Assembly: GCA_902561325.1 (NCBI GenBank)
Contig: CACEOL010000006.1
Location: 1 to 62,934, forward strand
Source of the DNA: an uncultured SAR86 cluster bacterium
Lineage (GTDB): Bacteria; Pseudomonadota; Gammaproteobacteria; Magnimaribacterales; AG-339-G14
Direction of reading: 5' to 3'
Length of the DNA: 62,934 bases
Shown here: positions 1-62,934 of the stretch, piece after piece
Numbering within the stretch: the stretch's first letter is position 1
Layout of the letters: the number at the start of each line of letters is the position of its first letter
Notes under the pieces: model-generated
What the model was told of the DNA's origin: nothing
What the model saw: the letters and a program-made list of their open reading frames with translations, nothing else
Database searches by the model: none
Position numbers and translations under genes: made by a program

Positions 1-2
1 TA

Positions 3-899
3 GTGTACTCGCAATTTTTAGAAATTTTTTTTGAAACGCAATCTTTAAAACTGATTTCTTGGAATCTGGATATTAAAACTGGATTATTATTTGGAATAAC
101 TGGGTTAATTGTTGCCGCTGTTTCATTTTTTGATGATATTTTGGAGTTACCTGTTTGGTTTAGATTTATGACTTTAATTTTGTGTTCCGGGATAGTTATC
201 GGAGTTTCTGATTTAAGTATTACTTCACTTGGAAATCTTTTTGGTTTTGGAGAAATAAAGCTAAGCTCCATTTTTAGTATAATTTTTACAATCTTTTGTG
301 TGGTAGGAGTATCAAATGCTTTCAATTGGATTGATGGCTTGGATGGTCTTTTTTCAACTCAAGTTTTAATTCTTGCCTCTGCAATATTTTATTTCAATGG
401 AGGAAATGGTATTTTTTATGTAATTTTTTTGATAGCTTTCCTCCCATATCTTTTGATGAATCTAAGTTTTTTTGGCAAAAAAAATAGAGTTTTCATAGGA
501 GATCATGGGGCTATGGCCATTGGCTATACTTCTGCGTGGTCCTTGATTAGTGCGGCTGAGTCTGAAGTGATTAGCCCTATAACTGCACCTTGGCTCGTAG
601 CTTTAGTTCTTCTGAATGCCTTAAGGGTTATGTACAAAAGAGCGCTTCTTAAAGTTTCTTTATTTAGATCAGACAGAGAGCATATTCACCATTTCTTTTT
701 AGAAAATGGCTATTCAAAAGGTGAAAGCCTTCTAATAATAACCTTGATAAGTATTTTTCTAACTTTTGTTGGGGTGATGTTTGAAATTAATCAAATATCA
801 GACTATATATCTTTTTATTTCTTCATCTCAGCTTTTATTATTTGGAGTTTTTTGAGTTCCAATTTAAAAGGAAGATTTAAAAATAAAAAACTATTTTGA
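3..899 (+). CDS. Polyprenyl-phosphate sugar-phosphate transferase, GT4 MraY/WecA family (5'-partial)
   Basis: This integral membrane enzyme would transfer a HexNAc-1-phosphate from a UDP-sugar to undecaprenyl phosphate, the first step of lipid-linked glycan assembly. Visible family signatures are the Asp-Asp pair in SFFDD (about residues 44-45 of the visible part), NAFNWIDGLDG (105-115), IGDHGA (165-170) and DREHIHH (224-230), between several hydrophobic helices. The N-terminal helices and the Gly-rich PRGG segment usual before the DD pair are missing. The open frame runs into the window edge, so the GTG at position 3 is probably internal and the gene starts outside. Its end overlaps the convergent next gene by 9 bases. 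It could start the large glycan locus at 20-62 kb, but that link is an inference. WecA-like or WbpL-like specificity cannot be decided. Confidence 0.85.
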   Translation: MYSQFLEIFFETQSLKLISWNLDIKTGLLFGITGLIVAAVSFFDDILELPVWFRFMTLILCSGIVIGVSDLSITSLGNLFGFGEIKLSSIFSIIFTIFCVVGVSNAFNWIDGLDGLFSTQVLILASAIFYFNGGNGIFYVIFLIAFLPYLLMNLSFFGKKNRVFIGDHGAMAIGYTSAWSLISAAESEVISPITAPWLVALVLLNALRVMYKRALLKVSLFRSDREHIHHFFLENGYSKGESLLIITLISIFLTFVGVMFEINQISDYISFYFFISAFIIWSFLSSNLKGRFKNKKLF

Positions 900-1490
900 G
901 AGAAGTTCCTCTATTTGCCAAAGAGTATCTTTGCCAAAAAACATTTCGTCATTAACAAAAAATGTAGGAATACCAAACACTCCTCTTTCCACAGCCGCCT
1001 CGGTATTTGAAATTAATTTTGCTTTTACTTCTGGATCTTGCATTTGAGCCATTAATTTTTCACCATCAAAGCCTGACTCTTCATAAGCAGCTTTTATGAC
1101 TTCGGGATCATCCATTTTTTTTGGCTCTTCCCACATATGGACTAAAACTTTATCAATATAGTCTTCTAAATAGCCATCCATTTCAGCTGCAATAGCTCCT
1201 CGGATAATTTGAAGGCTTATAACTGGAAAATGCGGATTCATATTAAAATCATTTAATTGATGTCTTTCAATGAATCTCTGCATTTCTAAATTTTGATACT
1301 CATTTTTATTTTTAACGCCAAAAAATTGTTCCATCGGAGGTTTGTTGTTAGTTGCTTTAAAAATTCCACCAAGCAAAACAGGAATATAGTTAATTTCTAC
1401 CCCGGTACTTTCTTTAATTTTTTTAATAACCTTGTGGCTCAAATAAGCATTTGGACTGGCAAAATCAAAGTAAAAATCTATTTTTTTCAT
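891..1490 (-). CDS. DsbA-family 2-hydroxychromene-2-carboxylate isomerase-like protein
   Basis: This is a thioredoxin-fold protein of the HCCA isomerase/GST-kappa group within the DsbA family, which use glutathione to isomerise aromatic ring-cleavage products or have related roles. The start FYFDFASPNAYLS (about residues 7-19) carries the Ser of the family's SPxxYL motif and no CxxC, so a disulfide oxidoreductase is unlikely. The C-terminal GIPTFFVNDEMFFGKD is the usual cis-Pro region plus substrate loop. At 199 aa it has the normal length. It lies 3 bases downstream of the esterase gene and is probably co-transcribed with it. The natural substrate is unknown. Confidence 0.8.
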   Translation of the reverse strand: MKKIDFYFDFASPNAYLSHKVIKKIKESTGVEINYIPVLLGGIFKATNNKPPMEQFFGVKNKNEYQNLEMQRFIERHQLNDFNMNPHFPVISLQIIRGAIAAEMDGYLEDYIDKVLVHMWEEPKKMDDPEVIKAAYEESGFDGEKLMAQMQDPEVKAKLISNTEAAVERGVFGIPTFFVNDEMFFGKDTLWQIEELLSK

Positions 1491-1493
1491 TTC

Positions 1494-3278
1494 TCACTCT
1501 CCTTGTAAACATTTCTCATTATAAAAAGAAATAGCATCTTTTTCATAGGCATTTTGGACCAAATTGTTTAGGAATTTACACTTGGTTTTATCTTTTTTGA
1601 TTCTTGAGTCCGCATATAATCTTTTGAATTCATCAATTCTTTTCAATTCAAAATTACTCATGATAATTCCTTGGTCATTTTGAGAGTCTAATATCAAAAG
1701 TTTCTCGCCTGAGTTTGACCAAGAATTCCACTTTGGCAAATTATTGTCTCTGCCTTTGCCTGGGTCTCCAGTATAGGCAAATTCGGCCCAGTAGGACTGC
1801 ATGGCAATGGATAATCTAATAGCATCTGGAAGATTTTCTTGATTAAACATAAATCTCTCTATTCCAAGAAGCTTCATGGTGCCAGTAATAAATGGTATTT
1901 CCATGGCATGGGCTGCTCCAAAGATTTTTGATAAATCCATCCATAAGAGCTTTCCTTGTTCATCCCAGTCAAACCTATAGGCAAATACATTTTTTTTGCC
2001 TGAGGCAATCATATCTCTTGCGGGATTATCAACCGCCGATATTTTCCAATTGTTTGAAGCATATTCAGCTGTTAAGTCATACATCTCTTGATCGCGAACT
2101 ACAATTAATCTATTGAAAAGACTTGTTGAATAATCGGATTCCATTGCGGCGAAAAGTTTCGTTTCATCTCGGTTGGTACCAAAAATTACAGGTACATCGT
2201 TATAAAAACTCTTTCTAGAAAACTGTATGCCCCGCTTGGGTATAACATGACCATCGCTTAAAACTCTTGGAATCATTTTTTTTCCAACTTGTTTAGACTT
2301 ATCTATCGCTTTGTAAACTTTGAAAATCTGGCTTAAATCAATTCCTTGCATTTGCTCTAAAAGTTTGAATTCATTCATTGAATCTTGAGCTATATTTGCT
2401 TCAAACAAATCTTTAGAGTTTTCAGATGAAACCAATAATTTACTGATAACTTCTTTTGAGGAAGTTAATAAAGAAGATTCTTTATTATCAAAAAATTTGG
2501 ATGATTCTTTTAGATTAAATGTATTTGTTGCCCCACTTTGAGAAATTGCCTTGTGAAAGAGACCTTTAGCAAGAGGAGAGCTTAATAAAGCAAATACGTT
2601 ATGCCCTCCAGCTGACTCTCCAAATATAGTGACATTATTTTTGTCTCCTCCAAAATCCTCAATATTTTCTTTAACCCACTTTAATGCCATGATTTGGTCA
2701 AGTGTCCCGAAATTTCCAGATTTATCTTCTAGGTTATTGGATGTTGCAGCAAATGCAGGATGGTAAAACCATCCTAGGAAACCTAATCTGTAGTTTATAG
2801 TGACAATTACTAGTTCGTGAGCAGAAGCCAATTTACTGAAGTCATATGAAGCTGCCTCTCCAGAAGTATTACCGCCCCCATGAATCCAAAACATTACAGG
2901 AAGTTTTTTATCTAGGCTTAATTTTTTTGGAGTAAAAACATTTAGATAAAGGCAGTCTTCCGATCCTGTATATTCACCCTTACCGCCTCTATCTAAAGAG
3001 ATTGAAGGAACTTGTGGACATGAATCGCTAAACTTTAATGCCTTAACTATTTCTTTTTGAGACCTAAGCGCTCTTGGAGCTTTCCAACGTAAACTACCTT
3101 GCGGAGGTTCTGCATAAGGAATGCCAAGCCATTGATAGCTATTGTTTAGTTCAATGCCAACATATTTATCTGAGATTGAAGAAATAAGTTTAGTTTCTTT
3201 AAAATTCTCTTTTTTTGTTGCATCTATGGCACATGCCGAGATAAGAATTGTTAAAAATAATAAAGAAATTTTTTTCAT
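1494..3278 (-). CDS. Type-B carboxylesterase lipoprotein
   Basis: An alpha/beta-hydrolase of the carboxylesterase type B family, which cleaves carboxylic esters. The N-terminus is a lipoprotein signal, with a hydrophobic stretch and the lipobox LISAC giving acylated Cys16, so the enzyme is probably anchored in the outer membrane or periplasm. Family marks are EDCLYLNV (107-114), the oxyanion loop HGGG (133-136), nucleophile Ser222 in GESAGG, the acid in GTNRDE and the catalytic His in AAHAMEIPF. The length of 594 aa is normal. It is transcribed away from the acyl-CoA dehydrogenase across a 91-base divergent spacer and is followed at once by the isomerase-like gene. The substrate is unknown; lipid or aromatic esters are possible. 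Confidence 0.9.
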   Translation of the reverse strand: MKKISLLFLTILISACAIDATKKENFKETKLISSISDKYVGIELNNSYQWLGIPYAEPPQGSLRWKAPRALRSQKEIVKALKFSDSCPQVPSISLDRGGKGEYTGSEDCLYLNVFTPKKLSLDKKLPVMFWIHGGGNTSGEAASYDFSKLASAHELVIVTINYRLGFLGWFYHPAFAATSNNLEDKSGNFGTLDQIMALKWVKENIEDFGGDKNNVTIFGESAGGHNVFALLSSPLAKGLFHKAISQSGATNTFNLKESSKFFDNKESSLLTSSKEVISKLLVSSENSKDLFEANIAQDSMNEFKLLEQMQGIDLSQIFKVYKAIDKSKQVGKKMIPRVLSDGHVIPKRGIQFSRKSFYNDVPVIFGTNRDETKLFAAMESDYSTSLFNRLIVVRDQEMYDLTAEYASNNWKISAVDNPARDMIASGKKNVFAYRFDWDEQGKLLWMDLSKIFGAAHAMEIPFITGTMKLLGIERFMFNQENLPDAIRLSIAMQSYWAEFAYTGDPGKGRDNNLPKWNSWSNSGEKLLILDSQNDQGIIMSNFELKRIDEFKRLYADSRIKKDKTKCKFLNNLVQNAYEKDAISFYNEKCLQGE

Positions 3279-3343
3279 AAGTGCTATTAAAAAGGATTTT
3301 TGAATTTTAAATTAAAGTATATAGTAAAACTTAAGAATTTAAC

Positions 3344-3353
3344 TTGTTAACAA
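3344..3353. promoter_or_regulatory. Palindrome in the divergent esterase/acyl-CoA dehydrogenase spacer
   Basis: The 91-base spacer 3279-3369 separates two divergent genes and must hold both promoters. It contains the perfect palindrome TTGTTAACAA, ending 16 bases before the acyl-CoA dehydrogenase start. Its position would suit an operator. No consensus -35/-10 pair with good spacing is clear. Ten-base palindromes also arise by chance in A+T-rich DNA. Confidence 0.25.
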
Positions 3354-3369
3354 CATTATAGAGAGGAAA

Positions 3370-4587
3370 ATGCAAATTTCACCAATACCAACTTTATCTG
3401 ACGATATTAATGACATCAGAACAAGAACGGCAAATATAGTTGCTGAGAAAATCATTCCAAATGAAAGAGAAATTTATTCAAAAAGCGAAAACTCCGCTTC
3501 AGTAAGAAAAGAGATAAGAGAGCAGGTAAAGAAAGAAAAGCTATGGGCTCCTCATCTTCCAGAGGAATATGGGGGAATGGGAATCGGTTTTATGGCTCAT
3601 GCTTACATGAATGAAATACTTGCATGGTCACCACTATCTAACAGACTTTTTGGAGTAATTGCTCCTAATTCAGGCAATCAAAAGGTCCTGCTTAAATATG
3701 GTTCTGAAGAACAAAAAAAGAAATGGCTTGAACCATTAATAGCAGGAGAAATGGAATCAGCATTTTCTATGACTGAACCTGATAATGCAGGTTCTGATCC
3801 AAGGTCTATTCAAACTACTGCAAAGAAGGAAGGTGATGAATGGGTCATTAATGGTCATAAAGTTATGACGTCGAATGGAATAAAGGCAGACTTCGCAATT
3901 GTAATGTGCAGAACAGAAGAAGAAGGCGAAGATGGAGAAGTAAATTCGCGAATGACGCAGATAATTGTTCCCACTGATACACCGGGATTTAATGTCATTC
4001 GTTCTGTTCCTATTTGGGGACATACAGGAGGAGATCACGTTGAAATTAAATATGAAAATGTCAGAGTACCAGTAGAAAACCAATTGGGTGCAAGAGGGAC
4101 AGGACATGCTGCAGCACAAGATAGATTGGGTGCTGGTAGAGTCTTTCATTGTATGAATAGTATTGGTCAGATGTGGAGAGCTTTTGATTTAATGCTGCAA
4201 AGAACAATCACACGAGAAGTCCATGGTGGAAAGCTTGAGACAAAACAATTGATTCAAGGCTTTATCGCTGATTCATACATAGATATTCAAACTGCTAGAT
4301 TAATGACAATTCATTGTGCGGAAGTAATGGACAGTGAAAATGATCCTAGAGTAGATATTTCGGCAATTAAAATCTATGTACCTGAGGCCATGCACAGAGT
4401 AGTCGATCGAGCTATTCAAGTTTATGGCTGGAAAGGAGTTTCAGCCGATTTGCCTTTATTTGGAATGTACCAAGGAGCTAGAACTCTAAGATTAGCCGAT
4501 GGCCCAGATGAGGTTCATAGGATTCTAATAGCTAAGCAAGTATTGAAAAAATATCATCAAGGTTTGTCTTGGGATTTTGGAATTTAA
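3370..4587 (+). CDS. Acyl-CoA dehydrogenase
   Basis: A FAD-dependent acyl-CoA dehydrogenase that introduces the alpha-beta double bond in acyl-CoAs and passes electrons to ETF. The mid-domain motif FSMTEPDNAGSDP (about 132-144) binds flavin and substrate. The C-terminal ADGPDEVHR segment (near 381-390) is typical of the ACAD10/11-like and related long-chain group and carries a Glu at the usual place. The length of 405 aa is normal. The start is supported by a GAGAGGAAA ribosome site directly upstream. The gene ends in a 4-base convergent overlap with the thioesterase gene. Chain-length specificity cannot be read from sequence. Confidence 0.92.
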   Translation: MQISPIPTLSDDINDIRTRTANIVAEKIIPNEREIYSKSENSASVRKEIREQVKKEKLWAPHLPEEYGGMGIGFMAHAYMNEILAWSPLSNRLFGVIAPNSGNQKVLLKYGSEEQKKKWLEPLIAGEMESAFSMTEPDNAGSDPRSIQTTAKKEGDEWVINGHKVMTSNGIKADFAIVMCRTEEEGEDGEVNSRMTQIIVPTDTPGFNVIRSVPIWGHTGGDHVEIKYENVRVPVENQLGARGTGHAAAQDRLGAGRVFHCMNSIGQMWRAFDLMLQRTITREVHGGKLETKQLIQGFIADSYIDIQTARLMTIHCAEVMDSENDPRVDISAIKIYVPEAMHRVVDRAIQVYGWKGVSADLPLFGMYQGARTLRLADGPDEVHRILIAKQVLKKYHQGLSWDFGI

Positions 4588-5036
4588 GCTTTAATTATTT
4601 TTGCGTCTTTAGCTATATTGTCCTTTAGAAAATCTTTCTGAGAGCCTTCAATTTTAACCAGCTTTAAACTGGATGAGGCGGTAGCAATTATTTCTCCCTG
4701 TTGATGAAGTTCTGCACTAGCAAAACCAATTGATTTTCCTAATTTTATAATTTTAGATTCACAATCCAATTGTCCTGGCTTTCCAGCAGCCAAAAAAGAG
4801 ACATTTATATCAATCGACATTGGTGTATAAATAAAATCAGTTAACTCCATTACTAAAAAAGCCATACAAGAATCCATCATAACTGTAGTGAAACCTCCTT
4901 GAATAATCGTTCCATTTGAATGACAAATGTCTTCGGTAGCTAGAAATGACATTTTTAAGGACTGAGATTTGAAATTAATCTCTAAGACCTTTCCAGATAA
5001 CTGCTTCATATATACTGGAGTGTGATCTTTTTTCAT
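4584..5036 (-). CDS. PaaI-like hotdog-fold thioesterase
   Basis: A small hotdog-fold protein (150 aa) of the PaaI/acyl-CoA thioesterase group, which hydrolyses acyl-CoA thioesters in the cytoplasm. The helix start QGGFTTVMMDSCMA (about residues 46-59) matches the family's HGG(x)6-D region, with Gln where many members have His. The later SIDINVSFLAAG and GKSIGFASAELHQQG strands complete the fold. It lies 6 bases downstream of the photolyase gene on the same strand and overlaps the end of the acyl-CoA dehydrogenase gene. A role in releasing or clearing acyl-CoAs is plausible but not shown. Confidence 0.75.
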   Translation of the reverse strand: MKKDHTPVYMKQLSGKVLEINFKSQSLKMSFLATEDICHSNGTIIQGGFTTVMMDSCMAFLVMELTDFIYTPMSIDINVSFLAAGKPGQLDCESKIIKLGKSIGFASAELHQQGEIIATASSSLKLVKIEGSQKDFLKDNIAKDAKIIKA

Positions 5037-5042
5037 TTTTAT

Positions 5043-6434
5043 TTATTTTGAAAAGTTTGAAAATACTTCAATGGCTTTTTTTCTAGATTCTTTTAAATCA
5101 ACCAAATGAGTACTATACCCTATGTCATTTCTTTCATCAGATGTAGGATTATGAATATTTTTTACGGATGATAGTTCTGGAAGCCATTTTTTTATGAAAA
5201 CTCCTTTTTTATCGAATTTTTCAGATTGAGTAATAGGATTGAAAATCCTAAAATATGGTGCAGCATCTACTCCTGTTGATGCGCTCCACTGCCAACCGCC
5301 ATTATTAGAAGCAAAATCACCATCTATCAAATTTTGCATAAAATATTTCTCACCCTGTCGCCAATCAATAAGTAAATTTTTTGAAAGATACATCGCGACT
5401 ATCATTCTTAGTCTGTTGTGCATCCAGCCAGTTGAATTTAACTGTTTCATTGCAGCATCAATTATTGGAACTCCGGTCTCGCCATTTGACCAAGCAATAA
5501 AATAATCCTGATTATCTGACCAAGGAAAATCGTCATATTTTTCTGAAAAAGATAAATTTTTACTTACTCTTGGGTTATGAAAAAGAATGTATTTATAGAA
5601 TTCTCGCCAAATGATTTCATTAATCCAAATTTTGACTCCTTCATCTTCTTCTGAGGCTTTTTTGAAAACCTCAAAGAGACATTGCCTTGAAGATAAAACT
5701 CCTGAAGAAAGATAAGGTGAAAGCGAACTTGTCCCATCAATTGCAGGAAAATTTCTCTTCTCTTTGTACAAAAGTATTTTGTGATTAATAAATTCATCTA
5801 ATTTGTATAATGCGTATTCTTCTCCTATAGCATAAAGCTCTAAAATACTTTTTCTTTCAGCTTTTAAAGAAATATTTTCAACCTCATCACTTTCAAGAAT
5901 CTTGTTTTTTTGTTTTTTTGGGAAACCTAAGATTTCAATTTTTTTTGTGACAAGCTTGGATCTAAATACCTTCGAAAATGGAGTAAAAACTTTAAAAAAT
6001 GTATCACTTTGAGTTTTGATACTGTCAGGAAAGAAAACAGAAGAATCAAATATATTAAGTTTCTTATCCATATTTACTAATTCTTTTTCTAAATTTTGAT
6101 CTCTCTTTATTTCGTTGATTCCATATTCTTTATTTATAAATACTTCGTTAATGTTGTTAGTTTTTACGAACTCAATAATTTTTTTATATTCTTCATCTAT
6201 TCCATTTGCCTGTATTACTTTCAAAGATATATTCAATTCACCTAATTTTTTTTTGAGACTTTTTAAATGCTCAATTTGGAAGGCAATTTTTATATCGCTT
6301 TCATTATGATCTTGCCATTTTTTGGGATTGTGAATGAACATTGTTACCAAAGACTCACCACTTTCAGAAGCATGAAAGAGTGCTGGATTATCAGCTAACC
6401 TAAAATCAGTATTAAAAATAAATAAATTGGTCAT
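5043..6434 (-). CDS. phr: Deoxyribodipyrimidine photolyase (cryptochrome/photolyase family)
   Basis: A light-driven FAD enzyme that repairs cyclobutane pyrimidine dimers. The N-terminal alpha/beta domain begins with the typical FNTDFRLADNPAL, where DLR/DFR-D-N-P-A-L marks the antenna domain. The C-terminal FAD domain has WxNEIIWREFYK, GWMHNRLRM and the DGDFASNNGGWQW/ASTGVDAAPYFRIFNP region (about 371-402). The length of 463 aa fits class I bacterial photolyases. Upstream, TATACA at 6455-6460 (minus strand) could be a -10 box; no clear -35 is seen. A photolyase suits a sunlit surface-water organism. A cryptochrome-like role is less likely given the intact motifs. Confidence 0.92.
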   Translation of the reverse strand: MTNLFIFNTDFRLADNPALFHASESGESLVTMFIHNPKKWQDHNESDIKIAFQIEHLKSLKKKLGELNISLKVIQANGIDEEYKKIIEFVKTNNINEVFINKEYGINEIKRDQNLEKELVNMDKKLNIFDSSVFFPDSIKTQSDTFFKVFTPFSKVFRSKLVTKKIEILGFPKKQKNKILESDEVENISLKAERKSILELYAIGEEYALYKLDEFINHKILLYKEKRNFPAIDGTSSLSPYLSSGVLSSRQCLFEVFKKASEEDEGVKIWINEIIWREFYKYILFHNPRVSKNLSFSEKYDDFPWSDNQDYFIAWSNGETGVPIIDAAMKQLNSTGWMHNRLRMIVAMYLSKNLLIDWRQGEKYFMQNLIDGDFASNNGGWQWSASTGVDAAPYFRIFNPITQSEKFDKKGVFIKKWLPELSSVKNIHNPTSDERNDIGYSTHLVDLKESRKKAIEVFSNFSK

Positions 6435-6500
6435 ATTATGGTGACAAGACGATATGTATAGTTGCGCCCAACATAAAATTTAACACACATCATCTCGTCA

Positions 6501-6535
6501 AAAAAAGCGAGCCTTTTATGGGGAAAAGACTCGCT
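6501..6535 (-). terminator. Rho-independent terminator after the saccharopine dehydrogenase-like gene
   Basis: Read on the minus strand, AGCGAG (6535-6530) pairs with CTCGCT (6511-6506). Inside, CTTTT pairs with AAAAG across one C/A mismatch, around a 6-base loop (6523-6518). A run of T follows directly. This is a good intrinsic terminator for transcription coming from 7822-6644. It stands 66 bases before the photolyase start and directly abuts a second hairpin (6536-6585). Confidence 0.75.
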
Positions 6536-6585
6536 AAATTCAGATTTAGGAGAGTTTCTTTGGGAGAAAATGAAAATCTGAATTT
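6536..6585 (-). ncRNA. Candidate 3'-UTR-derived small RNA hairpin
   Basis: A perfect 12-bp inverted repeat, AAATTCAGATTT (6536-6547) and AAATCTGAATTT (6574-6585), encloses a 26-base loop. It lies directly beside the terminator at 6501-6535, 58 bases after the stop of the reductase gene. On the minus strand the loop contains TCTCC and CTCTCCT, both complementary to Shine-Dalgarno sequences. CTCTCCTAAA is an exact 10-base complement of TTTAGGAGAG in front of both upstream genes (starts 7822 and 8590). TTTTCATTTTCTC is an exact 13-base complement of the start region of the second gene. The structure is seen; a regulatory RNA is inferred. Confidence 0.4.
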
Positions 6586-6643
6586 AACTATGATATATAA
6601 ATAAAATTTATATTGGGTTATAAAATACTTAAATTTAGTTATA

Positions 6644-7822
6644 TCAAGAAAGCTCTTCGAAGGTGATTCCTGCTTTCATTAACCTACTTATGAGAGGGTT
6701 ACCCAATCCTACTGCAGAAGTTAATACTCCACCAAATTCACTTCCAAATGGTAAATCATCTGAAAAGGCTAAAGTTAAAGCAGATTCACAAACCATTTTT
6801 GAAGTTGATTTATAACCTGGATCTCCAGAACCATAAATTTCAAAACGTTTTTCGTTACCATCTTGGAGCTTTGCTACAAACAAACCCTTAAACCAGCCAT
6901 TATCTCTAGTTTCTTTATCTGGACCATCACCAGGTTTAGGGAGAAAAGGTCTAACAAGACGGCGTAAAGGAGTAGCAATAACTAAAAAAGCTGACATTAA
7001 AACAAAGGATGTTATTCTAGCTGCGGCCCTTGACGGATAACTTCCTAGCTCTTTAAAGGTAAAATCTTTGCCATAAGATTTTTGATTTAAATCAAACAAT
7101 GCTGCGCTTCTTCTGACTACTCTTGTATTGGCAAATGCCATTAATCCCATTCCTGAAAATGCATCAGTACCTGGAATTGGTTTAATGGAAAAACCATCTG
7201 TACTTTTATTTTTTTGTACGTCAGATACTGTGTCTTCAGGGTTCAATAAAAAAGGGTCTCTCATCTCCTTTGGTAAAGGTCCCATAGTAAACATTGTTTC
7301 TGTAGTTCCTCCGCTAGCTCCTCCCTTTGCTGAATGGTAAACCGTTACGTGTGAAACTGGTTTTTCTGATCTCGTCACTGAAAAGAAAACACCCATATCT
7401 GAAGGAATCGAATCATAACCGCAGGATGGAATGATTCTTGTTCCATCTAAAGCTGCCTTTTCATGAAATCTGTCAATCAAGCCTTTTACCCAGTGATTTT
7501 CTCCTGTGATATCTGTGTAATGAGTTTTATGTTCAACACAAGCTTCTACTACTTTAGTGCTATATCTTGCAAAAGGTCCTGCAGCTGAAAGTACAACTTT
7601 TGTTTGTTTTACAAAATTTTGAATTGCTTCATAGTCATCAGAATCAGCAATGAAAATGTCACAATCCAGATTTAATTCCTGTTTCAAGTCTTCTAACTTT
7701 TCTTTATTTCTTCCCGATATAGCCCAATTTAAATCTGGATAATTGGATTGAAAATATTCAGCACATAGTCTTCCTGTAAAACCTGTAGCACCATACAAAA
7801 TTATTTGATACTGCCTTTCCAT
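6644..7822 (-). CDS. Saccharopine dehydrogenase-family oxidoreductase
   Basis: An NAD(P)-binding protein of the saccharopine dehydrogenase/trans-acting enoyl reductase group. The Rossmann loop GATGFTGR lies at residues 11-18. The following AAGPFARYS and GENHWVKGLIDRFHEKA regions are typical of the family's membrane-associated, lipid-linked members rather than of lysine-biosynthetic enzymes. The segment SFVLMSAFLVIATPL may be membrane-associated. At 392 aa the length is normal. TTTAGGAGAG precedes the ATG by 6 bases. Transcription ends at the hairpin terminator 6501-6535. The substrate is unknown; a lipid enoyl or ketone is a guess from relatives. Confidence 0.78.
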   Translation of the reverse strand: MERQYQIILYGATGFTGRLCAEYFQSNYPDLNWAISGRNKEKLEDLKQELNLDCDIFIADSDDYEAIQNFVKQTKVVLSAAGPFARYSTKVVEACVEHKTHYTDITGENHWVKGLIDRFHEKAALDGTRIIPSCGYDSIPSDMGVFFSVTRSEKPVSHVTVYHSAKGGASGGTTETMFTMGPLPKEMRDPFLLNPEDTVSDVQKNKSTDGFSIKPIPGTDAFSGMGLMAFANTRVVRRSAALFDLNQKSYGKDFTFKELGSYPSRAAARITSFVLMSAFLVIATPLRRLVRPFLPKPGDGPDKETRDNGWFKGLFVAKLQDGNEKRFEIYGSGDPGYKSTSKMVCESALTLAFSDDLPFGSEFGGVLTSAVGLGNPLISRLMKAGITFEELS

Positions 7823-7850
7823 AACATATCTCTCCTAAATAATTTTTTTT

Positions 7851-7876
7851 AAAAAAGGGAGTAATTAACTCCCTTT
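7851..7876 (-). terminator. Rho-independent terminator after the secreted-protein gene
   Basis: AAAAAGGGAGT pairs with ACTCCCTTTTT around AATTA, immediately after the TAA of the 8590-7880 gene. On the minus strand the stem is followed by a run of T. The symmetry makes it potentially bidirectional. It separates the secreted-protein gene from the reductase gene, although the reductase starts only about 30 bases further on, so partial read-through is likely. Confidence 0.75.
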
Positions 7877-7879
7877 TTG

Positions 7880-8590
7880 TTAATTGGCAGAGTAAGTTTG
7901 CTCACATTCTTCGAAATTATCAGACACTACTTCGTATCCAACAGCTTGAAGAGCTGCCCATTCAGATGCCCAAGGTGCTTTTCCATCAAAATAATCATCA
8001 AAGATTTTTCCATGTGACGCAGCATCAGGAGTAATTGCTCTTACCATTAAAGTTTTCGCTTCATGAGTTCCTCCTCCTAAGGGAGCGAAAATACCCACAA
8101 AGAAATCATTTCCTGCATCGATGACTGCTTCTTCAAAAGCTGTCATCGCAGCTATGAAATTTTGAAGTTTATTTCCTTGAACAATTACCCGCTGGACTCT
8201 CTCATACCCAGGATCTAACCTAAAAGGCTTTAAAGGCTTCCAAGTAACTCCATATTTAGCATCTCTAAGTCTAGCAAAGGAAGGAGGAGCCTGTTGAGGA
8301 TCATATTTTAAAGAGCCTTCTAAAGCAGCTTGCACACTTGTGAATGCACTCCAAACCATCATTTGGCCATCGTATTCATTACCCGATCTGGTTATGCAAA
8401 CCCCTGCATCTGTAGCACCGGTTGCCTTGAACGCTGCAGTATTCGACTTTAAAGTCTCTACATACCTATTTACATCTATTGTTGAAAGCATCAATGTAGT
8501 AAATGCTCCATCAGTAGTTCCGCCATTTTTTGCCTCTGCATTAATAACAAAAGAACTAGCTATCGAAAATATTAAAAATATCTTTTTCAT
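7880..8590 (-). CDS. Secreted protein of unknown function
   Basis: I do not recognise this 236-aa protein. It starts with a clear Sec signal peptide ([20 protein letters not shown], cleavage probably after residue 20), so it is exported. The mature part looks like two similar alpha/beta halves (about 30-115 and 130-225). Each has an ATxxAGVC- or GNDFFVGIF-type strand and an acidic helix, which suggests tandem dimeric alpha/beta-barrel (ABM/NIPSNAP-like) modules; that is an inference from pattern only. Two Cys (near residues 64 and 229) could form a disulfide. A strong AGGAGAG ribosome site precedes the ATG, the upstream gene is tRNA-Pro, and a terminator follows the stop. Confidence 0.75.
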
Positions 8591-8655
8591 TTTCTCTCCT
8601 AAAGTTTTTTACCTATACAATCAAACCACAAAAGCAGCTTAAAATCATTAGAAAT

Positions 8656-8732
8656 TGGTCGGGGTGGCGGGATTTGAACCCACGACCACTTGACCCCCAG
8701 TCAAGTGCGCTACCAGGCTGCGCTACACCCCG
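8656..8732 (-). tRNA. tRNA-Pro (anticodon GGG)
   Basis: A 77-base tRNA including an encoded CCA. The acceptor arms CGGGGTG and CACCCCG pair perfectly. The anticodon stem CTTGA/TCAAG encloses the loop CTGGGGG, giving anticodon GGG, and the T-arm holds GTTCAAATC. The 5' end directly abuts the TAA of the merR gene with no spacer. This position after ihfA-merR is also found in other gammaproteobacteria. Confidence 0.97.
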
Positions 8733-9053
8733 TTAATTTTTTAATATTTTAAGAACCTCTTTAAGAGATTCTATTATTTCTATATCAAGCTCTAAAGAAA
8801 GGTCTCCCTCTTCTAAGATTTTTTTAATTGCCTTAACATTTAAGCCTCTCTCGGAGAGTTCTTTTATTTTTAAGAAAGTAATCAAGTCTGATTTCTGAAA
8901 CATTCTTCTATTGGAAATTCTTTTAACAGAAAAATATTTTTTAAATGCTTTTTCCCAATATCTCAAAATATAATCTTTGACAGCTAAAATTTCACTAGCC
9001 TCTCCCATCGTAAAGTATTTTTTATCAGGCAAGCTGGCTAGGTCTATTTCCAA
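8733..9053 (-). CDS. MerR-family transcriptional regulator
   Basis: A 106-aa protein with an N-terminal winged helix-turn-helix of the MerR type ([20 protein letters not shown], about 14-33, followed by [11 protein letters not shown]). It is the short regulator commonly found just after ihfA in gammaproteobacteria. No effector-binding Cys cluster is present, so it is not a metal sensor of the classical kind. It follows ihfA by 2 bases and ends exactly where tRNA-Pro begins. The regulon is unknown. Confidence 0.85.
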
Positions 9054-9055
9054 TT

Positions 9056-9331
9056 TTACAGAGACTCTCTAAGTTTTTTTGATGCTTTAAAAGAAACAAC
9101 ATTTCTATCGGAAATTTTATATGGCTCACCTGTTTTAGGATTTCTTCCGGGTCTACTTTTTTTATGCTTAACAACAAAATTTCCAAGCTTTGGAATTTTT
9201 ATTTCTTCCCCTTTTTCTAAGCCTTTACTAATTTCTTCGAAATAAGCATTAACTATTTTTAAACAGTCTTTTTTTGGAAGGCCTAATTGCTCCCTTAATA
9301 AATTAACAATGTTTGCTTTGGTTAGAGTCAT
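9056..9331 (-). CDS. ihfA: Integration host factor subunit alpha
   Basis: IHF-alpha pairs with IHF-beta to bend DNA sharply at specific sites, acting in transcription, replication and recombination. The 91-aa protein has the HU/IHF fold. The DNA-intercalating arm reads KSRPGRNPKTGEPYKIS (about 58-74), with the Pro of the RNPKTGE motif that enters the minor groove. The IHF-alpha assignment rests on the position directly after pheT (1 base apart) and the similarity of the arm. HU is the alternative, but the gene order argues strongly for ihfA. Confidence 0.93.
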   Translation of the reverse strand: MTLTKANIVNLLREQLGLPKKDCLKIVNAYFEEISKGLEKGEEIKIPKLGNFVVKHKKSRPGRNPKTGEPYKISDRNVVSFKASKKLRESL

Positions 9332-11350
9332 TTATCTTAAAATTGCGCTTAGTTTTTTCTGCATGCCGGAAATAATAAGATTAGCTTCTTTATTGATTTC
9401 TTCTTCAGATAAAGTTTTTTTATTTGAGCCCCATGAAACTCTGAAGGCAACACTTTTTTTGCCATCAGGAATATTTTTTCCATCATAAACATCAAAAATT
9501 TGCAAACCAATTAAAAAATCTTTTGATGATATATGGATACAATTTTCTATTTGTTCAAAGGAGACTTTATTATCAATTTCAAAAGAAAAGTCTCTTTGAG
9601 ATATAGGATAAATTGAAGGAGTTATTAATTTTCCTAAATCATTTTTTGGCAGAGATTCAACCTTTATTTCAAAATATAAAAATTCTTTATTTAGTCCAAG
9701 TAACTTTAAAAATCTTGGATTGATGCTGCCAACTGAGCCAATGAGCTTATTTTTAAGAAATATGTCTGCAGACGCGAATGGGTGTAGTAAAACATTTTGA
9801 GATTTTTTCCATGAAATTTTATCAATTCTGAATTCTTCGAAGAGGTTTTCCAAGATTCCTTTTAAATAGTAAAAATCATAATTTTGATCAGTATTCCAAT
9901 TTTTAAACTTTTCATCATCGTAAACTAGTCCAGCAAGATTTAAGACTTCCATATGACTATCATTTGAAAAGGATTTGCCTATTTCAAAAATATTTAAAAA
10001 ATTTTGCCCTCTATTGATATTAAATTCTAAATTTATTGCTAAGCTTGGCAACAAAGAAGTTCTCAAGGTTCTTAAAGAGTTATTAAGAGGATTTTTTAAA
10101 GAAATACTTTTGTTATCTAACCCTAAATTTTCTAAAGCCTGCCTATCAAGAAAAGAATAATTTATGACTTCATTGAATCCTTTGTTTGTCATAAAAGTTT
10201 TAATCCGATTGATAAAATCATAATCTGATTTTTCATAATGCTGAGATATTGGATCGTTTTTAATTTGAGGTAAATTGTCATAACCGACTATTCTCGCAAC
10301 CTCTTCAATTAAATCCTCTTTGATTGACAAATCAAAACGATGACTAGGTACTTCAAAAGATAAATTATTTTTATTTTTTTTGATTAATTTGATTTCAAGT
10401 CTATTTAAAATAGATTTAATTGTATTTTCCTTAAGATTGGTACCAAGTTTCTGATTCACATCTTCTAAAGAAATGCTAATTAGCTTTTTCTTGGGAAAAT
10501 ACTTATTTTTTGTTGTTTCTATTTTAGAAATGTCTGCTTGAAAAATTTCTTTAATAATCAAGATAGCCTCTTTTAGGGCATCTTCATGAAGATTAAAGTC
10601 AACGCCTCTTTCAAATCTTTGTGACGCATCAGTCTGAAAACCATATCTTCTTGCTTTTCCTTTAATAGTACTTGGATTAAAAAAAGCTGATTCAATAAGA
10701 AAACTTTTTGTTTTTTTTGAGACTGAGTGATTTATGCCTCCCGAGATTCCTGCAAAAGCTATAGGCGTTCTTTTATCAGCAATAACAAGACAGTCTTTAG
10801 TAAGTTTAAGATTCTTTTCACCTATTATTTTTATTTTTTCTCTTGATTTAGCAAATCTAACTTCAATATCTCCTTCAATTTTATCTTGGTCAAAAACGTG
10901 CATTGGCTGACCACTTTCTAACATTACAAAATTTACAATATCTACAAGGGGATGAATGGATTGAATACCAGCTGCTTTTAAAGTCTTTTTTATATATTCT
11001 GGAAACTTCTTTTTTAATTTTAAATTTGAGATAGAAACCGCTGAGTAAGCTGAACATCCATCTCTCGCTAATAATTGAATTTTTTTATTAAACTTGTTTT
11101 CCCCTTTGAAAGAGATTTTTTTTACAGAAGAAAATTTCTTATCTTTGTATGCACAATAATCTCTCGCCAGACCTTTTACAGAAAAACAATCTCCTCTGTT
11201 TGGAGTTAAATCAAAATCAATTATCTTATCTCCCTGAAAAGACTTTATCTCATCAACTTCTATACCGATTAATGTAAGATCATCGCAAAGATTTTCAATT
11301 TTAGGTTTGGCCTTAATAGCTTCAGTAATCCTTGAATATAAAACTTTCAT
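9332..11350 (-). CDS. pheT: Phenylalanine-tRNA ligase beta subunit lacking the OB-fold domain
   Basis: The beta subunit of the (alpha-beta)2 phenylalanyl-tRNA synthetase, which charges tRNA-Phe. It has B1 residues (GIEVDEI), the B3/B4 editing domain (QSIHPLVDIVNFVM, QPMHVFDQDKI), the B5 domain, the catalytic-like core and the C-terminal anticodon-binding FDX-ACB domain (ISQRDFSFEI to the end). It is only 672 aa, against about 795 in E. coli. The N-terminal GIEVDEIKSFQGDK runs almost directly into IDFDLTPNRGDC, so the roughly 110-residue EMAP/OB-fold tRNA-binding domain that normally sits between them is absent. The frame is intact, so this is a clean domain loss. It follows pheS by 2 bases. 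Confidence 0.95.
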   Translation of the reverse strand: MKVLYSRITEAIKAKPKIENLCDDLTLIGIEVDEIKSFQGDKIIDFDLTPNRGDCFSVKGLARDYCAYKDKKFSSVKKISFKGENKFNKKIQLLARDGCSAYSAVSISNLKLKKKFPEYIKKTLKAAGIQSIHPLVDIVNFVMLESGQPMHVFDQDKIEGDIEVRFAKSREKIKIIGEKNLKLTKDCLVIADKRTPIAFAGISGGINHSVSKKTKSFLIESAFFNPSTIKGKARRYGFQTDASQRFERGVDFNLHEDALKEAILIIKEIFQADISKIETTKNKYFPKKKLISISLEDVNQKLGTNLKENTIKSILNRLEIKLIKKNKNNLSFEVPSHRFDLSIKEDLIEEVARIVGYDNLPQIKNDPISQHYEKSDYDFINRIKTFMTNKGFNEVINYSFLDRQALENLGLDNKSISLKNPLNNSLRTLRTSLLPSLAINLEFNINRGQNFLNIFEIGKSFSNDSHMEVLNLAGLVYDDEKFKNWNTDQNYDFYYLKGILENLFEEFRIDKISWKKSQNVLLHPFASADIFLKNKLIGSVGSINPRFLKLLGLNKEFLYFEIKVESLPKNDLGKLITPSIYPISQRDFSFEIDNKVSFEQIENCIHISSKDFLIGLQIFDVYDGKNIPDGKKSVAFRVSWGSNKKTLSEEEINKEANLIISGMQKKLSAILR

Positions 11351-11352
11351 AG

Positions 11353-12330
11353 CTATTGAGATAGAAATTTTAAGTCATTTGAAAATAAAGAACGCATATC
11401 TTCTATTCCATATAAAAGCTTAGCCATTCTTTCAATTCCCATTCCAAAAGCAAAGCCAGAAAATTTCTTTGAATCCAATCCAGCCATATCAATTACGTTA
11501 GGATGTACAAGACCACAACCCATGATTTCCAACCAGTTATTAGATTTTTTATCCATAATATCCACTTCAGCGGAAGGTTCTGTGAAGGGAAAATAAGAAG
11601 GTCTAAACCTTAATCTGGTATCTGGTCCAAAAAAGAAATCTATGAAAGTCATAATTTCATTTTTGAGATGGCCAAAATTAACATTTTCACTAATAACCAA
11701 TCCTTCTACTTGATGAAACATTGGTGTATGTGTTTTGTCTGCATCACTTCGATATACTTTTCCTGGACAAATAATTTTTAGTGGAGCACCTCTCTTTTCA
11801 ATGGCTCTGATTTGAACAGGAGAGGTATGTGTTCTTAATAAATTTCCATTTTCTAAATAAAAAGTATCGTGCATATCTCGAGCAGGATGATCTTTAGGAA
11901 TATTCAAAGCATCAAAATTGTAATAATCGCTTTCAATCTCAGGGCCGTCCTCAATCAAATATCCTTTAGAGGAAAAGAAATCTGCTATCTTCTTAGTGGT
12001 AATAGTCAAAGGATGAAGCTTCCCTTGAGATTTATATGAGCCTGGAAGGGTAACGTCAATTCTATCTTTTTCAAGAGCTTCGTTGATAATCTGTAAATCA
12101 ATCTTTTCTTGAGCGAAACCTAAAAAGTCTTCGCAAAGACTTCTTAATTCACCAATTTTTTTCCCAAAAGTTGGTTTTTCTTTTGAAGATAAGTTTTTTA
12201 TGTTTTTTGAAAGCTCAGTTATCTGCCCTTTTTTTCCGAGATACTTAACTTTGAATTGATTTAGCTCTTCTTGAGAGACTATTTTTTTAAAATCTTTTTT
12301 AAGATTTGCTTTTAAAGCATCTAAATCCAT
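11353..12330 (-). CDS. pheS: Phenylalanine-tRNA ligase alpha subunit
   Basis: The catalytic alpha subunit of phenylalanyl-tRNA synthetase (class II). It has the N-terminal coiled-coil that binds tRNA (about 1-85) and then the catalytic domain. Motif 2 is RTHTSPVQIR (166-175) and motif 3 is GFAFGMGIERMAKLLYG near the C-terminus. MDKKSNNWLEIMGCGLVHP carries the Phe-pocket strand. The length of 325 aa is as in E. coli. It lies 6 bases after rplT, leaving no room for a pheM-type attenuator in front of pheS. Confidence 0.97.
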   Translation of the reverse strand: MDLDALKANLKKDFKKIVSQEELNQFKVKYLGKKGQITELSKNIKNLSSKEKPTFGKKIGELRSLCEDFLGFAQEKIDLQIINEALEKDRIDVTLPGSYKSQGKLHPLTITTKKIADFFSSKGYLIEDGPEIESDYYNFDALNIPKDHPARDMHDTFYLENGNLLRTHTSPVQIRAIEKRGAPLKIICPGKVYRSDADKTHTPMFHQVEGLVISENVNFGHLKNEIMTFIDFFFGPDTRLRFRPSYFPFTEPSAEVDIMDKKSNNWLEIMGCGLVHPNVIDMAGLDSKKFSGFAFGMGIERMAKLLYGIEDMRSLFSNDLKFLSQ

Positions 12331-12336
12331 GCTTCA

Positions 12337-12693
12337 TTATGCTGCATTTTCCTTAGCAAGAGATACTAAATTAGAAAAAGCTTCACTATCCTCAGCAGCT
12401 AATTCAGCAAGAACACGTCTGTCTAAATCTATATTCATTTTCTTAAGGGCTGACATGAACTTACTATAAGTTAAACCGTTTTCTCTAACTGCTGCATTAA
12501 TTCTTATAATCCATAAAGACCTAAAGTCTCTTTTTTTAACTCTTCTATCTCTATAAGCATACTGTCCCGCTCTAGTCACCGCTTGCTTTGCAACCTTAAA
12601 AGTTCTACTCCTAGCTCCCCTGTAGCCTTTAGCTAGTTTCAAAACTTTTTTATGTTTTCTTCGAGATTCAACTCCTCTTTTAACTCTAGCCAT
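12337..12693 (-). CDS. rplT: 50S ribosomal protein L20
   Basis: L20 is an early-assembly protein of the large ribosomal subunit. In E. coli it also represses its own operon. The start [23 protein letters not shown] and the stretch [15 protein letters not shown] (split here as seen at about residues 2-24 and 48-62) are diagnostic. It has 118 aa, the usual length. Its start codon overlaps the last base of rpmI, so the two are translationally coupled. Confidence 0.98.
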
Positions 12694-12890
12694 TAAGATC
12701 TCTCCCTAAACATCCTTTTTACCAACTTTTCATCTCCTTCTGCAAGTAAAGTTGTTCCTCGCAGTTGCCTTTTAGACTTAGTCGACATTTTAGTAAGGAT
12801 ATGTCTTTTATTGGCTTGCTTTCTTTTCAAGCCTGAACCAGTTTTTTTAAACCTTTTTGCGGCGCCGCTGTGAACTTTAATTTTTGGCAT
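12693..12890 (-). CDS. rpmI: 50S ribosomal protein L35
   Basis: A small basic protein of the large ribosomal subunit, 65 aa, which is the usual length. The pattern [17 protein letters not shown] (residues 1-17) followed by [10 protein letters not shown] is diagnostic. The gene sits 6 bases after infC and overlaps rplT by one base, the classic infC-rpmI-rplT arrangement. Confidence 0.98.
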
Positions 12891-12896
12891 GATTAT

Positions 12897-13439
12897 CTAC
12901 TTATTTTTGGATGGGGATAATAACATAACTAACTGTCTTCCTTCAGACAAAGGTGCTTGTTCTACCGAACCTCGGCCATCAAGATCTTCTTCTACCCTCT
13001 TGAGAAGATCAAGACCAATGTTTTGGTGAGCCATTTCTCTTCCTCTAAACCTCATAGTTATTTTTGCTTTATCTCCTTCGTCTAAAAATTTAATGATTTT
13101 TTTGAGTTTAATTTGATAATCGTTTTCTTCTGTTCCTGGTCTAAATTTAACTTCTTTTATCTGTGTTTTCTTTTGTTTCTTCTTAGAAGCGGATTTCTGT
13201 TTTTTCTTATCAAACAAATGTTTTCCATAATTCATAAGTTTGCATACTGGAGTATCTTTATCTTCGTTAAGTTGAACTAAATCTAAATTTTCCTTAGAAG
13301 CGATACTTAAGGCATCATCTATACTTTTAATACCTAATTGTTCTCCAGAACTTGAAATTAACCTAACTTTAGCCGCTTTTATAAACTTATTTATAGGTTG
13401 TTTATTTTCTTTTTTGTAATTTCTCTTTGCTAAAGCCAT
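12897..13439 (-). CDS. infC: Translation initiation factor IF-3
   Basis: IF-3 keeps the 30S subunit free and checks the start codon and initiator tRNA. The N-domain has the GEQLGIKSIDDAL pattern, followed by a Lys-rich linker and the C-domain with KFRPGTEENDYQIKL and KITMRFRGREMAHQ. It is 180 aa, the E. coli length. Here the in-frame start is a normal ATG, whereas E. coli uses AUU for autoregulation. No Shine-Dalgarno lies next to this ATG. The perfect AGGAGG is 41 bases upstream, within the last codons of thrS, in front of a 12-codon TTG reading frame that ends 2 bases before the ATG. Confidence 0.95.
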   Translation of the reverse strand: MALAKRNYKKENKQPINKFIKAAKVRLISSSGEQLGIKSIDDALSIASKENLDLVQLNEDKDTPVCKLMNYGKHLFDKKKQKSASKKKQKKTQIKEVKFRPGTEENDYQIKLKKIIKFLDEGDKAKITMRFRGREMAHQNIGLDLLKRVEEDLDGRGSVEQAPLSEGRQLVMLLSPSKNK

Positions 13440-13441
13440 AT

Positions 13442-13480
13442 CTATTCAGCTGAAAAAGAAAAAAATCTTTTATGTACCAA
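13442..13480 (-). promoter_or_regulatory. Candidate leader ORF between thrS and infC
   Basis: Directly after the thrS stop, a TTG at 13480-13478 stands 5 bases behind a perfect GGAGG that lies inside the end of thrS. The reading frame encodes 12 residues (L/M-V-H-K-R-F-F-S-F-S-A-E) and stops at 13444-13442, two bases before the infC ATG. It could couple infC translation to the leader, or the Shine-Dalgarno may simply be a relic of the ancestral infC start. No terminator-like stem is present. Translation of the leader is an inference. Confidence 0.3.
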
Positions 13481-15409
13481 TCAAACCTCCTTAGATTTAA
13501 TTTTTTTTATTAAAATTTCACTAAATGCATCTAAGGACATTGAGCCTAAATCAGATCCTTTTCTGTCTCTAATTGCCAATGTCGATGATTCTATTTCCTT
13601 ATCTCCTAAAACTATGATGTAAGGAACTTTTTGCATAGAGTGGTGGCGGATTTTATAAGCGATTTTCTCATTCCTCAAGTCTGAATTTACTCTAAATCCT
13701 TTATTTTTAAGAATATCTGTAATTTCTTTGGTTTTTTCAGCATGTTTTTCCGATATGTTTATTGCAATAGCCTGAATTGGTGCCAACCATAAAGGAAACT
13801 CTCCTGCATATTGTTCGATGAGTATTCCTATAAATCTTTCAAATGAACCTAAAAAAGCTCGATGCAACATTACCGGAACATGTCTTTCGCCATCTGTTCC
13901 AACATAAGACGCATCCAATCTCTCCGGCATATTAAAATCTGCTTGCAATGTACCGCACTGCCACTCTCTGTTTAAAGAATCGGTAAGAACAAAATCTATT
14001 TTTGGACCGTAAAAAGCTCCTTCTCCTTCTGCAATTTCATAAGATATGCTTTGCTTATTTATAGCAGCCTCTAAAGCTTTTTCAGCTTTATCCCATATTT
14101 CATCTGCCCCTACCCGCTGCTCAGGTCTTGTTGATAACTTTATATCCAGCTTATCGAAACCTAATTCCCTGTAAATTTCTGAGAGGATATTTATAAAGGA
14201 TCCTGCCTCTTCTTCTATTTGATCTTCGGAACAAAAAATATGGCCATCGTCTTGAGTCATTTGTCTCACTCTCATCAAGCCGTGCAAAGTACCTGAAGGT
14301 TCATACCTATGACAAGAACCAAATTCTGAATATCTTATAGGTAAGTCTCTATAGGACTTTAAGCCTTGATTGTAAACTTGGACATGACAAGGACAACTCA
14401 TTGGCTTTAAAGCATTTACTCTTTTTTCATTGGCATGCTCCTCGTCAATTTCAGTTATGTACATATTTTCTCGGTATTTATCCCAATGGCCAGATTTTTC
14501 CCAAAGTTTACGATCTACAACTTCAGGAGTTTTTATTTCTTCATATCCTGAAATTCTTAGCTTCTCTCTTATGTAGTCTTCTAATATCCTAAAAATAGTC
14601 CAGCCTTTTGGATGCCAAAAAACCATTCCAGGAGCTTCTTCTTGAAAATGAAATAAGTCATATTTTTGCCCTAATTTTCTGTGATCTCTTTTGGAAGCTT
14701 CTTCCAAATTAGAAATATACTGCTTTAATTCTTTATCTGTATTCCATGCAGTTCCATATATTCTTTGAAGCATTTTTCCTTTCGAATCACCTCGCCAATA
14801 TGCTCCAGAAACATTTAATAATTTAAAACTTTTTAAATGTCTCATTGAAGTGACATGAGGACCCTTGCACATATCAATGTATTCTTCGTGATAGTAAAGA
14901 GCAATAATTTCATCTTCAGGAATATCTTCAATAATTTTTAGCTTGTATTCTTCTTTTCTATCTTTAAAAACTTTAATTGCTTCTTTTCTAGATACTATTT
15001 TTTTTATAACTTTGTACTCTGTTGAGGCAAGCTCTTTCATTCTTGTTTCTATATTTTGTAAGTCTTCTTCAGTTAATTTTTTTTCAAAATCAATGTCGTA
15101 ATAGAAACCGTCTTCAATAACTGGCCCTATAGCCATCTTTGCTTCTGGATAAATTTGTTTGAGTGCATGGCCAAATAAATGAGCACAGGAATGCCTAATG
15201 ATTTCTAAGCCTTCATGGTCGGAATTTCTTATGATTTCTAAAGAGCAATCTTTTTCCAAAAGATCTGAACCATCTTTCAATGCTCCATCTACTTTTCCAG
15301 CAACAGTAGCTTTAAGAAGACCTTTACCAATGTGGGCAGCAACATCCTCAATTGAAATTGATGAATCAAAAGATTTTTTGCTGTTATCTGGAAGTGTAAT
15401 CGTGACCAT
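13481..15409 (-). CDS. thrS: Threonine-tRNA ligase
   Basis: A class II synthetase that charges tRNA-Thr. Domains in order are TGS (about 1-60), the N2 editing domain with [11 protein letters not shown] (about 73-83) and GPHVTSMRH, the catalytic core with the zinc ligand Cys in PMSCPCHV, motif 2 near [15 protein letters not shown], motif 3 near [18 protein letters not shown], and the C-terminal anticodon-binding domain. At 642 aa it is the same length as the E. coli enzyme. It is the first gene of the translation block. Its last codons supply the ribosome site for the following leader/infC region. Confidence 0.98.
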
Positions 15410-15456
15410 AGTTTTGACCTATACGAGGGGCCTAAAAGATTATTATAAACAAAATA

Positions 15457-16056
15457 TCAGGGTGATAAAAGATGGCTGCTCCATTTTTGATTATCTTCAA
15501 GTATGTACTTCAGTCTTTCATGAGTTCTGTTATCGCGTTCTTGCCAAAACTCTACTGCATTTGGAATTACAATGAATAAGCCGCAATGATCTGGTCTTTT
15601 GATTGAAGATTCATCATTTTGGTCCAAGTAAATATCTATTTGATTTGTTAAATCTTTATAAGAAGAAATTGTTGAGCTTTGATTAGAAATGATAGCTGAA
15701 ACTCTTGATTTAAGAGGTCTTGAATTAAAATAATTATCAGAATCTTCTTCGGAAGCCTTTTCTATAATTCCTTCGACTCTGACTTGTTTTTTTAATTCTC
15801 TCCACCAAAAATTAACTGCTACTTTAGGATTCAACTCGATTTCTTTACCTTTGCGGCTATTATAATTTGTATAAAAAACAAGCCCCTCATCTGATATTTT
15901 TTTTAAAAGAACAATTCTTGAACTAGGTTGATTCTTCTGGTCTACGGATGCAATATTCATAGCATTCCAATCAACAAGATTTGCAGATTCTGCCTCTTCA
16001 AGAATCTTTAATATCTCGACGAAGGGTTCTTGAGAAACTTTGCCTTTCTCAATCAC
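15457..16056 (-). CDS. pdxH: Pyridoxine/pyridoxamine 5'-phosphate oxidase
   Basis: An FMN-dependent oxidase that makes pyridoxal 5'-phosphate from PNP or PMP. Visible family segments are SSRIVLLKKIS (FMN phosphate binding, about 44-54), FYTNYNSRKGKEI, VNFWWRELKKQVRVEG (about 81-96) and SRPLKSRVSAIIS. The C-terminal VEFWQERDNRTHERLKY is the PNPOx C-domain. The length of 199 aa is a little short of E. coli's 218 but complete. The gene is one base apart from the DoxX gene and 47 bases upstream of thrS. Confidence 0.92.
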   Translation of the reverse strand: MIEKGKVSQEPFVEILKILEEAESANLVDWNAMNIASVDQKNQPSSRIVLLKKISDEGLVFYTNYNSRKGKEIELNPKVAVNFWWRELKKQVRVEGIIEKASEEDSDNYFNSRPLKSRVSAIISNQSSTISSYKDLTNQIDIYLDQNDESSIKRPDHCGLFIVIPNAVEFWQERDNRTHERLKYILEDNQKWSSHLLSP

Positions 16057-16545
16057 TTATCTTCTTCTAACCCAATAATCTAAAGACAGATAGTTTCCAC
16101 CTCCATAAATAAGAGGTATTGCCAGAATTACAATATACGTAGCTGCCATTTCATATCCACCTGCATCTGCATTCCAACCATTTGGAAAATGAAAATAAGC
16201 CGCGACAAACATAGCAAAGATAATAGGAACGCTAGCCCATCTAGTGAAAAGGCCTAGCAATAAGAGAACAGCGCCCCCAGCTTCTGCAAGAATTACAAGC
16301 CAAGCAAAAAAAGTAGGAAAAATAAAGTTTAAATTGTCAGTTCCTCCAGGGCCTAAGAATTCAGCAAATCTTGGATTTACACTTGGTATTCCGTCATTCC
16401 AGGAAAGTTTATTAGATGAAGTCCCTGCTCCCCAAAAGACAAAAAAAAGATAAATCCTAATAATGAATAAAATTGCAAAATCCAGAAAACCAAGGCTTCT
16501 GAGAAAGTCATCAATTTTAAAGAGAACGGTTTTAAATAAGTTCAT
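16057..16545 (-). CDS. DoxX-family membrane protein
   Basis: A 162-aa inner-membrane protein with about four hydrophobic helices and the DoxX pattern LVILAEAGGAVLLLLGLFTR (about 83-102), followed by PIIFAMFVAAYFHFPNG. DoxX-type proteins are linked to quinone or thiosulfate redox chemistry in some organisms, but most have no proven role. It lies between a TerB/J-domain gene and pdxH with short spacers, suggesting one transcript. The function is left open. Confidence 0.8.
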   Translation of the reverse strand: MNLFKTVLFKIDDFLRSLGFLDFAILFIIRIYLFFVFWGAGTSSNKLSWNDGIPSVNPRFAEFLGPGGTDNLNFIFPTFFAWLVILAEAGGAVLLLLGLFTRWASVPIIFAMFVAAYFHFPNGWNADAGGYEMAATYIVILAIPLIYGGGNYLSLDYWVRRR

Positions 16546-16557
16546 AGGCTTAAATTA

Positions 16558-17289
16558 TCATTTTTGATATCTTTTTTCTAACTCTTCGTAAGCTTCTTGT
16601 ATTTCAATAAATTTTTCCTTGGCTTTTTCAATAAACTCTTCTGGAAGTCCTTTACCTATAAGAGTATCCGGATGAAACTCTTTTCTTTTTTTTAAATAAG
16701 CTTTTTTTATTTCGTTGAAGGAGGCATTTTCATTTACTCCTAAAGTTTCAAAGTAATCGTTTGTTTTATCTACAAATTTTTCATAAAGAGACTTATAAAC
16801 TTTTTCATCAAACCTAAAAATTCTCGGAATCTTTTTTAAAAGAGCGTCTTCGTTAGGATGGAGGATGCCGTCAGCAAGAGCTAGCTCAAATAGCATTTCA
16901 TAAAAAACTAATAGTGAATTCGGGCTTGAGGAAAGAATCTGGTAAAGATTTGATGCATAAGCTTCAAAACTAATGTTATCCTCTTTTGCCTTTTGAAATA
17001 TATTAATTGCAAAATGTCTATGTTCTTTATTTAGGTTTAACTTGCTTGAAATTATTTCTTCTATTTTTTTTATCTCAGCTTCATCAACTCTTCCATCAGC
17101 TTTAGCTATTTTTGCAAGGCAGGCAAATAAAGCTGCAAAAAAAGAAACTTGTTGATCAAAATTATTAGGCCTTCTTCTTTTCGATCTAGAAGATATATTT
17201 GAACCAATTACACTTCCTACTAAAGCTCCGATTGGTCCAAAAACTGCAAATCCAAGTAACCCACCAGTAATTCCGCCCCAAATACTCAT
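16558..17289 (-). CDS. TerB and J-domain co-chaperone, DjlA-like
   Basis: A 243-aa protein with a Gly-rich hydrophobic N-terminal segment (about 4-32) that could insert in the membrane. A TerB-like helical domain follows (about 45-165, with [15 protein letters not shown] and [17 protein letters not shown]), then a C-terminal J domain (about 178-240) with the essential HPD in EFHPDTL. This is the DjlA architecture: a membrane-tethered J protein that stimulates DnaK. It starts the minus-strand operon running into pdxH and is divergent from the DUF35 gene across a 65-base spacer in which I see no clear promoter boxes. Confidence 0.85.
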
Positions 17290-17354
17290 AATTTAAGTGT
17301 TTAAATTTCTATTTTTTTTTGGTTCAATGTACTTTTAAAAAGGGAGATGAACAA

Positions 17355-17768
17355 GTGTCAGATAAAAGTTTACCAGCAGTTAGTTATTTAAAAATTCCTG
17401 ATGAGGGAAATCCTTATCTAGAGGGTCATAAATGTGAAAATTGTGGAGCGGTTTTTCTTGGTGAAAGATCAGTTTGCTCAAAATGTTTTTCTAGGGACAA
17501 AATGTCAGCTGTAAAACTTCAAGAAACAGGAGTTCTACATTCCTTCTCAGTCGTTTACAGATCTTTTCCTGGAATCGATGTTCCTTATGTATCTGCAATT
17601 GTTGATTTAGATGGCGGCGGAACTGTAAAAGGAAATCTTATAAATATTGAACCTGATCCAGAAAAAATAGACTTTGGTATGAAAGTAAAATTGACATATC
17701 AAGACGCTTTAGGAAGAAAGGATAAAGAAGGTAATTCCTACTTGAGTTATTTCTTCGAACCAGCATAA
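17355..17768 (+). CDS. Zn-ribbon OB-fold protein (DUF35 family)
   Basis: A small protein with an N-terminal rubredoxin-like zinc ribbon (CENCG...CSKC, four Cys) and a C-terminal OB fold, the DUF35 or acyl-CoA-binding OB type. Such proteins partner thiolases or HMG-CoA synthases and channel acyl-CoA intermediates. I chose GTG 17355 (137 aa) because GGGAGATG lies 5 bases before it; an upstream TTG at 17319 is also in frame but has no ribosome site. The gene is followed after 24 bases by a thiolase gene, so the pair probably forms one enzyme complex. Confidence 0.85.
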   Translation: MSDKSLPAVSYLKIPDEGNPYLEGHKCENCGAVFLGERSVCSKCFSRDKMSAVKLQETGVLHSFSVVYRSFPGIDVPYVSAIVDLDGGGTVKGNLINIEPDPEKIDFGMKVKLTYQDALGRKDKEGNSYLSYFFEPA

Positions 17769-17792
17769 AATATACAAAAAAAAGGAGATATT

Positions 17793-18932
17793 ATGAGTGA
17801 TGTATACGTTTTAGGGGTCGACATGATTAAATTTGGAAGATTTCCAGACAGAACTGTTCCAAATATTGGTGCTGAAGCAGCATTGATGGCTTTAGACGAT
17901 GCCGGCTTAACTATTAAGGATATGCAAGCTATGTATTGTGGAAACCTTGGTCAAGCAAATGCTATGGTTGGACAAAGAATTCTTCAAGAGATAGGTCAAA
18001 CAGGTATTCCGGTAGTTAATTGTGCAAATGCTTGTGCAACAGGTGCTACAGCTTTTAGAGAAGCTTGGATGTCAATTAAAGCTGGAATTTATGATGTAGT
18101 GCTTGCTGTAGGAGTTGAGCAAATGGGCAAAGGTCTCTTAGGTGGTGCAGGTGGCGGAGATGGTATTCCAAAAGAAGGACTTTTAGGTTCTGGTACTATG
18201 CCATGCGTATTTGCTGAAGCTGGAATGGAACATTCAAAAGATCATGGAACAACCTTCGAACAATTTGCAAAGATTTCAGTAAAAAATCATCATCATTCGA
18301 CAATGAATCCTAAGGCAATGTATCAAATAGAAACTCCTTTGGATGTTGTAATGAATGCCGAAATGATTTCTTACCCAAATACAAAACTTATGTGTTCTGT
18401 AAATGTTGATGGATCTGCTGCTGCAGTCCTTGTCTCTGAAAAGAAAGCAAAAGAATTAGGAATGGGACGTGCTGTTAGAGTCAAAGCTTCTGCACTTGCA
18501 AGTGATCCATATACTGACAGAGATTTGGTCATGCCTGATGTTAATGCTTGTACTAGGTTGGCTGCTGAACAAGCTTATGAAATGGCTGGTGTTGGGCCAG
18601 AGGACATAAACCTTGTTGAATTACATGACTGTTTTGCGACTGCTGAAATGCTTCATTATGAAAATCTTGGTCTTTGTAAAGATGGAGAAGCAGGAAAGAT
18701 GATTGATGAGGGTCACGTTGAGCTTGGAGGAAAAGTTCCTGTAAATGTTTCTGGTGGACTTCTTTCCAAAGGTCACCCTCTTGGCGCAACTGGTATTGCC
18801 AATATTTATGAAGTTTGTACTCACTTGAGAGGTGAAGCTGGAGAAAGACAGGTTGAAGGGGCAAAACTTGGAATGACTCATGTTATTGGCCTTGGGACAG
18901 CTTGCGGAATCCATATTTTAGAAAAAGTATAA
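17793..18932 (+). CDS. Thiolase of the SCP-x/acetyl-CoA acetyltransferase type
   Basis: A thiolase-fold enzyme that cleaves or forms C-C bonds on acyl-CoAs. The nucleophile is Cys81 in NACATGATAF. The catalytic His is in SKGHPLGATG, and the third active-site segment GTACGIHI sits at the C-terminus. The length of 379 aa and the short loop domain fit the lipid-transfer-protein (SCP2/SCP-x) thiolases, which usually work with a DUF35 partner, as here. A clear AAAGGAGATATT precedes the ATG. The role may be side-chain or branched acyl-CoA degradation; the substrate is inferred only from the family. Confidence 0.9.
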   Translation: MSDVYVLGVDMIKFGRFPDRTVPNIGAEAALMALDDAGLTIKDMQAMYCGNLGQANAMVGQRILQEIGQTGIPVVNCANACATGATAFREAWMSIKAGIYDVVLAVGVEQMGKGLLGGAGGGDGIPKEGLLGSGTMPCVFAEAGMEHSKDHGTTFEQFAKISVKNHHHSTMNPKAMYQIETPLDVVMNAEMISYPNTKLMCSVNVDGSAAAVLVSEKKAKELGMGRAVRVKASALASDPYTDRDLVMPDVNACTRLAAEQAYEMAGVGPEDINLVELHDCFATAEMLHYENLGLCKDGEAGKMIDEGHVELGGKVPVNVSGGLLSKGHPLGATGIANIYEVCTHLRGEAGERQVEGAKLGMTHVIGLGTACGIHILEKV

Positions 18933-18936
18933 ATTA

Positions 18937-19425
18937 GTGATTATTGGCGTAACAGGAGATACGCATAATAATCTCAAAAACATAAAGAAAATCTGCTCTA
19001 TTTTTAATAAAAATAGAGTGGATTTAGTTATACACACGGGTGATATATCTTTGCCTAAATCTTTACTGGAATTCAAAAGTCTTAATTGCCCAATTAAAGT
19101 GGTTTTGGGAAATAATGATATTGGTGAAAAGAAAGACCTTGAAGAGGTTTCGAATAAATTTAATTGTGAAATTTATGAAGAGCCCTTTTTAATTGAAATA
19201 GACAATAGGAAAATTTCTATTCTTCACCATCCAGATTTAATTGATGAAGAGATGATCTTGAATAACGATTTGATTCTTCATGGACATACTCATAGATTTA
19301 GGCTTGAACAACTTGAAAACTGTATCATTTTTAATCCTGGTGAATGTGCAGGATTTATGAAAGATAAAAATAGTATAGGCTTGGTTGACTTAAGAAAAAT
19401 GAATCCCAAGATTATTAATTTTTAA
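18937..19425 (+). CDS. YfcE/MJ0936-type metallophosphoesterase
   Basis: A 162-aa calcineurin-like phosphoesterase with the full metal-binding set: GDTHNN (7-12), HTGDI, GNNDIG and HGHTHR. Short members of this kind act as phosphodiesterases in vitro, and their natural substrates are mostly unknown. It starts with GTG four bases after the thiolase stop, so it is probably co-transcribed with it. Its end overlaps the convergent small membrane-protein gene by 11 bases. Confidence 0.85.
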   Translation: MIIGVTGDTHNNLKNIKKICSIFNKNRVDLVIHTGDISLPKSLLEFKSLNCPIKVVLGNNDIGEKKDLEEVSNKFNCEIYEEPFLIEIDNRKISILHHPDLIDEEMILNNDLILHGHTHRFRLEQLENCIIFNPGECAGFMKDKNSIGLVDLRKMNPKIINF

Positions 19426-19711
19426 ACCTAAAATAATAAAAATAATAAACCACAGCGAACGTGATAAAAAAGATTGCAAAAAATGGCCTAAAAATTCTTT
19501 GAATGCCATGATTTTCTAAAATTGAATTTTCTAGGATTAAAATAGATATTATTGGAGCGAGAGATTCTGATCCAGGACTAATAAACCATGGTGTAGACAT
19601 TATTGAGAAGAAGAAACTAAAAAATAAAACTTTTAAAATCTTCTTATCAAATAATTTTAAAGAAATTAAACTTATTCCAATAACCAAAAAATAATATAAA
19701 AACCAAAACAT
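19415..19711 (-). CDS. Small hydrophobic membrane protein of unknown function
   Basis: I do not recognise this 98-aa protein. It is almost entirely hydrophobic, with about three predicted membrane helices (roughly 2-17, 24-45 with an SIMSTPWFISPGSESLAP loop, and 70-93) and a basic C-terminus. The start codon overlaps the last base of the RNase D gene, so it is translated from the same message. A coding role is supported by this coupling and the overall membrane pattern; function is unknown. Confidence 0.6.
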   Translation of the reverse strand: MFWFLYYFLVIGISLISLKLFDKKILKVLFFSFFFSIMSTPWFISPGSESLAPIISILILENSILENHGIQRIFRPFFAIFFITFAVVYYFYYFRFKN

Positions 19712-20565
19712 TACACAAATTTTGAAATAAACTCTCGGGAATATTTTGAATCCCCAATAATTTTAAAAACTTTTTTCTCGCATTTTTTTTTATCTTCTTT
19801 TGTTAACTTTACTAAGCTGCTGAGATTATTTTCTTTAAAAATATAGTTAGGAGGAATGTTTTCATTTTTTGCTAAATTTTCTCTCCACAAGAAAATTTCT
19901 CTTCCCAAAGGAGATAGTTTATTTTTTCTTTTTTTAAATCTTGATTTATCTAGTCTTTCATTCCCATTTGATATCTCTTGTTGGCTTAATTCAAAAATTT
20001 TTTTTAATTGATTAGTCATTAATATTTTTTTTTGAGCCTTAAATATTTCTATTAGGTAATTTACATCTTCAGAAGCATATTTCATTTGATCATCTGAAAG
20101 AGGTCTTTTAAGCCAATTTGAATTCGTTTCACTTTTATTTAATCTAATATCAAGATATTTCTGAACTAAATTGCCATAGTTAAAAATTTCTCCATTTGAA
20201 ATCAATCTTTCTGCTTGCTGAATATCAAAAACATTATTTATAAATATATCTAAACAATTTGAAAGTACAGTAGAGTCACTTCTTGAAGAGTGTAAGATTT
20301 TCAAAATATCTTTATTTTCTAGAATTTCTTTAAGCTTTTTAACTTTTTTAAAATTTAAAAAATCAACTAGAAAAATATTTTTGTTTGTGGAGATTTGCAG
20401 GAGGCTTAAAACAGGAAAATAAGTTGATCTCCAATCAAACTCTGTATCCAATCCTAAAATATTTTGATTTTTGATTTTCTCAATAAAAGAATTTTGATCT
20501 TCAAGAGATTCTACAAAAATAATTCTTTTTTTACTTCTGAGAAAACTAAACAAACTCTTAATCAT
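19711..20565 (-). CDS. rnd: Ribonuclease D
   Basis: A 3'-5' exoribonuclease of the DEDD family that trims tRNA 3' ends. Exo I is LGLDTEFDW with Asp40 and Glu42. Exo II is HSSRSDSTVL. Exo III is YASEDVNYLIE with the Tyr of the DEDDy subtype. The C-terminal part (from about residue 205) holds one HRDC-like domain. At 284 aa it is shorter than E. coli RNase D (375 aa), which has two HRDC domains, so the second appears lost. It borders the end of the polysaccharide locus. Confidence 0.88.
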   Translation of the reverse strand: MIKSLFSFLRSKKRIIFVESLEDQNSFIEKIKNQNILGLDTEFDWRSTYFPVLSLLQISTNKNIFLVDFLNFKKVKKLKEILENKDILKILHSSRSDSTVLSNCLDIFINNVFDIQQAERLISNGEIFNYGNLVQKYLDIRLNKSETNSNWLKRPLSDDQMKYASEDVNYLIEIFKAQKKILMTNQLKKIFELSQQEISNGNERLDKSRFKKRKNKLSPLGREIFLWRENLAKNENIPPNYIFKENNLSSLVKLTKEDKKKCEKKVFKIIGDSKYSREFISKFV

Positions 20566-20623
20566 TGATTTAATTAATATTCTATTTTTCTTTAAAGCTT
20601 ATTCATGGTGTTAGGAATAATGG

Positions 20624-20662
20624 AAAAACTTAAAAATTTTAGAATTAAATTTCATCAAGTTT
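20624..20662 (-). terminator. Weak A+T-rich terminator at the end of the polysaccharide locus
   Basis: On the minus strand AAACTT and AAATTT pair with AAATTT and AAGTTT around a 7-base loop, with a small internal mismatch, followed by five T. It lies 41 bases after the last gene of the locus and before rnd. The stem has almost no G-C pairs, so it would be weak. The rest of the 137-base spacer shows no clear promoter. Confidence 0.3.
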
Positions 20663-20702
20663 ATCAATTATGCTAAAAAAATACATTTCTTCTTGGAAAA
20701 TC

Positions 20703-21995
20703 TTATTTTAAGAGTTTTTTGAAAAACGTATCCACAATGAAAAAAAGTTCAGTTATATCAAACTCTTTTTTTTCAAAGCTAAGGTCGCTTAAGGTTGTAA
20801 AAATTTTTCCATCAGAGACATGTTCTCCATTTTTCATTGCAACGAAAACTAATTCATCTTCTAACAATAAGTTCTTTTCAATACCTAAGAAGGTCTTCCC
20901 TTTAATATCCTTTGGGTAAGTAAGTGTTACAAAAAGAGAGTTGTTCTGTTTGTCAATTTCACCAAATAATTTTTGACCATTTTCATCTTGAATTTTAGAT
21001 AAAATTTCGAAGCATTCATTCCGGTCTTTTTCAGAATTAAATTCTATTAAAAAGTCTCTTGTCATTCTGGGAAATACGTTTAAAAAACTTATATTTAATT
21101 TTTTTAAGAAATTAGCATGGCTTTTAAGTCTCCAATAAATAACCGGCTTTTCAAATTCTTTTTGGCTCAAACCAGTAGCAAAGATTAATTCAACATTTTT
21201 AAATTCAAGGTAATCGCCTATAATTTTTTCATATATAAGGAGCATTTCAAAAAAAGGGTCATATTTTTTGTCTAAGTACCAGTCTGGATTTGATTTTTCT
21301 GAGAATTCACTATTGAAAAAATAATGGTGTTGAATGTGTGCTCCAGAGTTAAAAAATATAGATGAGAAATCAGTCTTTTTTTCTTTAAAAAGTCCTAAAT
21401 GAATCTTATGAATAAAATAATCAAGAAATAAAGCTTTTCTCCAGGATTTTTTATAGCTAGAAAAAGCTAATTTGATGAAAGAAAAGTAGTCTTTAATTTT
21501 TATAAATCTAAAAAAAATAAAAATAATTAAAAAAATATTTTTAAAAGATATCTTCGAGATGGAGTTGTCATTTACTGTTTGAACAAGGATAGATTTAATA
21601 AAATTGCTATAAATGCTTCCATCAGTTTCGGTTTGTGTCCAAGGATCTGGTATAAAATAAGAAGGAGTTTTTAAGCAGTTTCTAACATTCATGCAAGAAA
21701 CAGAACCAACGTTAAACCCATAACTTTCAACTTTTTCAAAAATTTGTTCGAGATTAGATTTTGAAATATCGCCCAAACGAAAAATTTTATGATCTTTGTA
21801 TTTTTTTCCTGTGTGAGCACTAACCCATTGAATCCATGGTTCTAACTCGTGATATTCAAATTCAGAAAAAGTATTAAAATTTTTTAACTTGCCTAACTTT
21901 ATAAAATTTGGGAAATTTTTTGGGTATTTTTTAGTATATTTATTAACTAAATTGAAGTTTATTTCATTAAGCTCTATCAGCAATAATCTTTTCAT
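20703..21995 (-). CDS. Alkaline-phosphatase-superfamily-like protein of unknown function
   Basis: A 430-aa protein resembling the type I phosphodiesterase/nucleotide-pyrophosphatase branch of the alkaline phosphatase superfamily. The start MKRLLLIELNEINFNLVN occupies the place of the first metal site. EPWIQWVSAHTGKKYKDHKI (about 51-70) corresponds to the family's TxPSxxSxxTGxxPxxHG segment, but the usual Thr/Ser nucleophile is not evident. FNSGAHIQHHYF (about 213-224) resembles the later His metal site. Membrane-like residues around 150-162 (FLIIFIFFRFI) are noted. It lies at the downstream end of the glycan locus, so a role in adding or removing a phospho-group is possible but unproven. Confidence 0.5.
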   Translation of the reverse strand: MKRLLLIELNEINFNLVNKYTKKYPKNFPNFIKLGKLKNFNTFSEFEYHELEPWIQWVSAHTGKKYKDHKIFRLGDISKSNLEQIFEKVESYGFNVGSVSCMNVRNCLKTPSYFIPDPWTQTETDGSIYSNFIKSILVQTVNDNSISKISFKNIFLIIFIFFRFIKIKDYFSFIKLAFSSYKKSWRKALFLDYFIHKIHLGLFKEKKTDFSSIFFNSGAHIQHHYFFNSEFSEKSNPDWYLDKKYDPFFEMLLIYEKIIGDYLEFKNVELIFATGLSQKEFEKPVIYWRLKSHANFLKKLNISFLNVFPRMTRDFLIEFNSEKDRNECFEILSKIQDENGQKLFGEIDKQNNSLFVTLTYPKDIKGKTFLGIEKNLLLEDELVFVAMKNGEHVSDGKIFTTLSDLSFEKKEFDITELFFIVDTFFKKLLK

Positions 21996-22040
21996 TTATC
22001 TGAAGTTCCATTTTAATCATACACCTAAGGGCAAGAGATT

Positions 22041-23230
22041 TTACTCTTTTAAATTATTTAAAATCTTTTTTACAGCAAACTTTACTGAGAGATTTTCTCT
22101 AACATAGCATTTTAATTTTTCAGGACTAATTTTTTTTGATTCAATATCATGGTCTAAAAGCTTTATTATTTCATAAGCTTCATCAGGATCTCTTCCTCCA
22201 TAAACTCTCCCGAATTCATTAGCTATAACTAAATTTGACACATCCCCTTTTCCGCAAAGCCCTAAAACGGGTAACCCTGAACTTAAATATTGTAAAAATT
22301 TACCAGGAATATTATGGGTTGTGTGTCTGTTATCTAAGGAAAATATTCCTATAAATGAAGTTTTACATATTGCCTCAACAAAACATTGTTCTATAGAATC
22401 TAAAATAATTAAATTATTCAAACCATTTTTTTGTTTCTCTGCTTCTAGATTTTTTTTATCTTTTTCTTTAGTTCCAACAACAAGGAAAACAAAACTTTCA
22501 TCAAACCTCATTTTTTTTACAAGTTTTATGAAAAAATCTTGATCCTGAGCCAATCCCATATTACCTATGTAAAGTAAAATTTTTTTTATCTTTAGGAATT
22601 TTCTGGAGAATATTTTTGGGAAGCAATTTTTCGTTAAAATCAGTTTTATACCAAGTTTCAAGCACTTCTGTTTTTTTCAAATAATTTGTTTTATTTTGAA
22701 AATAAGAGAGATTACCTTCACTATTTAGACCTATTTTATCTGCTACTCTGTATTGTAAATTTTCAAAAAAATTTAGAAGTTTATGTGAAAAACTTCCTTT
22801 TTTTATAATATTTAGGTCTATAGACCATTGAGGAAAGATATCTCTTAAAATCAAATATTTATAAGACTTTCTGAAAAAACTTAGTGTGAATATTAGTGGT
22901 CCCCAAAAAATAGTTGGTGAGTACCAAATTAAAACGTCATAGTGTTTAAGTTTTTTTCACCTTAAAAATAAGAAAGAAAATACGAAAACTAATTAGTAGT
23001 TCAAAAATAAATCTATTTATAAATGAAATATTTTCCTTTCTAAAATCATAATTTAAGGTGTAAATATTTATATTTTTCTTATTAAGAAATGAAGAATCGG
23101 GTCTTTTATAGAGAGTATAAACATCTACTAATTCGGCATGGTTACTCAACTCATCAGCAAGTTCTGACATGACCTTTCCAGCTGAATTTTTTTCACTTTC
23201 GAAAAATTCTGTGAAAACTCCAATTTTCAT
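22041..23230 (-). pseudogene. GT4 glycosyltransferase (WbuB/FnlD-like) with two frameshifts
   Basis: Three reading-frame pieces join into one GT-B glycosyltransferase of the group that adds L-FucNAc/L-QuiNAc-type sugars. The N-part (23230-22946) starts MKIGVFTEFFESEKNSAGKV. The middle has LILRDIFPQWSIDLNII. The C-part has ILLYIGNMGLAQDQD and the donor-binding end. Reading through needs one base removed in a run of seven A (plus-strand T 22951-22957) and one in a run of eight A (T 22580-22587), both on the coding minus strand. Corrected, it gives about 395 aa without stops, including WYSPTIFWGPLIF over the gap. It may be decayed, a sequencing error or rescued by slippage. It follows the UDP-sugar genes that would feed it. 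Confidence 0.8.
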
Positions 23231-23258
23231 AAATATTTTTTTTTACAAAATCAACAAT

Positions 23259-23311
23259 AAAAATGCGTTGATAGGAGGATAAAAGCATTCTTCAGAAGAT
23301 ACGGCATTTTT
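23259..23311. repeat. Inverted repeat with an anti-Shine-Dalgarno loop upstream of the broken glycosyltransferase
   Basis: In the 143-base spacer 23231-23373, AAAAATGC (23259-23266) and GCATTTTT (23304-23311) form a perfect 8-bp inverted repeat. On the minus strand the loop carries TATCCTCCTATC, complementary to a Shine-Dalgarno. An alternative 5-bp hairpin (AATGC with GCATT at 23285-23289) would compete with it. The glycosyltransferase start downstream has no ribosome site of its own. A regulatory role is inferred; the rest of the spacer shows nothing clear. Confidence 0.3.
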
Positions 23312-23373
23312 AATTTATGTAGAAATATCTATTAAATGTTGTTTTAAATCCTTTTGTTTAACTTAAAAAATTA

Positions 23374-24498
23374 TTAGCCCTCTCTCCAAACATCTTGTCG
23401 AACTAAATCAATGTTTCCAAGAATTATTCTAGAAATTTTTTCAGAGACATTATCTACATAATAATCATCTACAATTTTTAGACTTCTATTTTCACCTCTT
23501 GATTGAGTGTCAGTGATATGAATAGCATTAATTATATTTTCTAAATTTAAACCTACCGAGATAACAGAAGCTTCTTCAACTGCCTCAGGTCTTTCATGAA
23601 AAACTCTTAAATTGATTGCAGGAAAATTCAGAATAGAGCTTTCTTCTGAAATTGTTCCGCTATCAGAAAGAACACACCGAGAATTTATTTGTAAATTACA
23701 ATAATCTGTAAAACTAAATGGATCAGAAAATAAGATATTTTCATCGAATTTAAGATTTGATGATTCAATTTTTTTTCTCGCTCTAGGGTGTGTAGAAACA
23801 ATCACAGGCATTGAAAACTTTTTTGATAGTACGTTAAGTATTTCAGGAATCTTTTTAAATCTTTTTTCATTATCCAAATTTTCTTCTCTATGGATGCTTA
23901 CTAAAAAGAATTTGTTCTTTTTTAAATTTAAAGATTTCAGAATGTTAGATTTCTTTATTTTGTTAGCGTAAAAATCTAAAACCTCTTTCATGGGACTTCC
24001 TGTATTAATCACTCTATTTTTAGAAAAACCTTCATCTATTAAGTACTGGCGAGCAATTTTAGAATAGGTCAGGTTTACGTCAGAGATTACATCAACGATT
24101 CTTCTATTAATTTCTTCTGGAACTCTAAAATCAAAACATCTGTTACCAGCTTCCATATGAAAGATAGGTATTTTTCTTCTTTTGGCGGGTATGGCAGCTA
24201 AAGAACTATTTGTATCTCCTAATATTAAAACAGCATCAGGTTTAATTTTCTCAAAAAAAGGATCAATTTTTTCTAGAATTAGGGATATTGTTTTTATTGG
24301 AGAATCGCAAGCCGCTTCAAGAAAGATATCAGGCTCTCTTAATTCTAGATCATTAAAAAAAACTTTATTTAAGTTGTAGTCATAGTTTTGACCTGTATGG
24401 ACTAATTGATGATCAAAATTTTCATCTAGCTTAGGTATTACTCTCGATAATCTTATGATTTCAGGCCTAGTACCCAAAATTGTCATTACCTTAATCAT
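23374..24498 (-). CDS. UDP-N-acetylglucosamine 2-epimerase family protein (FnlC/WbvD-like)
   Basis: A WecB/FnlC-family C2 epimerase for UDP-N-acetyl sugars. Typical segments are TILGTRPEIIR (6-16), HTGQNYD (34-40), LGDTNSSLA (93-101), HMEAGNR (114-120), SIHREEN and the later SDSGTISEES. The length of 374 aa is normal. It overlaps the dehydratase gene by 8 bases. With the neighbouring FnlA/CapE-like dehydratase and RmlD-like reductase it would perform the third step: C2 inversion of UDP-L-RhaNAc to UDP-L-QuiNAc, as in the V. cholerae O37 WbvB-WbvR-WbvD set. UDP-L-FucNAc is the alternative if the reductase acts as FnlB. The product assignment is inference. Confidence 0.85.
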   Translation of the reverse strand: MIKVMTILGTRPEIIRLSRVIPKLDENFDHQLVHTGQNYDYNLNKVFFNDLELREPDIFLEAACDSPIKTISLILEKIDPFFEKIKPDAVLILGDTNSSLAAIPAKRRKIPIFHMEAGNRCFDFRVPEEINRRIVDVISDVNLTYSKIARQYLIDEGFSKNRVINTGSPMKEVLDFYANKIKKSNILKSLNLKKNKFFLVSIHREENLDNEKRFKKIPEILNVLSKKFSMPVIVSTHPRARKKIESSNLKFDENILFSDPFSFTDYCNLQINSRCVLSDSGTISEESSILNFPAINLRVFHERPEAVEEASVISVGLNLENIINAIHITDTQSRGENRSLKIVDDYYVDNVSEKISRIILGNIDLVRQDVWREG

Positions 24499-25501
24499 CG
24501 AGTTTTTCTTGAATATATGGAAGTTTTAAAAGTAACTCAACAACCTCATCGACATTAAGTCTAATCGTATTATGAGAGTTATAGTCCTCTAATGAATCAT
24601 TATTTACATTACCCTTATCGAAAAATTTATCATAATTTAAGTCTCTCTCGTCCATAGGAACTTTAAAATATTTATCTTGTTCCTCAGCATTTAATCTTTC
24701 TTCAGAACCAAGAAGTGTTTCGTATATCTTCTCTCCATGTCTTATTCCAATTATTTTTAATTCAACTTCCTTTTCGAATATTTTCATTAGGGCTAAAGCT
24801 AAGTCATATATAGTAGAGGATGGAGATTTTTGAACAAAAATATCTCCATAGTCCATATTCGAGAACGCATGCATGACTAAATCTACAGACTCCTCTAAAG
24901 ACATCAAGAATCTAGTCATATTAGGATCAGTTATAGTGATAGGCTTACCAGATAGTATCTGATCAGAAAATAAAGGAATTACTGAACCTCTTGATGCCAT
25001 TACGTTTCCATAACGGGTTGCGCAAATTTTTGTATTTGATCCTTTAGTAACTCTTGCTTTTGAAACCATGAGTTTCTCCATCATTGCTTTTGATAAACCC
25101 ATGGCATTAATTGGGTAAACCGCCTTATCTGTACTTAAAAGAATTATCTTTTCTATTTCATTTTCAAAAGCAGAATTAATAACGTTTTCTGCTCCCAAAA
25201 TATTTGTTTTAACTGCTTCTAGAGGAAAAAATTCACATGAAGGTACTTGCTTTAAAGCTGCGGCATGAAATACAAAATCTACCCCTTTCATGGCTCTGTC
25301 TATAGATGTTTTGTCTCTGACATCTCCAAGAAAAAACTTAACATTGTCCCTATTAATTTGTTTTCTCATATCGTCCTGTTTTTTTTCATCCCTACTAAAA
25401 ATCCTTATTTCATCTATATCTTCTTTTAAAAACTTTTCAACTACAGCATTGCCAAAAGATCCTGTACCCCCTGTAATCAATAGTTTTTTATTTGCAAACA
25501 T
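24491..25501 (-). CDS. fnlA: UDP-GlcNAc 5-inverting 4,6-dehydratase (FnlA/CapE/WbjB type)
   Basis: An extended SDR enzyme that dehydrates UDP-GlcNAc and inverts C5, giving the 4-keto L-arabino intermediate. The Rossmann loop is GGTGSFG (11-17). The active-site segment STDKAVYPINAMGLSK (123-138) has Met134 and Lys138 in place of the usual Tyr-x3-Lys, the mark of the CapE/WbjB/FnlA group as opposed to PseB. The length of 336 aa is normal. It is the committed step for UDP-L-6-deoxy-HexNAc sugars. The same intermediate could also feed PseC, because no PseB gene is visible in the window. Confidence 0.88.
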   Translation of the reverse strand: MFANKKLLITGGTGSFGNAVVEKFLKEDIDEIRIFSRDEKKQDDMRKQINRDNVKFFLGDVRDKTSIDRAMKGVDFVFHAAALKQVPSCEFFPLEAVKTNILGAENVINSAFENEIEKIILLSTDKAVYPINAMGLSKAMMEKLMVSKARVTKGSNTKICATRYGNVMASRGSVIPLFSDQILSGKPITITDPNMTRFLMSLEESVDLVMHAFSNMDYGDIFVQKSPSSTIYDLALALMKIFEKEVELKIIGIRHGEKIYETLLGSEERLNAEEQDKYFKVPMDERDLNYDKFFDKGNVNNDSLEDYNSHNTIRLNVDEVVELLLKLPYIQEKLDD

Positions 25502-25509
25502 TTGTATAT

Positions 25510-26364
25510 TTAGTGTGATGACATCTCAGAAAGCATCTCTTCCCATGATAAAGACTTTATATTTAATGCCTTATAAATCCTTCTTGAATCTAAAGATCTA
25601 TCAATTTTCAAGTCTTTATCAGGTATTATCTTAATTTCTTTTGAATAATACTTAGAAAATAACTTAAGTAAATCGAACTTAGAAATTTTTTCTCCACTCA
25701 AATGAAAAAGTCCAGATAGATTTGGTTTTTCTAAAATAATTTTTCCTATGATATTACCTAGAAATAGAGTTGTAACTCCAGAAAAATATGCCTGTTTAAA
25801 TCCCTTACACTCTCCCTTTTGTGATAAGAACCATTCGAGTAGTCCGAAAGAAGTCTCTAACTCATGCCCAACAATAGAAGTGCGAATAGTTAAATGAGGA
25901 TCCGATGTAATTTCACCTAGAAATTTAGAAACTCCATAAATTTCATTAGAATCAGGATAGTCTTTTTCATTATAATTTCCTTTTTTTCCAGAAAAAACGC
26001 AATCAGAGCTTAGATGTATGATTTTGAATTTTAATTTATCTCCAAAGTTTTTTAAATTATGAGAAAAAGTTGAATTTACATTCAAAAATAATTCGTGATT
26101 TTTTTTTTCATTATGCTTTGTAATGCCAATACAATTAATAACAATTTCTGGTTCAAAATTTATTAAAAATTTATGAAATTCTTCCTTTTTAGTAACATCC
26201 AAATTAGGAATTATTTTTTCAGGATGTAGGTAATAATCTAAATTCCCTTTTTTTCTGACTGTGCCATATACATTCAATTCCTTTTTTTTACTCAATACAT
26301 TAAATATTGAATTTCCAATCATTCCATTAGCCCCCAGAACAAGAATTTTATTTAAGTCTGTCAT
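25510..26364 (-). CDS. RmlD-like UDP-4-keto-6-deoxy-L-HexNAc reductase
   Basis: An SDR protein of the dTDP-4-dehydrorhamnose reductase type. It has the GxxGxxG segment in VLGANGMIGNS, HLSSDCVFSG and the YxxxK pair in YGVSKFLGE. I chose ATG 26364 (284 aa), just after the stop of the previous gene; a TTG at 26379 would overlap that gene. It lacks the C-terminal cupin domain of CapF/FnlB. Since WbvR of the UDP-L-QuiNAc pathway is also a plain RmlD-like reductase, reduction to UDP-L-RhaNAc/QuiNAc is more likely than to L-FucNAc. The chemistry is inferred from neighbours. Confidence 0.78.
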   Translation of the reverse strand: MTDLNKILVLGANGMIGNSIFNVLSKKKELNVYGTVRKKGNLDYYLHPEKIIPNLDVTKKEEFHKFLINFEPEIVINCIGITKHNEKKNHELFLNVNSTFSHNLKNFGDKLKFKIIHLSSDCVFSGKKGNYNEKDYPDSNEIYGVSKFLGEITSDPHLTIRTSIVGHELETSFGLLEWFLSQKGECKGFKQAYFSGVTTLFLGNIIGKIILEKPNLSGLFHLSGEKISKFDLLKLFSKYYSKEIKIIPDKDLKIDRSLDSRRIYKALNIKSLSWEEMLSEMSSH

Positions 26365-26365
26365 A

Positions 26366-27496
26366 TTAAATTGAGCCAAGTTCTTTCCATGTTTTGTTTG
26401 CGCAATCTTCCCAAGAAAAAATTTTTACATTTTTTGTTTTTTCTTCATAAGTTTTAAATAATTGATTCTCAGATAAAATTTCAATTAATTTTTCCGAAAG
26501 ATCAAATGGACTATTTGGATTAAAGTAAATAACTGAATCCTTACCAAACTCTGGCATAGGTTTAGTATTTGAGCATAAAATTAATTTATTCATGGCAATC
26601 GCCTCTAAAAGTATATTGGGACAATTTTCTATTTTGGACGCGAAAATTACCATTAACGAATGTTTATATACTGCAGGCATATATTCATGTTCAATTTTAC
26701 CTGTAAAAAATATTTTACTATCTAGATTAAGTTTTTTTATTAGTTTTTTTAAATCTTGGAAATATTTTTTATTATTTATTGATCCAACCAAATATAAGTT
26801 AGGCAAGTCTTTTAGTAACTTTTCCTTAGCCAGCGAATAAGCCTTAATCACTTCGATTTGAGACTTATAAGATTCAATAGATGAAGGATAAATAATGAAA
26901 GGCTCTCTAAAATTATATATTTTAGTAACCTCATCATCAGTTTTGCTAGCACTCATATCTACGCCATGATTTATTAAAACTGATTTTTTAAGTGGTTTTT
27001 TTAAATATTTTTTTAATTCCTCTCTAGCATAATTTGAAATAAAAATTACTAAGTCTGAATTTTTAAAACTTCTTAACATTAAAAATTTTATTAAAAAAAT
27101 TCTTATTTTTTTTAAAAAAGATTTTTCATTCCTTGCTAATTCCCTTACAAATGGTTGCATATTTCTAAACATTGTTACTTTCTTACAATTTTTGGGAGTC
27201 CAAGATATTGAAATTCCTCCCGGACAAAAAAACACGTCAACTTCATTTTTAAATAACAAAATTGGAATATAAAAAATTTCGTAAAAAACTCTCAATATTG
27301 GATTATTAACTGGAAAAGTTGTTTCGTGAAGTTTTACTCTAGATTTTTTAAAATTTAAATTTGAAAACTTAGATTTTAGAATTATTATTTCTAAAAATTT
27401 CTCATCTTTAAAATATTCAATTATTTTTAAAATATGGGTTTGTCCTCCACCATCCTTTAAAGGAAATGTATTAACTAAAATTTTTTTATTTTTCAC
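26366..27496 (-). CDS. GT4-like glycosyltransferase
   Basis: A GT-B glycosyltransferase of 376 aa with an N-terminal acceptor domain (starting VNTFPLKDGGGQTHIL, Gly-rich loop at about 16-19) and a C-terminal donor domain. The latter has IIYPSSIESYKSQIEVI, FFTGKIEHEYM and the E-x7-E-like motif ENCPNILLEAIAMNK (about 292-306). It would add one sugar to the lipid-linked repeat on the cytoplasmic side. It overlaps the upstream amidotransferase gene by 11 bases. Donor and linkage are unknown. Confidence 0.85.
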   Translation of the reverse strand: MKNKKILVNTFPLKDGGGQTHILKIIEYFKDEKFLEIIILKSKFSNLNFKKSRVKLHETTFPVNNPILRVFYEIFYIPILLFKNEVDVFFCPGGISISWTPKNCKKVTMFRNMQPFVRELARNEKSFLKKIRIFLIKFLMLRSFKNSDLVIFISNYAREELKKYLKKPLKKSVLINHGVDMSASKTDDEVTKIYNFREPFIIYPSSIESYKSQIEVIKAYSLAKEKLLKDLPNLYLVGSINNKKYFQDLKKLIKKLNLDSKIFFTGKIEHEYMPAVYKHSLMVIFASKIENCPNILLEAIAMNKLILCSNTKPMPEFGKDSVIYFNPNSPFDLSEKLIEILSENQLFKTYEEKTKNVKIFSWEDCANKTWKELGSI

Positions 27497-29357
27497 TTAT
27501 TAAGTTTCTATTGAATTCTAATAACATCAGGGATGCCCAAATCAAGGGGTGAGCATCTCTTTTACCAGAAAGATGTAAATGGAAAAGTTTTGTGAGCGCT
27601 TCTTGATTTAAAGGTAAATTTTTATAATTATCTTTATCAGTTATTTTTTCGTTTGCCCAAATTTTAAGCTCATTTCTAAGCCATGATCCAATAGGAGCTC
27701 CAAAGCCTCGTTTAGGTCTGTCAACTAAACTTTTTGGAACATATCGATAAAGAAGTTTTTTAAGCAAATATTTACTTTTAGATCCGTTAACTTTTAATTG
27801 GTGTGGAAGTTCCATGGACCATTCGATCAAACTTTTCTCTAGGAAGGGAGTCCTAGTTTCTAAAGAATAAGCCATACTTGACAAGTCAGTTTTTTGTAAA
27901 TAATCATCACACAAAATAAATTTACTATCCAACCTCATAGATCTTTCAACAGCATGTAAATTGTCTGGAAAATTATTGGATTCCATTTTAAAAAGGCCTT
28001 CTAAGCCTAAGGTAGACTTAAGGACATCTTTATTCAATAAACTATGAAAATCTTTAGCTATACTTCTGCTAAAAGCAAAGGATTCATCTATTGAAGATTT
28101 TTTTAAAGCTGCTCCTAATAACTTAAAACTGTGATTGGGCAAAAGGCTAATAACTTTTGCAAAGGAAAATCTTATGTTTTTGGGTAATTTAAAGAAAATA
28201 TTTAAAAAATAAATGATTCTATAATAATGATAACCTCCAAATAACTCATCTCCGCCATCACCCGTAAGACAAACCTTAACTTTTTCTCTTGCTAATTTAG
28301 AGACGGCCATAGTGGGAAATGCTGAAGTATCAAAGAAAGGTTCATCAAAATTCTTAAGAAAATCAGGTAGTAAAGCAAGCAGGTCACTTACTTCTAAAAT
28401 TTTGCAAGTATGTTCGGTATTTAAATAATTTGCTACCATCTCAGCATAAGAGCTTTCGTCAAAATCTTTCTCTTTAAAACCAATCGTGAATGTTTTGACG
28501 GGATTTCTGGAAATTTTTGACATCATAGCCACAACAATAGAACTATCTATGCCTCCAGATAAAAAGGCTCCAAGTGGAACATCACTTATCATTCTTTCTT
28601 TTACTGAGTTGTAAAGAAGAGAATCTAGTTCATCTAGTATTTTTTCTTCGTCTTTTTCTTTGAAACTATAGTTGGTTTTAATGGTGTTTGAATTCCAGTA
28701 GTTCTTCACAATTAACCCTTTTTCATCAAATTCTAAAATTTGTCCTGCTTTAAGTTTTTTGATGTTTTCATTTACAGAAAATTCAGAAGGGAAGTATCCG
28801 GACTCTAAAAAATATCTAATACCTTGAATAGAAAAGTCTTTTTTAATTTTTTTATCAAGCTTATAAAGACATGATGGTCTTGATGCAAAATTTATCCCAT
28901 TTTTTTCTAGAGAATAATATAAAGGTTTTTCTCCAATCCTATCTCTAGCTATGAACAATTTTTTATTTAATTTATCCCAAATAGCAAAAGCAAACATGCC
29001 ATTAAGATATCTTAAAGTTTTTGAACCCCAAATATTCCAAGACTCTAGGAGAACTTCTGTGTCGCTTGAACCTTTGAAAATTACTTTTTTATTTTCAAGT
29101 TTTCTTTTTAATTTTTGGAAATTATAAATTTCTCCATTAAAAACACATACAAACTGATCATTGGAAGATACCATGGGTTGATTTCCAGTTTCACTTAAAT
29201 CTATTATTGATAATCTTGCATGGGCGAGTCCGCATGGGCCATCTGTCCAAATACTTTCTTTATCAGGCCCTCTAGATTGAATAAGAGAAATTGAATCCAA
29301 TAAATCTCTTGAATCAATTTTTTCTTGAAAATTTACTTTTCCAGAAATACCGCACAT
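27486..29357 (-). CDS. Asparagine synthase (glutamine-hydrolysing)-like amidotransferase 1
   Basis: An AsnB-type class II glutamine amidotransferase. Cys2 is the glutaminase nucleophile after Met removal. NGEIYNF (74-80) binds glutamine, and the synthase domain has the PP-loop SGGIDSS (267-273). The length of 623 aa is close to the larger AsnB forms. In glycan loci such enzymes, for example WbpS of Pseudomonas, turn uronic acids into uronamides. A second, different copy lies at 39.2-41.1 kb. A role in amidating a sugar acid is therefore more likely than bulk asparagine synthesis, but free asparagine synthesis cannot be excluded. Confidence 0.88.
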   Translation of the reverse strand: MCGISGKVNFQEKIDSRDLLDSISLIQSRGPDKESIWTDGPCGLAHARLSIIDLSETGNQPMVSSNDQFVCVFNGEIYNFQKLKRKLENKKVIFKGSSDTEVLLESWNIWGSKTLRYLNGMFAFAIWDKLNKKLFIARDRIGEKPLYYSLEKNGINFASRPSCLYKLDKKIKKDFSIQGIRYFLESGYFPSEFSVNENIKKLKAGQILEFDEKGLIVKNYWNSNTIKTNYSFKEKDEEKILDELDSLLYNSVKERMISDVPLGAFLSGGIDSSIVVAMMSKISRNPVKTFTIGFKEKDFDESSYAEMVANYLNTEHTCKILEVSDLLALLPDFLKNFDEPFFDTSAFPTMAVSKLAREKVKVCLTGDGGDELFGGYHYYRIIYFLNIFFKLPKNIRFSFAKVISLLPNHSFKLLGAALKKSSIDESFAFSRSIAKDFHSLLNKDVLKSTLGLEGLFKMESNNFPDNLHAVERSMRLDSKFILCDDYLQKTDLSSMAYSLETRTPFLEKSLIEWSMELPHQLKVNGSKSKYLLKKLLYRYVPKSLVDRPKRGFGAPIGSWLRNELKIWANEKITDKDNYKNLPLNQEALTKLFHLHLSGKRDAHPLIWASLMLLEFNRNLISEK

Positions 29358-29364
29358 ATTTTTT

Positions 29365-30333
29365 TTATTTATTTATAGAGTCGTTTTGTTTGATATTAAC
29401 GAATTTTTCTACTAGATAAAGAGGTCTTGATTTTACTTCATCAAAAATTGAACCTATATATTCGCCTATAATTCCAAGAAAGAGTAAATTTATTCCCCCA
29501 AAAAAGGATACTAATACAGCTATAGTTGTAAAGCCTGAAACTATTTCTTCTGAAATAAAGTATGCATGTATTAAATAGAGGATTAATACTAAAGATAGTA
29601 CTGATAAAGAAAGTCCTATAAATATTGCATATTGAAGAGGTTTTTTACTGAATGAAACTATTCCTTGAAATGCAAAACTTATCATTCTAGAAAAGTTATA
29701 TTTACTTTTACCAATTTCTCTTGGGAATGAATCAAAGTAAATAGCTTTTCTTTTATATCCTACCCAGTTAAATAGACCCCTAAGAAATTGATTCCTTTCT
29801 CTTATTTGTGTTCTAAAGACTTCTGCAACTTTATTTGAAATAAGTCTAAAATCAGCTTCACCTGGAGCCAACTGAATCTCTCCAATCATACTCATCAACT
29901 TATAAAAAGAGTTAGAGCCAAGAATTTTTAAATAATTATTATCTTTTGGAGAATTTCTAATTGTATAAACAATCTCATAGCCTTCGTCGAAAGACTTAAG
30001 AAGCTCAGGTATCAGTTCAGGTGGATGTTGCATATCACAATCCATCATAATGATTGCATCAGAATAAGAATGGTCTATACCAGCAACTAAAGACATTTGA
30101 TGTCCAAATCTTGAACTTAGAAATATTAAACTTACAGAATTATCTTCTTCAGCTATTTCTTCAAGTTTTGAAAATGTATCGTCACTTCCTTTATCTGCAA
30201 TAAATAAAATAGAAAAATCATATAAGGTTGAAATTTTTTTAATTTCCTGTTTTAAAGCCTTATAAAAGTATTCAATACCTTCAGATTCATTATAAACAGG
30301 AGAAAGTATTGTAACTGTTTTCTTGTTGCTCAT
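29365..30333 (-). CDS. GT2 polyprenyl-phosphate glycosyltransferase (GtrB/DPM1-like)
   Basis: A 322-aa GT2 enzyme with the N-terminal ILSPVYNE start, the metal-binding DCD (98-100) in MDCDMQHPPEL, and two C-terminal membrane helices (about 230-255 and 265-290). This is the GtrB/ArnC architecture, which charges undecaprenyl phosphate with a sugar for use in the periplasm. A later periplasmic transferase of the GT-C type would use the product; the gene at 33.7-35.2 kb is a candidate partner. The sugar is unknown. Confidence 0.87.
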   Translation of the reverse strand: MSNKKTVTILSPVYNESEGIEYFYKALKQEIKKISTLYDFSILFIADKGSDDTFSKLEEIAEEDNSVSLIFLSSRFGHQMSLVAGIDHSYSDAIIMMDCDMQHPPELIPELLKSFDEGYEIVYTIRNSPKDNNYLKILGSNSFYKLMSMIGEIQLAPGEADFRLISNKVAEVFRTQIRERNQFLRGLFNWVGYKRKAIYFDSFPREIGKSKYNFSRMISFAFQGIVSFSKKPLQYAIFIGLSLSVLSLVLILYLIHAYFISEEIVSGFTTIAVLVSFFGGINLLFLGIIGEYIGSIFDEVKSRPLYLVEKFVNIKQNDSINK

Positions 30334-30336
30334 TTT

Positions 30337-31239
30337 TTAGATAAGGCTTTTTAAAGAGTCTTCAAAATTTGTAAAATCATAGCCTCCTAAGGAAGATATC
30401 ATTTTTTTATTACAACCATAATGGTTTTTAATGTCGTTTTTTTTTAATTTTGAAACTTCTTGTATCAAATCAATTTTTAATCCTGAGTTTGAAATCATCT
30501 TATTTAGAATTTCTCTAATATTTTTACTTTCACCCGAACAAACATTAAAAATTTTTCCATAATTTTTTTTCTTTTGAGAAAGTAACCACATAATTTCTAT
30601 AAAATCTTTTATGAATATGTAATCTCTAGTTACGTCTAAATTTCCTGTTTTTAAAATATGTTTTTTTGAATTATCAAAACTTTTTTTAAATTCAATGATT
30701 TGATTTGCAAAGTTTCCTAACGCAAGAAACTTGGGCATTCCTGGACCAAACAAATTGAAGGGTCTTAAGATAAGAATATTACAATTTTGAGCATGATTTT
30801 CTAAAGCAAATTCAGTTTGTTTTAATTTAGCCTCGCCATAGGGAGTATGTGGTTTCGGTATAAAGGTTTCTTTAATTGGTAAATCGTCCTGCATGATATT
30901 TCCATATTCTGCTGCAGAACCTATTAAAATTATATTTACTTCTTTATTTAAACTTTTAGCAGAAAGGATTATGTTTTTTGCAAATTTAAAGTTCAAATCC
31001 ATTAAAGAGTTTTTTGAACTTTTCTTGGGAGATCCTGCTAAATGAAATATATAATCTGGTAAAACATTCAAAATAACCGCTTTTATTTCCTCAAGTCTAA
31101 AATTTGGAGAAATTTTAAAATGACTCTCATTTCGAGAATCTTTGATTCCTAAAGTAAAAAAATCTACTTTTTTTTTCGTTAAGAAATTTCTAAAAAATGT
31201 ACCAGTAAAGCCTCCTGATCCGGTTAAAAGAATTTTCAT
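30337..31239 (-). CDS. NAD-dependent epimerase/dehydratase (SDR)
   Basis: An extended short-chain dehydrogenase of 300 aa with LLTGSGGFTGTF (3-14), LIGSAAEYGN (Ser site) and the catalytic pair in PYGEAKLKQTE. The pattern resembles GDP-6-deoxy-D-lyxo-4-hexulose (GDP-4-keto-6-deoxymannose) reductases and related epimerases. Its stop shares a base region with the next gene and it follows the nucleotidyltransferase gene directly. With the LegB-like dehydratase two genes upstream it probably finishes one nucleotide-activated deoxysugar. The exact reaction is not decidable. Confidence 0.8.
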   Translation of the reverse strand: MKILLTGSGGFTGTFFRNFLTKKKVDFFTLGIKDSRNESHFKISPNFRLEEIKAVILNVLPDYIFHLAGSPKKSSKNSLMDLNFKFAKNIILSAKSLNKEVNIILIGSAAEYGNIMQDDLPIKETFIPKPHTPYGEAKLKQTEFALENHAQNCNILILRPFNLFGPGMPKFLALGNFANQIIEFKKSFDNSKKHILKTGNLDVTRDYIFIKDFIEIMWLLSQKKKNYGKIFNVCSGESKNIREILNKMISNSGLKIDLIQEVSKLKKNDIKNHYGCNKKMISSLGGYDFTNFEDSLKSLI

Positions 31240-31955
31240 TAGTCTTTTAAGTATAAAGACTTGTTTTTTTCGAAATTTTCTACCGCTAATGAATAATCAT
31301 CGATTCTTCCCATATCAAGCCACTCGCAGTCTTGTGGCAAACATTTAATAGAATCAGGTTCATTTTCTTGAATCATTTTCATCAAATCGGGAATATCTAA
31401 ATAGACATCTTTTTTTAAATATTGTGAGATTTTATTTTTCTTAAAAACATTTATTCCCATGCTAACCATATACTCTAAATTTGGCTTTTCTTCATATTCA
31501 ATTAAATTTTTATTTTCATTTGAATGAATTACTCCATAATCAATTTCCACTTTTCTTCTACTTGTAGCTATTGATGCGGATGCTTTTGACGATATATGTT
31601 CTTCAAAAAAAAATTTAAAGTCTAAACTAGTTAAAATATCTCCATTCATTACGAGAAAATCGTCTTCTAGTAAATTGAAAGCATTTGCAATCGGCCCGGC
31701 AGTGCCTAAAGGTTTTGATTCATATGAATAATCAATAGTTAACCCTATTTTTTCTCCTTTTTGAAAAAAAAGCTCAAACATTTGGCTTAAGTAATTAACA
31801 GCCAAAATTACATTATCAAATCCGGAATTTTTTAATTGCCTTAAAATAATTTCTAATATTGGCATCTCTCCGATAGGCATTAGAGGTTTTGGAATTACTT
31901 TAGTATAGGGTAATAATCTAGAGCCTTTTCCTCCAGCTAAAATTAAAGCTTGCAT
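31239..31955 (-). CDS. Sugar-phosphate nucleotidyltransferase
   Basis: A 238-aa NTP-transferase fold enzyme that activates a sugar-1-phosphate. The signature LILAGGKGSRLLPYTKVIPKPLMPIGEMPI is seen at the N-terminus (pieces at about 4-14 and 15-33). The acceptor region SYESKPLGTAGPI and VMNGDILTSLDF (Asp for metal) follow. It lacks the CBS domains and left-handed helix seen in PtmE or long GDP-mannose pyrophosphorylases. It is 3 bases after the LegB-like gene, so it probably makes the substrate of that dehydratase. The base used (G, C, U or dT) is unknown. Confidence 0.85.
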   Translation of the reverse strand: MQALILAGGKGSRLLPYTKVIPKPLMPIGEMPILEIILRQLKNSGFDNVILAVNYLSQMFELFFQKGEKIGLTIDYSYESKPLGTAGPIANAFNLLEDDFLVMNGDILTSLDFKFFFEEHISSKASASIATSRRKVEIDYGVIHSNENKNLIEYEEKPNLEYMVSMGINVFKKNKISQYLKKDVYLDIPDLMKMIQENEPDSIKCLPQDCEWLDMGRIDDYSLAVENFEKNKSLYLKD

Positions 31956-31958
31956 AAT

Positions 31959-32948
31959 TTATATATTGTATAAATTAGACTTATAAAAATCTAAATTATT
32001 TTCTACGAAAGAAATCGTCTCCAACAGGCCCTCTTTAAAAGTTAGTTTAGGTTGCCAGTTAAGTGTTTTTTTTGCTTTTGAATTATCGCTTACTAATTCA
32101 AATACTTCGCTATTTTCAGGTCTAACTCTTTTATCATCCACAAAAATTTCTTGTTCCCTGCCTAAAATTTTCATAATTAACTTAGCTGTATCTAATATAG
32201 AAATGGTCTTGCCGTAACCTAAATTTATAACTTCTCCATATAATTTTTTACTTTCTATTGCTTTGATATATCCCTTAACAGTATCTCCAACAAAAGTGAA
32301 ATCTCTAGTTGCTTTCAATTCACCTAGCTTTAGGTCTTGATTTGTTAGAAGCTGAGAAATAATAGTTGGAATTACTGCTCTTGAAGATTGTCTCGGACCA
32401 AATGTATTAAAGGGACGGATTGTAATGACTGGGGTCTCAAAAGAGTTGAAATAACTCTCAGATAGTTTATCTGCAGCGATTTTCGAAGCAGAATAAGGAG
32501 ATTGGCCTTGAAGTGGGTGTTTTTCATCAATAGGTCTGTAAATTGCTGTTCCATAAGTTTCTGAAGTAGATGTATTAATCATAAGTTCGATATCATTCTT
32601 TCTAACAGATTCCAATACATTGACTGTACCTTGTACGTTCGTCCTCACATAACTTAGAGGAGCAACATAAGAATAAGGTATTCCAATTAGAGCTGCTAAA
32701 TGTAAAACGATATCATGACTTTTTGTTTCACTATCCATGAAACTAGAATCTTCTACATTGCCCTTCACTACCTTTAATTCCTTTTTTATGTCTGAGGGAA
32801 TGAAATCTAAATTTGACCAATCACTTCTAGAATTATAATGAAGCATTGCTGTGACTTCTGCTCCCATTTCAACCAAAGCCTCGCTTAGGTGACTTCCAAT
32901 AAATCCTCCCGCACCTGTAATAAAAATTTTTTTTCCAGATATTTTCAT
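31959..32948 (-). CDS. LegB-like nucleotide-sugar 4,6-dehydratase
   Basis: An extended SDR of 329 aa closely following the pattern of LegB-type 4,6-dehydratases. It has GAGGFIGSH (12-20), MLHYNSRSDW, LAALIGIPYSYVAP (85-98), TSTSETYGTA (126-135), the catalytic PYSASK (Tyr152, Lys156) and the RPFNTFGPRQSSRAVIPT region. LegB in Campylobacter starts legionaminic acid synthesis from GDP-GlcNAc. Here it sits with a nucleotidyltransferase and another SDR, not with the NeuB genes, so its sugar may not be a nonulosonate precursor. The family is clear; the pathway is not. Confidence 0.82.
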   Translation of the reverse strand: MKISGKKIFITGAGGFIGSHLSEALVEMGAEVTAMLHYNSRSDWSNLDFIPSDIKKELKVVKGNVEDSSFMDSETKSHDIVLHLAALIGIPYSYVAPLSYVRTNVQGTVNVLESVRKNDIELMINTSTSETYGTAIYRPIDEKHPLQGQSPYSASKIAADKLSESYFNSFETPVITIRPFNTFGPRQSSRAVIPTIISQLLTNQDLKLGELKATRDFTFVGDTVKGYIKAIESKKLYGEVINLGYGKTISILDTAKLIMKILGREQEIFVDDKRVRPENSEVFELVSDNSKAKKTLNWQPKLTFKEGLLETISFVENNLDFYKSNLYNI

Positions 32949-32951
32949 AAG

Positions 32952-33671
32952 TTAAATAAATTTATCTACGATTTGTTGCCTTGGGCCTGAACACTTTATG
33001 CATTGATATAAAGAAAGATGATTTCCTAATCCAAATTTATAAACCTTAACTTTTTCAAAAACTATTTTTAAAAATTTTAGAATTTCGAAGCATGAATTTA
33101 TATGCTCGTGTCTCATAAGATTAGAATAGTCTAAGTTATACCTCAATTTAAATTCCAAACCTGTGCCTATTCTCCAAGCCAATCCCCACAAAAAACCCCC
33201 TTCAGATGGTATTGAAGAAATAAACTCACCCCTTTCATTAAGAACTTTGGCCAAAGAAGAAACCATATAGGGTAAGTTTTCAAGGTGTTCCAAGGTAGCA
33301 AAAGAGATAACGTAATCATATTTTTTTTTATCAAGATCTCCAATGTCAGAATAAAAATTATTAACTTTATTTTTATTTTTCGAGTTTATATAAAGTTCTC
33401 TAAAAGGTTCAATGACGTCATAAGTTTTATAGGATTTATTAAAATTTAAATGGTTTAAAGTTCCAGCTCCTATTTCCAAAACATCTTTATCTTCTTTTAT
33501 AAAATTATTAGCTTTTAAATGCATCCACTTCTCCAGTTTCTGTGCTATGGATGTTGCGCCTGTTGAACCCTGTCTATTATTTAAATATATTGAGTTATAT
33601 ATTTTTTCAATTTCTGGGTCCAGAAAAGGTCTTGTTTTTGGATAGTTATTTATAAAGTAATCTATATCCAC
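32952..33671 (-). CDS. SAM-dependent methyltransferase
   Basis: A 239-aa class I methyltransferase. Motif I is VLEIGAGTLNHL (about 64-75), followed by DYVISFATLEHLENLP (about 119-134), which is the usual post-I segment. A short C-terminal extension contains two Cys (QCIKCSGP). It lies 3 bases before the LegB-like gene, so it may methylate the sugar made by that group, or a glycan end. Target unknown. Confidence 0.78.
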   Translation of the reverse strand: MDIDYFINNYPKTRPFLDPEIEKIYNSIYLNNRQGSTGATSIAQKLEKWMHLKANNFIKEDKDVLEIGAGTLNHLNFNKSYKTYDVIEPFRELYINSKNKNKVNNFYSDIGDLDKKKYDYVISFATLEHLENLPYMVSSLAKVLNERGEFISSIPSEGGFLWGLAWRIGTGLEFKLRYNLDYSNLMRHEHINSCFEILKFLKIVFEKVKVYKFGLGNHLSLYQCIKCSGPRQQIVDKFI

Positions 33672-33704
33672 GAATTTATTCTATCTTAAATAAAATTTAA
33701 AAAA

Positions 33705-35171
33705 TTAATTTTGATTTAAATCATAAAGCTCAATATGGATTTCCTTACCTTTAGATATTATGTTTATTTGATCTAATTTTTCTCCTAAAGAATGTTTGAA
33801 GTATCTAATTCCATAAAGCTCCTCCAACCAAAAAATATGATTGTTATTGAAAGATATATTTTTATCAATAATTAAAGATTTTTTATTATAAAGAATTTTG
33901 CTGTTCTTAATGTCATTCGAAAGTTTTTTCCAAAAATTTATTTCTTCTTTTGTTCCTAAATAAATCCCATAATTTTGAACAACAAAAAATAGAGTGAATG
34001 AAAAAACCATAATCTTATAAGATAAATTATTCAAAAAATCATTCGTTGATTTAAACAAGAGAAAAAAAATTGAAAAAAATAATAGGCCTATTCCAAAAGA
34101 TGGAAATAAAAACACATAAGGAGGCATATAAAAAGAATCGTAAAGAAAAAATGGAGCCATCGTTGAAGTTGTCCATATCAATCCAATAAAGAAAATTTTT
34201 AATAACTCTTTTTTATTTGGGACGAAAATCTTATCTGGTATTAAATAAGACATTAGAAAAGTCGTAAAAATCAAAAATATAAATATATTGGTTCCTAAAT
34301 TTTCAAATACATATGGAAAATTCATATAGAAGAGAGAGAAACTATTAACAATCTTCAAAGCTAATGAAGTCAATCTATTAGATTCGTTTTGAATAATTTC
34401 CTCCGAAGATATTGTTGAGGAAATTGTTTCAATTTCTTGATTATTCAGTTCTATTAAGGTTTCTACTTTTGGATTTCCTGGTGAACCAAAATAAAGAAAT
34501 ACAAATGCTATTGTTATGAAAACAAAACCAAAGGATTGAATACAAGATTTTTTGAACCAAATATTTTTATTTTTTAAAAAATTTAAATAGAAAATATTAG
34601 TTAGTATTATTAATATTAAGCCAGTAGCTTGTTCGTATATTAATAAGATTAAAAGCCAAGAAGTATTTAAAAGAAATAATTTATATTTTTTATTTTCCTC
34701 ATTTAAGTAACTCATTAATTTCAAAAAGAAAAATGCTACGAATGAGTAGCAAATAATCATGTAAGAGCTTGATATTTGAAGATAAGCAGATGCATTGAAT
34801 GGAAAAAATCCAAAGAAAAGTGTTACGAAAACTGACAAAAACTTATTTGAAAAAAATTTATAACTTAAAAGAAAAGTAAAATAGCAGGACAAAAAAAACA
34901 AAAAGAGACTAAAAATATAGATTAAGACTTCACTCCATCCAAGAAAAAAATATATTGAAGTTAGGATAAAATAGCCTAAAGGCCTATAGAAAATTCCATA
35001 AGAATATATCCATTGTGAGATATTTCCTAAAAATCCAAATTCTTCAATGCCAAGGATTTGGTTAAAATCATCGCCATAAAAACCTATTATTCCAAACCAT
35101 ATAAAAGGAAATACTAATCCTAAAAAAAGATATAAAATCCAAAAAGAAGAAAAGAAACTATTTATTTTCAT
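33705..35171 (-). CDS. GT-C-like polytopic membrane glycosyltransferase
   Basis: A 488-aa protein with about ten membrane helices. The first periplasmic loop after helix 1 holds YGDDFNQ (Asp34-Asp35), the acidic pair typical of GT-C enzymes that use polyprenyl-phosphate sugars. YRPLGYFIL follows. The C-terminal part is soluble and probably periplasmic. A GtrB-like gene at 29.4 kb could supply its donor. No named family is recognised with certainty, and a transport or polymerase role is less likely. It overlaps the GT2 gene by 14 bases. Confidence 0.6.
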   Translation of the reverse strand: MKINSFFSSFWILYLFLGLVFPFIWFGIIGFYGDDFNQILGIEEFGFLGNISQWIYSYGIFYRPLGYFILTSIYFFLGWSEVLIYIFSLFLFFLSCYFTFLLSYKFFSNKFLSVFVTLFFGFFPFNASAYLQISSSYMIICYSFVAFFFLKLMSYLNEENKKYKLFLLNTSWLLILLIYEQATGLILIILTNIFYLNFLKNKNIWFKKSCIQSFGFVFITIAFVFLYFGSPGNPKVETLIELNNQEIETISSTISSEEIIQNESNRLTSLALKIVNSFSLFYMNFPYVFENLGTNIFIFLIFTTFLMSYLIPDKIFVPNKKELLKIFFIGLIWTTSTMAPFFLYDSFYMPPYVFLFPSFGIGLLFFSIFFLLFKSTNDFLNNLSYKIMVFSFTLFFVVQNYGIYLGTKEEINFWKKLSNDIKNSKILYNKKSLIIDKNISFNNNHIFWLEELYGIRYFKHSLGEKLDQINIISKGKEIHIELYDLNQN

Positions 35172-36180
35172 TTAATTTTTCAAAAAAAAGATTAATTTCC
35201 TGGTTTCTTTCCCTAGCATATTTAATGAATTTTTGAACATCAAATTCATAAGAAAATACAGAACTTTTGTAAAGTTTCCAAAAGAATGGATAAAGTATAA
35301 TTGCTCTTACAAATAAAGAAGTGGCCTGGATTATATTCCCTTTCTTGAAAAAATTTTCATGAGAACTTCTTAGATATTTTTTAGATTCCGGCTTTCTATA
35401 AAGTTTTAATTTGAAAAACCACTTTTCATATAATTTAAATAATAAATCTCTTTTTTTTAGGTCTTCTTTCATAAAATTAATCCCGTAATTTTCATAAACG
35501 TAAAGATTTATAAGACCAAAAAAACCGAAAAAAGATTGAGAATATTTGTTATCTGATTTTCCCCATGACTCCTCATAAACTCTAAGTTTAATTAATGGCT
35601 CTTCAATAAAATAAAGCTCATAACCTGCGATGATCATTTGTAAATACATATTGAAATCAATTGATTTTTTAAAAAAGTTATCATATCTACCTATTTCATT
35701 TAAGACATTTTTTTTTATAAATATTGAAGAATGTGCAAAAGGATTCATTTCTAAAAGCTTTTTTCTCAAAAATAATTTATTAGCCACAAAATCTGTTTGA
35801 CCAGAAATATCCCCTTGAAAATTTAAAAGTATAGAATTTGATGCAACAAAATCCTTGTTATTCTTCAAACAAAAATTAATTTGCTTTTCGAGTCTATTAT
35901 TAATGCAAATGTCATCTGCATCTATAATCGCGATGTATTCTCCCTTAGATATTTTGATGGCTTCATTCAAAGCATTGGCCCTTCCAATGTTGCCTGGTTC
36001 AAGTATTTTTATTCTTTTGTCATCGAAGCTTTTTAAAATTTTTAATGAATAATCTTCAGATCCATCGTCAACCAAAATAAACTCAAAATTTTTGTAAGTT
36101 TGGTTTAGAACGCTATTTATAGTGTCAGATATAGTTTCTTGACTATTTTTAAAAGTCGTAATAACACTTACTAGATTCAT
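35158..36180 (-). CDS. GT2 glycosyltransferase
   Basis: A GT-A fold family 2 transferase of 340 aa. It begins SVITTFKNSQETI, has LVDDGSEDYS (37-46) for the nucleotide, and the metal-binding DADD (87-90) in IAIIDADDICINNR. The C-terminal 100 residues are basic and helical without clear membrane helices. It lies between the heparinase-like and GT-C-like genes with tight spacing. The donor is unknown. Confidence 0.87.
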   Translation of the reverse strand: MNLVSVITTFKNSQETISDTINSVLNQTYKNFEFILVDDGSEDYSLKILKSFDDKRIKILEPGNIGRANALNEAIKISKGEYIAIIDADDICINNRLEKQINFCLKNNKDFVASNSILLNFQGDISGQTDFVANKLFLRKKLLEMNPFAHSSIFIKKNVLNEIGRYDNFFKKSIDFNMYLQMIIAGYELYFIEEPLIKLRVYEESWGKSDNKYSQSFFGFFGLINLYVYENYGINFMKEDLKKRDLLFKLYEKWFFKLKLYRKPESKKYLRSSHENFFKKGNIIQATSLFVRAIILYPFFWKLYKSSVFSYEFDVQKFIKYARERNQEINLFFEKLNENK

Positions 36181-37902
36181 TTAATAAATTAAAATTTTTA
36201 TTTCTACTTTATCAACATGCGAAGACTCCCAAGAGACTTTTTTAGTCTTAGTCATTTTTAAGAATTCTGAAAAATAAGGCGAATCATCAATTTGAAATTC
36301 CAAATTTGGCTGAAATTTAATTTCTCCGATTGGCATTTCATCATAATTTAAGATTATGATATTTGAACTCTTTTTTTCTAAATTAATTTTTGGAGAAAAA
36401 AACAAAAACCCTTTTGAAAAAATAGCATCTAAGTAATCTTTGATTAAAATTTCTTTATTTTTTAATTCAATTTTTCGCTTCCACTTATAAGTATTTCCCC
36501 TTTCAGCCCATGTAATTAAATTCTCCTTTACTTTTACTTTCTTTTTTAATGATAAATCTCTATATAAAGAGAAAAATTTATTTATATCCTTTTCTTGTTC
36601 TTTAAAAAAAATATATCTCGAATGAGATGATTTATCTTCTCCTGAAACTGTTTTTTTTAATTTATTTTCCTTTGAAATTTGGTCATACGAAAACCTACCA
36701 ATATCTGAAATGATTTCTAACCCATCGAAGTAAATTATAAAGCTGCCGAAATCTTCATGCCCATGTCCTGAAGATAAAAATCTAGAATTGGTATCCGTAC
36801 ATGAAATAAGCTTCCATTTATTGATGTTTAAGATAAAAATGTTTTCTTCTATAAGTGATTTCTCAAATTTCTGTAATTTAGGTAAATTTTCTAAATTCCA
36901 CAAAGAGGACCAATTTTTTTGCGAGTGAGAGTATAAATCGAACCAATTCAGACCAAAGTCAGGGGATATATCTCCAAGTTTAGGCTGTGGGTTGAACTTA
37001 ACATCATTAAAGAAAACAAATTTCTTTGAAACAGAAAGCATCTTAATGAGAAGATTTTCTAACCAAAGCATAAATGCTTGATCATCAATATCTTTAGATG
37101 CTAAATAAATTTCACAAATACTTTTAGTGACTAAATTATGATAATGAGTTGAATTTTCTTTTAAAAAGCCACTTTCTGAGAGCATTTGTGGGAGGTGCTT
37201 TTTAATTATTTTTTTTGAAATTTCTAATATCTCTCTGTTCCCGATGAATATCGCGCCAATATATAAAGCTCTTGCATTATTTAGAATATGATTATTTATT
37301 CTTCCAGAAGGTAGGTATTCAAGTTTTTTTAATAATAATATAAGTTGAGAATATATATATTTTTTAAACTTTTGGTCTAGTTCGTTTTTTTTTAGATTAA
37401 ATTTTTCTAAAAAAATAAAAAAAATTGATAAATTACTTATTCTTTCAGAAATATTATATGGAGCATTTAGAACTTTAATTGTTTTTTTATTTTCTATATC
37501 AATAAATTTACGAACCAATTCAATTTGAGACTTAATACCTTCGTTATTATTTTTCGTTAACAGTTCTAAAATCCAGTGAAAACGAAAAAATAGATTTTGT
37601 GTTTCTTTGTTATAAGAATTTAAATCTTTTCCTTTCCATATTTGGATTAAATTCTCTGAACTGATTTTTTGATTATGAAAATTTATTTCATTTTGGTTAA
37701 AGGATTCATTAATAAATTTTTTTTTTAAAAAATCTCCTTTAAATTTAAATTGATTATTTTGATGATTTTGTAAGGTTCTTTTAACCAAACTTTTAATATC
37801 CTTGGGGTACCAAATAATATTATAGAGACCAAAGAAAAATATTTTTAGCCTCAGTTCAAATGCTTTAATGAAATAAAAAAAAAGCTTAAATAAAATCATC
37901 AT
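36181..37902 (-). CDS. Heparinase II/III-family protein
   Basis: A 573-aa protein with an alpha-barrel N-domain (about 60-330) and a C-terminal beta-sandwich of the heparinase II/III type. The key segment SGHGHEDFGSFIIYFDG (near 373-389) is followed by IISDIGRFSYD. These polysaccharide lyases or hydrolases cleave uronic-acid chains. There is a hydrophobic N-terminus but no classical signal cleavage site, so it may be membrane-anchored. Its location inside a synthesis locus, overlapping the CDP-alcohol phosphotransferase gene by 17 bases, suggests trimming or editing of the nascent polymer, as alginate lyases do. That role is an inference. Confidence 0.75.
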   Translation of the reverse strand: MMILFKLFFYFIKAFELRLKIFFFGLYNIIWYPKDIKSLVKRTLQNHQNNQFKFKGDFLKKKFINESFNQNEINFHNQKISSENLIQIWKGKDLNSYNKETQNLFFRFHWILELLTKNNNEGIKSQIELVRKFIDIENKKTIKVLNAPYNISERISNLSIFFIFLEKFNLKKNELDQKFKKYIYSQLILLLKKLEYLPSGRINNHILNNARALYIGAIFIGNREILEISKKIIKKHLPQMLSESGFLKENSTHYHNLVTKSICEIYLASKDIDDQAFMLWLENLLIKMLSVSKKFVFFNDVKFNPQPKLGDISPDFGLNWFDLYSHSQKNWSSLWNLENLPKLQKFEKSLIEENIFILNINKWKLISCTDTNSRFLSSGHGHEDFGSFIIYFDGLEIISDIGRFSYDQISKENKLKKTVSGEDKSSHSRYIFFKEQEKDINKFFSLYRDLSLKKKVKVKENLITWAERGNTYKWKRKIELKNKEILIKDYLDAIFSKGFLFFSPKINLEKKSSNIIILNYDEMPIGEIKFQPNLEFQIDDSPYFSEFLKMTKTKKVSWESSHVDKVEIKILIY

Positions 37903-38731
37903 CGGGCAACTTAACTTGATAAGAAGGATCTTCTATTCGGGATAGAGCTTTTTGAAGTGATGAGTTATCTAAAACTGCTTTAATCTTAAGGTAAATTAAA
38001 ATGGGTCCAAAAATTCCAACGTAAATTAGCCAATAGAATCTGTAATCAAAAAAATCAAATTTTAAAAAAAAGAAAAATAAATCAAGTAAAGGTAATATTA
38101 ATATAAGTAGGGATGCCCATCTGTCCTCAAATGGCGAGGTAAAAATTAACCTAATGACTTTAAATAATTTACTAAAACTTTTTTTATCTTTTTCATCAAA
38201 AGAGACTGGTATACCTTTTTTATTTGACAATTTATTTCTTAGTATTGTCCAAGAAATAACAGTCCATCCAGCATTTTGTATACTTTTCAATAAAATTGGA
38301 GTTAACAAAGCAGAAGTAGAAATGACAATAAAAAATAAATTATTTATTTTGTCGAATGAACTTATAAATAATCCCATAACTAAAAAACTAGGGACTAGAA
38401 AATGCATATACCAGTCTAAAAAGTGACCATCCACTCCACTTTGATTTCTATATCTTGCAACTTCGCCGTCACACATATCAAAAATTGCAAACAGATGAAA
38501 GCAAATGCCTCCAAATAATATAAAAAACTTATTATCTAAAGAAATAAGTAACCCGCCAAAAAAAGCTATAGATGCAGAGAAAATAGTTACTTGATTTGCT
38601 GAGAAGTTTAATTTTAAAAAGGCCCAAGTAAAATAAATAGATAAAAAGTAATATATTTTCGACAAAGGGTCTCTGAATATAGAAGGTCTTGTTGACTGAC
38701 AAATTTCTCTAAGCTTTTGAATTGATTCCAT
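37886..38731 (-). CDS. CDP-alcohol phosphotransferase family protein with altered motif
   Basis: A polytopic membrane enzyme (281 aa, about six helices) of the CDP-alcohol phosphatidyltransferase family, which moves a phospho-alcohol from CDP to an acceptor. The motif D-x2-DG-x2-AR-x8-G-x3-D-x3-D is nearly complete: Asp85, Asp88-Gly89, Ala92-Arg93, Gly102 and Asp106 are present, but the last Asp, the usual catalytic base, is His110. It sits 15 bases after the TagD-like cytidylyltransferase gene, which could make its CDP-alcohol. In this locus it probably decorates the glycan or its lipid with a polyol phosphate rather than making phospholipid. Confidence 0.8.
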   Translation of the reverse strand: MESIQKLREICQSTRPSIFRDPLSKIYYFLSIYFTWAFLKLNFSANQVTIFSASIAFFGGLLISLDNKFFILFGGICFHLFAIFDMCDGEVARYRNQSGVDGHFLDWYMHFLVPSFLVMGLFISSFDKINNLFFIVISTSALLTPILLKSIQNAGWTVISWTILRNKLSNKKGIPVSFDEKDKKSFSKLFKVIRLIFTSPFEDRWASLLILILPLLDLFFFFLKFDFFDYRFYWLIYVGIFGPILIYLKIKAVLDNSSLQKALSRIEDPSYQVKLPDDDFI

Positions 38732-38746
38732 AAATTACTCGGATAT

Positions 38747-39175
38747 TTAAAACAATTCTTTCCCTCTTAATTTTTCAAGAGTTTTATTTATTATCGTAGA
38801 AGAAGTCCCTTTGGTATATGGAAAGAAAATTACTTCAACGCCATGAGATTTCATTTCCTTTTCTATTTTTTTCCATTTTTCTGTACCCTTCCAATCATCT
38901 CCAACAAACATTTTATTAAACTTATATTTCTTCAAAGCTTTTAATTTATCCATTGAATCTTGTGCAACAACTTTATCAACAGATTTAATGTTAGCTACAA
39001 TTTTTGATCTTTCTTTGAATGGTATTACACATGTCTTTTTCTTGTATTCCATCATCAAATCGTCTGTAGTTACGCCAACGATAAGAAAATCACAATTTTT
39101 TTTTGCTCGATTTAAGATTTTTAAATGACCTATGTGAAATAGATCAAAAACACCTGTAGTGTAACCAATAATCAT
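38747..39175 (-). CDS. Glycerol-3-phosphate cytidylyltransferase-like enzyme (TagD family)
   Basis: A 142-aa nucleotidyltransferase that makes a CDP-alcohol from CTP and a polyol phosphate. It has GVFDLFHIGHLKIL with the HxGH signature (14-17), the FVGDDWKGTEKW region (as in RGDDWEG) and the C-terminal GTSSTI, equivalent to RTxGISTT. The length matches TagD (about 130-140). It lies just upstream of a CDP-alcohol phosphotransferase, forming a plausible two-step module. Glycerol phosphate is the simplest substrate; other polyols are possible. Confidence 0.88.
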   Translation of the reverse strand: MIIGYTTGVFDLFHIGHLKILNRAKKNCDFLIVGVTTDDLMMEYKKKTCVIPFKERSKIVANIKSVDKVVAQDSMDKLKALKKYKFNKMFVGDDWKGTEKWKKIEKEMKSHGVEVIFFPYTKGTSSTIINKTLEKLRGKELF

Positions 39176-39178
39176 TTT

Positions 39179-41104
39179 TTAAGGAGAATTGATGTCGTAT
39201 ATATTCATCCACTCTTCCAAGTTTAGCATCATCCAAACCTTCAAGCCTGACTTAACATCTTGTCCTACGTCTTTCAATGCTTTTTCAACTCCTGATTTCT
39301 TAAAAATTACTTGTGTTCTTGAACTATCGCTGAGAAGTTTTTCTTGAGCGTGATTCTTTAAGGGCCCCGATAACCAAATACTTAAAGGAACTGGAAAGCC
39401 TACTTTTTTTCTTGAACTAATTGAGCTCGGCAAGTTTTTTTTGTAATTTTCTCGCAAAATATATTTTGTAATATCAAGATTTTCACTAATCTGATCGCTA
39501 TTTAGATTAGCAGCTTTTAGTTTTGATTCCTTATTAATCCACTTCAATTTATATTTTGAGGGAACCTTATTGAAAAATTCAATTAAACGATGATCAACAA
39601 ATGGAACCCTTGCCTCAACAGAAGCAGACATTGAGGCTGTATCTAATCTATTCAATAAGCCTTGTAGATGAATTTTTTGAAAAAACCATATCATTTTGTC
39701 TAAATAAGACAAACTATCTAATCTATTCCATAATGGGGTGATAAACTCTCTGTTATTCAATCCATTGGAAATTTTATTAAGAACTTCTTCTTTGAAAAGT
39801 TTTTTCTGATCTAAGACTGAAATGTAAGAATATTGGCTTAAGAAGTGATCTAAATCCTTTTTAAAAGTTAAGGATTTATATTTCATATTTAAGTTTTTTA
39901 AAAAATCCTCATTTTTATTTCCCGCCTCTAATCTTTGATAATCATAAGAAGATCTAAAAATTCTTCCATAACCACCAAATAGTTCATCTGCTCCCTCTCC
40001 AGAAAGAACTACAGTGATATCTTCTTTCAACGATTTTGAAAGTTTATGCAAAGCTATTTCATTTGGAACTGCTAAAGGAGAATCTTTATACTCAATCATC
40101 TTCGAAAAGAGATTTAGGTAATCTTCTGCTGATAATATTTCTTGCTTGTGAACAGTTCCGAGAAATTTAGATACTTCTCTCGAGTAACTGAATTCATTAT
40201 AACCTTCACCATCAAAACCAATTGTGTATGTTTTTATTGGTCCATCAGTAAAATTAGACATGTTATAAACAAGTATGCTGGAGTCTAGACCGCCACTTAA
40301 AAAAGAACCCAAAGGAACATCTGAAATCATTCTATATTTGACACTTGAAGACAAAAGCTCATCAAGCTCGTCTTTCAATTCTTCTTCAGAGAAATCATTT
40401 TTAAAATCTGCAATTGGTAAGTCCCAATACTGAATTTTTTTTATCTTTCCATTTTTTATAATTAGATGATTTCCAGGTTCTACAGACAAGACATCAGAAA
40501 AAAAAGTTTCTTCTCCTAAAACTTGCCTAAATGAAAAGTAGTCAGTAAGTGCATTAGGATTTAATTGCCTTTTACCTGGAAGGAAATTTATTATGGCTTT
40601 CGGCTCTGAAGCAAAGAAAATGCTTTCATTATGATTGGCATAGTATAGAGGCTTGATTCCTAATCTATCTCTTGAAAGCAAAAGCTCGTCTTTCTTTTTA
40701 TCCCAAATTGCGAGCGCCCACATGCCAATGAAATGTTCAAAAGCCTTTAATCCCCAAATTTTGTATGACTCTAAAATCACTTCGGTATCAGAATTTGATT
40801 TAAACTTAATACCTAATCCAAGAAGTTCCTTTTTAATTTCTAAAAAGTTATATATTTCTCCATTAAATGTTATCCAGTAATTTCCAGAAGTGTCTGTCAT
40901 AGGTTGCTTACCAGCTCTTGATAAATCTACGATGCTTAAACGTGTATGAACAAATAAAGTTTTATTTGAATTGGCCTGAGTTAATATTTCATAGCCATTG
41001 TCATCAGGCCCCCTATGATGAAGCAATTCAATGTTCTTATTGGCAATATTTTTTAATTCATCAGAATTTACTTTTGAATTGTGTATTCCTGCAATTCCGC
41101 ACAC
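39179..41104 (-). CDS. Asparagine synthase-like amidotransferase 2
   Basis: A second AsnB-type enzyme of 641 aa, distinct in sequence from the copy at 27.5-29.4 kb. Cys2 (glutaminase), NGEIYNF (81-87), SNSDTEVILES and the PP-loop SGGLDSS (270-276) are intact. Between them TASMSASVEARVPFVDH fits the synthase domain. It lies 1 base after the ABC flippase gene and 3 bases before the TagD-like gene. Two AsnB-like genes in one glycan locus suggest separate amidation steps on uronic or nonulosonic acids; which acid each one uses is unknown. Confidence 0.88.
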   Translation of the reverse strand: MCGIAGIHNSKVNSDELKNIANKNIELLHHRGPDDNGYEILTQANSNKTLFVHTRLSIVDLSRAGKQPMTDTSGNYWITFNGEIYNFLEIKKELLGLGIKFKSNSDTEVILESYKIWGLKAFEHFIGMWALAIWDKKKDELLLSRDRLGIKPLYYANHNESIFFASEPKAIINFLPGKRQLNPNALTDYFSFRQVLGEETFFSDVLSVEPGNHLIIKNGKIKKIQYWDLPIADFKNDFSEEELKDELDELLSSSVKYRMISDVPLGSFLSGGLDSSILVYNMSNFTDGPIKTYTIGFDGEGYNEFSYSREVSKFLGTVHKQEILSAEDYLNLFSKMIEYKDSPLAVPNEIALHKLSKSLKEDITVVLSGEGADELFGGYGRIFRSSYDYQRLEAGNKNEDFLKNLNMKYKSLTFKKDLDHFLSQYSYISVLDQKKLFKEEVLNKISNGLNNREFITPLWNRLDSLSYLDKMIWFFQKIHLQGLLNRLDTASMSASVEARVPFVDHRLIEFFNKVPSKYKLKWINKESKLKAANLNSDQISENLDITKYILRENYKKNLPSSISSRKKVGFPVPLSIWLSGPLKNHAQEKLLSDSSRTQVIFKKSGVEKALKDVGQDVKSGLKVWMMLNLEEWMNIYDINSP

Positions 41105-41105
41105 T

Positions 41106-42878
41106 TTAAATTATTTTTGTTTGAGTTTTATATAAATCTTGAAATAAACCAGATGTATTGACTAGTTTTTCAAAAGTACCTTGTTGTGATATTTGGCCAT
41201 CATTTAACACGATAATGTTGTCAGAGTTCTTTATCGAATCAAATTTATGCGCAATGACAATTAAAGTATATTTTTTTGAAATTTTATCTAGAGCTACTTG
41301 AAAAAGTTTTTCAGAGTTACTATCCAATGAGCTTGTAGCTTCGTCTAAAATTAAGATTGATGGGTTTCTAAGTAGCGCCCTTGCAATTGAAAGCCTTTGT
41401 CTTTGTCCTCCTGATAAATTTTTCCCTCCTTCTCCAATGTTATATTCAAGCCCTTGCTTTAGACTATTAAAAAAATCTTTTAGCTGAACAATATTCAATG
41501 CTTCTAATATTTCGCCTTCAGGAATACCTTTATCAAAACAAATATTTTCTTTTAAGGAGCCGTCAAAAAATATGTCTTCCTGAGGAACAAATCCTATCTT
41601 TTCTTTAAAAGAATTCAAATTCAAACTATTTAAATTCTCATCATCAATAAAAATAGAACCTTTACTCGGTATCAATAGACCCATTATTAGATCTATCAAA
41701 GTTGACTTGCCTGCTCCACTCGGGCCAACGATAGACGTAAATTGATACTTGGGGATATCAAAATTTATATTTTTCAATACAGAATCTCCCTTAATATCAA
41801 ATTTATAATCTACATTTTTAAAAGTTATTTTTTCTATTAAATTATTAAATATTTTTTTATCATCAGAATTTTGTTCAAACTCTTTTTTTGAATTTTCAAT
41901 TAATTCATTCAAAACATCTAGGGATGGTTTGTGGGCATAAAAACTATAAAACTGCCCTTGAAAAGTAAAAAATTTTGGAGTAATTCTTAATACAATGAAT
42001 AAAAAAATTAGTAATACTGAAGGTTCAACAGATAAAAACTCAATAGAAATTATTAAAATAAAAATTAATGCTAGGCTAATCAAAGCCTGAATTTCAAATT
42101 TCATCAATGCTTGATTGATAAGTATTTTGGATTGAACTTCTGTGGCTTTATAATTCAACTTCAAAAGTTTAGATTTTACATATTCTCCTATAGAAAAAGC
42201 TTTTATTAGTTTCATGCCTCTTGAAACATCCACAATTTGCCTATTATAAGCATTGTTGTGTTCGACGCTTTTTATGCCATATGAATTGACTAACTTAATA
42301 AGCCTGTAAGAAGTAAATCCTGTAAAAACAATTGTAAAAATTGCGATTAAAGTCATCTCCCACGAAAGCATAAGAGAAATGGCAAGGTAAAAAAATATTT
42401 GTATTAAAAATGATAGCATTAGAGCTATTGCAACAATGGATTCTGCAGCCTTTTCAGATTCTAACAATAATTTATTACTTAACTCTCCAGATGATATTTT
42501 TTTTAAATATTCCCATTTTGAATCAACAAGATTTTTTGAAGCTTCGTTTCTTATTCCTGCTAAAAATTTATATCTTGAAATTGCTAAAACTCTCTCTTGA
42601 ATAAAGACTGCTAAAAAAGATAAGATCATGGCAACGAATACAAAAGGAAGAATAAAGCTTAAGCTTGGAGATATTCCTAAAAGAGTTAAAAATTCTGGCA
42701 AGTAATTAAATGGGGCTTCTAAACTAACTTTTGATGACTCTCCAATTAAAGAAGTAACAACTGGAACCAATAAAGAAATTCCAAATGCTTCCGAAATTCC
42801 AGATAAGATCATTAAAAAAATTACTAATTTATAATTAGGAAGTCTTTTTATTAATAAAACTGATGATAGAAAATTCAT
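41106..42878 (-). CDS. PglK/MsbA-like ABC transporter (lipid-linked glycan flippase)
   Basis: A half-size ABC exporter of 590 aa. The N-terminal membrane domain (about 1-320) has six helices. The C-terminal ATPase has Walker A GPSGAGKST (near 383), the signature LSGGQRQRLS (near 487) and Walker B ILILDEATSSLD (near 506). In polysaccharide loci such proteins flip lipid-linked oligosaccharides (PglK of Campylobacter). No Wzx-type flippase is visible in the window, so this is the best candidate. MsbA-like lipid A transport is an alternative, less likely because of the location. Confidence 0.88.
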   Translation of the reverse strand: MNFLSSVLLIKRLPNYKLVIFLMILSGISEAFGISLLVPVVTSLIGESSKVSLEAPFNYLPEFLTLLGISPSLSFILPFVFVAMILSFLAVFIQERVLAISRYKFLAGIRNEASKNLVDSKWEYLKKISSGELSNKLLLESEKAAESIVAIALMLSFLIQIFFYLAISLMLSWEMTLIAIFTIVFTGFTSYRLIKLVNSYGIKSVEHNNAYNRQIVDVSRGMKLIKAFSIGEYVKSKLLKLNYKATEVQSKILINQALMKFEIQALISLALIFILIISIEFLSVEPSVLLIFLFIVLRITPKFFTFQGQFYSFYAHKPSLDVLNELIENSKKEFEQNSDDKKIFNNLIEKITFKNVDYKFDIKGDSVLKNINFDIPKYQFTSIVGPSGAGKSTLIDLIMGLLIPSKGSIFIDDENLNSLNLNSFKEKIGFVPQEDIFFDGSLKENICFDKGIPEGEILEALNIVQLKDFFNSLKQGLEYNIGEGGKNLSGGQRQRLSIARALLRNPSILILDEATSSLDSNSEKLFQVALDKISKKYTLIVIAHKFDSIKNSDNIIVLNDGQISQQGTFEKLVNTSGLFQDLYKTQTKII

Positions 42879-44665
42879 TAAAGCTTGAAAATTTCATTAT
42901 AAAAGCTTTCCAAAATGTTATCGTGGTAATTTTTGGAAAAGAATATTTTATCGAAACCCTCAAAATCTTTTTTAGGCAAAGTATTTTTTTTATAATTTAT
43001 AAGAACTGATTCTAGATCAGACTTATTTTTAACTATATGGACCCTTGATAATAAGTGTTCATAAAAATATTCATTTACAGAATAATTTTCTGGAACATAC
43101 AAGATTATATTTTTTTTTAAAAATAGCGAATAAGTTAAAACTCTCGATGAAATAATATCTAGAATTACCAAGTCGTAATTTTTTAAGATTCTTTCTATCG
43201 AGCCATCAACAATAATTCTTAAATTTTTCTTTTCATTATATCTCCTTACTAATCTCCTGAATAAATCATATGAAAGTTTTAATTCGCCAGGATGGACTTT
43301 AATATCTAAATTTATTTCAGAATTTGTCGATTCCTCAAATAAATTCTTTGCAAGATTATATCTTTCTCTATCTGATATTACGTTTCTTAAATTTTTAAAG
43401 GAGAAATGTGCAGGAGGTCCAACGCTATAAAGAATACCTTTTTTATTTTGTGAATCTCTAATTAAGGGTTGAGAGAAATCAATCAATCCAAAGTACTTTA
43501 ATTCTACTTTTTTATTTAAATTAAATAATTTGTGTTCAAGTTTATGATTTAAAAATTGAATTCTTTTTATATCAGGTTGTTTATCAATAAATAAGTCTAA
43601 ATAGCTGGGTCTTAAAAAGCTTAATTCTATCCCTTGATGTCTAAGATAGTATAAAGAAACATTATATTCATTAGATATCCTAGATATAATTTTTTCAAAT
43701 AAGCTTGTGGCACCGGAATTAAATAAAATTGCATCAGGAGAATGACTCAAAATTTCTTTTTCTAAGGAATTTCTTAAGGAATTTACTTTTAGAGAAATTT
43801 CTTCTAAAAAGGTTGAAAAAAAAATTTTTAATTCGTTTTTATATAACGGTAACCAATGATTCAAGAAAGAATCTATCTCGTCAATAATTTTTCTTGTTGT
43901 ATCTTCGTCTAAATCTGAGCTTCCAAAATTATTAATATTGATTTTGTTCAAATCTAAATATTTTACTATTTTGGAAGAATATTTATTTATTAAAAAATCT
44001 AAATCATATCCATTTTTAAAGATCAATACTTTTTTATACTTTTTTCTTGAAAAAATTGACTTTAGAAATACGAAAAATTTTATAAAAACTCTTCTTTTTA
44101 AAATTTCAAATGATCTAAGAAAAAGTTGAGAAAGTCTTAAAAAATTAAAACTGAAAAAATTATTTTTTTCATCTACTCGAATAACTTTTGGATTAATTAA
44201 TCCACATTCAAGAAACTGCAATGAATGAATAAGGCCACTGTCTAGATTTTTGAAAGAAAAATCTTTCAGATTACATTTTTCTATATTTAATTTTGTATAG
44301 TTTTTAGGAACGTATAGGTTTACATCCTCATACAAGGAATTTATTTGTTCAGTTAAAGAATGTAGAAAATAGATATCAGAAAATCTATGTGTAAGCCAAA
44401 ATCCACTATCAAAGAAACTTCCTTCTATATTGCAAGTTTTTAAATTTTCATCTATTTTTTTTAGTAATTTTATTAAACTTTCATTAAATAAATCTATAGA
44501 GTCTTCGAAATCTCCTCTCGAAAAAAAATCTTCAATATCTAGACTGTTATAAGAAATTTCAGAAAAAGAGTTTATAGAAAAAAATAATAATTCTTCATCA
44601 TCTTTTCTTACTTCCATGCTTGGAACATATGTTCCAAGTATAGAAAGTTTTTTTGGCTTGCTCAT
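42878..44665 (-). CDS. Uncharacterised GT-B-like protein, possible nonulosonate or capsule transferase
   Basis: I do not recognise this 595-aa protein by family. The C-terminal half looks like a GT-B donor domain. It has IKVHPGEL (near residue 455) and a following ILDIISSRVL (near 498-506) with a Ser-Ser. HP and SS motifs are shared by bacterial sialyltransferases, KpsC/S-type Kdo transferases and CDP-glycerol transferases. FRPSYLDLFIDK and ILYSVGPPAHFSF come before. The locus makes CMP-nonulosonates, so a nonulosonate transferase is a reasonable guess. The N-terminal half has no recognised domain. It abuts the ABC flippase gene. Confidence 0.55.
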   Translation of the reverse strand: MSKPKKLSILGTYVPSMEVRKDDEELLFFSINSFSEISYNSLDIEDFFSRGDFEDSIDLFNESLIKLLKKIDENLKTCNIEGSFFDSGFWLTHRFSDIYFLHSLTEQINSLYEDVNLYVPKNYTKLNIEKCNLKDFSFKNLDSGLIHSLQFLECGLINPKVIRVDEKNNFFSFNFLRLSQLFLRSFEILKRRVFIKFFVFLKSIFSRKKYKKVLIFKNGYDLDFLINKYSSKIVKYLDLNKININNFGSSDLDEDTTRKIIDEIDSFLNHWLPLYKNELKIFFSTFLEEISLKVNSLRNSLEKEILSHSPDAILFNSGATSLFEKIISRISNEYNVSLYYLRHQGIELSFLRPSYLDLFIDKQPDIKRIQFLNHKLEHKLFNLNKKVELKYFGLIDFSQPLIRDSQNKKGILYSVGPPAHFSFKNLRNVISDRERYNLAKNLFEESTNSEINLDIKVHPGELKLSYDLFRRLVRRYNEKKNLRIIVDGSIERILKNYDLVILDIISSRVLTYSLFLKKNIILYVPENYSVNEYFYEHLLSRVHIVKNKSDLESVLINYKKNTLPKKDFEGFDKIFFSKNYHDNILESFYNEIFKL

Positions 44666-45351
44666 AAATTTTTTTTGACATATTTTGCAAGATTTTTAGG
44701 GTTCTCATTCATTATTAAATCCAATGAAGACAGGTTAGGAATAAATTTTTCCCCTAATTGTTTATAAACTTTGTATTCAAACTTGTGAAATAAAGTTTTT
44801 ATAGAATTTTTTTTAAATTTTTCTTCAGAAAAATAATTTTTTCCTTGGCTTCCAAATATGAAGACGTCAGCTGAAAATAAATCGCATAGTTCAATTATTA
44901 AGTCGTTTTTTTTCTTTTTAACATTAAGATCGCTTAAAAAGAGGATTTCAGTTTTGATATCAAACAATTTTAGTAAATATTTTAAAAAAAAATGATTAAC
45001 TTCATTTATAGTTTTCCATTTTTTTTTATAAGCTTCTTCAAAAAAATCTTTGTGAAAATCAAAAAAAGGAGCCTTACTGTAATTTTGCTGTATTGTTTTC
45101 CAATGTTTTATCTTCCACTTATCGTTGGTGTTAATCGTTGTATTTTTTATAGTGCCCTCTAAATGATTTTTTAAATTCACAGGTATTGTGAGCCAGAGAG
45201 CATCTTCTTTTGTTTTTATTTTATTTCTATTTATGAAGCTGTTTTTTTCAAATTGAACTTGATCAAGAATTACAAATTTGTCGCTTAAGGATATTCTTTC
45301 TAGATATCCTAGCCAAGGCAAATATGCTGGCTGATGTGCACTTAAAATCAC
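44662..45351 (-). CDS. WbqC-family protein
   Basis: A 229-aa protein of the WbqC family, found in many O-antigen loci but without a firmly proven activity. The N-terminal pattern HQPAYLPWLGYLERI (about 6-20), then KFVILDQVQFEKNSFINRN and LTIPVNLK, is diagnostic. I chose GTG 45351, just after the stop of the deacetylase gene, because the family starts close to the HQP motif; an ATG at 45390 would add 13 residues inside that gene. No strong ribosome site is visible, suggesting coupling. An aminoacyl or acyl transfer to an aminosugar has been suggested for relatives and is not provable here. Confidence 0.8.
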   Translation of the reverse strand: MILSAHQPAYLPWLGYLERISLSDKFVILDQVQFEKNSFINRNKIKTKEDALWLTIPVNLKNHLEGTIKNTTINTNDKWKIKHWKTIQQNYSKAPFFDFHKDFFEEAYKKKWKTINEVNHFFLKYLLKLFDIKTEILFLSDLNVKKKKNDLIIELCDLFSADVFIFGSQGKNYFSEEKFKKNSIKTLFHKFEYKVYKQLGEKFIPNLSSLDLIMNENPKNLAKYVKKNL

Positions 45352-45352
45352 T

Positions 45353-46048
45353 TCAAGAAATCCATCTTTGAATTTTAAATGCTTCTGCAAATGGCGAACC
45401 TATGACTGTTCCCCATCTTTGTGCTATGACTTCAAGTGCTTTTGGAGATCTCGGATGAGGAAAATCTCTTACTTCACCTGTATAAGCTTGTATAGCTCGC
45501 TTTTTTGCATCAATATTTCTCTCTTCAAGTTTTACAAAAAAATTTGGGTTGAAGCTCAAATGGCTATCTGGAAATTGCCATTCTGTAGAAGAAGGAGTTT
45601 CGAAAGATGCAATTTGGATATTCTTTTCAATAGGTCTTGAGGCGGTAAAAACTGCCTGACTAGTTATACGATGATCTATGTTTAAATCGTAATTATGATG
45701 TGTGAGAATCATATCAGGCTGGAAAGTTGATATTTGTTCTTCAATAATTTTTACTATTGAAAGAAGACTGACTTTGTCAAACTCATTATCAGGCAAATCA
45801 AAAACAACTGCTTCTTTATATCCTGCTATGGATGTTGCCTCCCTAATATCACGCTCATTCCTTTTAATTTCCTTTTTAAATTTTTCATCATCAATATTTA
45901 TTCTAGAAGCAACTCCCTTACTGAGAATTACTGCTCTTGCATCCAATGAAAGATTAGTTGTGAATTTATGAATAGTTCCTCCTACTCCTAAAATCTCATC
46001 ATCGGGGTGAGATGCAACTACTAGTATTTTTTTTTCAGAAAAAAACAT
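45353..46048 (-). CDS. PIG-L/LmbE-family deacetylase
   Basis: A zinc-dependent N-acetyl sugar deacetylase of 231 aa. The metal motif HPDDE is at 14-18 in VASHPDDEILGVGGTIHKF, with the later THHNYDLNIDHRI supplying His ligands. Such enzymes deacetylate GlcNAc-type sugars to free amines. The gene is the first after the nonulosonate synthase (50 bases upstream), so removal of an acetyl group may precede N-formylation or another acylation. That order is an inference. Confidence 0.87.
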   Translation of the reverse strand: MFFSEKKILVVASHPDDEILGVGGTIHKFTTNLSLDARAVILSKGVASRINIDDEKFKKEIKRNERDIREATSIAGYKEAVVFDLPDNEFDKVSLLSIVKIIEEQISTFQPDMILTHHNYDLNIDHRITSQAVFTASRPIEKNIQIASFETPSSTEWQFPDSHLSFNPNFFVKLEERNIDAKKRAIQAYTGEVRDFPHPRSPKALEVIAQRWGTVIGSPFAEAFKIQRWIS

Positions 46049-46098
46049 TATTCATGATTTGATATTTTGAAATTATAGTAGATATAAATAATTAATAC

Positions 46099-47106
46099 TT
46101 ATTTTTCAAAATCTTCAAGGAGACAAGGATCAAAAGAATTTACAGACTTAGTTAATTTTTTTTCTAAAATATCGTTAATTTGATCATATCCAATACCATC
46201 GCATGGTCTGACAAATCTTAAATCTTTTAATGATACTTTGTGTCCAGATGGTAAGGAAGATTTGTAATGAAAACTCCTTCTAAACTGAAATTTATTTGAT
46301 ACTTCAAGTCTACTTCTTCCCCAAGTATTTTTTGAAAGATTATCATCTAAAGCTCTTATCCATTTAGTGAGTTCTAGGAAATCCTTCGGCTCCATAGACA
46401 TATGATGTTCGGCCCTTTCTTCATCATTTCTATTTAAAGTAAAATGTTTTTCTATGACTTCTGCCCCTAAAGATACTGCTGCCACGGAAAGTTCATGTCC
46501 TAAAGAATGATCTGAGAAACCAATCTTATAATCTTTGAATTTTTCCTTGAGTATTTTTATATTGCTCAAATTTGCATTTAATGGATTGAGAGGATAATCA
46601 CTAATGCAATGAAGGATTGTTAAATCTGATTTTCTAAGAATATGTATGGCATCTTTTATTTCCTCCATGGATCCCATACCAGTAGAAATTATTATAGGTT
46701 TTGATGTTTTAGACAATTCAATTATTAAATTTTTATTAGTGAGATCCATTGAAGCTAATTTATAAGCGCTAATACCTTTTAAACTTTCTAATTCATCTAA
46801 TATTTCTACAGACACTGGAGTTGTTATGAAGTCAATATCAAAAGAGTTTGTATAATTAATAAGCTCCTGATGATTTTCTAATGGTAGAGCGAAATCTTCT
46901 ATGAATTGATACCAGAATTTAAATTTTCCATCGTCCCAATCAGGTAAATCAGACATAAGGACTCTAGGTGAAACAATGTCCAATCCTCTAAATGACTGAG
47001 TTTTTATTGCATCTGCTCCAGAATTAATTGCTTCATTTACAAGTAATTTTGCTTTTTCTATAGAGCCATTATGATTGTTACCAATTTCTGCAATGATATA
47101 AGTCAT
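46099..47106 (-). CDS. NeuB-family nonulosonic acid synthase 1
   Basis: A PEP-dependent condensing enzyme that joins PEP to a 6-deoxy aminosugar and forms a nine-carbon acid. The TIM barrel starts IIAEIGNNHNGSIEKA (4-19), with DAIKTQSF, HCISDYPLNP, GFSDHSLGHE and EKHFTLNR. The C-terminal SAF/antifreeze domain begins near residue 280. The length of 335 aa is normal. PseI proteins have SAYPAP where this has SDYPLN, so it is not a textbook PseI. It sits with GNAT, formyltransferase and PseG genes, so a pseudaminic- or legionaminic-type product is likely. Confidence 0.9.
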   Translation of the reverse strand: MTYIIAEIGNNHNGSIEKAKLLVNEAINSGADAIKTQSFRGLDIVSPRVLMSDLPDWDDGKFKFWYQFIEDFALPLENHQELINYTNSFDIDFITTPVSVEILDELESLKGISAYKLASMDLTNKNLIIELSKTSKPIIISTGMGSMEEIKDAIHILRKSDLTILHCISDYPLNPLNANLSNIKILKEKFKDYKIGFSDHSLGHELSVAAVSLGAEVIEKHFTLNRNDEERAEHHMSMEPKDFLELTKWIRALDDNLSKNTWGRSRLEVSNKFQFRRSFHYKSSLPSGHKVSLKDLRFVRPCDGIGYDQINDILEKKLTKSVNSFDPCLLEDFEK

Positions 47107-47112
47107 TTTTAA

Positions 47113-47661
47113 TTAGTATAAATACTTAAATACTTTAAATTTATTGGGATCCCCGTTAAGTGCAAATTTATCTAACATTACATTTGAATCAGTAACAACT
47201 AGTTCTAAATTTTTTTGTCGAATGAAATCTTCAACTTCATTTTTATTCATCTCTATCCATCCTTCTTGTAAATTAAATTTCTGCGTAGAGATATTATCTA
47301 TAGGTACAGATGTAGTTCTATAAATTATTTCTTTTTTGTTTGCTTCATTATCAAGTTTTAAGTAAAGAGATCTTAAAATTCTTTTCTTTTCGTAACTTGG
47401 CAAGCTTGTCGTCACAGCTACCCTATGAACATGCGCTTTGTCTCCCTCATAACAAGAAGTAATAATAAATCCTGCAACATATCCTTTTTCAAAAGCAACG
47501 GTACTTAATTCCCATTTCATATCTCTTTCGATTAGAAAGTTATCTTTAATCCAGGGAATTCCATAAGCTATTCCTCTTAAATCTGAGGTATCTTTTTCAA
47601 TTTTCAAAATTTCATCTAAATGTTTAAGCATTAATTTTTTATTTAATACTGATATTTTCAA
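47113..47661 (-). CDS. GNAT-family N-acetyltransferase
   Basis: A 182-aa acetyltransferase of the GNAT fold. The central strand and loop VHRVAVTTSLPSYEKKRILRS (about 92-112, split here) is the acetyl-CoA site, and YRTTSVPIDNISTQKFN marks motif B. It lies between the formyltransferase and NeuB genes, 4 bases overlapping the first. The position fits PseH, which N-acetylates the UDP-4-amino sugar made by PseC. The specific function is inferred from context. Confidence 0.75.
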   Translation of the reverse strand: MKISVLNKKLMLKHLDEILKIEKDTSDLRGIAYGIPWIKDNFLIERDMKWELSTVAFEKGYVAGFIITSCYEGDKAHVHRVAVTTSLPSYEKKRILRSLYLKLDNEANKKEIIYRTTSVPIDNISTQKFNLQEGWIEMNKNEVEDFIRQKNLELVVTDSNVMLDKFALNGDPNKFKVFKYLY

Positions 47662-48260
47662 TTTTTTTTCCTTAAATTTTTTAATCTATTTATTTCTTTA
47701 TCAATATTCTCATCCCAACCCCTAAATTCGGATGGAAAGTCTTTTGAATGATGGTAAGTTCCCTTGTGGCTTTGCTTAATTAAAGGATATTTTAAGGACA
47801 ATATTTGACTTATGTTGTCCAAAAATAATTTCTCTATTTGTTCTAAGAGAATGTTGTAGGTCTCCCTAAAAGTCATTTTTTTTGGATCAAAATCAATCTT
47901 CTTTTGGTAAAGTATATCTCCAGTATCAATTCCCTTATCTATAAGATGAATGCTTACGCCGCTTTGAGTTTCATCATAAAAAGACCAAAAATTTGCAAAA
48001 GATCCTCTATTAAAGGGTAAATAGCTAACATGTAAATTTATTATTGGAGAATACTTTTCCACAATAGTTTCACTCAATAAATGCCTATACCCAAAGGAAA
48101 TAACTAAATCTACACTTTCAAATTTTGACTCTTCAATTTCTTTTTTATCTTGGTGTATAACTCTTACTCCCAATTTTCTAATAGAGTCAATAATTTTTGT
48201 TTTGCTTGAATCATATCCCAAGAAAAGAATCGTTTTAACAAAATGACTTTTATCAAACAT
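47658..48260 (-). CDS. Sugar N-formyltransferase
   Basis: A 200-aa formyl transferase-fold protein like the N-terminal domain of methionyl-tRNA formyltransferase, using 10-formyl-THF. The catalytic triad is intact: Asn75 and His77 in INLHVSYLPFNRG and Asp112 in IDKGIDTGDI. The C-terminal tRNA-binding domain is absent, as in free-standing sugar formyltransferases. It is embedded between PseG-like and GNAT genes, so it probably formylates the 4-amino group of the UDP-sugar or the nonulosonate, giving an N-formyl derivative like those known in P. aeruginosa O-antigens. Substrate inferred. Confidence 0.85.
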   Translation of the reverse strand: MFDKSHFVKTILFLGYDSSKTKIIDSIRKLGVRVIHQDKKEIEESKFESVDLVISFGYRHLLSETIVEKYSPIINLHVSYLPFNRGSFANFWSFYDETQSGVSIHLIDKGIDTGDILYQKKIDFDPKKMTFRETYNILLEQIEKLFLDNISQILSLKYPLIKQSHKGTYHHSKDFPSEFRGWDENIDKEINRLKNLRKKN

Positions 48261-48274
48261 TTAAGTTTTTTTAG

Positions 48275-49288
48275 TTAAATCTTTAGAATTGCTTCTTTTA
48301 TTCTTGAAGTTGATTTTAGATCTAAATTGGATATTTGACTATCAATCATATTTTTTCTGATCTTATTATTTTCAATTAAAGATATTATTAAGCTTGAAAT
48401 TTGATCTTGATTCAAATCCTCAAATTTTCCTATACCTAAAGCTAGTCCTTTTTTAGTAATTCCATCGTATATGTTTTTTTGATTATCCTCTAACCACCCA
48501 ACAACTATTGGAAGTCTTGTTGCTATACATTCTAGGGAAATAGTACTAGAGGTGCAGATTCCTGCTTTAGATCTGCTCATGAGAATTCTCATCTCTAATG
48601 ATGTTAAATCTTTGTAAAGGAAAAGTCTCTCATTAATAATCTCGCTAGTATAATTTCCATCAAAATTTGAATTTAATTCACCTATAACACAATGAATGAT
48701 TTCATCAGTATAAGACAGTAATAAATCTACTATTTTATTACTTAGCTTCATTGGGTCGGATCCGCCTAAACATACCAAAATACCTTTTTTAATTTCTTTT
48801 TTATTCTCTAAGTTCTTAGTCCGATTAAGAAACTCAGATCTAAGCATTACATAATCAAGTCCAAGACATAAATTACTTTTTCTAATCAATGGGTAGTTAG
48901 TTGGTTTTAGTCCCGGGCTATGGTTTATAACTAAATCAGCTTCAAAAGACAAATCAGCATTATCATCTATAAGGACAAGTTTATCTCCACAAGATTTAGT
49001 ATCTTTCTTAAACGTATCTAAAAAGGAATATCCATCAACAATTACAAAGTCAATTTTTCCTGTAATTCTCTTCGTATGAGAATATTCGTCTGAAGTACTT
49101 ATCTTATCCAAACAAATCAAGTCGCACCCTAATTTAATAAACTCTTGTTTGGTTTTTTCAGGCATATCTCGAAAAGCTATAGCAATTGAGGCTTCAGGTA
49201 ACAACATTTCACATAAAGAAATAGCTCTTGTTGCATGACCTAAACCAATATTAGGATTAGCTTCAACTCTTATAACACCTTTTTTCAT
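48275..49288 (-). CDS. pseG: UDP-sugar hydrolase (PseG/SpsG family)
   Basis: A GT-B-fold hydrolase that removes UDP from UDP-2,4-diacylamino-2,4,6-trideoxy-L-altrose before condensation with PEP. The N-terminal RVEANPNIGLGHATR has the catalytic His18 in the GxGHxxR motif. VDGYSFLDTF and LVCLGGSDPMKLSNK continue the fold. The length is 337 aa. It is the first gene of the minus-strand nonulosonate set and is divergent from pseF across a 72-base spacer. PseG is preferred over SpsG because of the PseF neighbour. Confidence 0.85.
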   Translation of the reverse strand: MKKGVIRVEANPNIGLGHATRAISLCEMLLPEASIAIAFRDMPEKTKQEFIKLGCDLICLDKISTSDEYSHTKRITGKIDFVIVDGYSFLDTFKKDTKSCGDKLVLIDDNADLSFEADLVINHSPGLKPTNYPLIRKSNLCLGLDYVMLRSEFLNRTKNLENKKEIKKGILVCLGGSDPMKLSNKIVDLLLSYTDEIIHCVIGELNSNFDGNYTSEIINERLFLYKDLTSLEMRILMSRSKAGICTSSTISLECIATRLPIVVGWLEDNQKNIYDGITKKGLALGIGKFEDLNQDQISSLIISLIENNKIRKNMIDSQISNLDLKSTSRIKEAILKI

Positions 49289-49360
49289 CTTTTAACCTTT
49301 AATCCAATTTTAATACAAAATACCTAGATTCATTTATTTGATATCATTGAGAATATACCT
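49289..49360. promoter_or_regulatory. Divergent promoter spacer pseG/pseF
   Basis: This 72-base A+T-rich spacer is the only divergent point inside the glycan locus, so promoters for both directions are expected here. On the minus strand, TTTTGTATTAAAATT could be an extended -10 region for pseG. No good -35 consensus or clear operator is visible. This is an inference from gene orientation. Confidence 0.35.
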
Positions 49361-50038
49361 ATGAATATAGCAATTATTCCTGCACGAGGAGGCAGCAAAA
49401 GAATTCCTCTTAAAAATATTAAGGATTTCAATGGGAAACCCATAATCGCTTACTCAATTGAGAAAGCTATTGAATCAGGACTTTTTGATAAAGTGGTAGT
49501 GAGTACCGATAATGAGAAAATTGCTAAAGTGGCAGAGGATTTTGGAGCAGAAATTCCTTTTCTAAGACCTCCGGAGATATCAGATGATTTTACAAATATT
49601 AATAAAGTAATTAGTCATACACTCAACAACATAGATACGGATAACTATAACTTTGCATGTTGTATTTTTGCCACTTCGCCTTTGCTGATGATTAAAGACT
49701 TAAAAGAATCGTATGAATTAATTTTACAGAATGATTATAAATTTGTTTTTTCGGCTACAGAATTTCCTCATCCAATAGAAAGAGGCTTTAAGAAAAAAGA
49801 TACTGGCAAGGGATTAGAAATGCTGTTCCCTAATCAATATATGACAAGATCTCAAGACTTACCTGAATGGATGCATGATGCTGGACAATTTTATTGGGGA
49901 GATATCGATAGCTGGTTAAAGGAGTCTATGAACTTTGATCAAAATTCTTTTGCTTATAAACTTCCTACTTGGAGAGTCCAAGACATTGATACTCTAGAAG
50001 ATTGGTCAAGGGCCGAATTAATTTTTAATCTGATTTAA
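49361..50038 (+). CDS. pseF: Pseudaminic acid cytidylyltransferase (PseF-like)
   Basis: It activates a nonulosonic acid as CMP-sugar. The 225-aa protein has the acylneuraminate cytidylyltransferase loop ARGGSKRIPLKN (8-19). The stretch FPHPIERGF (135-143) and RSQDLPEW followed by HDAGQFYWG (172-180) are diagnostic for PseF rather than NeuA. It is the only plus-strand gene in the locus and converges with the polymerase gene 10 bases after its stop. With pseC, pseG, a GNAT and a NeuB homologue it makes a near-complete pseudaminic-acid route. Confidence 0.9.
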   Translation: MNIAIIPARGGSKRIPLKNIKDFNGKPIIAYSIEKAIESGLFDKVVVSTDNEKIAKVAEDFGAEIPFLRPPEISDDFTNINKVISHTLNNIDTDNYNFACCIFATSPLLMIKDLKESYELILQNDYKFVFSATEFPHPIERGFKKKDTGKGLEMLFPNQYMTRSQDLPEWMHDAGQFYWGDIDSWLKESMNFDQNSFAYKLPTWRVQDIDTLEDWSRAELIFNLI

Positions 50039-50048
50039 AAAAGATAAT

Positions 50049-51413
50049 TTAAACTCTAGAAAATCTTCTTGAAGAGAAAGAAAAGAATTTCAAAACAAAC
50101 AAACAAGGCAAGATAAAATAAACAAAAAAATAAAGCAAATATCCAGTGCCATTCCTCATGATATGGTAACTTTGGATTGCAAAATAAGTATAAATAACCA
50201 GTTGCCAAATTGAAATTTGGTCTTGCGTAACAAGCTTGTGCAATCTAGAAAAAATATAACCAATCAAGATACCTCTTAAAATTAACTCTGACTTTCCGAA
50301 TCCAACTATTGCTTGAGAAATGACTCCAAATCCTGCACCGTAGCCAGTTCCCTCTAATCCAATAAATCTTATATACCAACTAGCTCCATCAATTTTTTCA
50401 AATGGTAAAAATTGACTTGGTATCAAGGCAATGTAATCAAAATTTGTAACAGAAAATGGAACTTTTCCAGTGATTGGTAATTCTTGTAATCTTGTTTTTA
50501 AGTCATATGAGGTAGCAAATAAAGATGTAAACTCTTCGTTTCCAGTGAAAAAACCCGCAAGACTTAAAACTGAAGTTTGCCCCGTTCTAATATAACCAAA
50601 TAATAAAAAGCTTAATAAGGCTAAAACAAATATATAAATTATCTGATTTCGGTTAAAGGGCTTAACTATTCTGTGATAAAGAAAGAACAAACCTAACATG
50701 TGAATGAAGAACCAAGTACGGCCAGAAAGTCCTAAAATTACTTTTAATAATTCATAGAATAAATAAATAAATAATAATGACGAAAAGAATCTATTTTTTC
50801 TATTTATTAAAGTTAATGCAAAAAACCAAATAGACATAACAAATGTCAAAGCAGAAAAATTATTTAAAATTTGCCTTACAAAGTAAGGAGGATTTTCAGG
50901 GAAGGCATAGACTAGTAAAGTTAGAGTTATATTTAATGCAACATAAAATAATATTCCAATAAATATTTCAGAGGAATTGATAGGCTCAAAACTTTGTCTA
51001 TCAAATGAAATTATATTTTTTTTTGACCTAAAAAACATATAAGAAAAAGTTAAAGCTAAGATGTAGGTCAAGTGATTAAGGGAGTGTTCTGCCATCTCCC
51101 TACTTGATATTCTGTAATTTCGTAATCTGCCCTCTGTAAAAATATTTACCTCAAATCCATTAACAGCAAAACTTAATAGTGGAAAAACAGAATACAAAAT
51201 AGTTATTGCGATTAGAATTGCTCCTGCGTCAAAAACCTCTATTTTTCCTTCTATCCTGATTTGATAAAAAATAAAAAATAAACCTATCGCGATAATTGAA
51301 AACATTGAAACAATTAAAAGAAAATGTTCAAGAAATTCGAAAGAAAGATATATAAAAAAGAATGTGAGAAAAGAAATCCAAAGAATTTCATATCTAAAAA
51401 TCTTTGAGGTCAT
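50049..51413 (-). CDS. O-antigen polymerase-like membrane protein (Wzy-like)
   Basis: A 454-aa protein with about 11-12 membrane helices and a long periplasmic loop in the second half (about 270-360, containing FFTGNEEFTSLFATSY and GLEGTGYGAGFG). This is the usual layout of Wzy polymerases, which join lipid-linked repeat units in the periplasm. Wzy proteins share little sequence, so the call is based on topology and on the presence of wzz in the same locus. A ligase or EpsG-like protein is the alternative. It stands 3 bases after the next gene upstream. Confidence 0.7.
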   Translation of the reverse strand: MTSKIFRYEILWISFLTFFFIYLSFEFLEHFLLIVSMFSIIAIGLFFIFYQIRIEGKIEVFDAGAILIAITILYSVFPLLSFAVNGFEVNIFTEGRLRNYRISSREMAEHSLNHLTYILALTFSYMFFRSKKNIISFDRQSFEPINSSEIFIGILFYVALNITLTLLVYAFPENPPYFVRQILNNFSALTFVMSIWFFALTLINRKNRFFSSLLFIYLFYELLKVILGLSGRTWFFIHMLGLFFLYHRIVKPFNRNQIIYIFVLALLSFLLFGYIRTGQTSVLSLAGFFTGNEEFTSLFATSYDLKTRLQELPITGKVPFSVTNFDYIALIPSQFLPFEKIDGASWYIRFIGLEGTGYGAGFGVISQAIVGFGKSELILRGILIGYIFSRLHKLVTQDQISIWQLVIYTYFAIQSYHIMRNGTGYLLYFFVYFILPCLFVLKFFSFSSRRFSRV

Positions 51414-51416
51414 AAG

Positions 51417-52370
51417 CTAATTATTGGTAGAAATTGATTCATGAATTTTGAATAAATTATCAACATTAATTGTATTTGTTCTTTCTTCTTTGAAATCATA
51501 TTTCAATCTACCCTTGACCGACTCCCAAATTTCAGAAGGAATATTACTCTGCTCTGGAATCCACTCTGATAAAAAATTTTCAAGCTGAATTATTTTTTTT
51601 CCTCCACTAGCTGCATAAAACAATGGAGTGCTTGAAAGACCCACAACCAAATCTGCTATTGAAAGTGCTTCATAAATAGTTAAGTTATTCTTAGTATAGA
51701 AACTTTTTTTTATATTTTCTTTAGGGTGGAATCTAAATATTTTTGTGAAAGACTTTGGAATAAGTTCATCAAAAAAAGTTTCAGCTTTATTTTTATTTTG
51801 TTTTTCTATCAATTCAAATAAGGACTGAGTACCTCTAGACGTTACTATCGGTTCAGAAAGAATTAGAGCAATCTTGGAATTTTTACTCAATTTAGCCTTT
51901 TTTTTTGATTTGGTCACATAAGCAGTATTTTTTGATAATTTGTCGACGAAATATTTTTCGGCAAAATCTTCAAAAACTAAAATTTTTTTTTCAATACCTT
52001 TCTTTTCTAGATATTTTTTACAAGAATCGTCTGGGACCAAAACATAATCTGTTAATTTCCTTGATAGTTTTCCATTCTTAAAAAATCTATCTATGCCTTT
52101 CCAAGAATCTAATATTCCCAAGGAAGGAACTTTCATAGAAGAAGCTTTAACTATAAATTTTGAAGAAATATCTTTTTCTAAATTATCAAATCCACATATT
52201 AAAAGTTCATGGTTTTTTGTTAACAAACTTGAAGGTTCTTTAATTAACAATTTTGCATCATCAAAAACAGAAAAATCTAAGTTGAACGATTTGTTTTTTA
52301 CTAATTTTTTAATCGCATAAATTTGTGCTGCCATCCCAGCTTCAGAAGAATGAAGGAGAATTCGTTTCAC
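51417..52370 (-). CDS. Uncharacterised GT-B-like protein with HP and SST motifs
   Basis: I do not recognise this 317-aa protein. It begins RILLHSSEAGMAAQIYAIKK and looks GT-B-like. TDYVLVPDDSCKKYLEKKG resembles the hinge region of such transferases. IFRFHPKENI (near 208-217) and ADLVVGLSSTPLFYAASGGK (near 234-253) correspond to the HP and SS/T motifs of bacterial sialyltransferases and KpsS/C-type enzymes. Position between the Wzy-like gene and an aminotransferase, in a CMP-nonulosonate locus, makes a nonulosonate transferase possible. It overlaps the aminotransferase gene by 4 bases. Confidence 0.5.
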   Translation of the reverse strand: MKRILLHSSEAGMAAQIYAIKKLVKNKSFNLDFSVFDDAKLLIKEPSSLLTKNHELLICGFDNLEKDISSKFIVKASSMKVPSLGILDSWKGIDRFFKNGKLSRKLTDYVLVPDDSCKKYLEKKGIEKKILVFEDFAEKYFVDKLSKNTAYVTKSKKKAKLSKNSKIALILSEPIVTSRGTQSLFELIEKQNKNKAETFFDELIPKSFTKIFRFHPKENIKKSFYTKNNLTIYEALSIADLVVGLSSTPLFYAASGGKKIIQLENFLSEWIPEQSNIPSEIWESVKGRLKYDFKEERTNTINVDNLFKIHESISTNN

Positions 52371-53611
52371 AAATCTCTCAGAAGATTTGCAGAGTTCGCT
52401 ACTTTATCAATAGCCCTAACGAAGTTTTTCATATCAGTAATGTTTAAGGGAGGTCTACAAATTGAAGTTATAATCATGGATTCTTCCCAAAGATTTTTAG
52501 TTATTGGATAATTTTGAAGATCTAAATTTTTTGTGTTTCCAAATTTTCTTTTAAATAAAGGAATTTCCATTAAAGGCCTTACATAGTTTGCGACAGGAAA
52601 GCCTTCAGCGTTTATCGCTTCAATAAATTTATCCCTTGAAACTTTTAAAACGGAAGAATCATACTTCATGGGAAATAAGTAATATACATGTGTACATCTA
52701 TTTCTGATCTTTGGAGGCTTAAGAAAGTTAAATTTTGAAATTTCTTCAAACAGAAAAGAGGCTAATTCCTGTCTTCGTTTGTTAAGCTTATCGAGTCGCT
52801 TTAATTGAGGAATGGCTATTGCAGATTGAAGTTCAGTTAATCTATAGTTGTAACCAATTATATCTTCGTGTCCATTAAACTCGCTTGTCTCTGGAATTAC
52901 TGCTTCACCATGATTACGTACTAGTCTGCATCTGTCTGCAAGGCACTTACTATTAGTAACAATAACGCCTCCTTCTCCTGTCTGAATAGTTTTATGTCTG
53001 TTTAGACTAAAAATTCCCATATGTCCTATTGTTCCTGTATAAAGATTATTGAATTTTGCCCCAGGAGCTTGAGCGTTATCCTCAATTAAGATTATGTTTT
53101 TTTCGTCTGCAATTTTTCTCAATTTTTTTAGATTAGCTGGCTGTCCGAATATATTGACTGCCATAATTACTTTTGTTTTTGAAGTAATGGCTTTTTTAAC
53201 TTTTTCAACATCTAGACAAAAGTAGTCTGGTTCTATGTCAACAAATATTGGCTTAGCTCCACACATTACAGCTGTTGTTGCAGAGGCAGCCATAGTATAA
53301 GGCGAAGTTATAACCTCATCGTCTTCTCCAACTCCAGCAGCTATTAATGCGGCATGTAAAGCTGAGGTAGCTGAATTTAGGGTAATAGAATGTTTGATTT
53401 CAAATTTTCTACAAAAATCTTCCTCAAGTTTTTTAGTCCATTTTCCTCCCAGAAAATTTTCTCCGGGAGCAGCGATATATCCGGAAAGCTGACCTGAATT
53501 TAGAACTTCATTTGCTTTTTTTATTTCTGCACTCGAAATAGTGTTATAAGGTTTTAGAGGTGAGTCCTGAATAGGATTACCCCCGAGTAATGCAATTTTA
53601 TTTTTTTTCAT
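52367..53611 (-). CDS. DegT/DnrJ/EryC1/StrS-family aminotransferase
   Basis: A PLP-dependent sugar aminotransferase of 414 aa, which converts a 4-keto or 3-keto nucleotide sugar to an amino sugar. SATSALHAAL (80-89) binds PLP phosphate. DNAQAPGA follows the Asp that contacts the PLP nitrogen, and the Schiff-base Lys207 lies in LNRHKTIQTGEGG. It differs from the PseC-type enzyme at 57.9 kb, which has FHPIKNITTGEGG. It overlaps a GT2 gene by 14 bases. Its substrate is not known; LegC-like use is possible but not supported by a close match. Confidence 0.85.
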   Translation of the reverse strand: MKKNKIALLGGNPIQDSPLKPYNTISSAEIKKANEVLNSGQLSGYIAAPGENFLGGKWTKKLEEDFCRKFEIKHSITLNSATSALHAALIAAGVGEDDEVITSPYTMAASATTAVMCGAKPIFVDIEPDYFCLDVEKVKKAITSKTKVIMAVNIFGQPANLKKLRKIADEKNIILIEDNAQAPGAKFNNLYTGTIGHMGIFSLNRHKTIQTGEGGVIVTNSKCLADRCRLVRNHGEAVIPETSEFNGHEDIIGYNYRLTELQSAIAIPQLKRLDKLNKRRQELASFLFEEISKFNFLKPPKIRNRCTHVYYLFPMKYDSSVLKVSRDKFIEAINAEGFPVANYVRPLMEIPLFKRKFGNTKNLDLQNYPITKNLWEESMIITSICRPPLNITDMKNFVRAIDKVANSANLLRDL

Positions 53612-54275
53612 ATTTGCTAGTAAAAATTAAAAAAATAATTATAAAGAAAACTCTAAGTATTCTTATTTCTCCTGTCAAAAAGTTACCAAATTTAGCCCTA
53701 CCTAATCTTCTCTTAATATCTATTTTCATCTCTAAAATTCTGAAACTTTTTCTTTGCAAAGCTTTTATTAATAATTCTGTGCCAGCTAGATTTTTTGTAT
53801 CAAATGGTAAAAGTCCTGCAATCGAAGAAATTTTGTAAAGTTTCAGACCGCATAAAGGATCAGAAATAGAATAATAAAATCTTGTTAGAGCTCCAACGAA
53901 ATATTCAAAAAACCTATTTTTAATTTTTCTCTTACCTACAACAATGTCAGCATCTCTTTCTTTGGCAAGAAAAAAAAATTTTTCTATATCATCAGCATAC
54001 ATTTGTCCATCCGCATCAAAAGATATAGCAAAATTATAATCATGTTCTACTGCATAGCTTAGTCCAGAAGATAAGGCTTTCTCATAGCCTTTGTTTTGAG
54101 AATGCTTTATTACTTCAACAGGCATCTTACTTACGATATTAAAAGTCTCATCAGTGGAGCCATCATCGATAACCAAGATAGAATAATTATGACTTAAAAG
54201 GTCTTCTAGAACTTCTCTTAGACTATTTTCTTCGTTATAAGCAGGTATGAATACTAAAATTTCCTTATTATTCAA
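53598..54275 (-). CDS. GT2 glycosyltransferase (DPM1-like, one C-terminal helix)
   Basis: A 225-aa family 2 transferase with IPAYNEENSL (10-19), LVIDDGSTDETF and the metal site DADGQMYADD (about 89-98). The C-terminal segment FFIIIFLIFTSKYEKK is one short membrane helix. It resembles dolichol- or undecaprenyl-phosphate mannosyl/glucosyl transferases and could charge undecaprenyl phosphate. It lies between the aminotransferase and the second NeuB gene, overlapping both. Confidence 0.85.
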   Translation of the reverse strand: MNNKEILVFIPAYNEENSLREVLEDLLSHNYSILVIDDGSTDETFNIVSKMPVEVIKHSQNKGYEKALSSGLSYAVEHDYNFAISFDADGQMYADDIEKFFFLAKERDADIVVGKRKIKNRFFEYFVGALTRFYYSISDPLCGLKLYKISSIAGLLPFDTKNLAGTELLIKALQRKSFRILEMKIDIKRRLGRAKFGNFLTGEIRILRVFFIIIFLIFTSKYEKK

Positions 54276-55338
54276 AATCTTTAATTGAAATATGTTGGCC
54301 CTTAAGCATATCTTTATTTATTTTTTTTCCTAAAACTTTTCTGATCTCATAAGGTTTAATTGAGTCTAAAGGAGAAGGTCTCAGAACCTCCAAGTGATTT
54401 TCTTCAATCTTAGTTCCAATTGATAAGTTTTTTTTTAATCTCCAGCATCTTCTTTGTAAGACAACGGTTTCAATTTCATTTTCACATATATTTTTCTCGT
54501 CTTCTCCCAAAGCCAATTCAAGCTCCCTTGTTCTATCAACCATTTCTTTCCAATCTTTAGGATCCATGGAGAATCCATGATCAGGTCCTTCTTGCGACTT
54601 ATCATTTGTGAAATGTTTTTCGATTGCTCTAGCTCCAAGTGCTACTGCTCCTAGAACTGTTGCATGACCTGACGTATGATCAGAGAGTCCAAGAATGGCA
54701 TCTGGCCATATTTGTGCGTACTGTTTTAAAACATTTAAATTTATGTGTTCAAAATTTTCATTTTCTCCCGTGTAATTTGTATTACATTGCATTAAGCAGA
54801 CAGGAACTTGTTCGGTTTCAATAATATTCATTGCCCTCTTTACATCTTCAATATTTGAAGCTCCAGTAGCAAGAAAAATTGGAATTTTTCTCTTGCACAT
54901 CCTGCGAATGATTTCTATCCAAGTAATATCACCCGAACCAACCTTATGAGCTGGTACATTTAAGTCATCAAGTAAATTAACTGCTTCAAAATCGTATGGT
55001 GCTGAAAAAAAATGAACTCCCGCTTTATTGCTGATTTTTTGAAGTTCTTCTGTCCATTCTCTTGGTAGAGAAGCGTCTTTATATGTATCAAAAACACTTT
55101 TTTTCCAATTTGATTGATGTGAAGATTTGGTATTCAAATTTTTAAAACCATAATCTGAAACTATATTCTCTGCTTTAAAATGTTGAAATTTTACTGCGTC
55201 TGCACCTGCTTCTGCTGACAGGTAAATTAAATCAATAGCTTTGCTTAAATCTCCATCATGATTTGCAGCAATATCTGCAATGAAATAAGTTGGGTGGTTT
55301 AACCCAATTTTCTTTTTATCTACTTGAAAGTCCTTCAT
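54268..55338 (-). CDS. NeuB-family nonulosonic acid synthase 2
   Basis: A second PEP-condensing synthase of 356 aa, clearly divergent from the copy at 46.1 kb. The barrel starts YFIADIAANHDGDL (18-31), then ADAVKFQHFKAENIVS, MQCNTNYTGENENFEHIN (where classical members have TxxYP), LGLSDHTSGHATV and EKHFTNDKS. The C-terminal SAF domain starts near 285 (RRCWRLKKNLSIG). The changed TNYTGE segment suggests a different acceptor sugar from NeuB 1. Together with SpsF and the PseC-like gene it forms a second nonulosonate set. Confidence 0.88.
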   Translation of the reverse strand: MKDFQVDKKKIGLNHPTYFIADIAANHDGDLSKAIDLIYLSAEAGADAVKFQHFKAENIVSDYGFKNLNTKSSHQSNWKKSVFDTYKDASLPREWTEELQKISNKAGVHFFSAPYDFEAVNLLDDLNVPAHKVGSGDITWIEIIRRMCKRKIPIFLATGASNIEDVKRAMNIIETEQVPVCLMQCNTNYTGENENFEHINLNVLKQYAQIWPDAILGLSDHTSGHATVLGAVALGARAIEKHFTNDKSQEGPDHGFSMDPKDWKEMVDRTRELELALGEDEKNICENEIETVVLQRRCWRLKKNLSIGTKIEENHLEVLRPSPLDSIKPYEIRKVLGKKINKDMLKGQHISIKDFE

Positions 55339-55349
55339 ATAAGTTCATA

Positions 55350-56267
55350 TTAGGAGTTGGTTAATTTTAGAGGAAATTCAGGTAAATTTGTCATGTATTC
55401 CGAAAGATCTTCTTCCCAAGAATAGTAAAAACTAGTCATATCAAAAAATTTTGAACAATCAGTTATTGAATAATTCGGTCTTATTTTGTCATTTACAAGA
55501 TCCACTCTTTTTACCTTCGCTTTTAAATTTAAATACTTACAAGAATTTTCAACAAAATCATATTTATTACAACTATCTGAACAACCAATATTAAAAGTGC
55601 CTAATAATGATTCCTCAATAATGTTTCCTATTGCTTCCGCTAATTTTCTTGCAGATATTGGATTGAAATATATGTTTTGCCAACCATCCATTTCAACTTC
55701 TTTTTTTGCATTTTTGATTATCCACCACAATAAACTTTTTTCTGAGTAAGGATTAATTCCATAAAAATCAGATCGGATAATTGTAAAAGGACCTGGATAA
55801 TCTTCTACTATAAATTCACTTAATAATTTGGTTTCAGCATAAACAGATATTGGGTTAGTAGAGTCAGTTTCTTTCCAAGGAAGACCAGTTGAAGAATTTC
55901 CATATACTCCAGGAGTAGACAATTGAATTAAATGAGTTTTGTTTAGTTTCAAAATATTCAGATCGTGAATTAGTCTTTTTAAAAAAAATGAATTTAATTG
56001 CATAGCTTTTAACTCATCTCTTTCACATCCGTCTACACTTACAAGGCCAGCTGTGTTTATTATGAAATCAGGCTTGAACTCGGATAAAATATCTGAAAAA
56101 TTTGAATTAAAGCTATTAAATGAAAATTTAATAAAATCCTTCCTGTCAATCCTGATTGAATTGTATGTAGATAATGTTTCATAATCTTTTGAAAATGTTG
56201 AGTGACAATGAGAACCTAATAATCCATTTCCCCCCAAAATTAATATTTTTTTCTTACCTTTCCGCAT
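55350..56267 (-). CDS. RmlD-like SDR oxidoreductase
   Basis: A 305-aa SDR of the dTDP-4-dehydrorhamnose reductase type with ILGGNGLLGSH (9-19), INTAGLVSVDGCE, LIQLSTPGVYG and the catalytic YAETKLLSE. It ends without the cupin or second domain. It is the first of three genes (SDR, Gfo/Idh, SpsF) between NeuB 2 and PseC, suggesting it reduces a keto group on a precursor or on the product of that branch. Substrate unknown. Confidence 0.8.
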   Translation of the reverse strand: MRKGKKKILILGGNGLLGSHCHSTFSKDYETLSTYNSIRIDRKDFIKFSFNSFNSNFSDILSEFKPDFIINTAGLVSVDGCERDELKAMQLNSFFLKRLIHDLNILKLNKTHLIQLSTPGVYGNSSTGLPWKETDSTNPISVYAETKLLSEFIVEDYPGPFTIIRSDFYGINPYSEKSLLWWIIKNAKKEVEMDGWQNIYFNPISARKLAEAIGNIIEESLLGTFNIGCSDSCNKYDFVENSCKYLNLKAKVKRVDLVNDKIRPNYSITDCSKFFDMTSFYYSWEEDLSEYMTNLPEFPLKLTNS

Positions 56268-56276
56268 ATCCTTGCA

Positions 56277-57200
56277 CTAATCTACTGAAAGAGAGTCAAC
56301 CACTTTCTGAACTTTAAAATCTTCTTCCAAAGAAGGCAAAGATTGAGAATTCAAAAATAATTCAAGTCCATTTTTCATGAAATTATTACTATTAAATTTT
56401 AGGCGTTTAGATAATTTCAGTATTTCATATTCAGGATAGTCTTCAGATTTAGATATTTTGTAAAAGTCTATATTTCTTCCCGAGTCATTTATTACTACTC
56501 TGCCTGAAGAACCTATGATATCTAATTCAAACATTTCAAAATTTTTGTAATTAAGTGATTTGATATTTGCATCTATATTTTTAAAACTTAAATTAAAAGA
56601 AGCTGAAGGAAATTTCATTCCTTCGAAGTCAGTAGTTAAGTTTTGATTTTTTATCGGCCCTACAAGCCAAATAAGAAGATCTATAAGATGACTTCCATTA
56701 TTCCTTAAACCCTTAGTGTACAATCCTGAAATACTAACAAGATTTCCTATGTCGGCTAATTCATTCTTAAGTTCAATAAAACTTGGGTCATATCGTCGAA
56801 AATAATTAACAAATACATTGACTCCAAATTCATTTTTAATTTGAATCATTTTCTCAATTAGGTTTGAATTTTCTGCAGAGGGTTTTTCTAACCATATTTT
56901 TTTCACTCCTGCTTTACAGGCAAGACTAAAATTTTCAAAATGTTTTTCAGTTGGAGAACATATACTCAAAACATCAATAGAATTTTCTTCCAAAAGTTTT
57001 TCTAGGGAAGTATAAGATTTTATTTTTTTCCAATTACTTGAGACTTGTTTAACCTTTTTTAAGTTAGGATCACAAACTGCCACTAATTTACATTCTTTGT
57101 TATCTATGTATGACTTTAAATGTGTTCTAATAGAATTATCATTTGGAGAATCAAAACTTACACCTATTTTTCCACATCCAACAATAGCGCAATTAAACAT
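56277..57200 (-). CDS. Gfo/Idh/MocA-family oxidoreductase
   Basis: An NAD(P)-dependent oxidoreductase of 307 aa with the N-terminal Rossmann segment AIVGCGKIGVSFD (5-17) and the catalytic Lys in LEKPSA (104-109). Such enzymes oxidise or reduce sugar hydroxyls or ketones; PtmF/PtmA-type relatives work in legionaminic pathways. It is 9 bases after the SDR gene and 7 bases before SpsF. It probably alters the nucleotide sugar or nonulosonate in this branch; the reaction is inferred only from context. Confidence 0.82.
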   Translation of the reverse strand: MFNCAIVGCGKIGVSFDSPNDNSIRTHLKSYIDNKECKLVAVCDPNLKKVKQVSSNWKKIKSYTSLEKLLEENSIDVLSICSPTEKHFENFSLACKAGVKKIWLEKPSAENSNLIEKMIQIKNEFGVNVFVNYFRRYDPSFIELKNELADIGNLVSISGLYTKGLRNNGSHLIDLLIWLVGPIKNQNLTTDFEGMKFPSASFNLSFKNIDANIKSLNYKNFEMFELDIIGSSGRVVINDSGRNIDFYKISKSEDYPEYEILKLSKRLKFNSNNFMKNGLELFLNSQSLPSLEEDFKVQKVVDSLSVD

Positions 57201-57206
57201 TTCGAT

Positions 57207-57977
57207 TTACCCTTCTTCTAAAGCTTTTTGTTTTACGAATTGATTAATTTTTGCTATTTCTGGATTTAGCTCAAGCCACTCAACAATAGCTGCAGAATTC
57301 AGATCGCTTAAATCACCATTAAAATATTTTGCCAAAGTTCGAAAAAATTTTAAATCATCATTAGTATCTAAAGTCCATCTCCAATTAGGAAAATTGAGCT
57401 TTTTTGGTGCTAAGATGTTTTTTGACTTAAATAATTTTTTTCCTTCGCCTATATACATAAAAGTAGAACCATGAACTCTATGAGTGTGATCTTTGCAAAG
57501 TTTATTCGCTTTTTCAAGCGCCGAAACTTTAAAAACTCTGCAATCAAGACCGATAGGGAAAGATCTTTCTATCTCATTAGATACAAAGTCTAAGTCTTGA
57601 TTCGACAGAATTAGTTTTATTAAATCATCTATAATTTCCGAATCAATTAAAGGACAATCGCCAGTAATTTGTACTTGTATATCTGCAGATTCAGATTGAG
57701 CAGCATGGAGAATTCTTTCCATTACATTATTTTCACTTCCTCTGAAGACCTTGCAATTAATTTTATTACAAAAATTTTCTATTGAATCATCTGCCTTATT
57801 ATTTGTAGTTGCGATTACAATTTCATCAATAAAAATAGATTTTCTGATTCGTTTTACTTGCAATTCTAATGAAGGAAACTTACCTATTTTTTTTAGAACT
57901 TTACCCGGTAAGCGGGCCGAACTCATTCTAGCCTCAATAGTAGCGACTACTTTTTTTTCTTGCTGCTTGGATTCCAA
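57207..57977 (-). CDS. SpsF-like CMP-nonulosonate cytidylyltransferase
   Basis: A 256-aa protein of the SpsF/acylneuraminate cytidylyltransferase type with VATIEARMSSARLPGKVLKK (about 11-30), IVIATTNNKADDSIE and the ITGDCPLIDSEII metal region. It differs from the PseF-type gene at 49.4 kb, so the locus has two activating enzymes. In Bacillus, SpsC-SpsF works with NeuB-like SpsE to make a related nonulosonate; here SpsF overlaps the PseC-like gene by 31 bases. The call fits two parallel CMP-sugar routes. Confidence 0.83.
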   Translation of the reverse strand: MESKQQEKKVVATIEARMSSARLPGKVLKKIGKFPSLELQVKRIRKSIFIDEIVIATTNNKADDSIENFCNKINCKVFRGSENNVMERILHAAQSESADIQVQITGDCPLIDSEIIDDLIKLILSNQDLDFVSNEIERSFPIGLDCRVFKVSALEKANKLCKDHTHRVHGSTFMYIGEGKKLFKSKNILAPKKLNFPNWRWTLDTNDDLKFFRTLAKYFNGDLSDLNSAAIVEWLELNPEIAKINQFVKQKALEEG

Positions 57978-59191
57978 TTTTTATCCAATATATTATTCAG
58001 TGAGGAAACTACACGTTTTACGTCTTTATTGGTCATACCAACAAACAAAGGCAAGCTTAAACAATTTTTGTAGTACTCTTCAGAAAATGGAAAATATAAT
58101 TTTTCTTTAAAGTATTCGCGATAATTAGGTTGTAAATATATCGGAATGTAATGGACCTGAGTTTGAATACCATCGTCAAGCAAATCCATCATGAGTTTAG
58201 CTCTTCCTCCATTTAATTGATTCATAGGAATCCTGACCACATACAAGTGTCTTCCATGCGTTCCCTCAAATAAATTATCAAGCGGAAGTATTCTTTTTTG
58301 ATCTAATTCTTCAAATAACTTATCATAAAGACTTGAAAGCTCATTTCTTTTTCTAATAAATTTATCTAGCTTCTTTAATTGAGATTTTCCAAGCGCAGCT
58401 TGAAAATCGGTTAATCTATAATTATGGGATAAGTATTGCATTTCATAGTACCAAGGATTAAGTAATTTTGATTGCTTAAAATTTGTATGGGATAAATCAT
58501 GCATTAAGAAATCATCGGAATTTCTAGTATTTCCATGACTCCTAAGCAATCTGAGTTTTTTGTAAAGGTTCTTATCATTCGTCGTTATTGCTCCGCCCTC
58601 TCCAGTAGTTATGTTCTTTATTGGATGAAACGAAAAAGTTGTTAGAAGCGAATCCGCACAACTACCAACTTTTACTGACTTATTATCTTTTATATATGAA
58701 CCTCCCAAAGCATGGCACCCATCTTCAATAATATTAAGGTTGAATTCTTTAGCAATTTTGTTGAATTCGTCCATGCGGCAAGGTTGGCCTGCAAAGTGGA
58801 CTGGAATAATGGCTTTTACATTTTTTTCTCTTTTAAGAACTTTTCTTACCTCTTGGGGATCTAGATTAATGGTTATAGGGTCAATATCAGCAAAGATTAC
58901 ATCTGCTCCACAAAATCTTGGTGCGTTTGCATCAGCTACGAAAGAGATTGGAGATGTAATTATTTTATCACCGGATCCAATACCCAAAGCCAGCATAGAT
59001 AAATGCAAAGCAGCTGTGCCATTTGCACAAACTACAGCATATTTAACTCCCAAATATTGAGCTAATTCTTTTTCAAATTCATCAGCAATAGGTCCTGTAG
59101 TCAGATAAGGACTCCTTAGAGCACTCATAACTGACTTGATATCCTTTTCGTCTATTTGTTGAGAGTTATATGGTAAAAAATTTTTTTTCAT
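57947..59191 (-). CDS. pseC: UDP-4-amino-4,6-dideoxy-L-AltNAc transaminase (PseC-like)
   Basis: A PLP aminotransferase that adds the 4-amino group to the 4-keto L-arabino UDP-sugar in pseudaminic acid synthesis. The start NFLPYNSQQIDEKDI (4-18) and LRSPYLTTGP (25-34) are typical of PseC. ANGTAALHLS binds phosphate, EDGCHALGGSY carries the Asp, and Lys192 in FHPIKNITTGEGG forms the Schiff base. At 414 aa it is slightly longer than classical PseC. The usual partner PseB is not seen in the window. It is the first gene after wzz and may begin a transcript. Confidence 0.88.
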   Translation of the reverse strand: MKKNFLPYNSQQIDEKDIKSVMSALRSPYLTTGPIADEFEKELAQYLGVKYAVVCANGTAALHLSMLALGIGSGDKIITSPISFVADANAPRFCGADVIFADIDPITINLDPQEVRKVLKREKNVKAIIPVHFAGQPCRMDEFNKIAKEFNLNIIEDGCHALGGSYIKDNKSVKVGSCADSLLTTFSFHPIKNITTGEGGAITTNDKNLYKKLRLLRSHGNTRNSDDFLMHDLSHTNFKQSKLLNPWYYEMQYLSHNYRLTDFQAALGKSQLKKLDKFIRKRNELSSLYDKLFEELDQKRILPLDNLFEGTHGRHLYVVRIPMNQLNGGRAKLMMDLLDDGIQTQVHYIPIYLQPNYREYFKEKLYFPFSEEYYKNCLSLPLFVGMTNKDVKRVVSSLNNILDKNWNPSSKKKK

Positions 59192-59207
59192 AAAAAATTT
59201 TATCTTA

Positions 59208-59226
59208 AAAATGTAATTTACATTTT
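59208..59226. repeat. Perfect 19-base palindrome between wzz and pseC
   Basis: AAAATGTA (59208-59215) and TACATTTT (59219-59226) are perfect inverted copies around ATT, 17 bases upstream of the pseC start. The stem is almost all A-T, so it is a poor terminator. Its position would suit an operator or a weak hairpin between wzz and the biosynthetic genes. Function not proven. Confidence 0.3.
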
Positions 59227-59247
59227 ATGATAAATAAACATTTGAAA

Positions 59248-60117
59248 TTAAGTATTAATTTCTCTAAAAACTTTTATAAATCTTCTAAAAAAGATTAGTG
59301 AGATTGAAATAACAAATCCAATCAATGTTCCAAATAAGACAATAAGTCTTTTTTGAGGACCATGTCTTTCCAAGGGAATAACAGCGGGGTCTAAAATTCT
59401 GAAAGCAAAATCTTTTGAAGTTTTTGCCAAAGTAATTTTTTTTATTTCTTCTAGAATTAAACCATCAAGCATTAGTCTTAAATTGCTTATAGAAACTGAC
59501 TTAGCTTGCTCTTCCAGAAAAAAAATATTTGATTCACTGTTTTTTATTTCTTCCTGACGAAGAAAATCATTTAAAGATGTAATGAGGTTATTTGCCCATT
59601 GAGTTGCTAACTCTGGATTTTCCCATTCTAAAGAAAAATTAATTACCCCTGAATCGGGATCAAATCTATGAGAGCACAAAGTTTTGAACAGATTTACAGC
59701 CGACCAAATCTCGGGAGGTTCAATTTTCCACTTTTCATTTATTTCATCCCAATCATCTTTATAAAGATGTTTTAAAATATTATTTTTAACTATGAATTTT
59801 TCCAGAAAAATTCTTGAGTCTAAAATAGCTAAAGCAGTCTGTTGTTTGTTTGATTTTTGAGGAAGCTCTATTCCAACCAAAGATGCAAGGTTTCCAAGAT
59901 TATTAGTTCCTTGAAGGTTATTTTGAGATTCTTCAGATGAAATCATCATAAGATTAACTTTCCAAATTGGTGGCAAAGAGAAAGAATAAAAAATGGAGCC
60001 AAGCGAAAAAAAGATGGTAAAAAAAATAATAAAAAATTTAAATTCGTAAACAATATTCCACAAATCTAATAAAGTTATTTCATCAGATATTAGTTGAGAT
60101 TCTGTTTTATTTTCCAT
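59248..60117 (-). CDS. wzz: Polysaccharide chain length determinant (Wzz family)
   Basis: A polysaccharide co-polymerase that sets the chain length made by Wzy. The 289-aa protein has the Wzz layout: a short cytoplasmic start (EITLLDLWNIVYEFKF), membrane helix 1 (about 31-52), a periplasmic helical domain, the FRILDPAVIPLERHGPQKR proline-rich segment and membrane helix 2 (about 262-281). It lies between tRNA-Leu and the pseC gene. Its presence supports a Wzy-dependent glycan. Confidence 0.9.
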   Translation of the reverse strand: MENKTESQLISDEITLLDLWNIVYEFKFFIIFFTIFFSLGSIFYSFSLPPIWKVNLMMISSEESQNNLQGTNNLGNLASLVGIELPQKSNKQQTALAILDSRIFLEKFIVKNNILKHLYKDDWDEINEKWKIEPPEIWSAVNLFKTLCSHRFDPDSGVINFSLEWENPELATQWANNLITSLNDFLRQEEIKNSESNIFFLEEQAKSVSISNLRLMLDGLILEEIKKITLAKTSKDFAFRILDPAVIPLERHGPQKRLIVLFGTLIGFVISISLIFFRRFIKVFREINT

Positions 60118-60139
60118 ATCTAAAAATATTTGAAGTTTT

Positions 60140-60226
60140 TGGTACCCAGGGCCGGACTTGAACCGGCACGAAGTCGCCTTCGAGGGATTTTAAGTCCCTT
60201 GTGTCTACCAATTCCACCACCTGGGC
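60140..60226 (-). tRNA. tRNA-Leu (anticodon UAA)
   Basis: An 87-base class II tRNA including encoded CCA. The acceptor arms GCCCAGG and CCTGGGT pair (G-U at the end, as in E. coli leuZ). The anticodon stem AGGGA/TCCCT holds the loop CTTAAAA, giving anticodon UAA, and a variable arm follows. The T-loop is GTTCAAGTC. Its 5' end abuts the TAA of galU without a gap and it lies 22 bases from wzz, embedded in the transcript. Confidence 0.97.
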
Positions 60227-61108
60227 TTATTTATTAAATCTTCTCCTTATAATATTTTTTAAATCTTTATCTTTTAAAGAAAAAGCAATATTAGCATTAA
60301 GGAAGCCTTCTTTAGAACCGCAATCAAAAATTTGTGAATTCGAGATTATCGCATTAAATTCACATTCTTCATTAGTTATTAAATTATTGATGGCATCTGT
60401 AAGTTGTATTTCTTTATCCTTTCCTGGTTTTATTAATTTTATTGAATTCATTATCTCTGGAGGAAGCAAATATCTCCCTATTATTCTAATATTTGAAGGA
60501 GATTTTGACGGCAAAGGCTTTTCAGTTAAGCTTTTTAATGAAATAACTTTCTCTCCTTTTTTAATAGGTTTTTTGGGTGAAATTATTCCGTACTTTTCAG
60601 TTTCTTTTTTTGATATTTTCTCAACTAAGATTTGATAAGATTTTGTTTCATTAAATTGAGATAACATTTCGGATAAGTCATTTTTTTTTGAATTACTCAT
60701 AAGAAGTTCATCCGGAAGAAGAACAGCAAAGGGTTCTTTTTTTATAATATGTTCAGCACAGAGAATAGCATCTCCTAATCCTTTAGGATTTTCTTGCCTT
60801 ATAGATGTAATCTTTAAATTTTTTGGAATTATGTCTCTAATAGATTTTAGAATTTTATTTTTGCCACTTATCTTAAGAGCTTTTTCTAATTCAAAGTTGA
60901 CGTCAAAATGATTTTCAATGGCCTCTTTGCCACTTCTTGTTATAAAAATTATTTCTTGAATACCAGCTTCTATTGCCTCCTCTACAATATATTGAACCAA
61001 TGGTTTATCAATTATTGGTAATAATTCTTTTGGAATGGCTTTTGTTGCAGGTAACATTCTTGTACCTAACCCTGCGACTGGAATGATGGCTTTTTTTATT
61101 TTGTGCAT
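60227..61108 (-). CDS. galU: UTP-glucose-1-phosphate uridylyltransferase
   Basis: Makes UDP-glucose, the precursor for Ugd and for glycan synthesis. The 293-aa protein has the signature IIPVAGLGTRMLPATKAIPK (about 8-27) plus PKELLPIIDKPLVQYIV, LLPDELLMSN (metal site) and the ILVEKISKKETEKYG region. Length and motifs are normal. Its stop codon touches tRNA-Leu. It is one of three precursor genes (ugd, epimerase, galU) at this end of the locus. Confidence 0.95.
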   Translation of the reverse strand: MHKIKKAIIPVAGLGTRMLPATKAIPKELLPIIDKPLVQYIVEEAIEAGIQEIIFITRSGKEAIENHFDVNFELEKALKISGKNKILKSIRDIIPKNLKITSIRQENPKGLGDAILCAEHIIKKEPFAVLLPDELLMSNSKKNDLSEMLSQFNETKSYQILVEKISKKETEKYGIISPKKPIKKGEKVISLKSLTEKPLPSKSPSNIRIIGRYLLPPEIMNSIKLIKPGKDKEIQLTDAINNLITNEECEFNAIISNSQIFDCGSKEGFLNANIAFSLKDKDLKNIIRRRFNK

Positions 61109-61132
61109 CTTTCGAAAAACTAGTTAAAAGAT

Positions 61133-62131
61133 TTATACTTGATGATACTTTAAATACCAATCAATAAACTTACCAACTCCTTCATCAATTGAAGTCTGAG
61201 GATAATAAGAAGTCAATTCCTTCAAAAGACTTACATCTGCTAAAGTTTCTTTTACGTCCCCTATTTGCATTGGTAAAAAATTTCTTTTTGATTTTTTATT
61301 TAGCTTTTTCTCTATAGCTTCTATCATATTCATAAGTTTGATTTTTTTTGAATTGCCAATGTTTACTATTCTGTATGGAGCTATATTTGAAAGGCTATCA
61401 TTTTCATATTTATCATCTAATTGGGGAATTTTAGTTGAAAGTCTAAAAATAGACTCAATTAGATCGTCTATGTAAGTAAAATCTCTAGCCATTTCACCAT
61501 GATTATAAATATTGATTTCTTTATCTTCTAAAATAGCTTTAGTAAAGATAAACATTGCCATATCAGGTCTACCCCATGGGCCATAGGCAGTAAAAAATCT
61601 AAAAATAGTTGCCGGTATATTATACGAATAGGAATATGAGTGAATGAGAGATTCACAAGATTTTTTTGTAGACGAATATATTGAGAGTTGTTTGTCGGAT
61701 GAATCATTTTCCTTAAAAGGTAATGAATCATTAGATCCATAAACTGATGAAGTTGATGAAAAAAGAAAGTGTTTAACCTCTATTTCTCTGAGTATTTCAA
61801 GAAGGTTAAAGGTACCAATGATATTACTATTTATATATGCAGAGGGATTCTCTAAGGAGTACCTTACTCCTGCCTGTGCAGCTAAATGAAAGACAATGTC
61901 TGGATTAAATTTTGAAAATGATGATAAGAGAGCACTTTTATCTTCTAAATTTTTTTTTTCAAAAAAAAAGTTGGGATATTTTTTTAAGTTCTCAATTCTC
62001 CTATTTTTTAAACCTATATCATAGTATGGAGTAACAGCATCATACCCAAAGACTTCATGTTTTTTTTCTAATAAATTTTTTGAAATGTGGTATCCAACAA
62101 ATCCAGCTGCTCCGGTAATGAAATATTTCAT
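61133..62131 (-). CDS. UDP-glucuronate 4-epimerase-like SDR
   Basis: An extended SDR of 332 aa that would convert UDP-GlcA to UDP-GalA. Marks are FITGAAGFVGYH (4-15), AAQAGVRYSLENP, LFSSTSSVYGSN, the catalytic Tyr in SIYSSTKKSCE, and RFFTAYGPWGRPDM, the last typical of the CapI/LspL 4-epimerases. It directly follows the ugd gene (12 bases), which supplies UDP-GlcA. A UDP-GlcA decarboxylase is less likely given the GPWGRPDM motif. Confidence 0.9.
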   Translation of the reverse strand: MKYFITGAAGFVGYHISKNLLEKKHEVFGYDAVTPYYDIGLKNRRIENLKKYPNFFFEKKNLEDKSALLSSFSKFNPDIVFHLAAQAGVRYSLENPSAYINSNIIGTFNLLEILREIEVKHFLFSSTSSVYGSNDSLPFKENDSSDKQLSIYSSTKKSCESLIHSYSYSYNIPATIFRFFTAYGPWGRPDMAMFIFTKAILEDKEINIYNHGEMARDFTYIDDLIESIFRLSTKIPQLDDKYENDSLSNIAPYRIVNIGNSKKIKLMNMIEAIEKKLNKKSKRNFLPMQIGDVKETLADVSLLKELTSYYPQTSIDEGVGKFIDWYLKYHQV

Positions 62132-62143
62132 GAAATTTAATTT

Positions 62144-62934
62144 CTATTTAATTTCTTCTTCGTTTATTACTGCTCTTCCTAAAAGTTCTTCCCAATCTTT
62201 CTCAGGTCTAACTTTTAAATTTGTCTTCCAAGCACCCTTTAAAACATTTAAATTTATTGATAGTGAATCACCAAAATTGATTAGGGCCTGAATATCTTTT
62301 GGAAAGCAACTACCTCCAAATCCTTTTTTTCCATCTGGACCGGGGACTTGCGTATGTGAATGACCTACTCTGCCATCTCTAACAAATCCTTCGATTATTG
62401 TGTCCCAATCTGCTCCTACCTCGTCAGATAATAATTTCATCTCGTTTAAAAATGATACTTTAGTAGCGAAAAAGGTATTACACACATACTTTATAAGCTC
62501 TGCGGATTCAAAATTCGTTTCTATAACTGAAATAGTGTTTCCAAATCTCAACTCGTAAAGCTCCTTAACAATTTTTGTATATTTCTTTTCCCCGCCTAAA
62601 ACGTAACGAGTTTGGCTTATAAAATCAAAGTTTGCAGATCTTTCAGTTAGAAATTCTGGATTAAAGACTAGCTTCAGATTAGGAAATTTTTTTTGAAAAA
62701 ATCTAGTAGTTCCAGGAACAATAGTAGATCTAATCAAAAAAATACAATCATATTGTTTTAATTTGTTTGCTTCTTTATTTATTTGTTCTAGGCATTTTTC
62801 TAATATTTCAAGATTTATTGACCCATCTTTGTTCGAAGGAGTTGGTACAGAAATAAACACTACCTCACTTTCTTTGATTACTTCCTCAAGACTATGGGTT
62901 GATCTTAATGGATTTGTATCAAAGATTTTGATTT
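62144..62934 (-). CDS. ugd: UDP-glucose 6-dehydrogenase (5'-partial, short C-terminus)
   Basis: Oxidises UDP-glucose twice to UDP-glucuronate with NAD. The visible part includes VVFISVPTPS, the FNPEFLTERSANFDFI region and the catalytic Cys in GGSCFPKDI. The open frame continues to the window edge with no stop, so the N-terminal Rossmann part lies outside. Only 53 residues follow the Cys, against roughly 128 in E. coli Ugd, so the C-terminal UDP-binding domain appears missing. The stop codon is real in this frame. With the epimerase and galU it supplies uronic acids for the glycan. Confidence 0.88.
   Translation of the reverse strand, partial: IKIFDTNPLRSTHSLEEVIKESEVVFISVPTPSNKDGSINLEILEKCLEQINKEANKLKQYDCIFLIRSTIVPGTTRFFQKKFPNLKLVFNPEFLTERSANFDFISQTRYVLGGEKKYTKIVKELYELRFGNTISVIETNFESAELIKYVCNTFFATKVSFLNEMKLLSDEVGADWDTIIEGFVRDGRVGHSHTQVPGPDGKKGFGGSCFPKDIQALINFGDSLSINLNVLKGAWKTNLKVRPEKDWEELLGRAVINEEEIK

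What the first reader, a model, noticed from the sequence alone, without database searches (positions are those of the whole stretch)
6501..6585. Back-to-back hairpins with anti-Shine-Dalgarno loop: candidate 3'-UTR regulatory RNA acting on two neighbouring genes
Seen: a 12-bp perfect stem (6536-6547 with 6574-6585) abuts a terminator stem (6506-6535) on the minus strand, after the gene at 6644-7822. The first loop contains TCTCC and CTCTCCT. Its CTCTCCTAAA is an exact complement of TTTAGGAGAG, present in front of both the 7822 and 8590 genes. TTTTCATTTTCTC is an exact 13-base complement of the start-codon region of the 8590 gene. Inference: the processed 3' end may act as a small RNA that blocks translation of its own operon and neighbour. 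Known parallels are loop-exposed C-rich anti-SD sRNAs such as the alphaproteobacterial alpha-r15 group.
Basis: partly seen in the sequence, partly recalled or inferred. Interest (0 to 1): 0.6.

Follow-up and report, generated by a model that had tools for sequence, protein, structure and literature searches.

The report
New anti-Shine-Dalgarno small RNA in SAR86
A short stretch of DNA between two genes of a marine bacterium (SAR86) appears to be a gene for a small RNA whose loop can cover the ribosome-binding sites of several fat-metabolism, membrane and secreted-protein genes, and its relatives carry the same gene.

Summary
The hairpins are real: window 6500-6585, minus strand; the spacer folds with z = -5.2. 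The same two-hairpin element is found in 36 of 40 genomes of its SAR86 family. Its stems covary strongly (94.8% of cells paired; 15 of 19 pairs changed on both sides) while the loop core UUUUCUCCC..CUCUCC is kept. No Rfam family matches at threshold.

Upstream, 36 of 36 copies carry two [TA]ATAAC boxes 21 bp apart, then a -10-like hexamer (partly by eye). I therefore read it as a stand-alone sRNA gene, not a processed 3' end.

Targets: in own-genome stretches, the two longest perfect loop matches among 435 start regions are two paralogues of the 8590 gene. TTTGGGAGAAA before ATG, complementary to this genus's loop, occurs 90 times in 16 genomes of the genus against 15 in 24 others, before several kinds of gene (acyl-CoA dehydrogenase, CoA-transferase, SDR, MAPEG, small membrane, secreted).

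Against: the 7822-gene match is not conserved, GGGGAGAAA was not clearly enriched as predicted, and g2/g3 support is weak. No Hfq gene was found (0 of 5). It is a new family of a known kind, not alpha-r15. No expression data.

The parts
6500..6585 (-). sRNA gene: anti-SD hairpin plus terminator hairpin (about 84 nt; inferred 5' end near 6583-6585)
   Evidence: covariance model R1 match 94.8 bits at 6500-6583; fold z -5.2; covariation
6574..6585 (-). 5' arm of stem 1 (conserved part 6574-6583)
6536..6547 (-). 3' arm of stem 1
6562..6570 (-). anti-SD motif 1, UUUUCUCCC; in this genus followed by AAAG
   Evidence: complementary to TTTGGGAGAAA start regions
6548..6554 (-). anti-SD motif 2, CUCUCCU; mean unpaired probability of CUCUCC 0.98 in genus g1
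6506..6535 (-). terminator hairpin, followed by a T run (6505-6500)
6590..6595 (-). -10-like hexamer TATCAT
   Evidence: TATCAT or TATTAT 6-7 nt before the stem in 15 of 15 g1 copies
6617..6622 (-). TATAAC box 2
   Evidence: 36 of 36 copies have [TA]ATAAC here, 21 bp from box 1
6638..6643 (-). TATAAC box 1, immediately after the stop codon of the 6644-7822 gene
   Evidence: 36 of 36 copies
7880..8590 (-). predicted target: secreted 236-aa protein, no Pfam family; start region TTTAGGAGAGAAAATGAAAA
   Evidence: duplex rank 2 of 435, 13-nt match; GGAGAGAAA(A)ATG in 5 of 5 close orthologues, own copy included
6644..7822 (-). upstream neighbour, saccharopine-dehydrogenase-like oxidoreductase; its SD match is not conserved
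   Evidence: duplex rank 27 of 435
5043..6434 (-). downstream neighbour, DNA photolyase
6443..6499 (-). separate conserved hairpin in the photolyase leader

Best explanation
The element is a stand-alone, trans-acting sRNA gene of the SAR86 family that contains this genome. An activator-type promoter (two TATAAC boxes 21 bp apart and a -10-like hexamer) starts an RNA of about 84 nt at the first stem, and the second hairpin ends it where a T run is present. The single hairpin loop displays two different anti-Shine-Dalgarno words, UUUUCUCCC and CUCUCC. These pair with GGGAGAAA- and AGGAGAG-type ribosome-binding sites and block translation of a small set of mRNAs (acyl-CoA and CoA-ester enzymes, small membrane proteins, secreted proteins). 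In genus g1 the loop and the SD words of several kinds of gene agree in a genus-specific way. Shown by sequence: structure, conservation, promoter-like block, complementarity and its enrichment in g1. Inferred: transcription, 5' and 3' ends, duplex formation, repression.
For: Covariation: 94.8% of cells paired, 15 of 19 pairs changed on both sides, 0 of 500 shuffles reach the covariation score, slid partners 25-48% paired. Present in 36 of 40 family genomes at E <= 5e-10, one such match each. Loop core kept while stems change. Two boxes 21 bp apart in 36 of 36 copies. Motif 2 mostly unpaired, 0.85-1.00 by genus. The two 13-nt matches among 435 start regions are the two 8590-family paralogues. 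TTTGGGAGAAA-N0-9-ATG: 90 hits in 16 g1 genomes (15 antisense hits in the sRNA gene removed) against 15 in 24 other genomes; reversed-pattern control 4 and 7. Of 36 such sites read, 29 precede an open frame that I take as a gene start, of at least seven kinds. In G000 5 of the 10 commonest GGAG-containing 9-mers of start regions (overlapping words, 4-5 genes each) match the loop complement, 0 of 10 in G016 and in G017. Start regions at <= -16 kcal/mol with the loop cores: own loop 12 against 7-8 for other genera's loops in G000, 16 against 9-10 in G017.
Against: No transcript data. No sigma-70 consensus promoter found. Motif 1 is only 0.63-0.67 unpaired in g1, g2 and g4. g3 copies lack a T run and two g4 copies have a poor one, so the 3' end there is unclear. 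The predicted excess of GGGGAGAAA in g2-g4 was not clear: g1 28 in 16 genomes, g2 16 in 7, g3 13 in 9, g4 16 in 8, reversed controls 10, 2, 15, 4. The swap test depends on the threshold: in G000 the own loop is not best at -14 (30 against 31, 32, 23) or -18 (4 against 2, 5, 3) and has the weakest mean (-7.02); in G016 it is not best at -16 (12 against 14 for g3). In G016 and G017 the g1 loop matches more start regions (9 or more bases: 18, 14) than their own loop does (7, 5), because it also covers the start codon. 20 of the 31 such matches in G000 contain the ATG word. Own-loop words are not among the common SD words of G016 or G017. Secreted genes as a class do not pair better (p 0.12-0.96). 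Mean duplex energy against shuffled loops: -8.87 against -7.73 in G000, -8.35 against -8.21 in G016, -8.74 against -8.50 in G017. Sites inherited within g1 are not independent.
Confidence: 0.6

Rival explanations
1. It is a cis-acting leader of the photolyase mRNA (attenuator or structured 5' UTR): transcription starts at the same promoter, passes hairpins 1 and 2 and the conserved hairpin at 6443-6499, and enters the photolyase gene.
For: The copies read lie just before photolyase; g3 copies have no T run after hairpin 2; the photolyase leader hairpin covaries too.
Against: Strong terminator in g1 (T7 in 15 of 15; scan) and T runs in five of seven g4 copies. The g4 leaders lack the leader hairpin by eye. 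A cis leader does not explain the loop's complementarity to distant genes.
Confidence: 0.15
2. The loop binds a protein (or titrates one) through its two pyrimidine-rich UCUCC words, and the match to Shine-Dalgarno sequences is a by-product of pyrimidine content.
For: Two similar pyrimidine-rich words in one loop, conserved in four genera; mean pairing energies with start regions are close to those of shuffled loops in G016 and G017.
Against: The g1-specific flank (CCCAAA) is matched by g1-specific SD flanks (TTTGGG) in several kinds of gene; 13-nt matches at both 8590 paralogues.
Confidence: 0.12
3. One reading: a processed 3' UTR of the 6644-7822 mRNA that represses its own operon and its neighbour.
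For: TTTAGGAGAG in front of both genes in this genome; no sigma-70 consensus promoter before the stem.
Against: Promoter-like block between stop codon and stem; SD match of the 7822 gene not conserved; the upstream gene is read as broken in G003 with the RNA intact.
Confidence: 0.08

Closest known systems
alpha-r15 sRNAs (AbcR1/AbcR2), alphaproteobacteria
   Same: Two anti-SD words that downregulate translation of many mRNAs for transport and metabolism, with transcription of AbcR1 dependent on the regulator LsrB (passages of PMC8844928).
   Different: Motifs CUCCUCCC and UUCCCCUC lie one in the 5' hairpin loop and one between hairpins; here UUUUCUCCC and CUCUCC share one loop. AbcR works in an organism with a large Hfq network; no Hfq gene was found here.
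alpha-r14 sRNAs (NfeR1), alphaproteobacteria
   Same: Hfq-independent; anti-SD words in unpaired regions, kept while the stems differ (passages of PMC10746234).
   Different: NfeR1 has three hairpins with identical CCUCCUCCC words; here one hairpin with two different words.
CcsR1-4, Rhodobacter sphaeroides
   Same: Stress-induced sRNAs that modulate carbon metabolism (passage of PMC8625941); their anti-SD loops are recalled from memory.
   Different: CcsR RNAs are processed from the 3' UTR of ccaF1; here a conserved promoter-like block and a single copy.

Membership tests
Anti-Shine-Dalgarno trans-acting sRNAs (mechanistic class) | Conserved structured RNA with an unpaired SD-complementary motif | tested here: met
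   (motif 2 0.85-1.00 unpaired; motif 1 0.63-1.00)
Anti-Shine-Dalgarno trans-acting sRNAs (mechanistic class) | Complementarity to ribosome-binding sites of specific mRNAs beyond background, conserved in relatives | tested here: inconclusive
   Clear in genus g1; weak in g2 and g3; g4 not sampled for background
Anti-Shine-Dalgarno trans-acting sRNAs (mechanistic class) | Expressed RNA that represses its targets | not testable with these tools
   no expression or reporter data
alpha-r15 (AbcR) | aSD1 CUCCUCCC in the first loop and aSD2 UUCCCCUC between stem loops | tested here: not met
   loop UUUUCUCCC..CUCUCC, both words in one loop; definition
alpha-r15 (AbcR) | Sequence/structure homology to a family model | tested here: inconclusive
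   no Rfam family reaches its threshold here; the sub-threshold hits are other families at E 0.27 or worse; whether Rfam holds an alpha-r15 model was not looked up
alpha-r14 (NfeR1) | Three hairpins each with CCUCCUCCC | tested here: not met
   two hairpins, other motifs
3'-UTR-derived sRNA | No promoter of its own; released from the upstream mRNA | tested here: inconclusive
   boxes in 36 of 36 copies argue against; no 5'-end mapping; no sigma-70 consensus
Hfq-dependent sRNA | Hfq encoded in the genome | tested here: not met
   PF17209: 0 of 5 genomes; control found it in 5 of 14 well-known genomes, E. coli among them; the own assembly is 86.7% complete, the other four 90-97%

The most novel reading that the evidence does not exclude
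One conserved, Hfq-independent sRNA works as a regulon code in SAR86. Its loop carries two SD-complementary words, and the Shine-Dalgarno sequences of otherwise unlike genes (acyl-CoA dehydrogenase, CoA-transferases, SDR, MAPEG, small membrane and secreted protein families) have evolved as matching tags, so that where the loop differs (CCCAAA in genus g1, CCCC in the others) the tags of its targets differ with it. It would be a streamlined genome's way to co-control a dispersed regulon with one short RNA and no Hfq.
Probability: 0.32. Interest if true: 0.75.

Novelty: new member of a known kind. Interest (0 to 1): 0.58.

Why it matters
SAR86 is abundant in the surface ocean and hard to culture (recalled). 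The searches that named SAR86 together with small RNA or Hfq listed 8 and 1 papers, none of which is about SAR86 regulatory RNAs by its title or the start of its abstract; two searches were not specific to SAR86. If true, this is a conserved sRNA with a readable target code in an organism in which no Hfq gene was found. It gives a direct way to test, in metatranscriptomes, how a streamlined genome coordinates lipid and envelope genes, and whether sRNA loops and SD sequences co-evolve.

Tried and rejected
Rfam: two tRNAs at threshold, nothing else. Weak CM hits: ten were fetched, nine from family f3 and one second hit in G002; by eye most lie in or across open frames and none shows the two boxes in the 90 nt printed upstream; G145 (L136) is a possible unrelated hairpin with a terminator. 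Secreted proteins as a target class: no difference from other genes. A short ORF overlapping the photolyase start in the leader hairpin: by eye its ATG frame is lost in L006 and L009 (2-nt deletion) and in g3, rejected. The TATAAC pair as a regulon mark: the other site that recurs in g1 lies inside a coding frame that I read as alanyl-tRNA synthetase from memory, and is about as frequent as the reversed control. GGGGAGAAA prediction: not clearly met. Papers: search listings; passages only of PMC5069720, PMC10746234, PMC8844928, PMC13414033 and PMC8625941. One search was too broad (61,036 papers), and the 15 listed hold no SAR86. Not tested: ProQ, CsrA.

Full report
WHAT IS THERE. On the minus strand, 84-86 nt between the stop codon of a saccharopine-dehydrogenase-like gene (6644-7822) and a DNA photolyase gene (5043-6434) form two abutting hairpins. 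The spacer folds at -31.5 kcal/mol, z = -5.2. The second hairpin is terminator-like by the scan. No Rfam family reaches its threshold there. The genome is SAR86: of the 14 photolyase matches at 56% identity or more in the named collection, 12 are titled SAR86 cluster bacterium and 2 Gammaproteobacteria bacterium.

CONSERVATION. I extracted 36 copies from the four genera of the family (g1 15, g2 6, g3 8, g4 7). In their alignment (31 distinct rows) the stems differ strongly while the loop core UUUUCUCCC(C)..CUCUCC is kept. With the two-stem structure 94.8% of 575 cells pair, 15 of 19 pairs change on both sides, 0 of 500 shuffles reach the covariation score, and slid partners pair in only 25-48% of cells. 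A covariance model built from these copies finds it in 36 of 40 family genomes at E <= 5e-10, among 203 genomes of the order searched. The four misses (G007, G020, G024, G028) also lack a full orthologue of the upstream gene: G024 has a contig-edge fragment, G028 a paralogue-level hit, G007 none, G020 a weak hit (E 7e-7). Nine genomes of another family (f3) gave weak hits (E 0.016-0.09), which look like chance. So it is a family-level RNA, one strong match per genome.

PROMOTER AND ENDS. In 36 of 36 copies two [TA]ATAAC hexamers lie exactly 21 bp apart, the nearer one 38-41 nt before the stem. Four g4 copies have a third such hexamer between the two, and the six g2 copies one further upstream. 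A -10-like hexamer follows: the script's narrow pattern found one at the right place in 20 of 36 copies (15 g1, 2 g2, 3 g4); in the rest TAGAAT, TACAAT or TATTAT are read by eye. Then come about 6 variable bases and the stem. This looks like an activator-dependent promoter and argues against release from the upstream mRNA; no sigma-70 consensus is found. In G003 the upstream gene is read in pieces with stops while the RNA scores 94.1 bits. T runs after hairpin 2: seven T in 15 of 15 g1 copies, present in five of seven g4 copies, short in g2, absent in 8 of 8 g3 copies. In g3 read-through toward photolyase is therefore possible.

TARGETS. I took stretches of three genomes (G000 window plus 397.5 kb; G016 and G017 400 kb each) and called 435, 399 and 399 genes with a simple script. 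With the g1 loop, 31 of 435 G000 start regions have a perfect match of 9 or more bases (5.0 expected from coding windows), 11 have 10 or more (1.4 expected), 4 have 11 or more, 2 have 13. Those two are the 8590 gene and its paralogue at G000:C2:211278-211955. For a two-member family to hold both top places by chance has odds of about 1e-5, an after-the-fact figure. By duplex energy they rank 2 and 7 of 435 and the 7822 gene ranks 27. Of the 31, 20 contain the start-codon word and 11 are SD matches. The g1 loop also matches 18 of 399 start regions in G016 and 14 of 399 in G017, more than those genera's own loops do (7 and 5). Relatives keep GGAGAGAAA(A)ATG in 5 of 5 close 8590 orthologues, own copy included; g1 paralogues have GGGAGAAA or AGGAGAAA, and one paralogue in each of six g3 loci TTAGGAGAGA.

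GENUS-SPECIFIC TEST. The g1 loop reads UUUCUCCCAAA, the others UUUCUCCCC or nearly so. TTTGGGAGAAA-N0-9-ATG occurs 105 times in 16 g1 genomes, 15 of them the antisense of the sRNA gene itself, so 90 (5.6 per genome; three are overlapping double counts), against 15 in 24 other genomes (0.6 per genome). The reversed-pattern control is 4 and 7. Of 36 sites read in 36 loci, 29 start an open frame and 7 do not, two of the seven being the sRNA gene itself (a few loci show the same gene twice, many are orthologues). The genes are an SDR, an acyl-CoA dehydrogenase, a family III CoA-transferase, a MAPEG protein, several 137-147-aa proteins without a Pfam match where scanned, which I read as small membrane proteins, the 8590 paralogue and a 195-aa predicted lipoprotein. 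In the G000 stretches, GGGAG SDs are more often followed by AA than A/T-GGAG SDs (7 of 16 against 7 of 60, p 0.007). Of the ten commonest GGAG 9-mers in start regions, five (overlapping) match the loop complement in G000, none in G016 or G017. TTAGGAGAGA-N-ATG, the complement of the g2/g3 second word, has raw counts of 19 in 7 g2 genomes, 28 in 9 g3, 28 in 16 g1 and 10 in 8 g4, with reversed controls 1, 6, 2 and 11. A family of small proteins gave duplex energies with its own genus's loop from -25.7 to -10.0 kcal/mol over four genera, against sample means of -8.4 to -8.9. Against: GGGGAGAAA is not clearly enriched in g2-g4, and the loop-swap test favours the own loop only at some thresholds: at -16 in G000 and G017, not in G016, and not at -14 or -18 in G000.

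CHAPERONE. Hfq (PF17209) was not found in 5 of 5 genomes, the four relatives being 90-97% complete; the control found it in E. coli and four others of 14. ProQ was not tested.

MECHANISM. Most likely a transcription activator turns on the RNA, and the loop words pair with SD and start codon of selected mRNAs and block initiation. Steps shown: structure, conservation, promoter-like block, complementarity. Steps inferred: expression, pairing, effect, signal.

KNOWN PARALLELS. AbcR1/2 (alpha-r15) have two 8-nt aSD words in different places (passages); NfeR1 (alpha-r14) has three identical CCUCCUCCC words and is Hfq-independent (passages); CcsR RNAs are processed from a 3' UTR (passages). The SAR86 RNA would work like these but does not show their defining motifs. 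Ocean sRNA surveys exist: the review PMC13414033 cites Shi et al. 2009 (passages; that paper was not read), so this RNA may have been seen there unnamed.

CHECK.

Noticed in passing
window 6443-6499 (-): The photolyase 5' leader forms a long hairpin with conserved inner TTA..TTGGGC, kept with covariation in three genera (95.7% of cells paired, 7 of 15 pairs changed on both sides, though 35 of 500 shuffles reach seven) and not seen in g4; possible cis-regulatory RNA of photolyase.
   Followed up: partly
window 7880-8590 and homologues L212-L241: Secreted 230-240-aa protein family without a Pfam or NCBIfam match, up to three copies in a SAR86 genome, side by side in g3.
   Followed up: partly
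L302-L330, L422, L423: 137-147-aa proteins, apparently membrane proteins, without a Pfam match in those scanned, often side by side, with SD-rich start regions.
   Followed up: partly
G003:C1:754855-756022: The saccharopine-dehydrogenase-like gene next to the sRNA is read as broken (frame change and stops) in this one genome; assembly error or pseudogene.
   Followed up: no
L136:462-543: In another SAR86-order family (f3) a hairpin with a pyrimidine-rich loop followed by a strong terminator scores weakly with the model; could be an independent sRNA.
   Followed up: no
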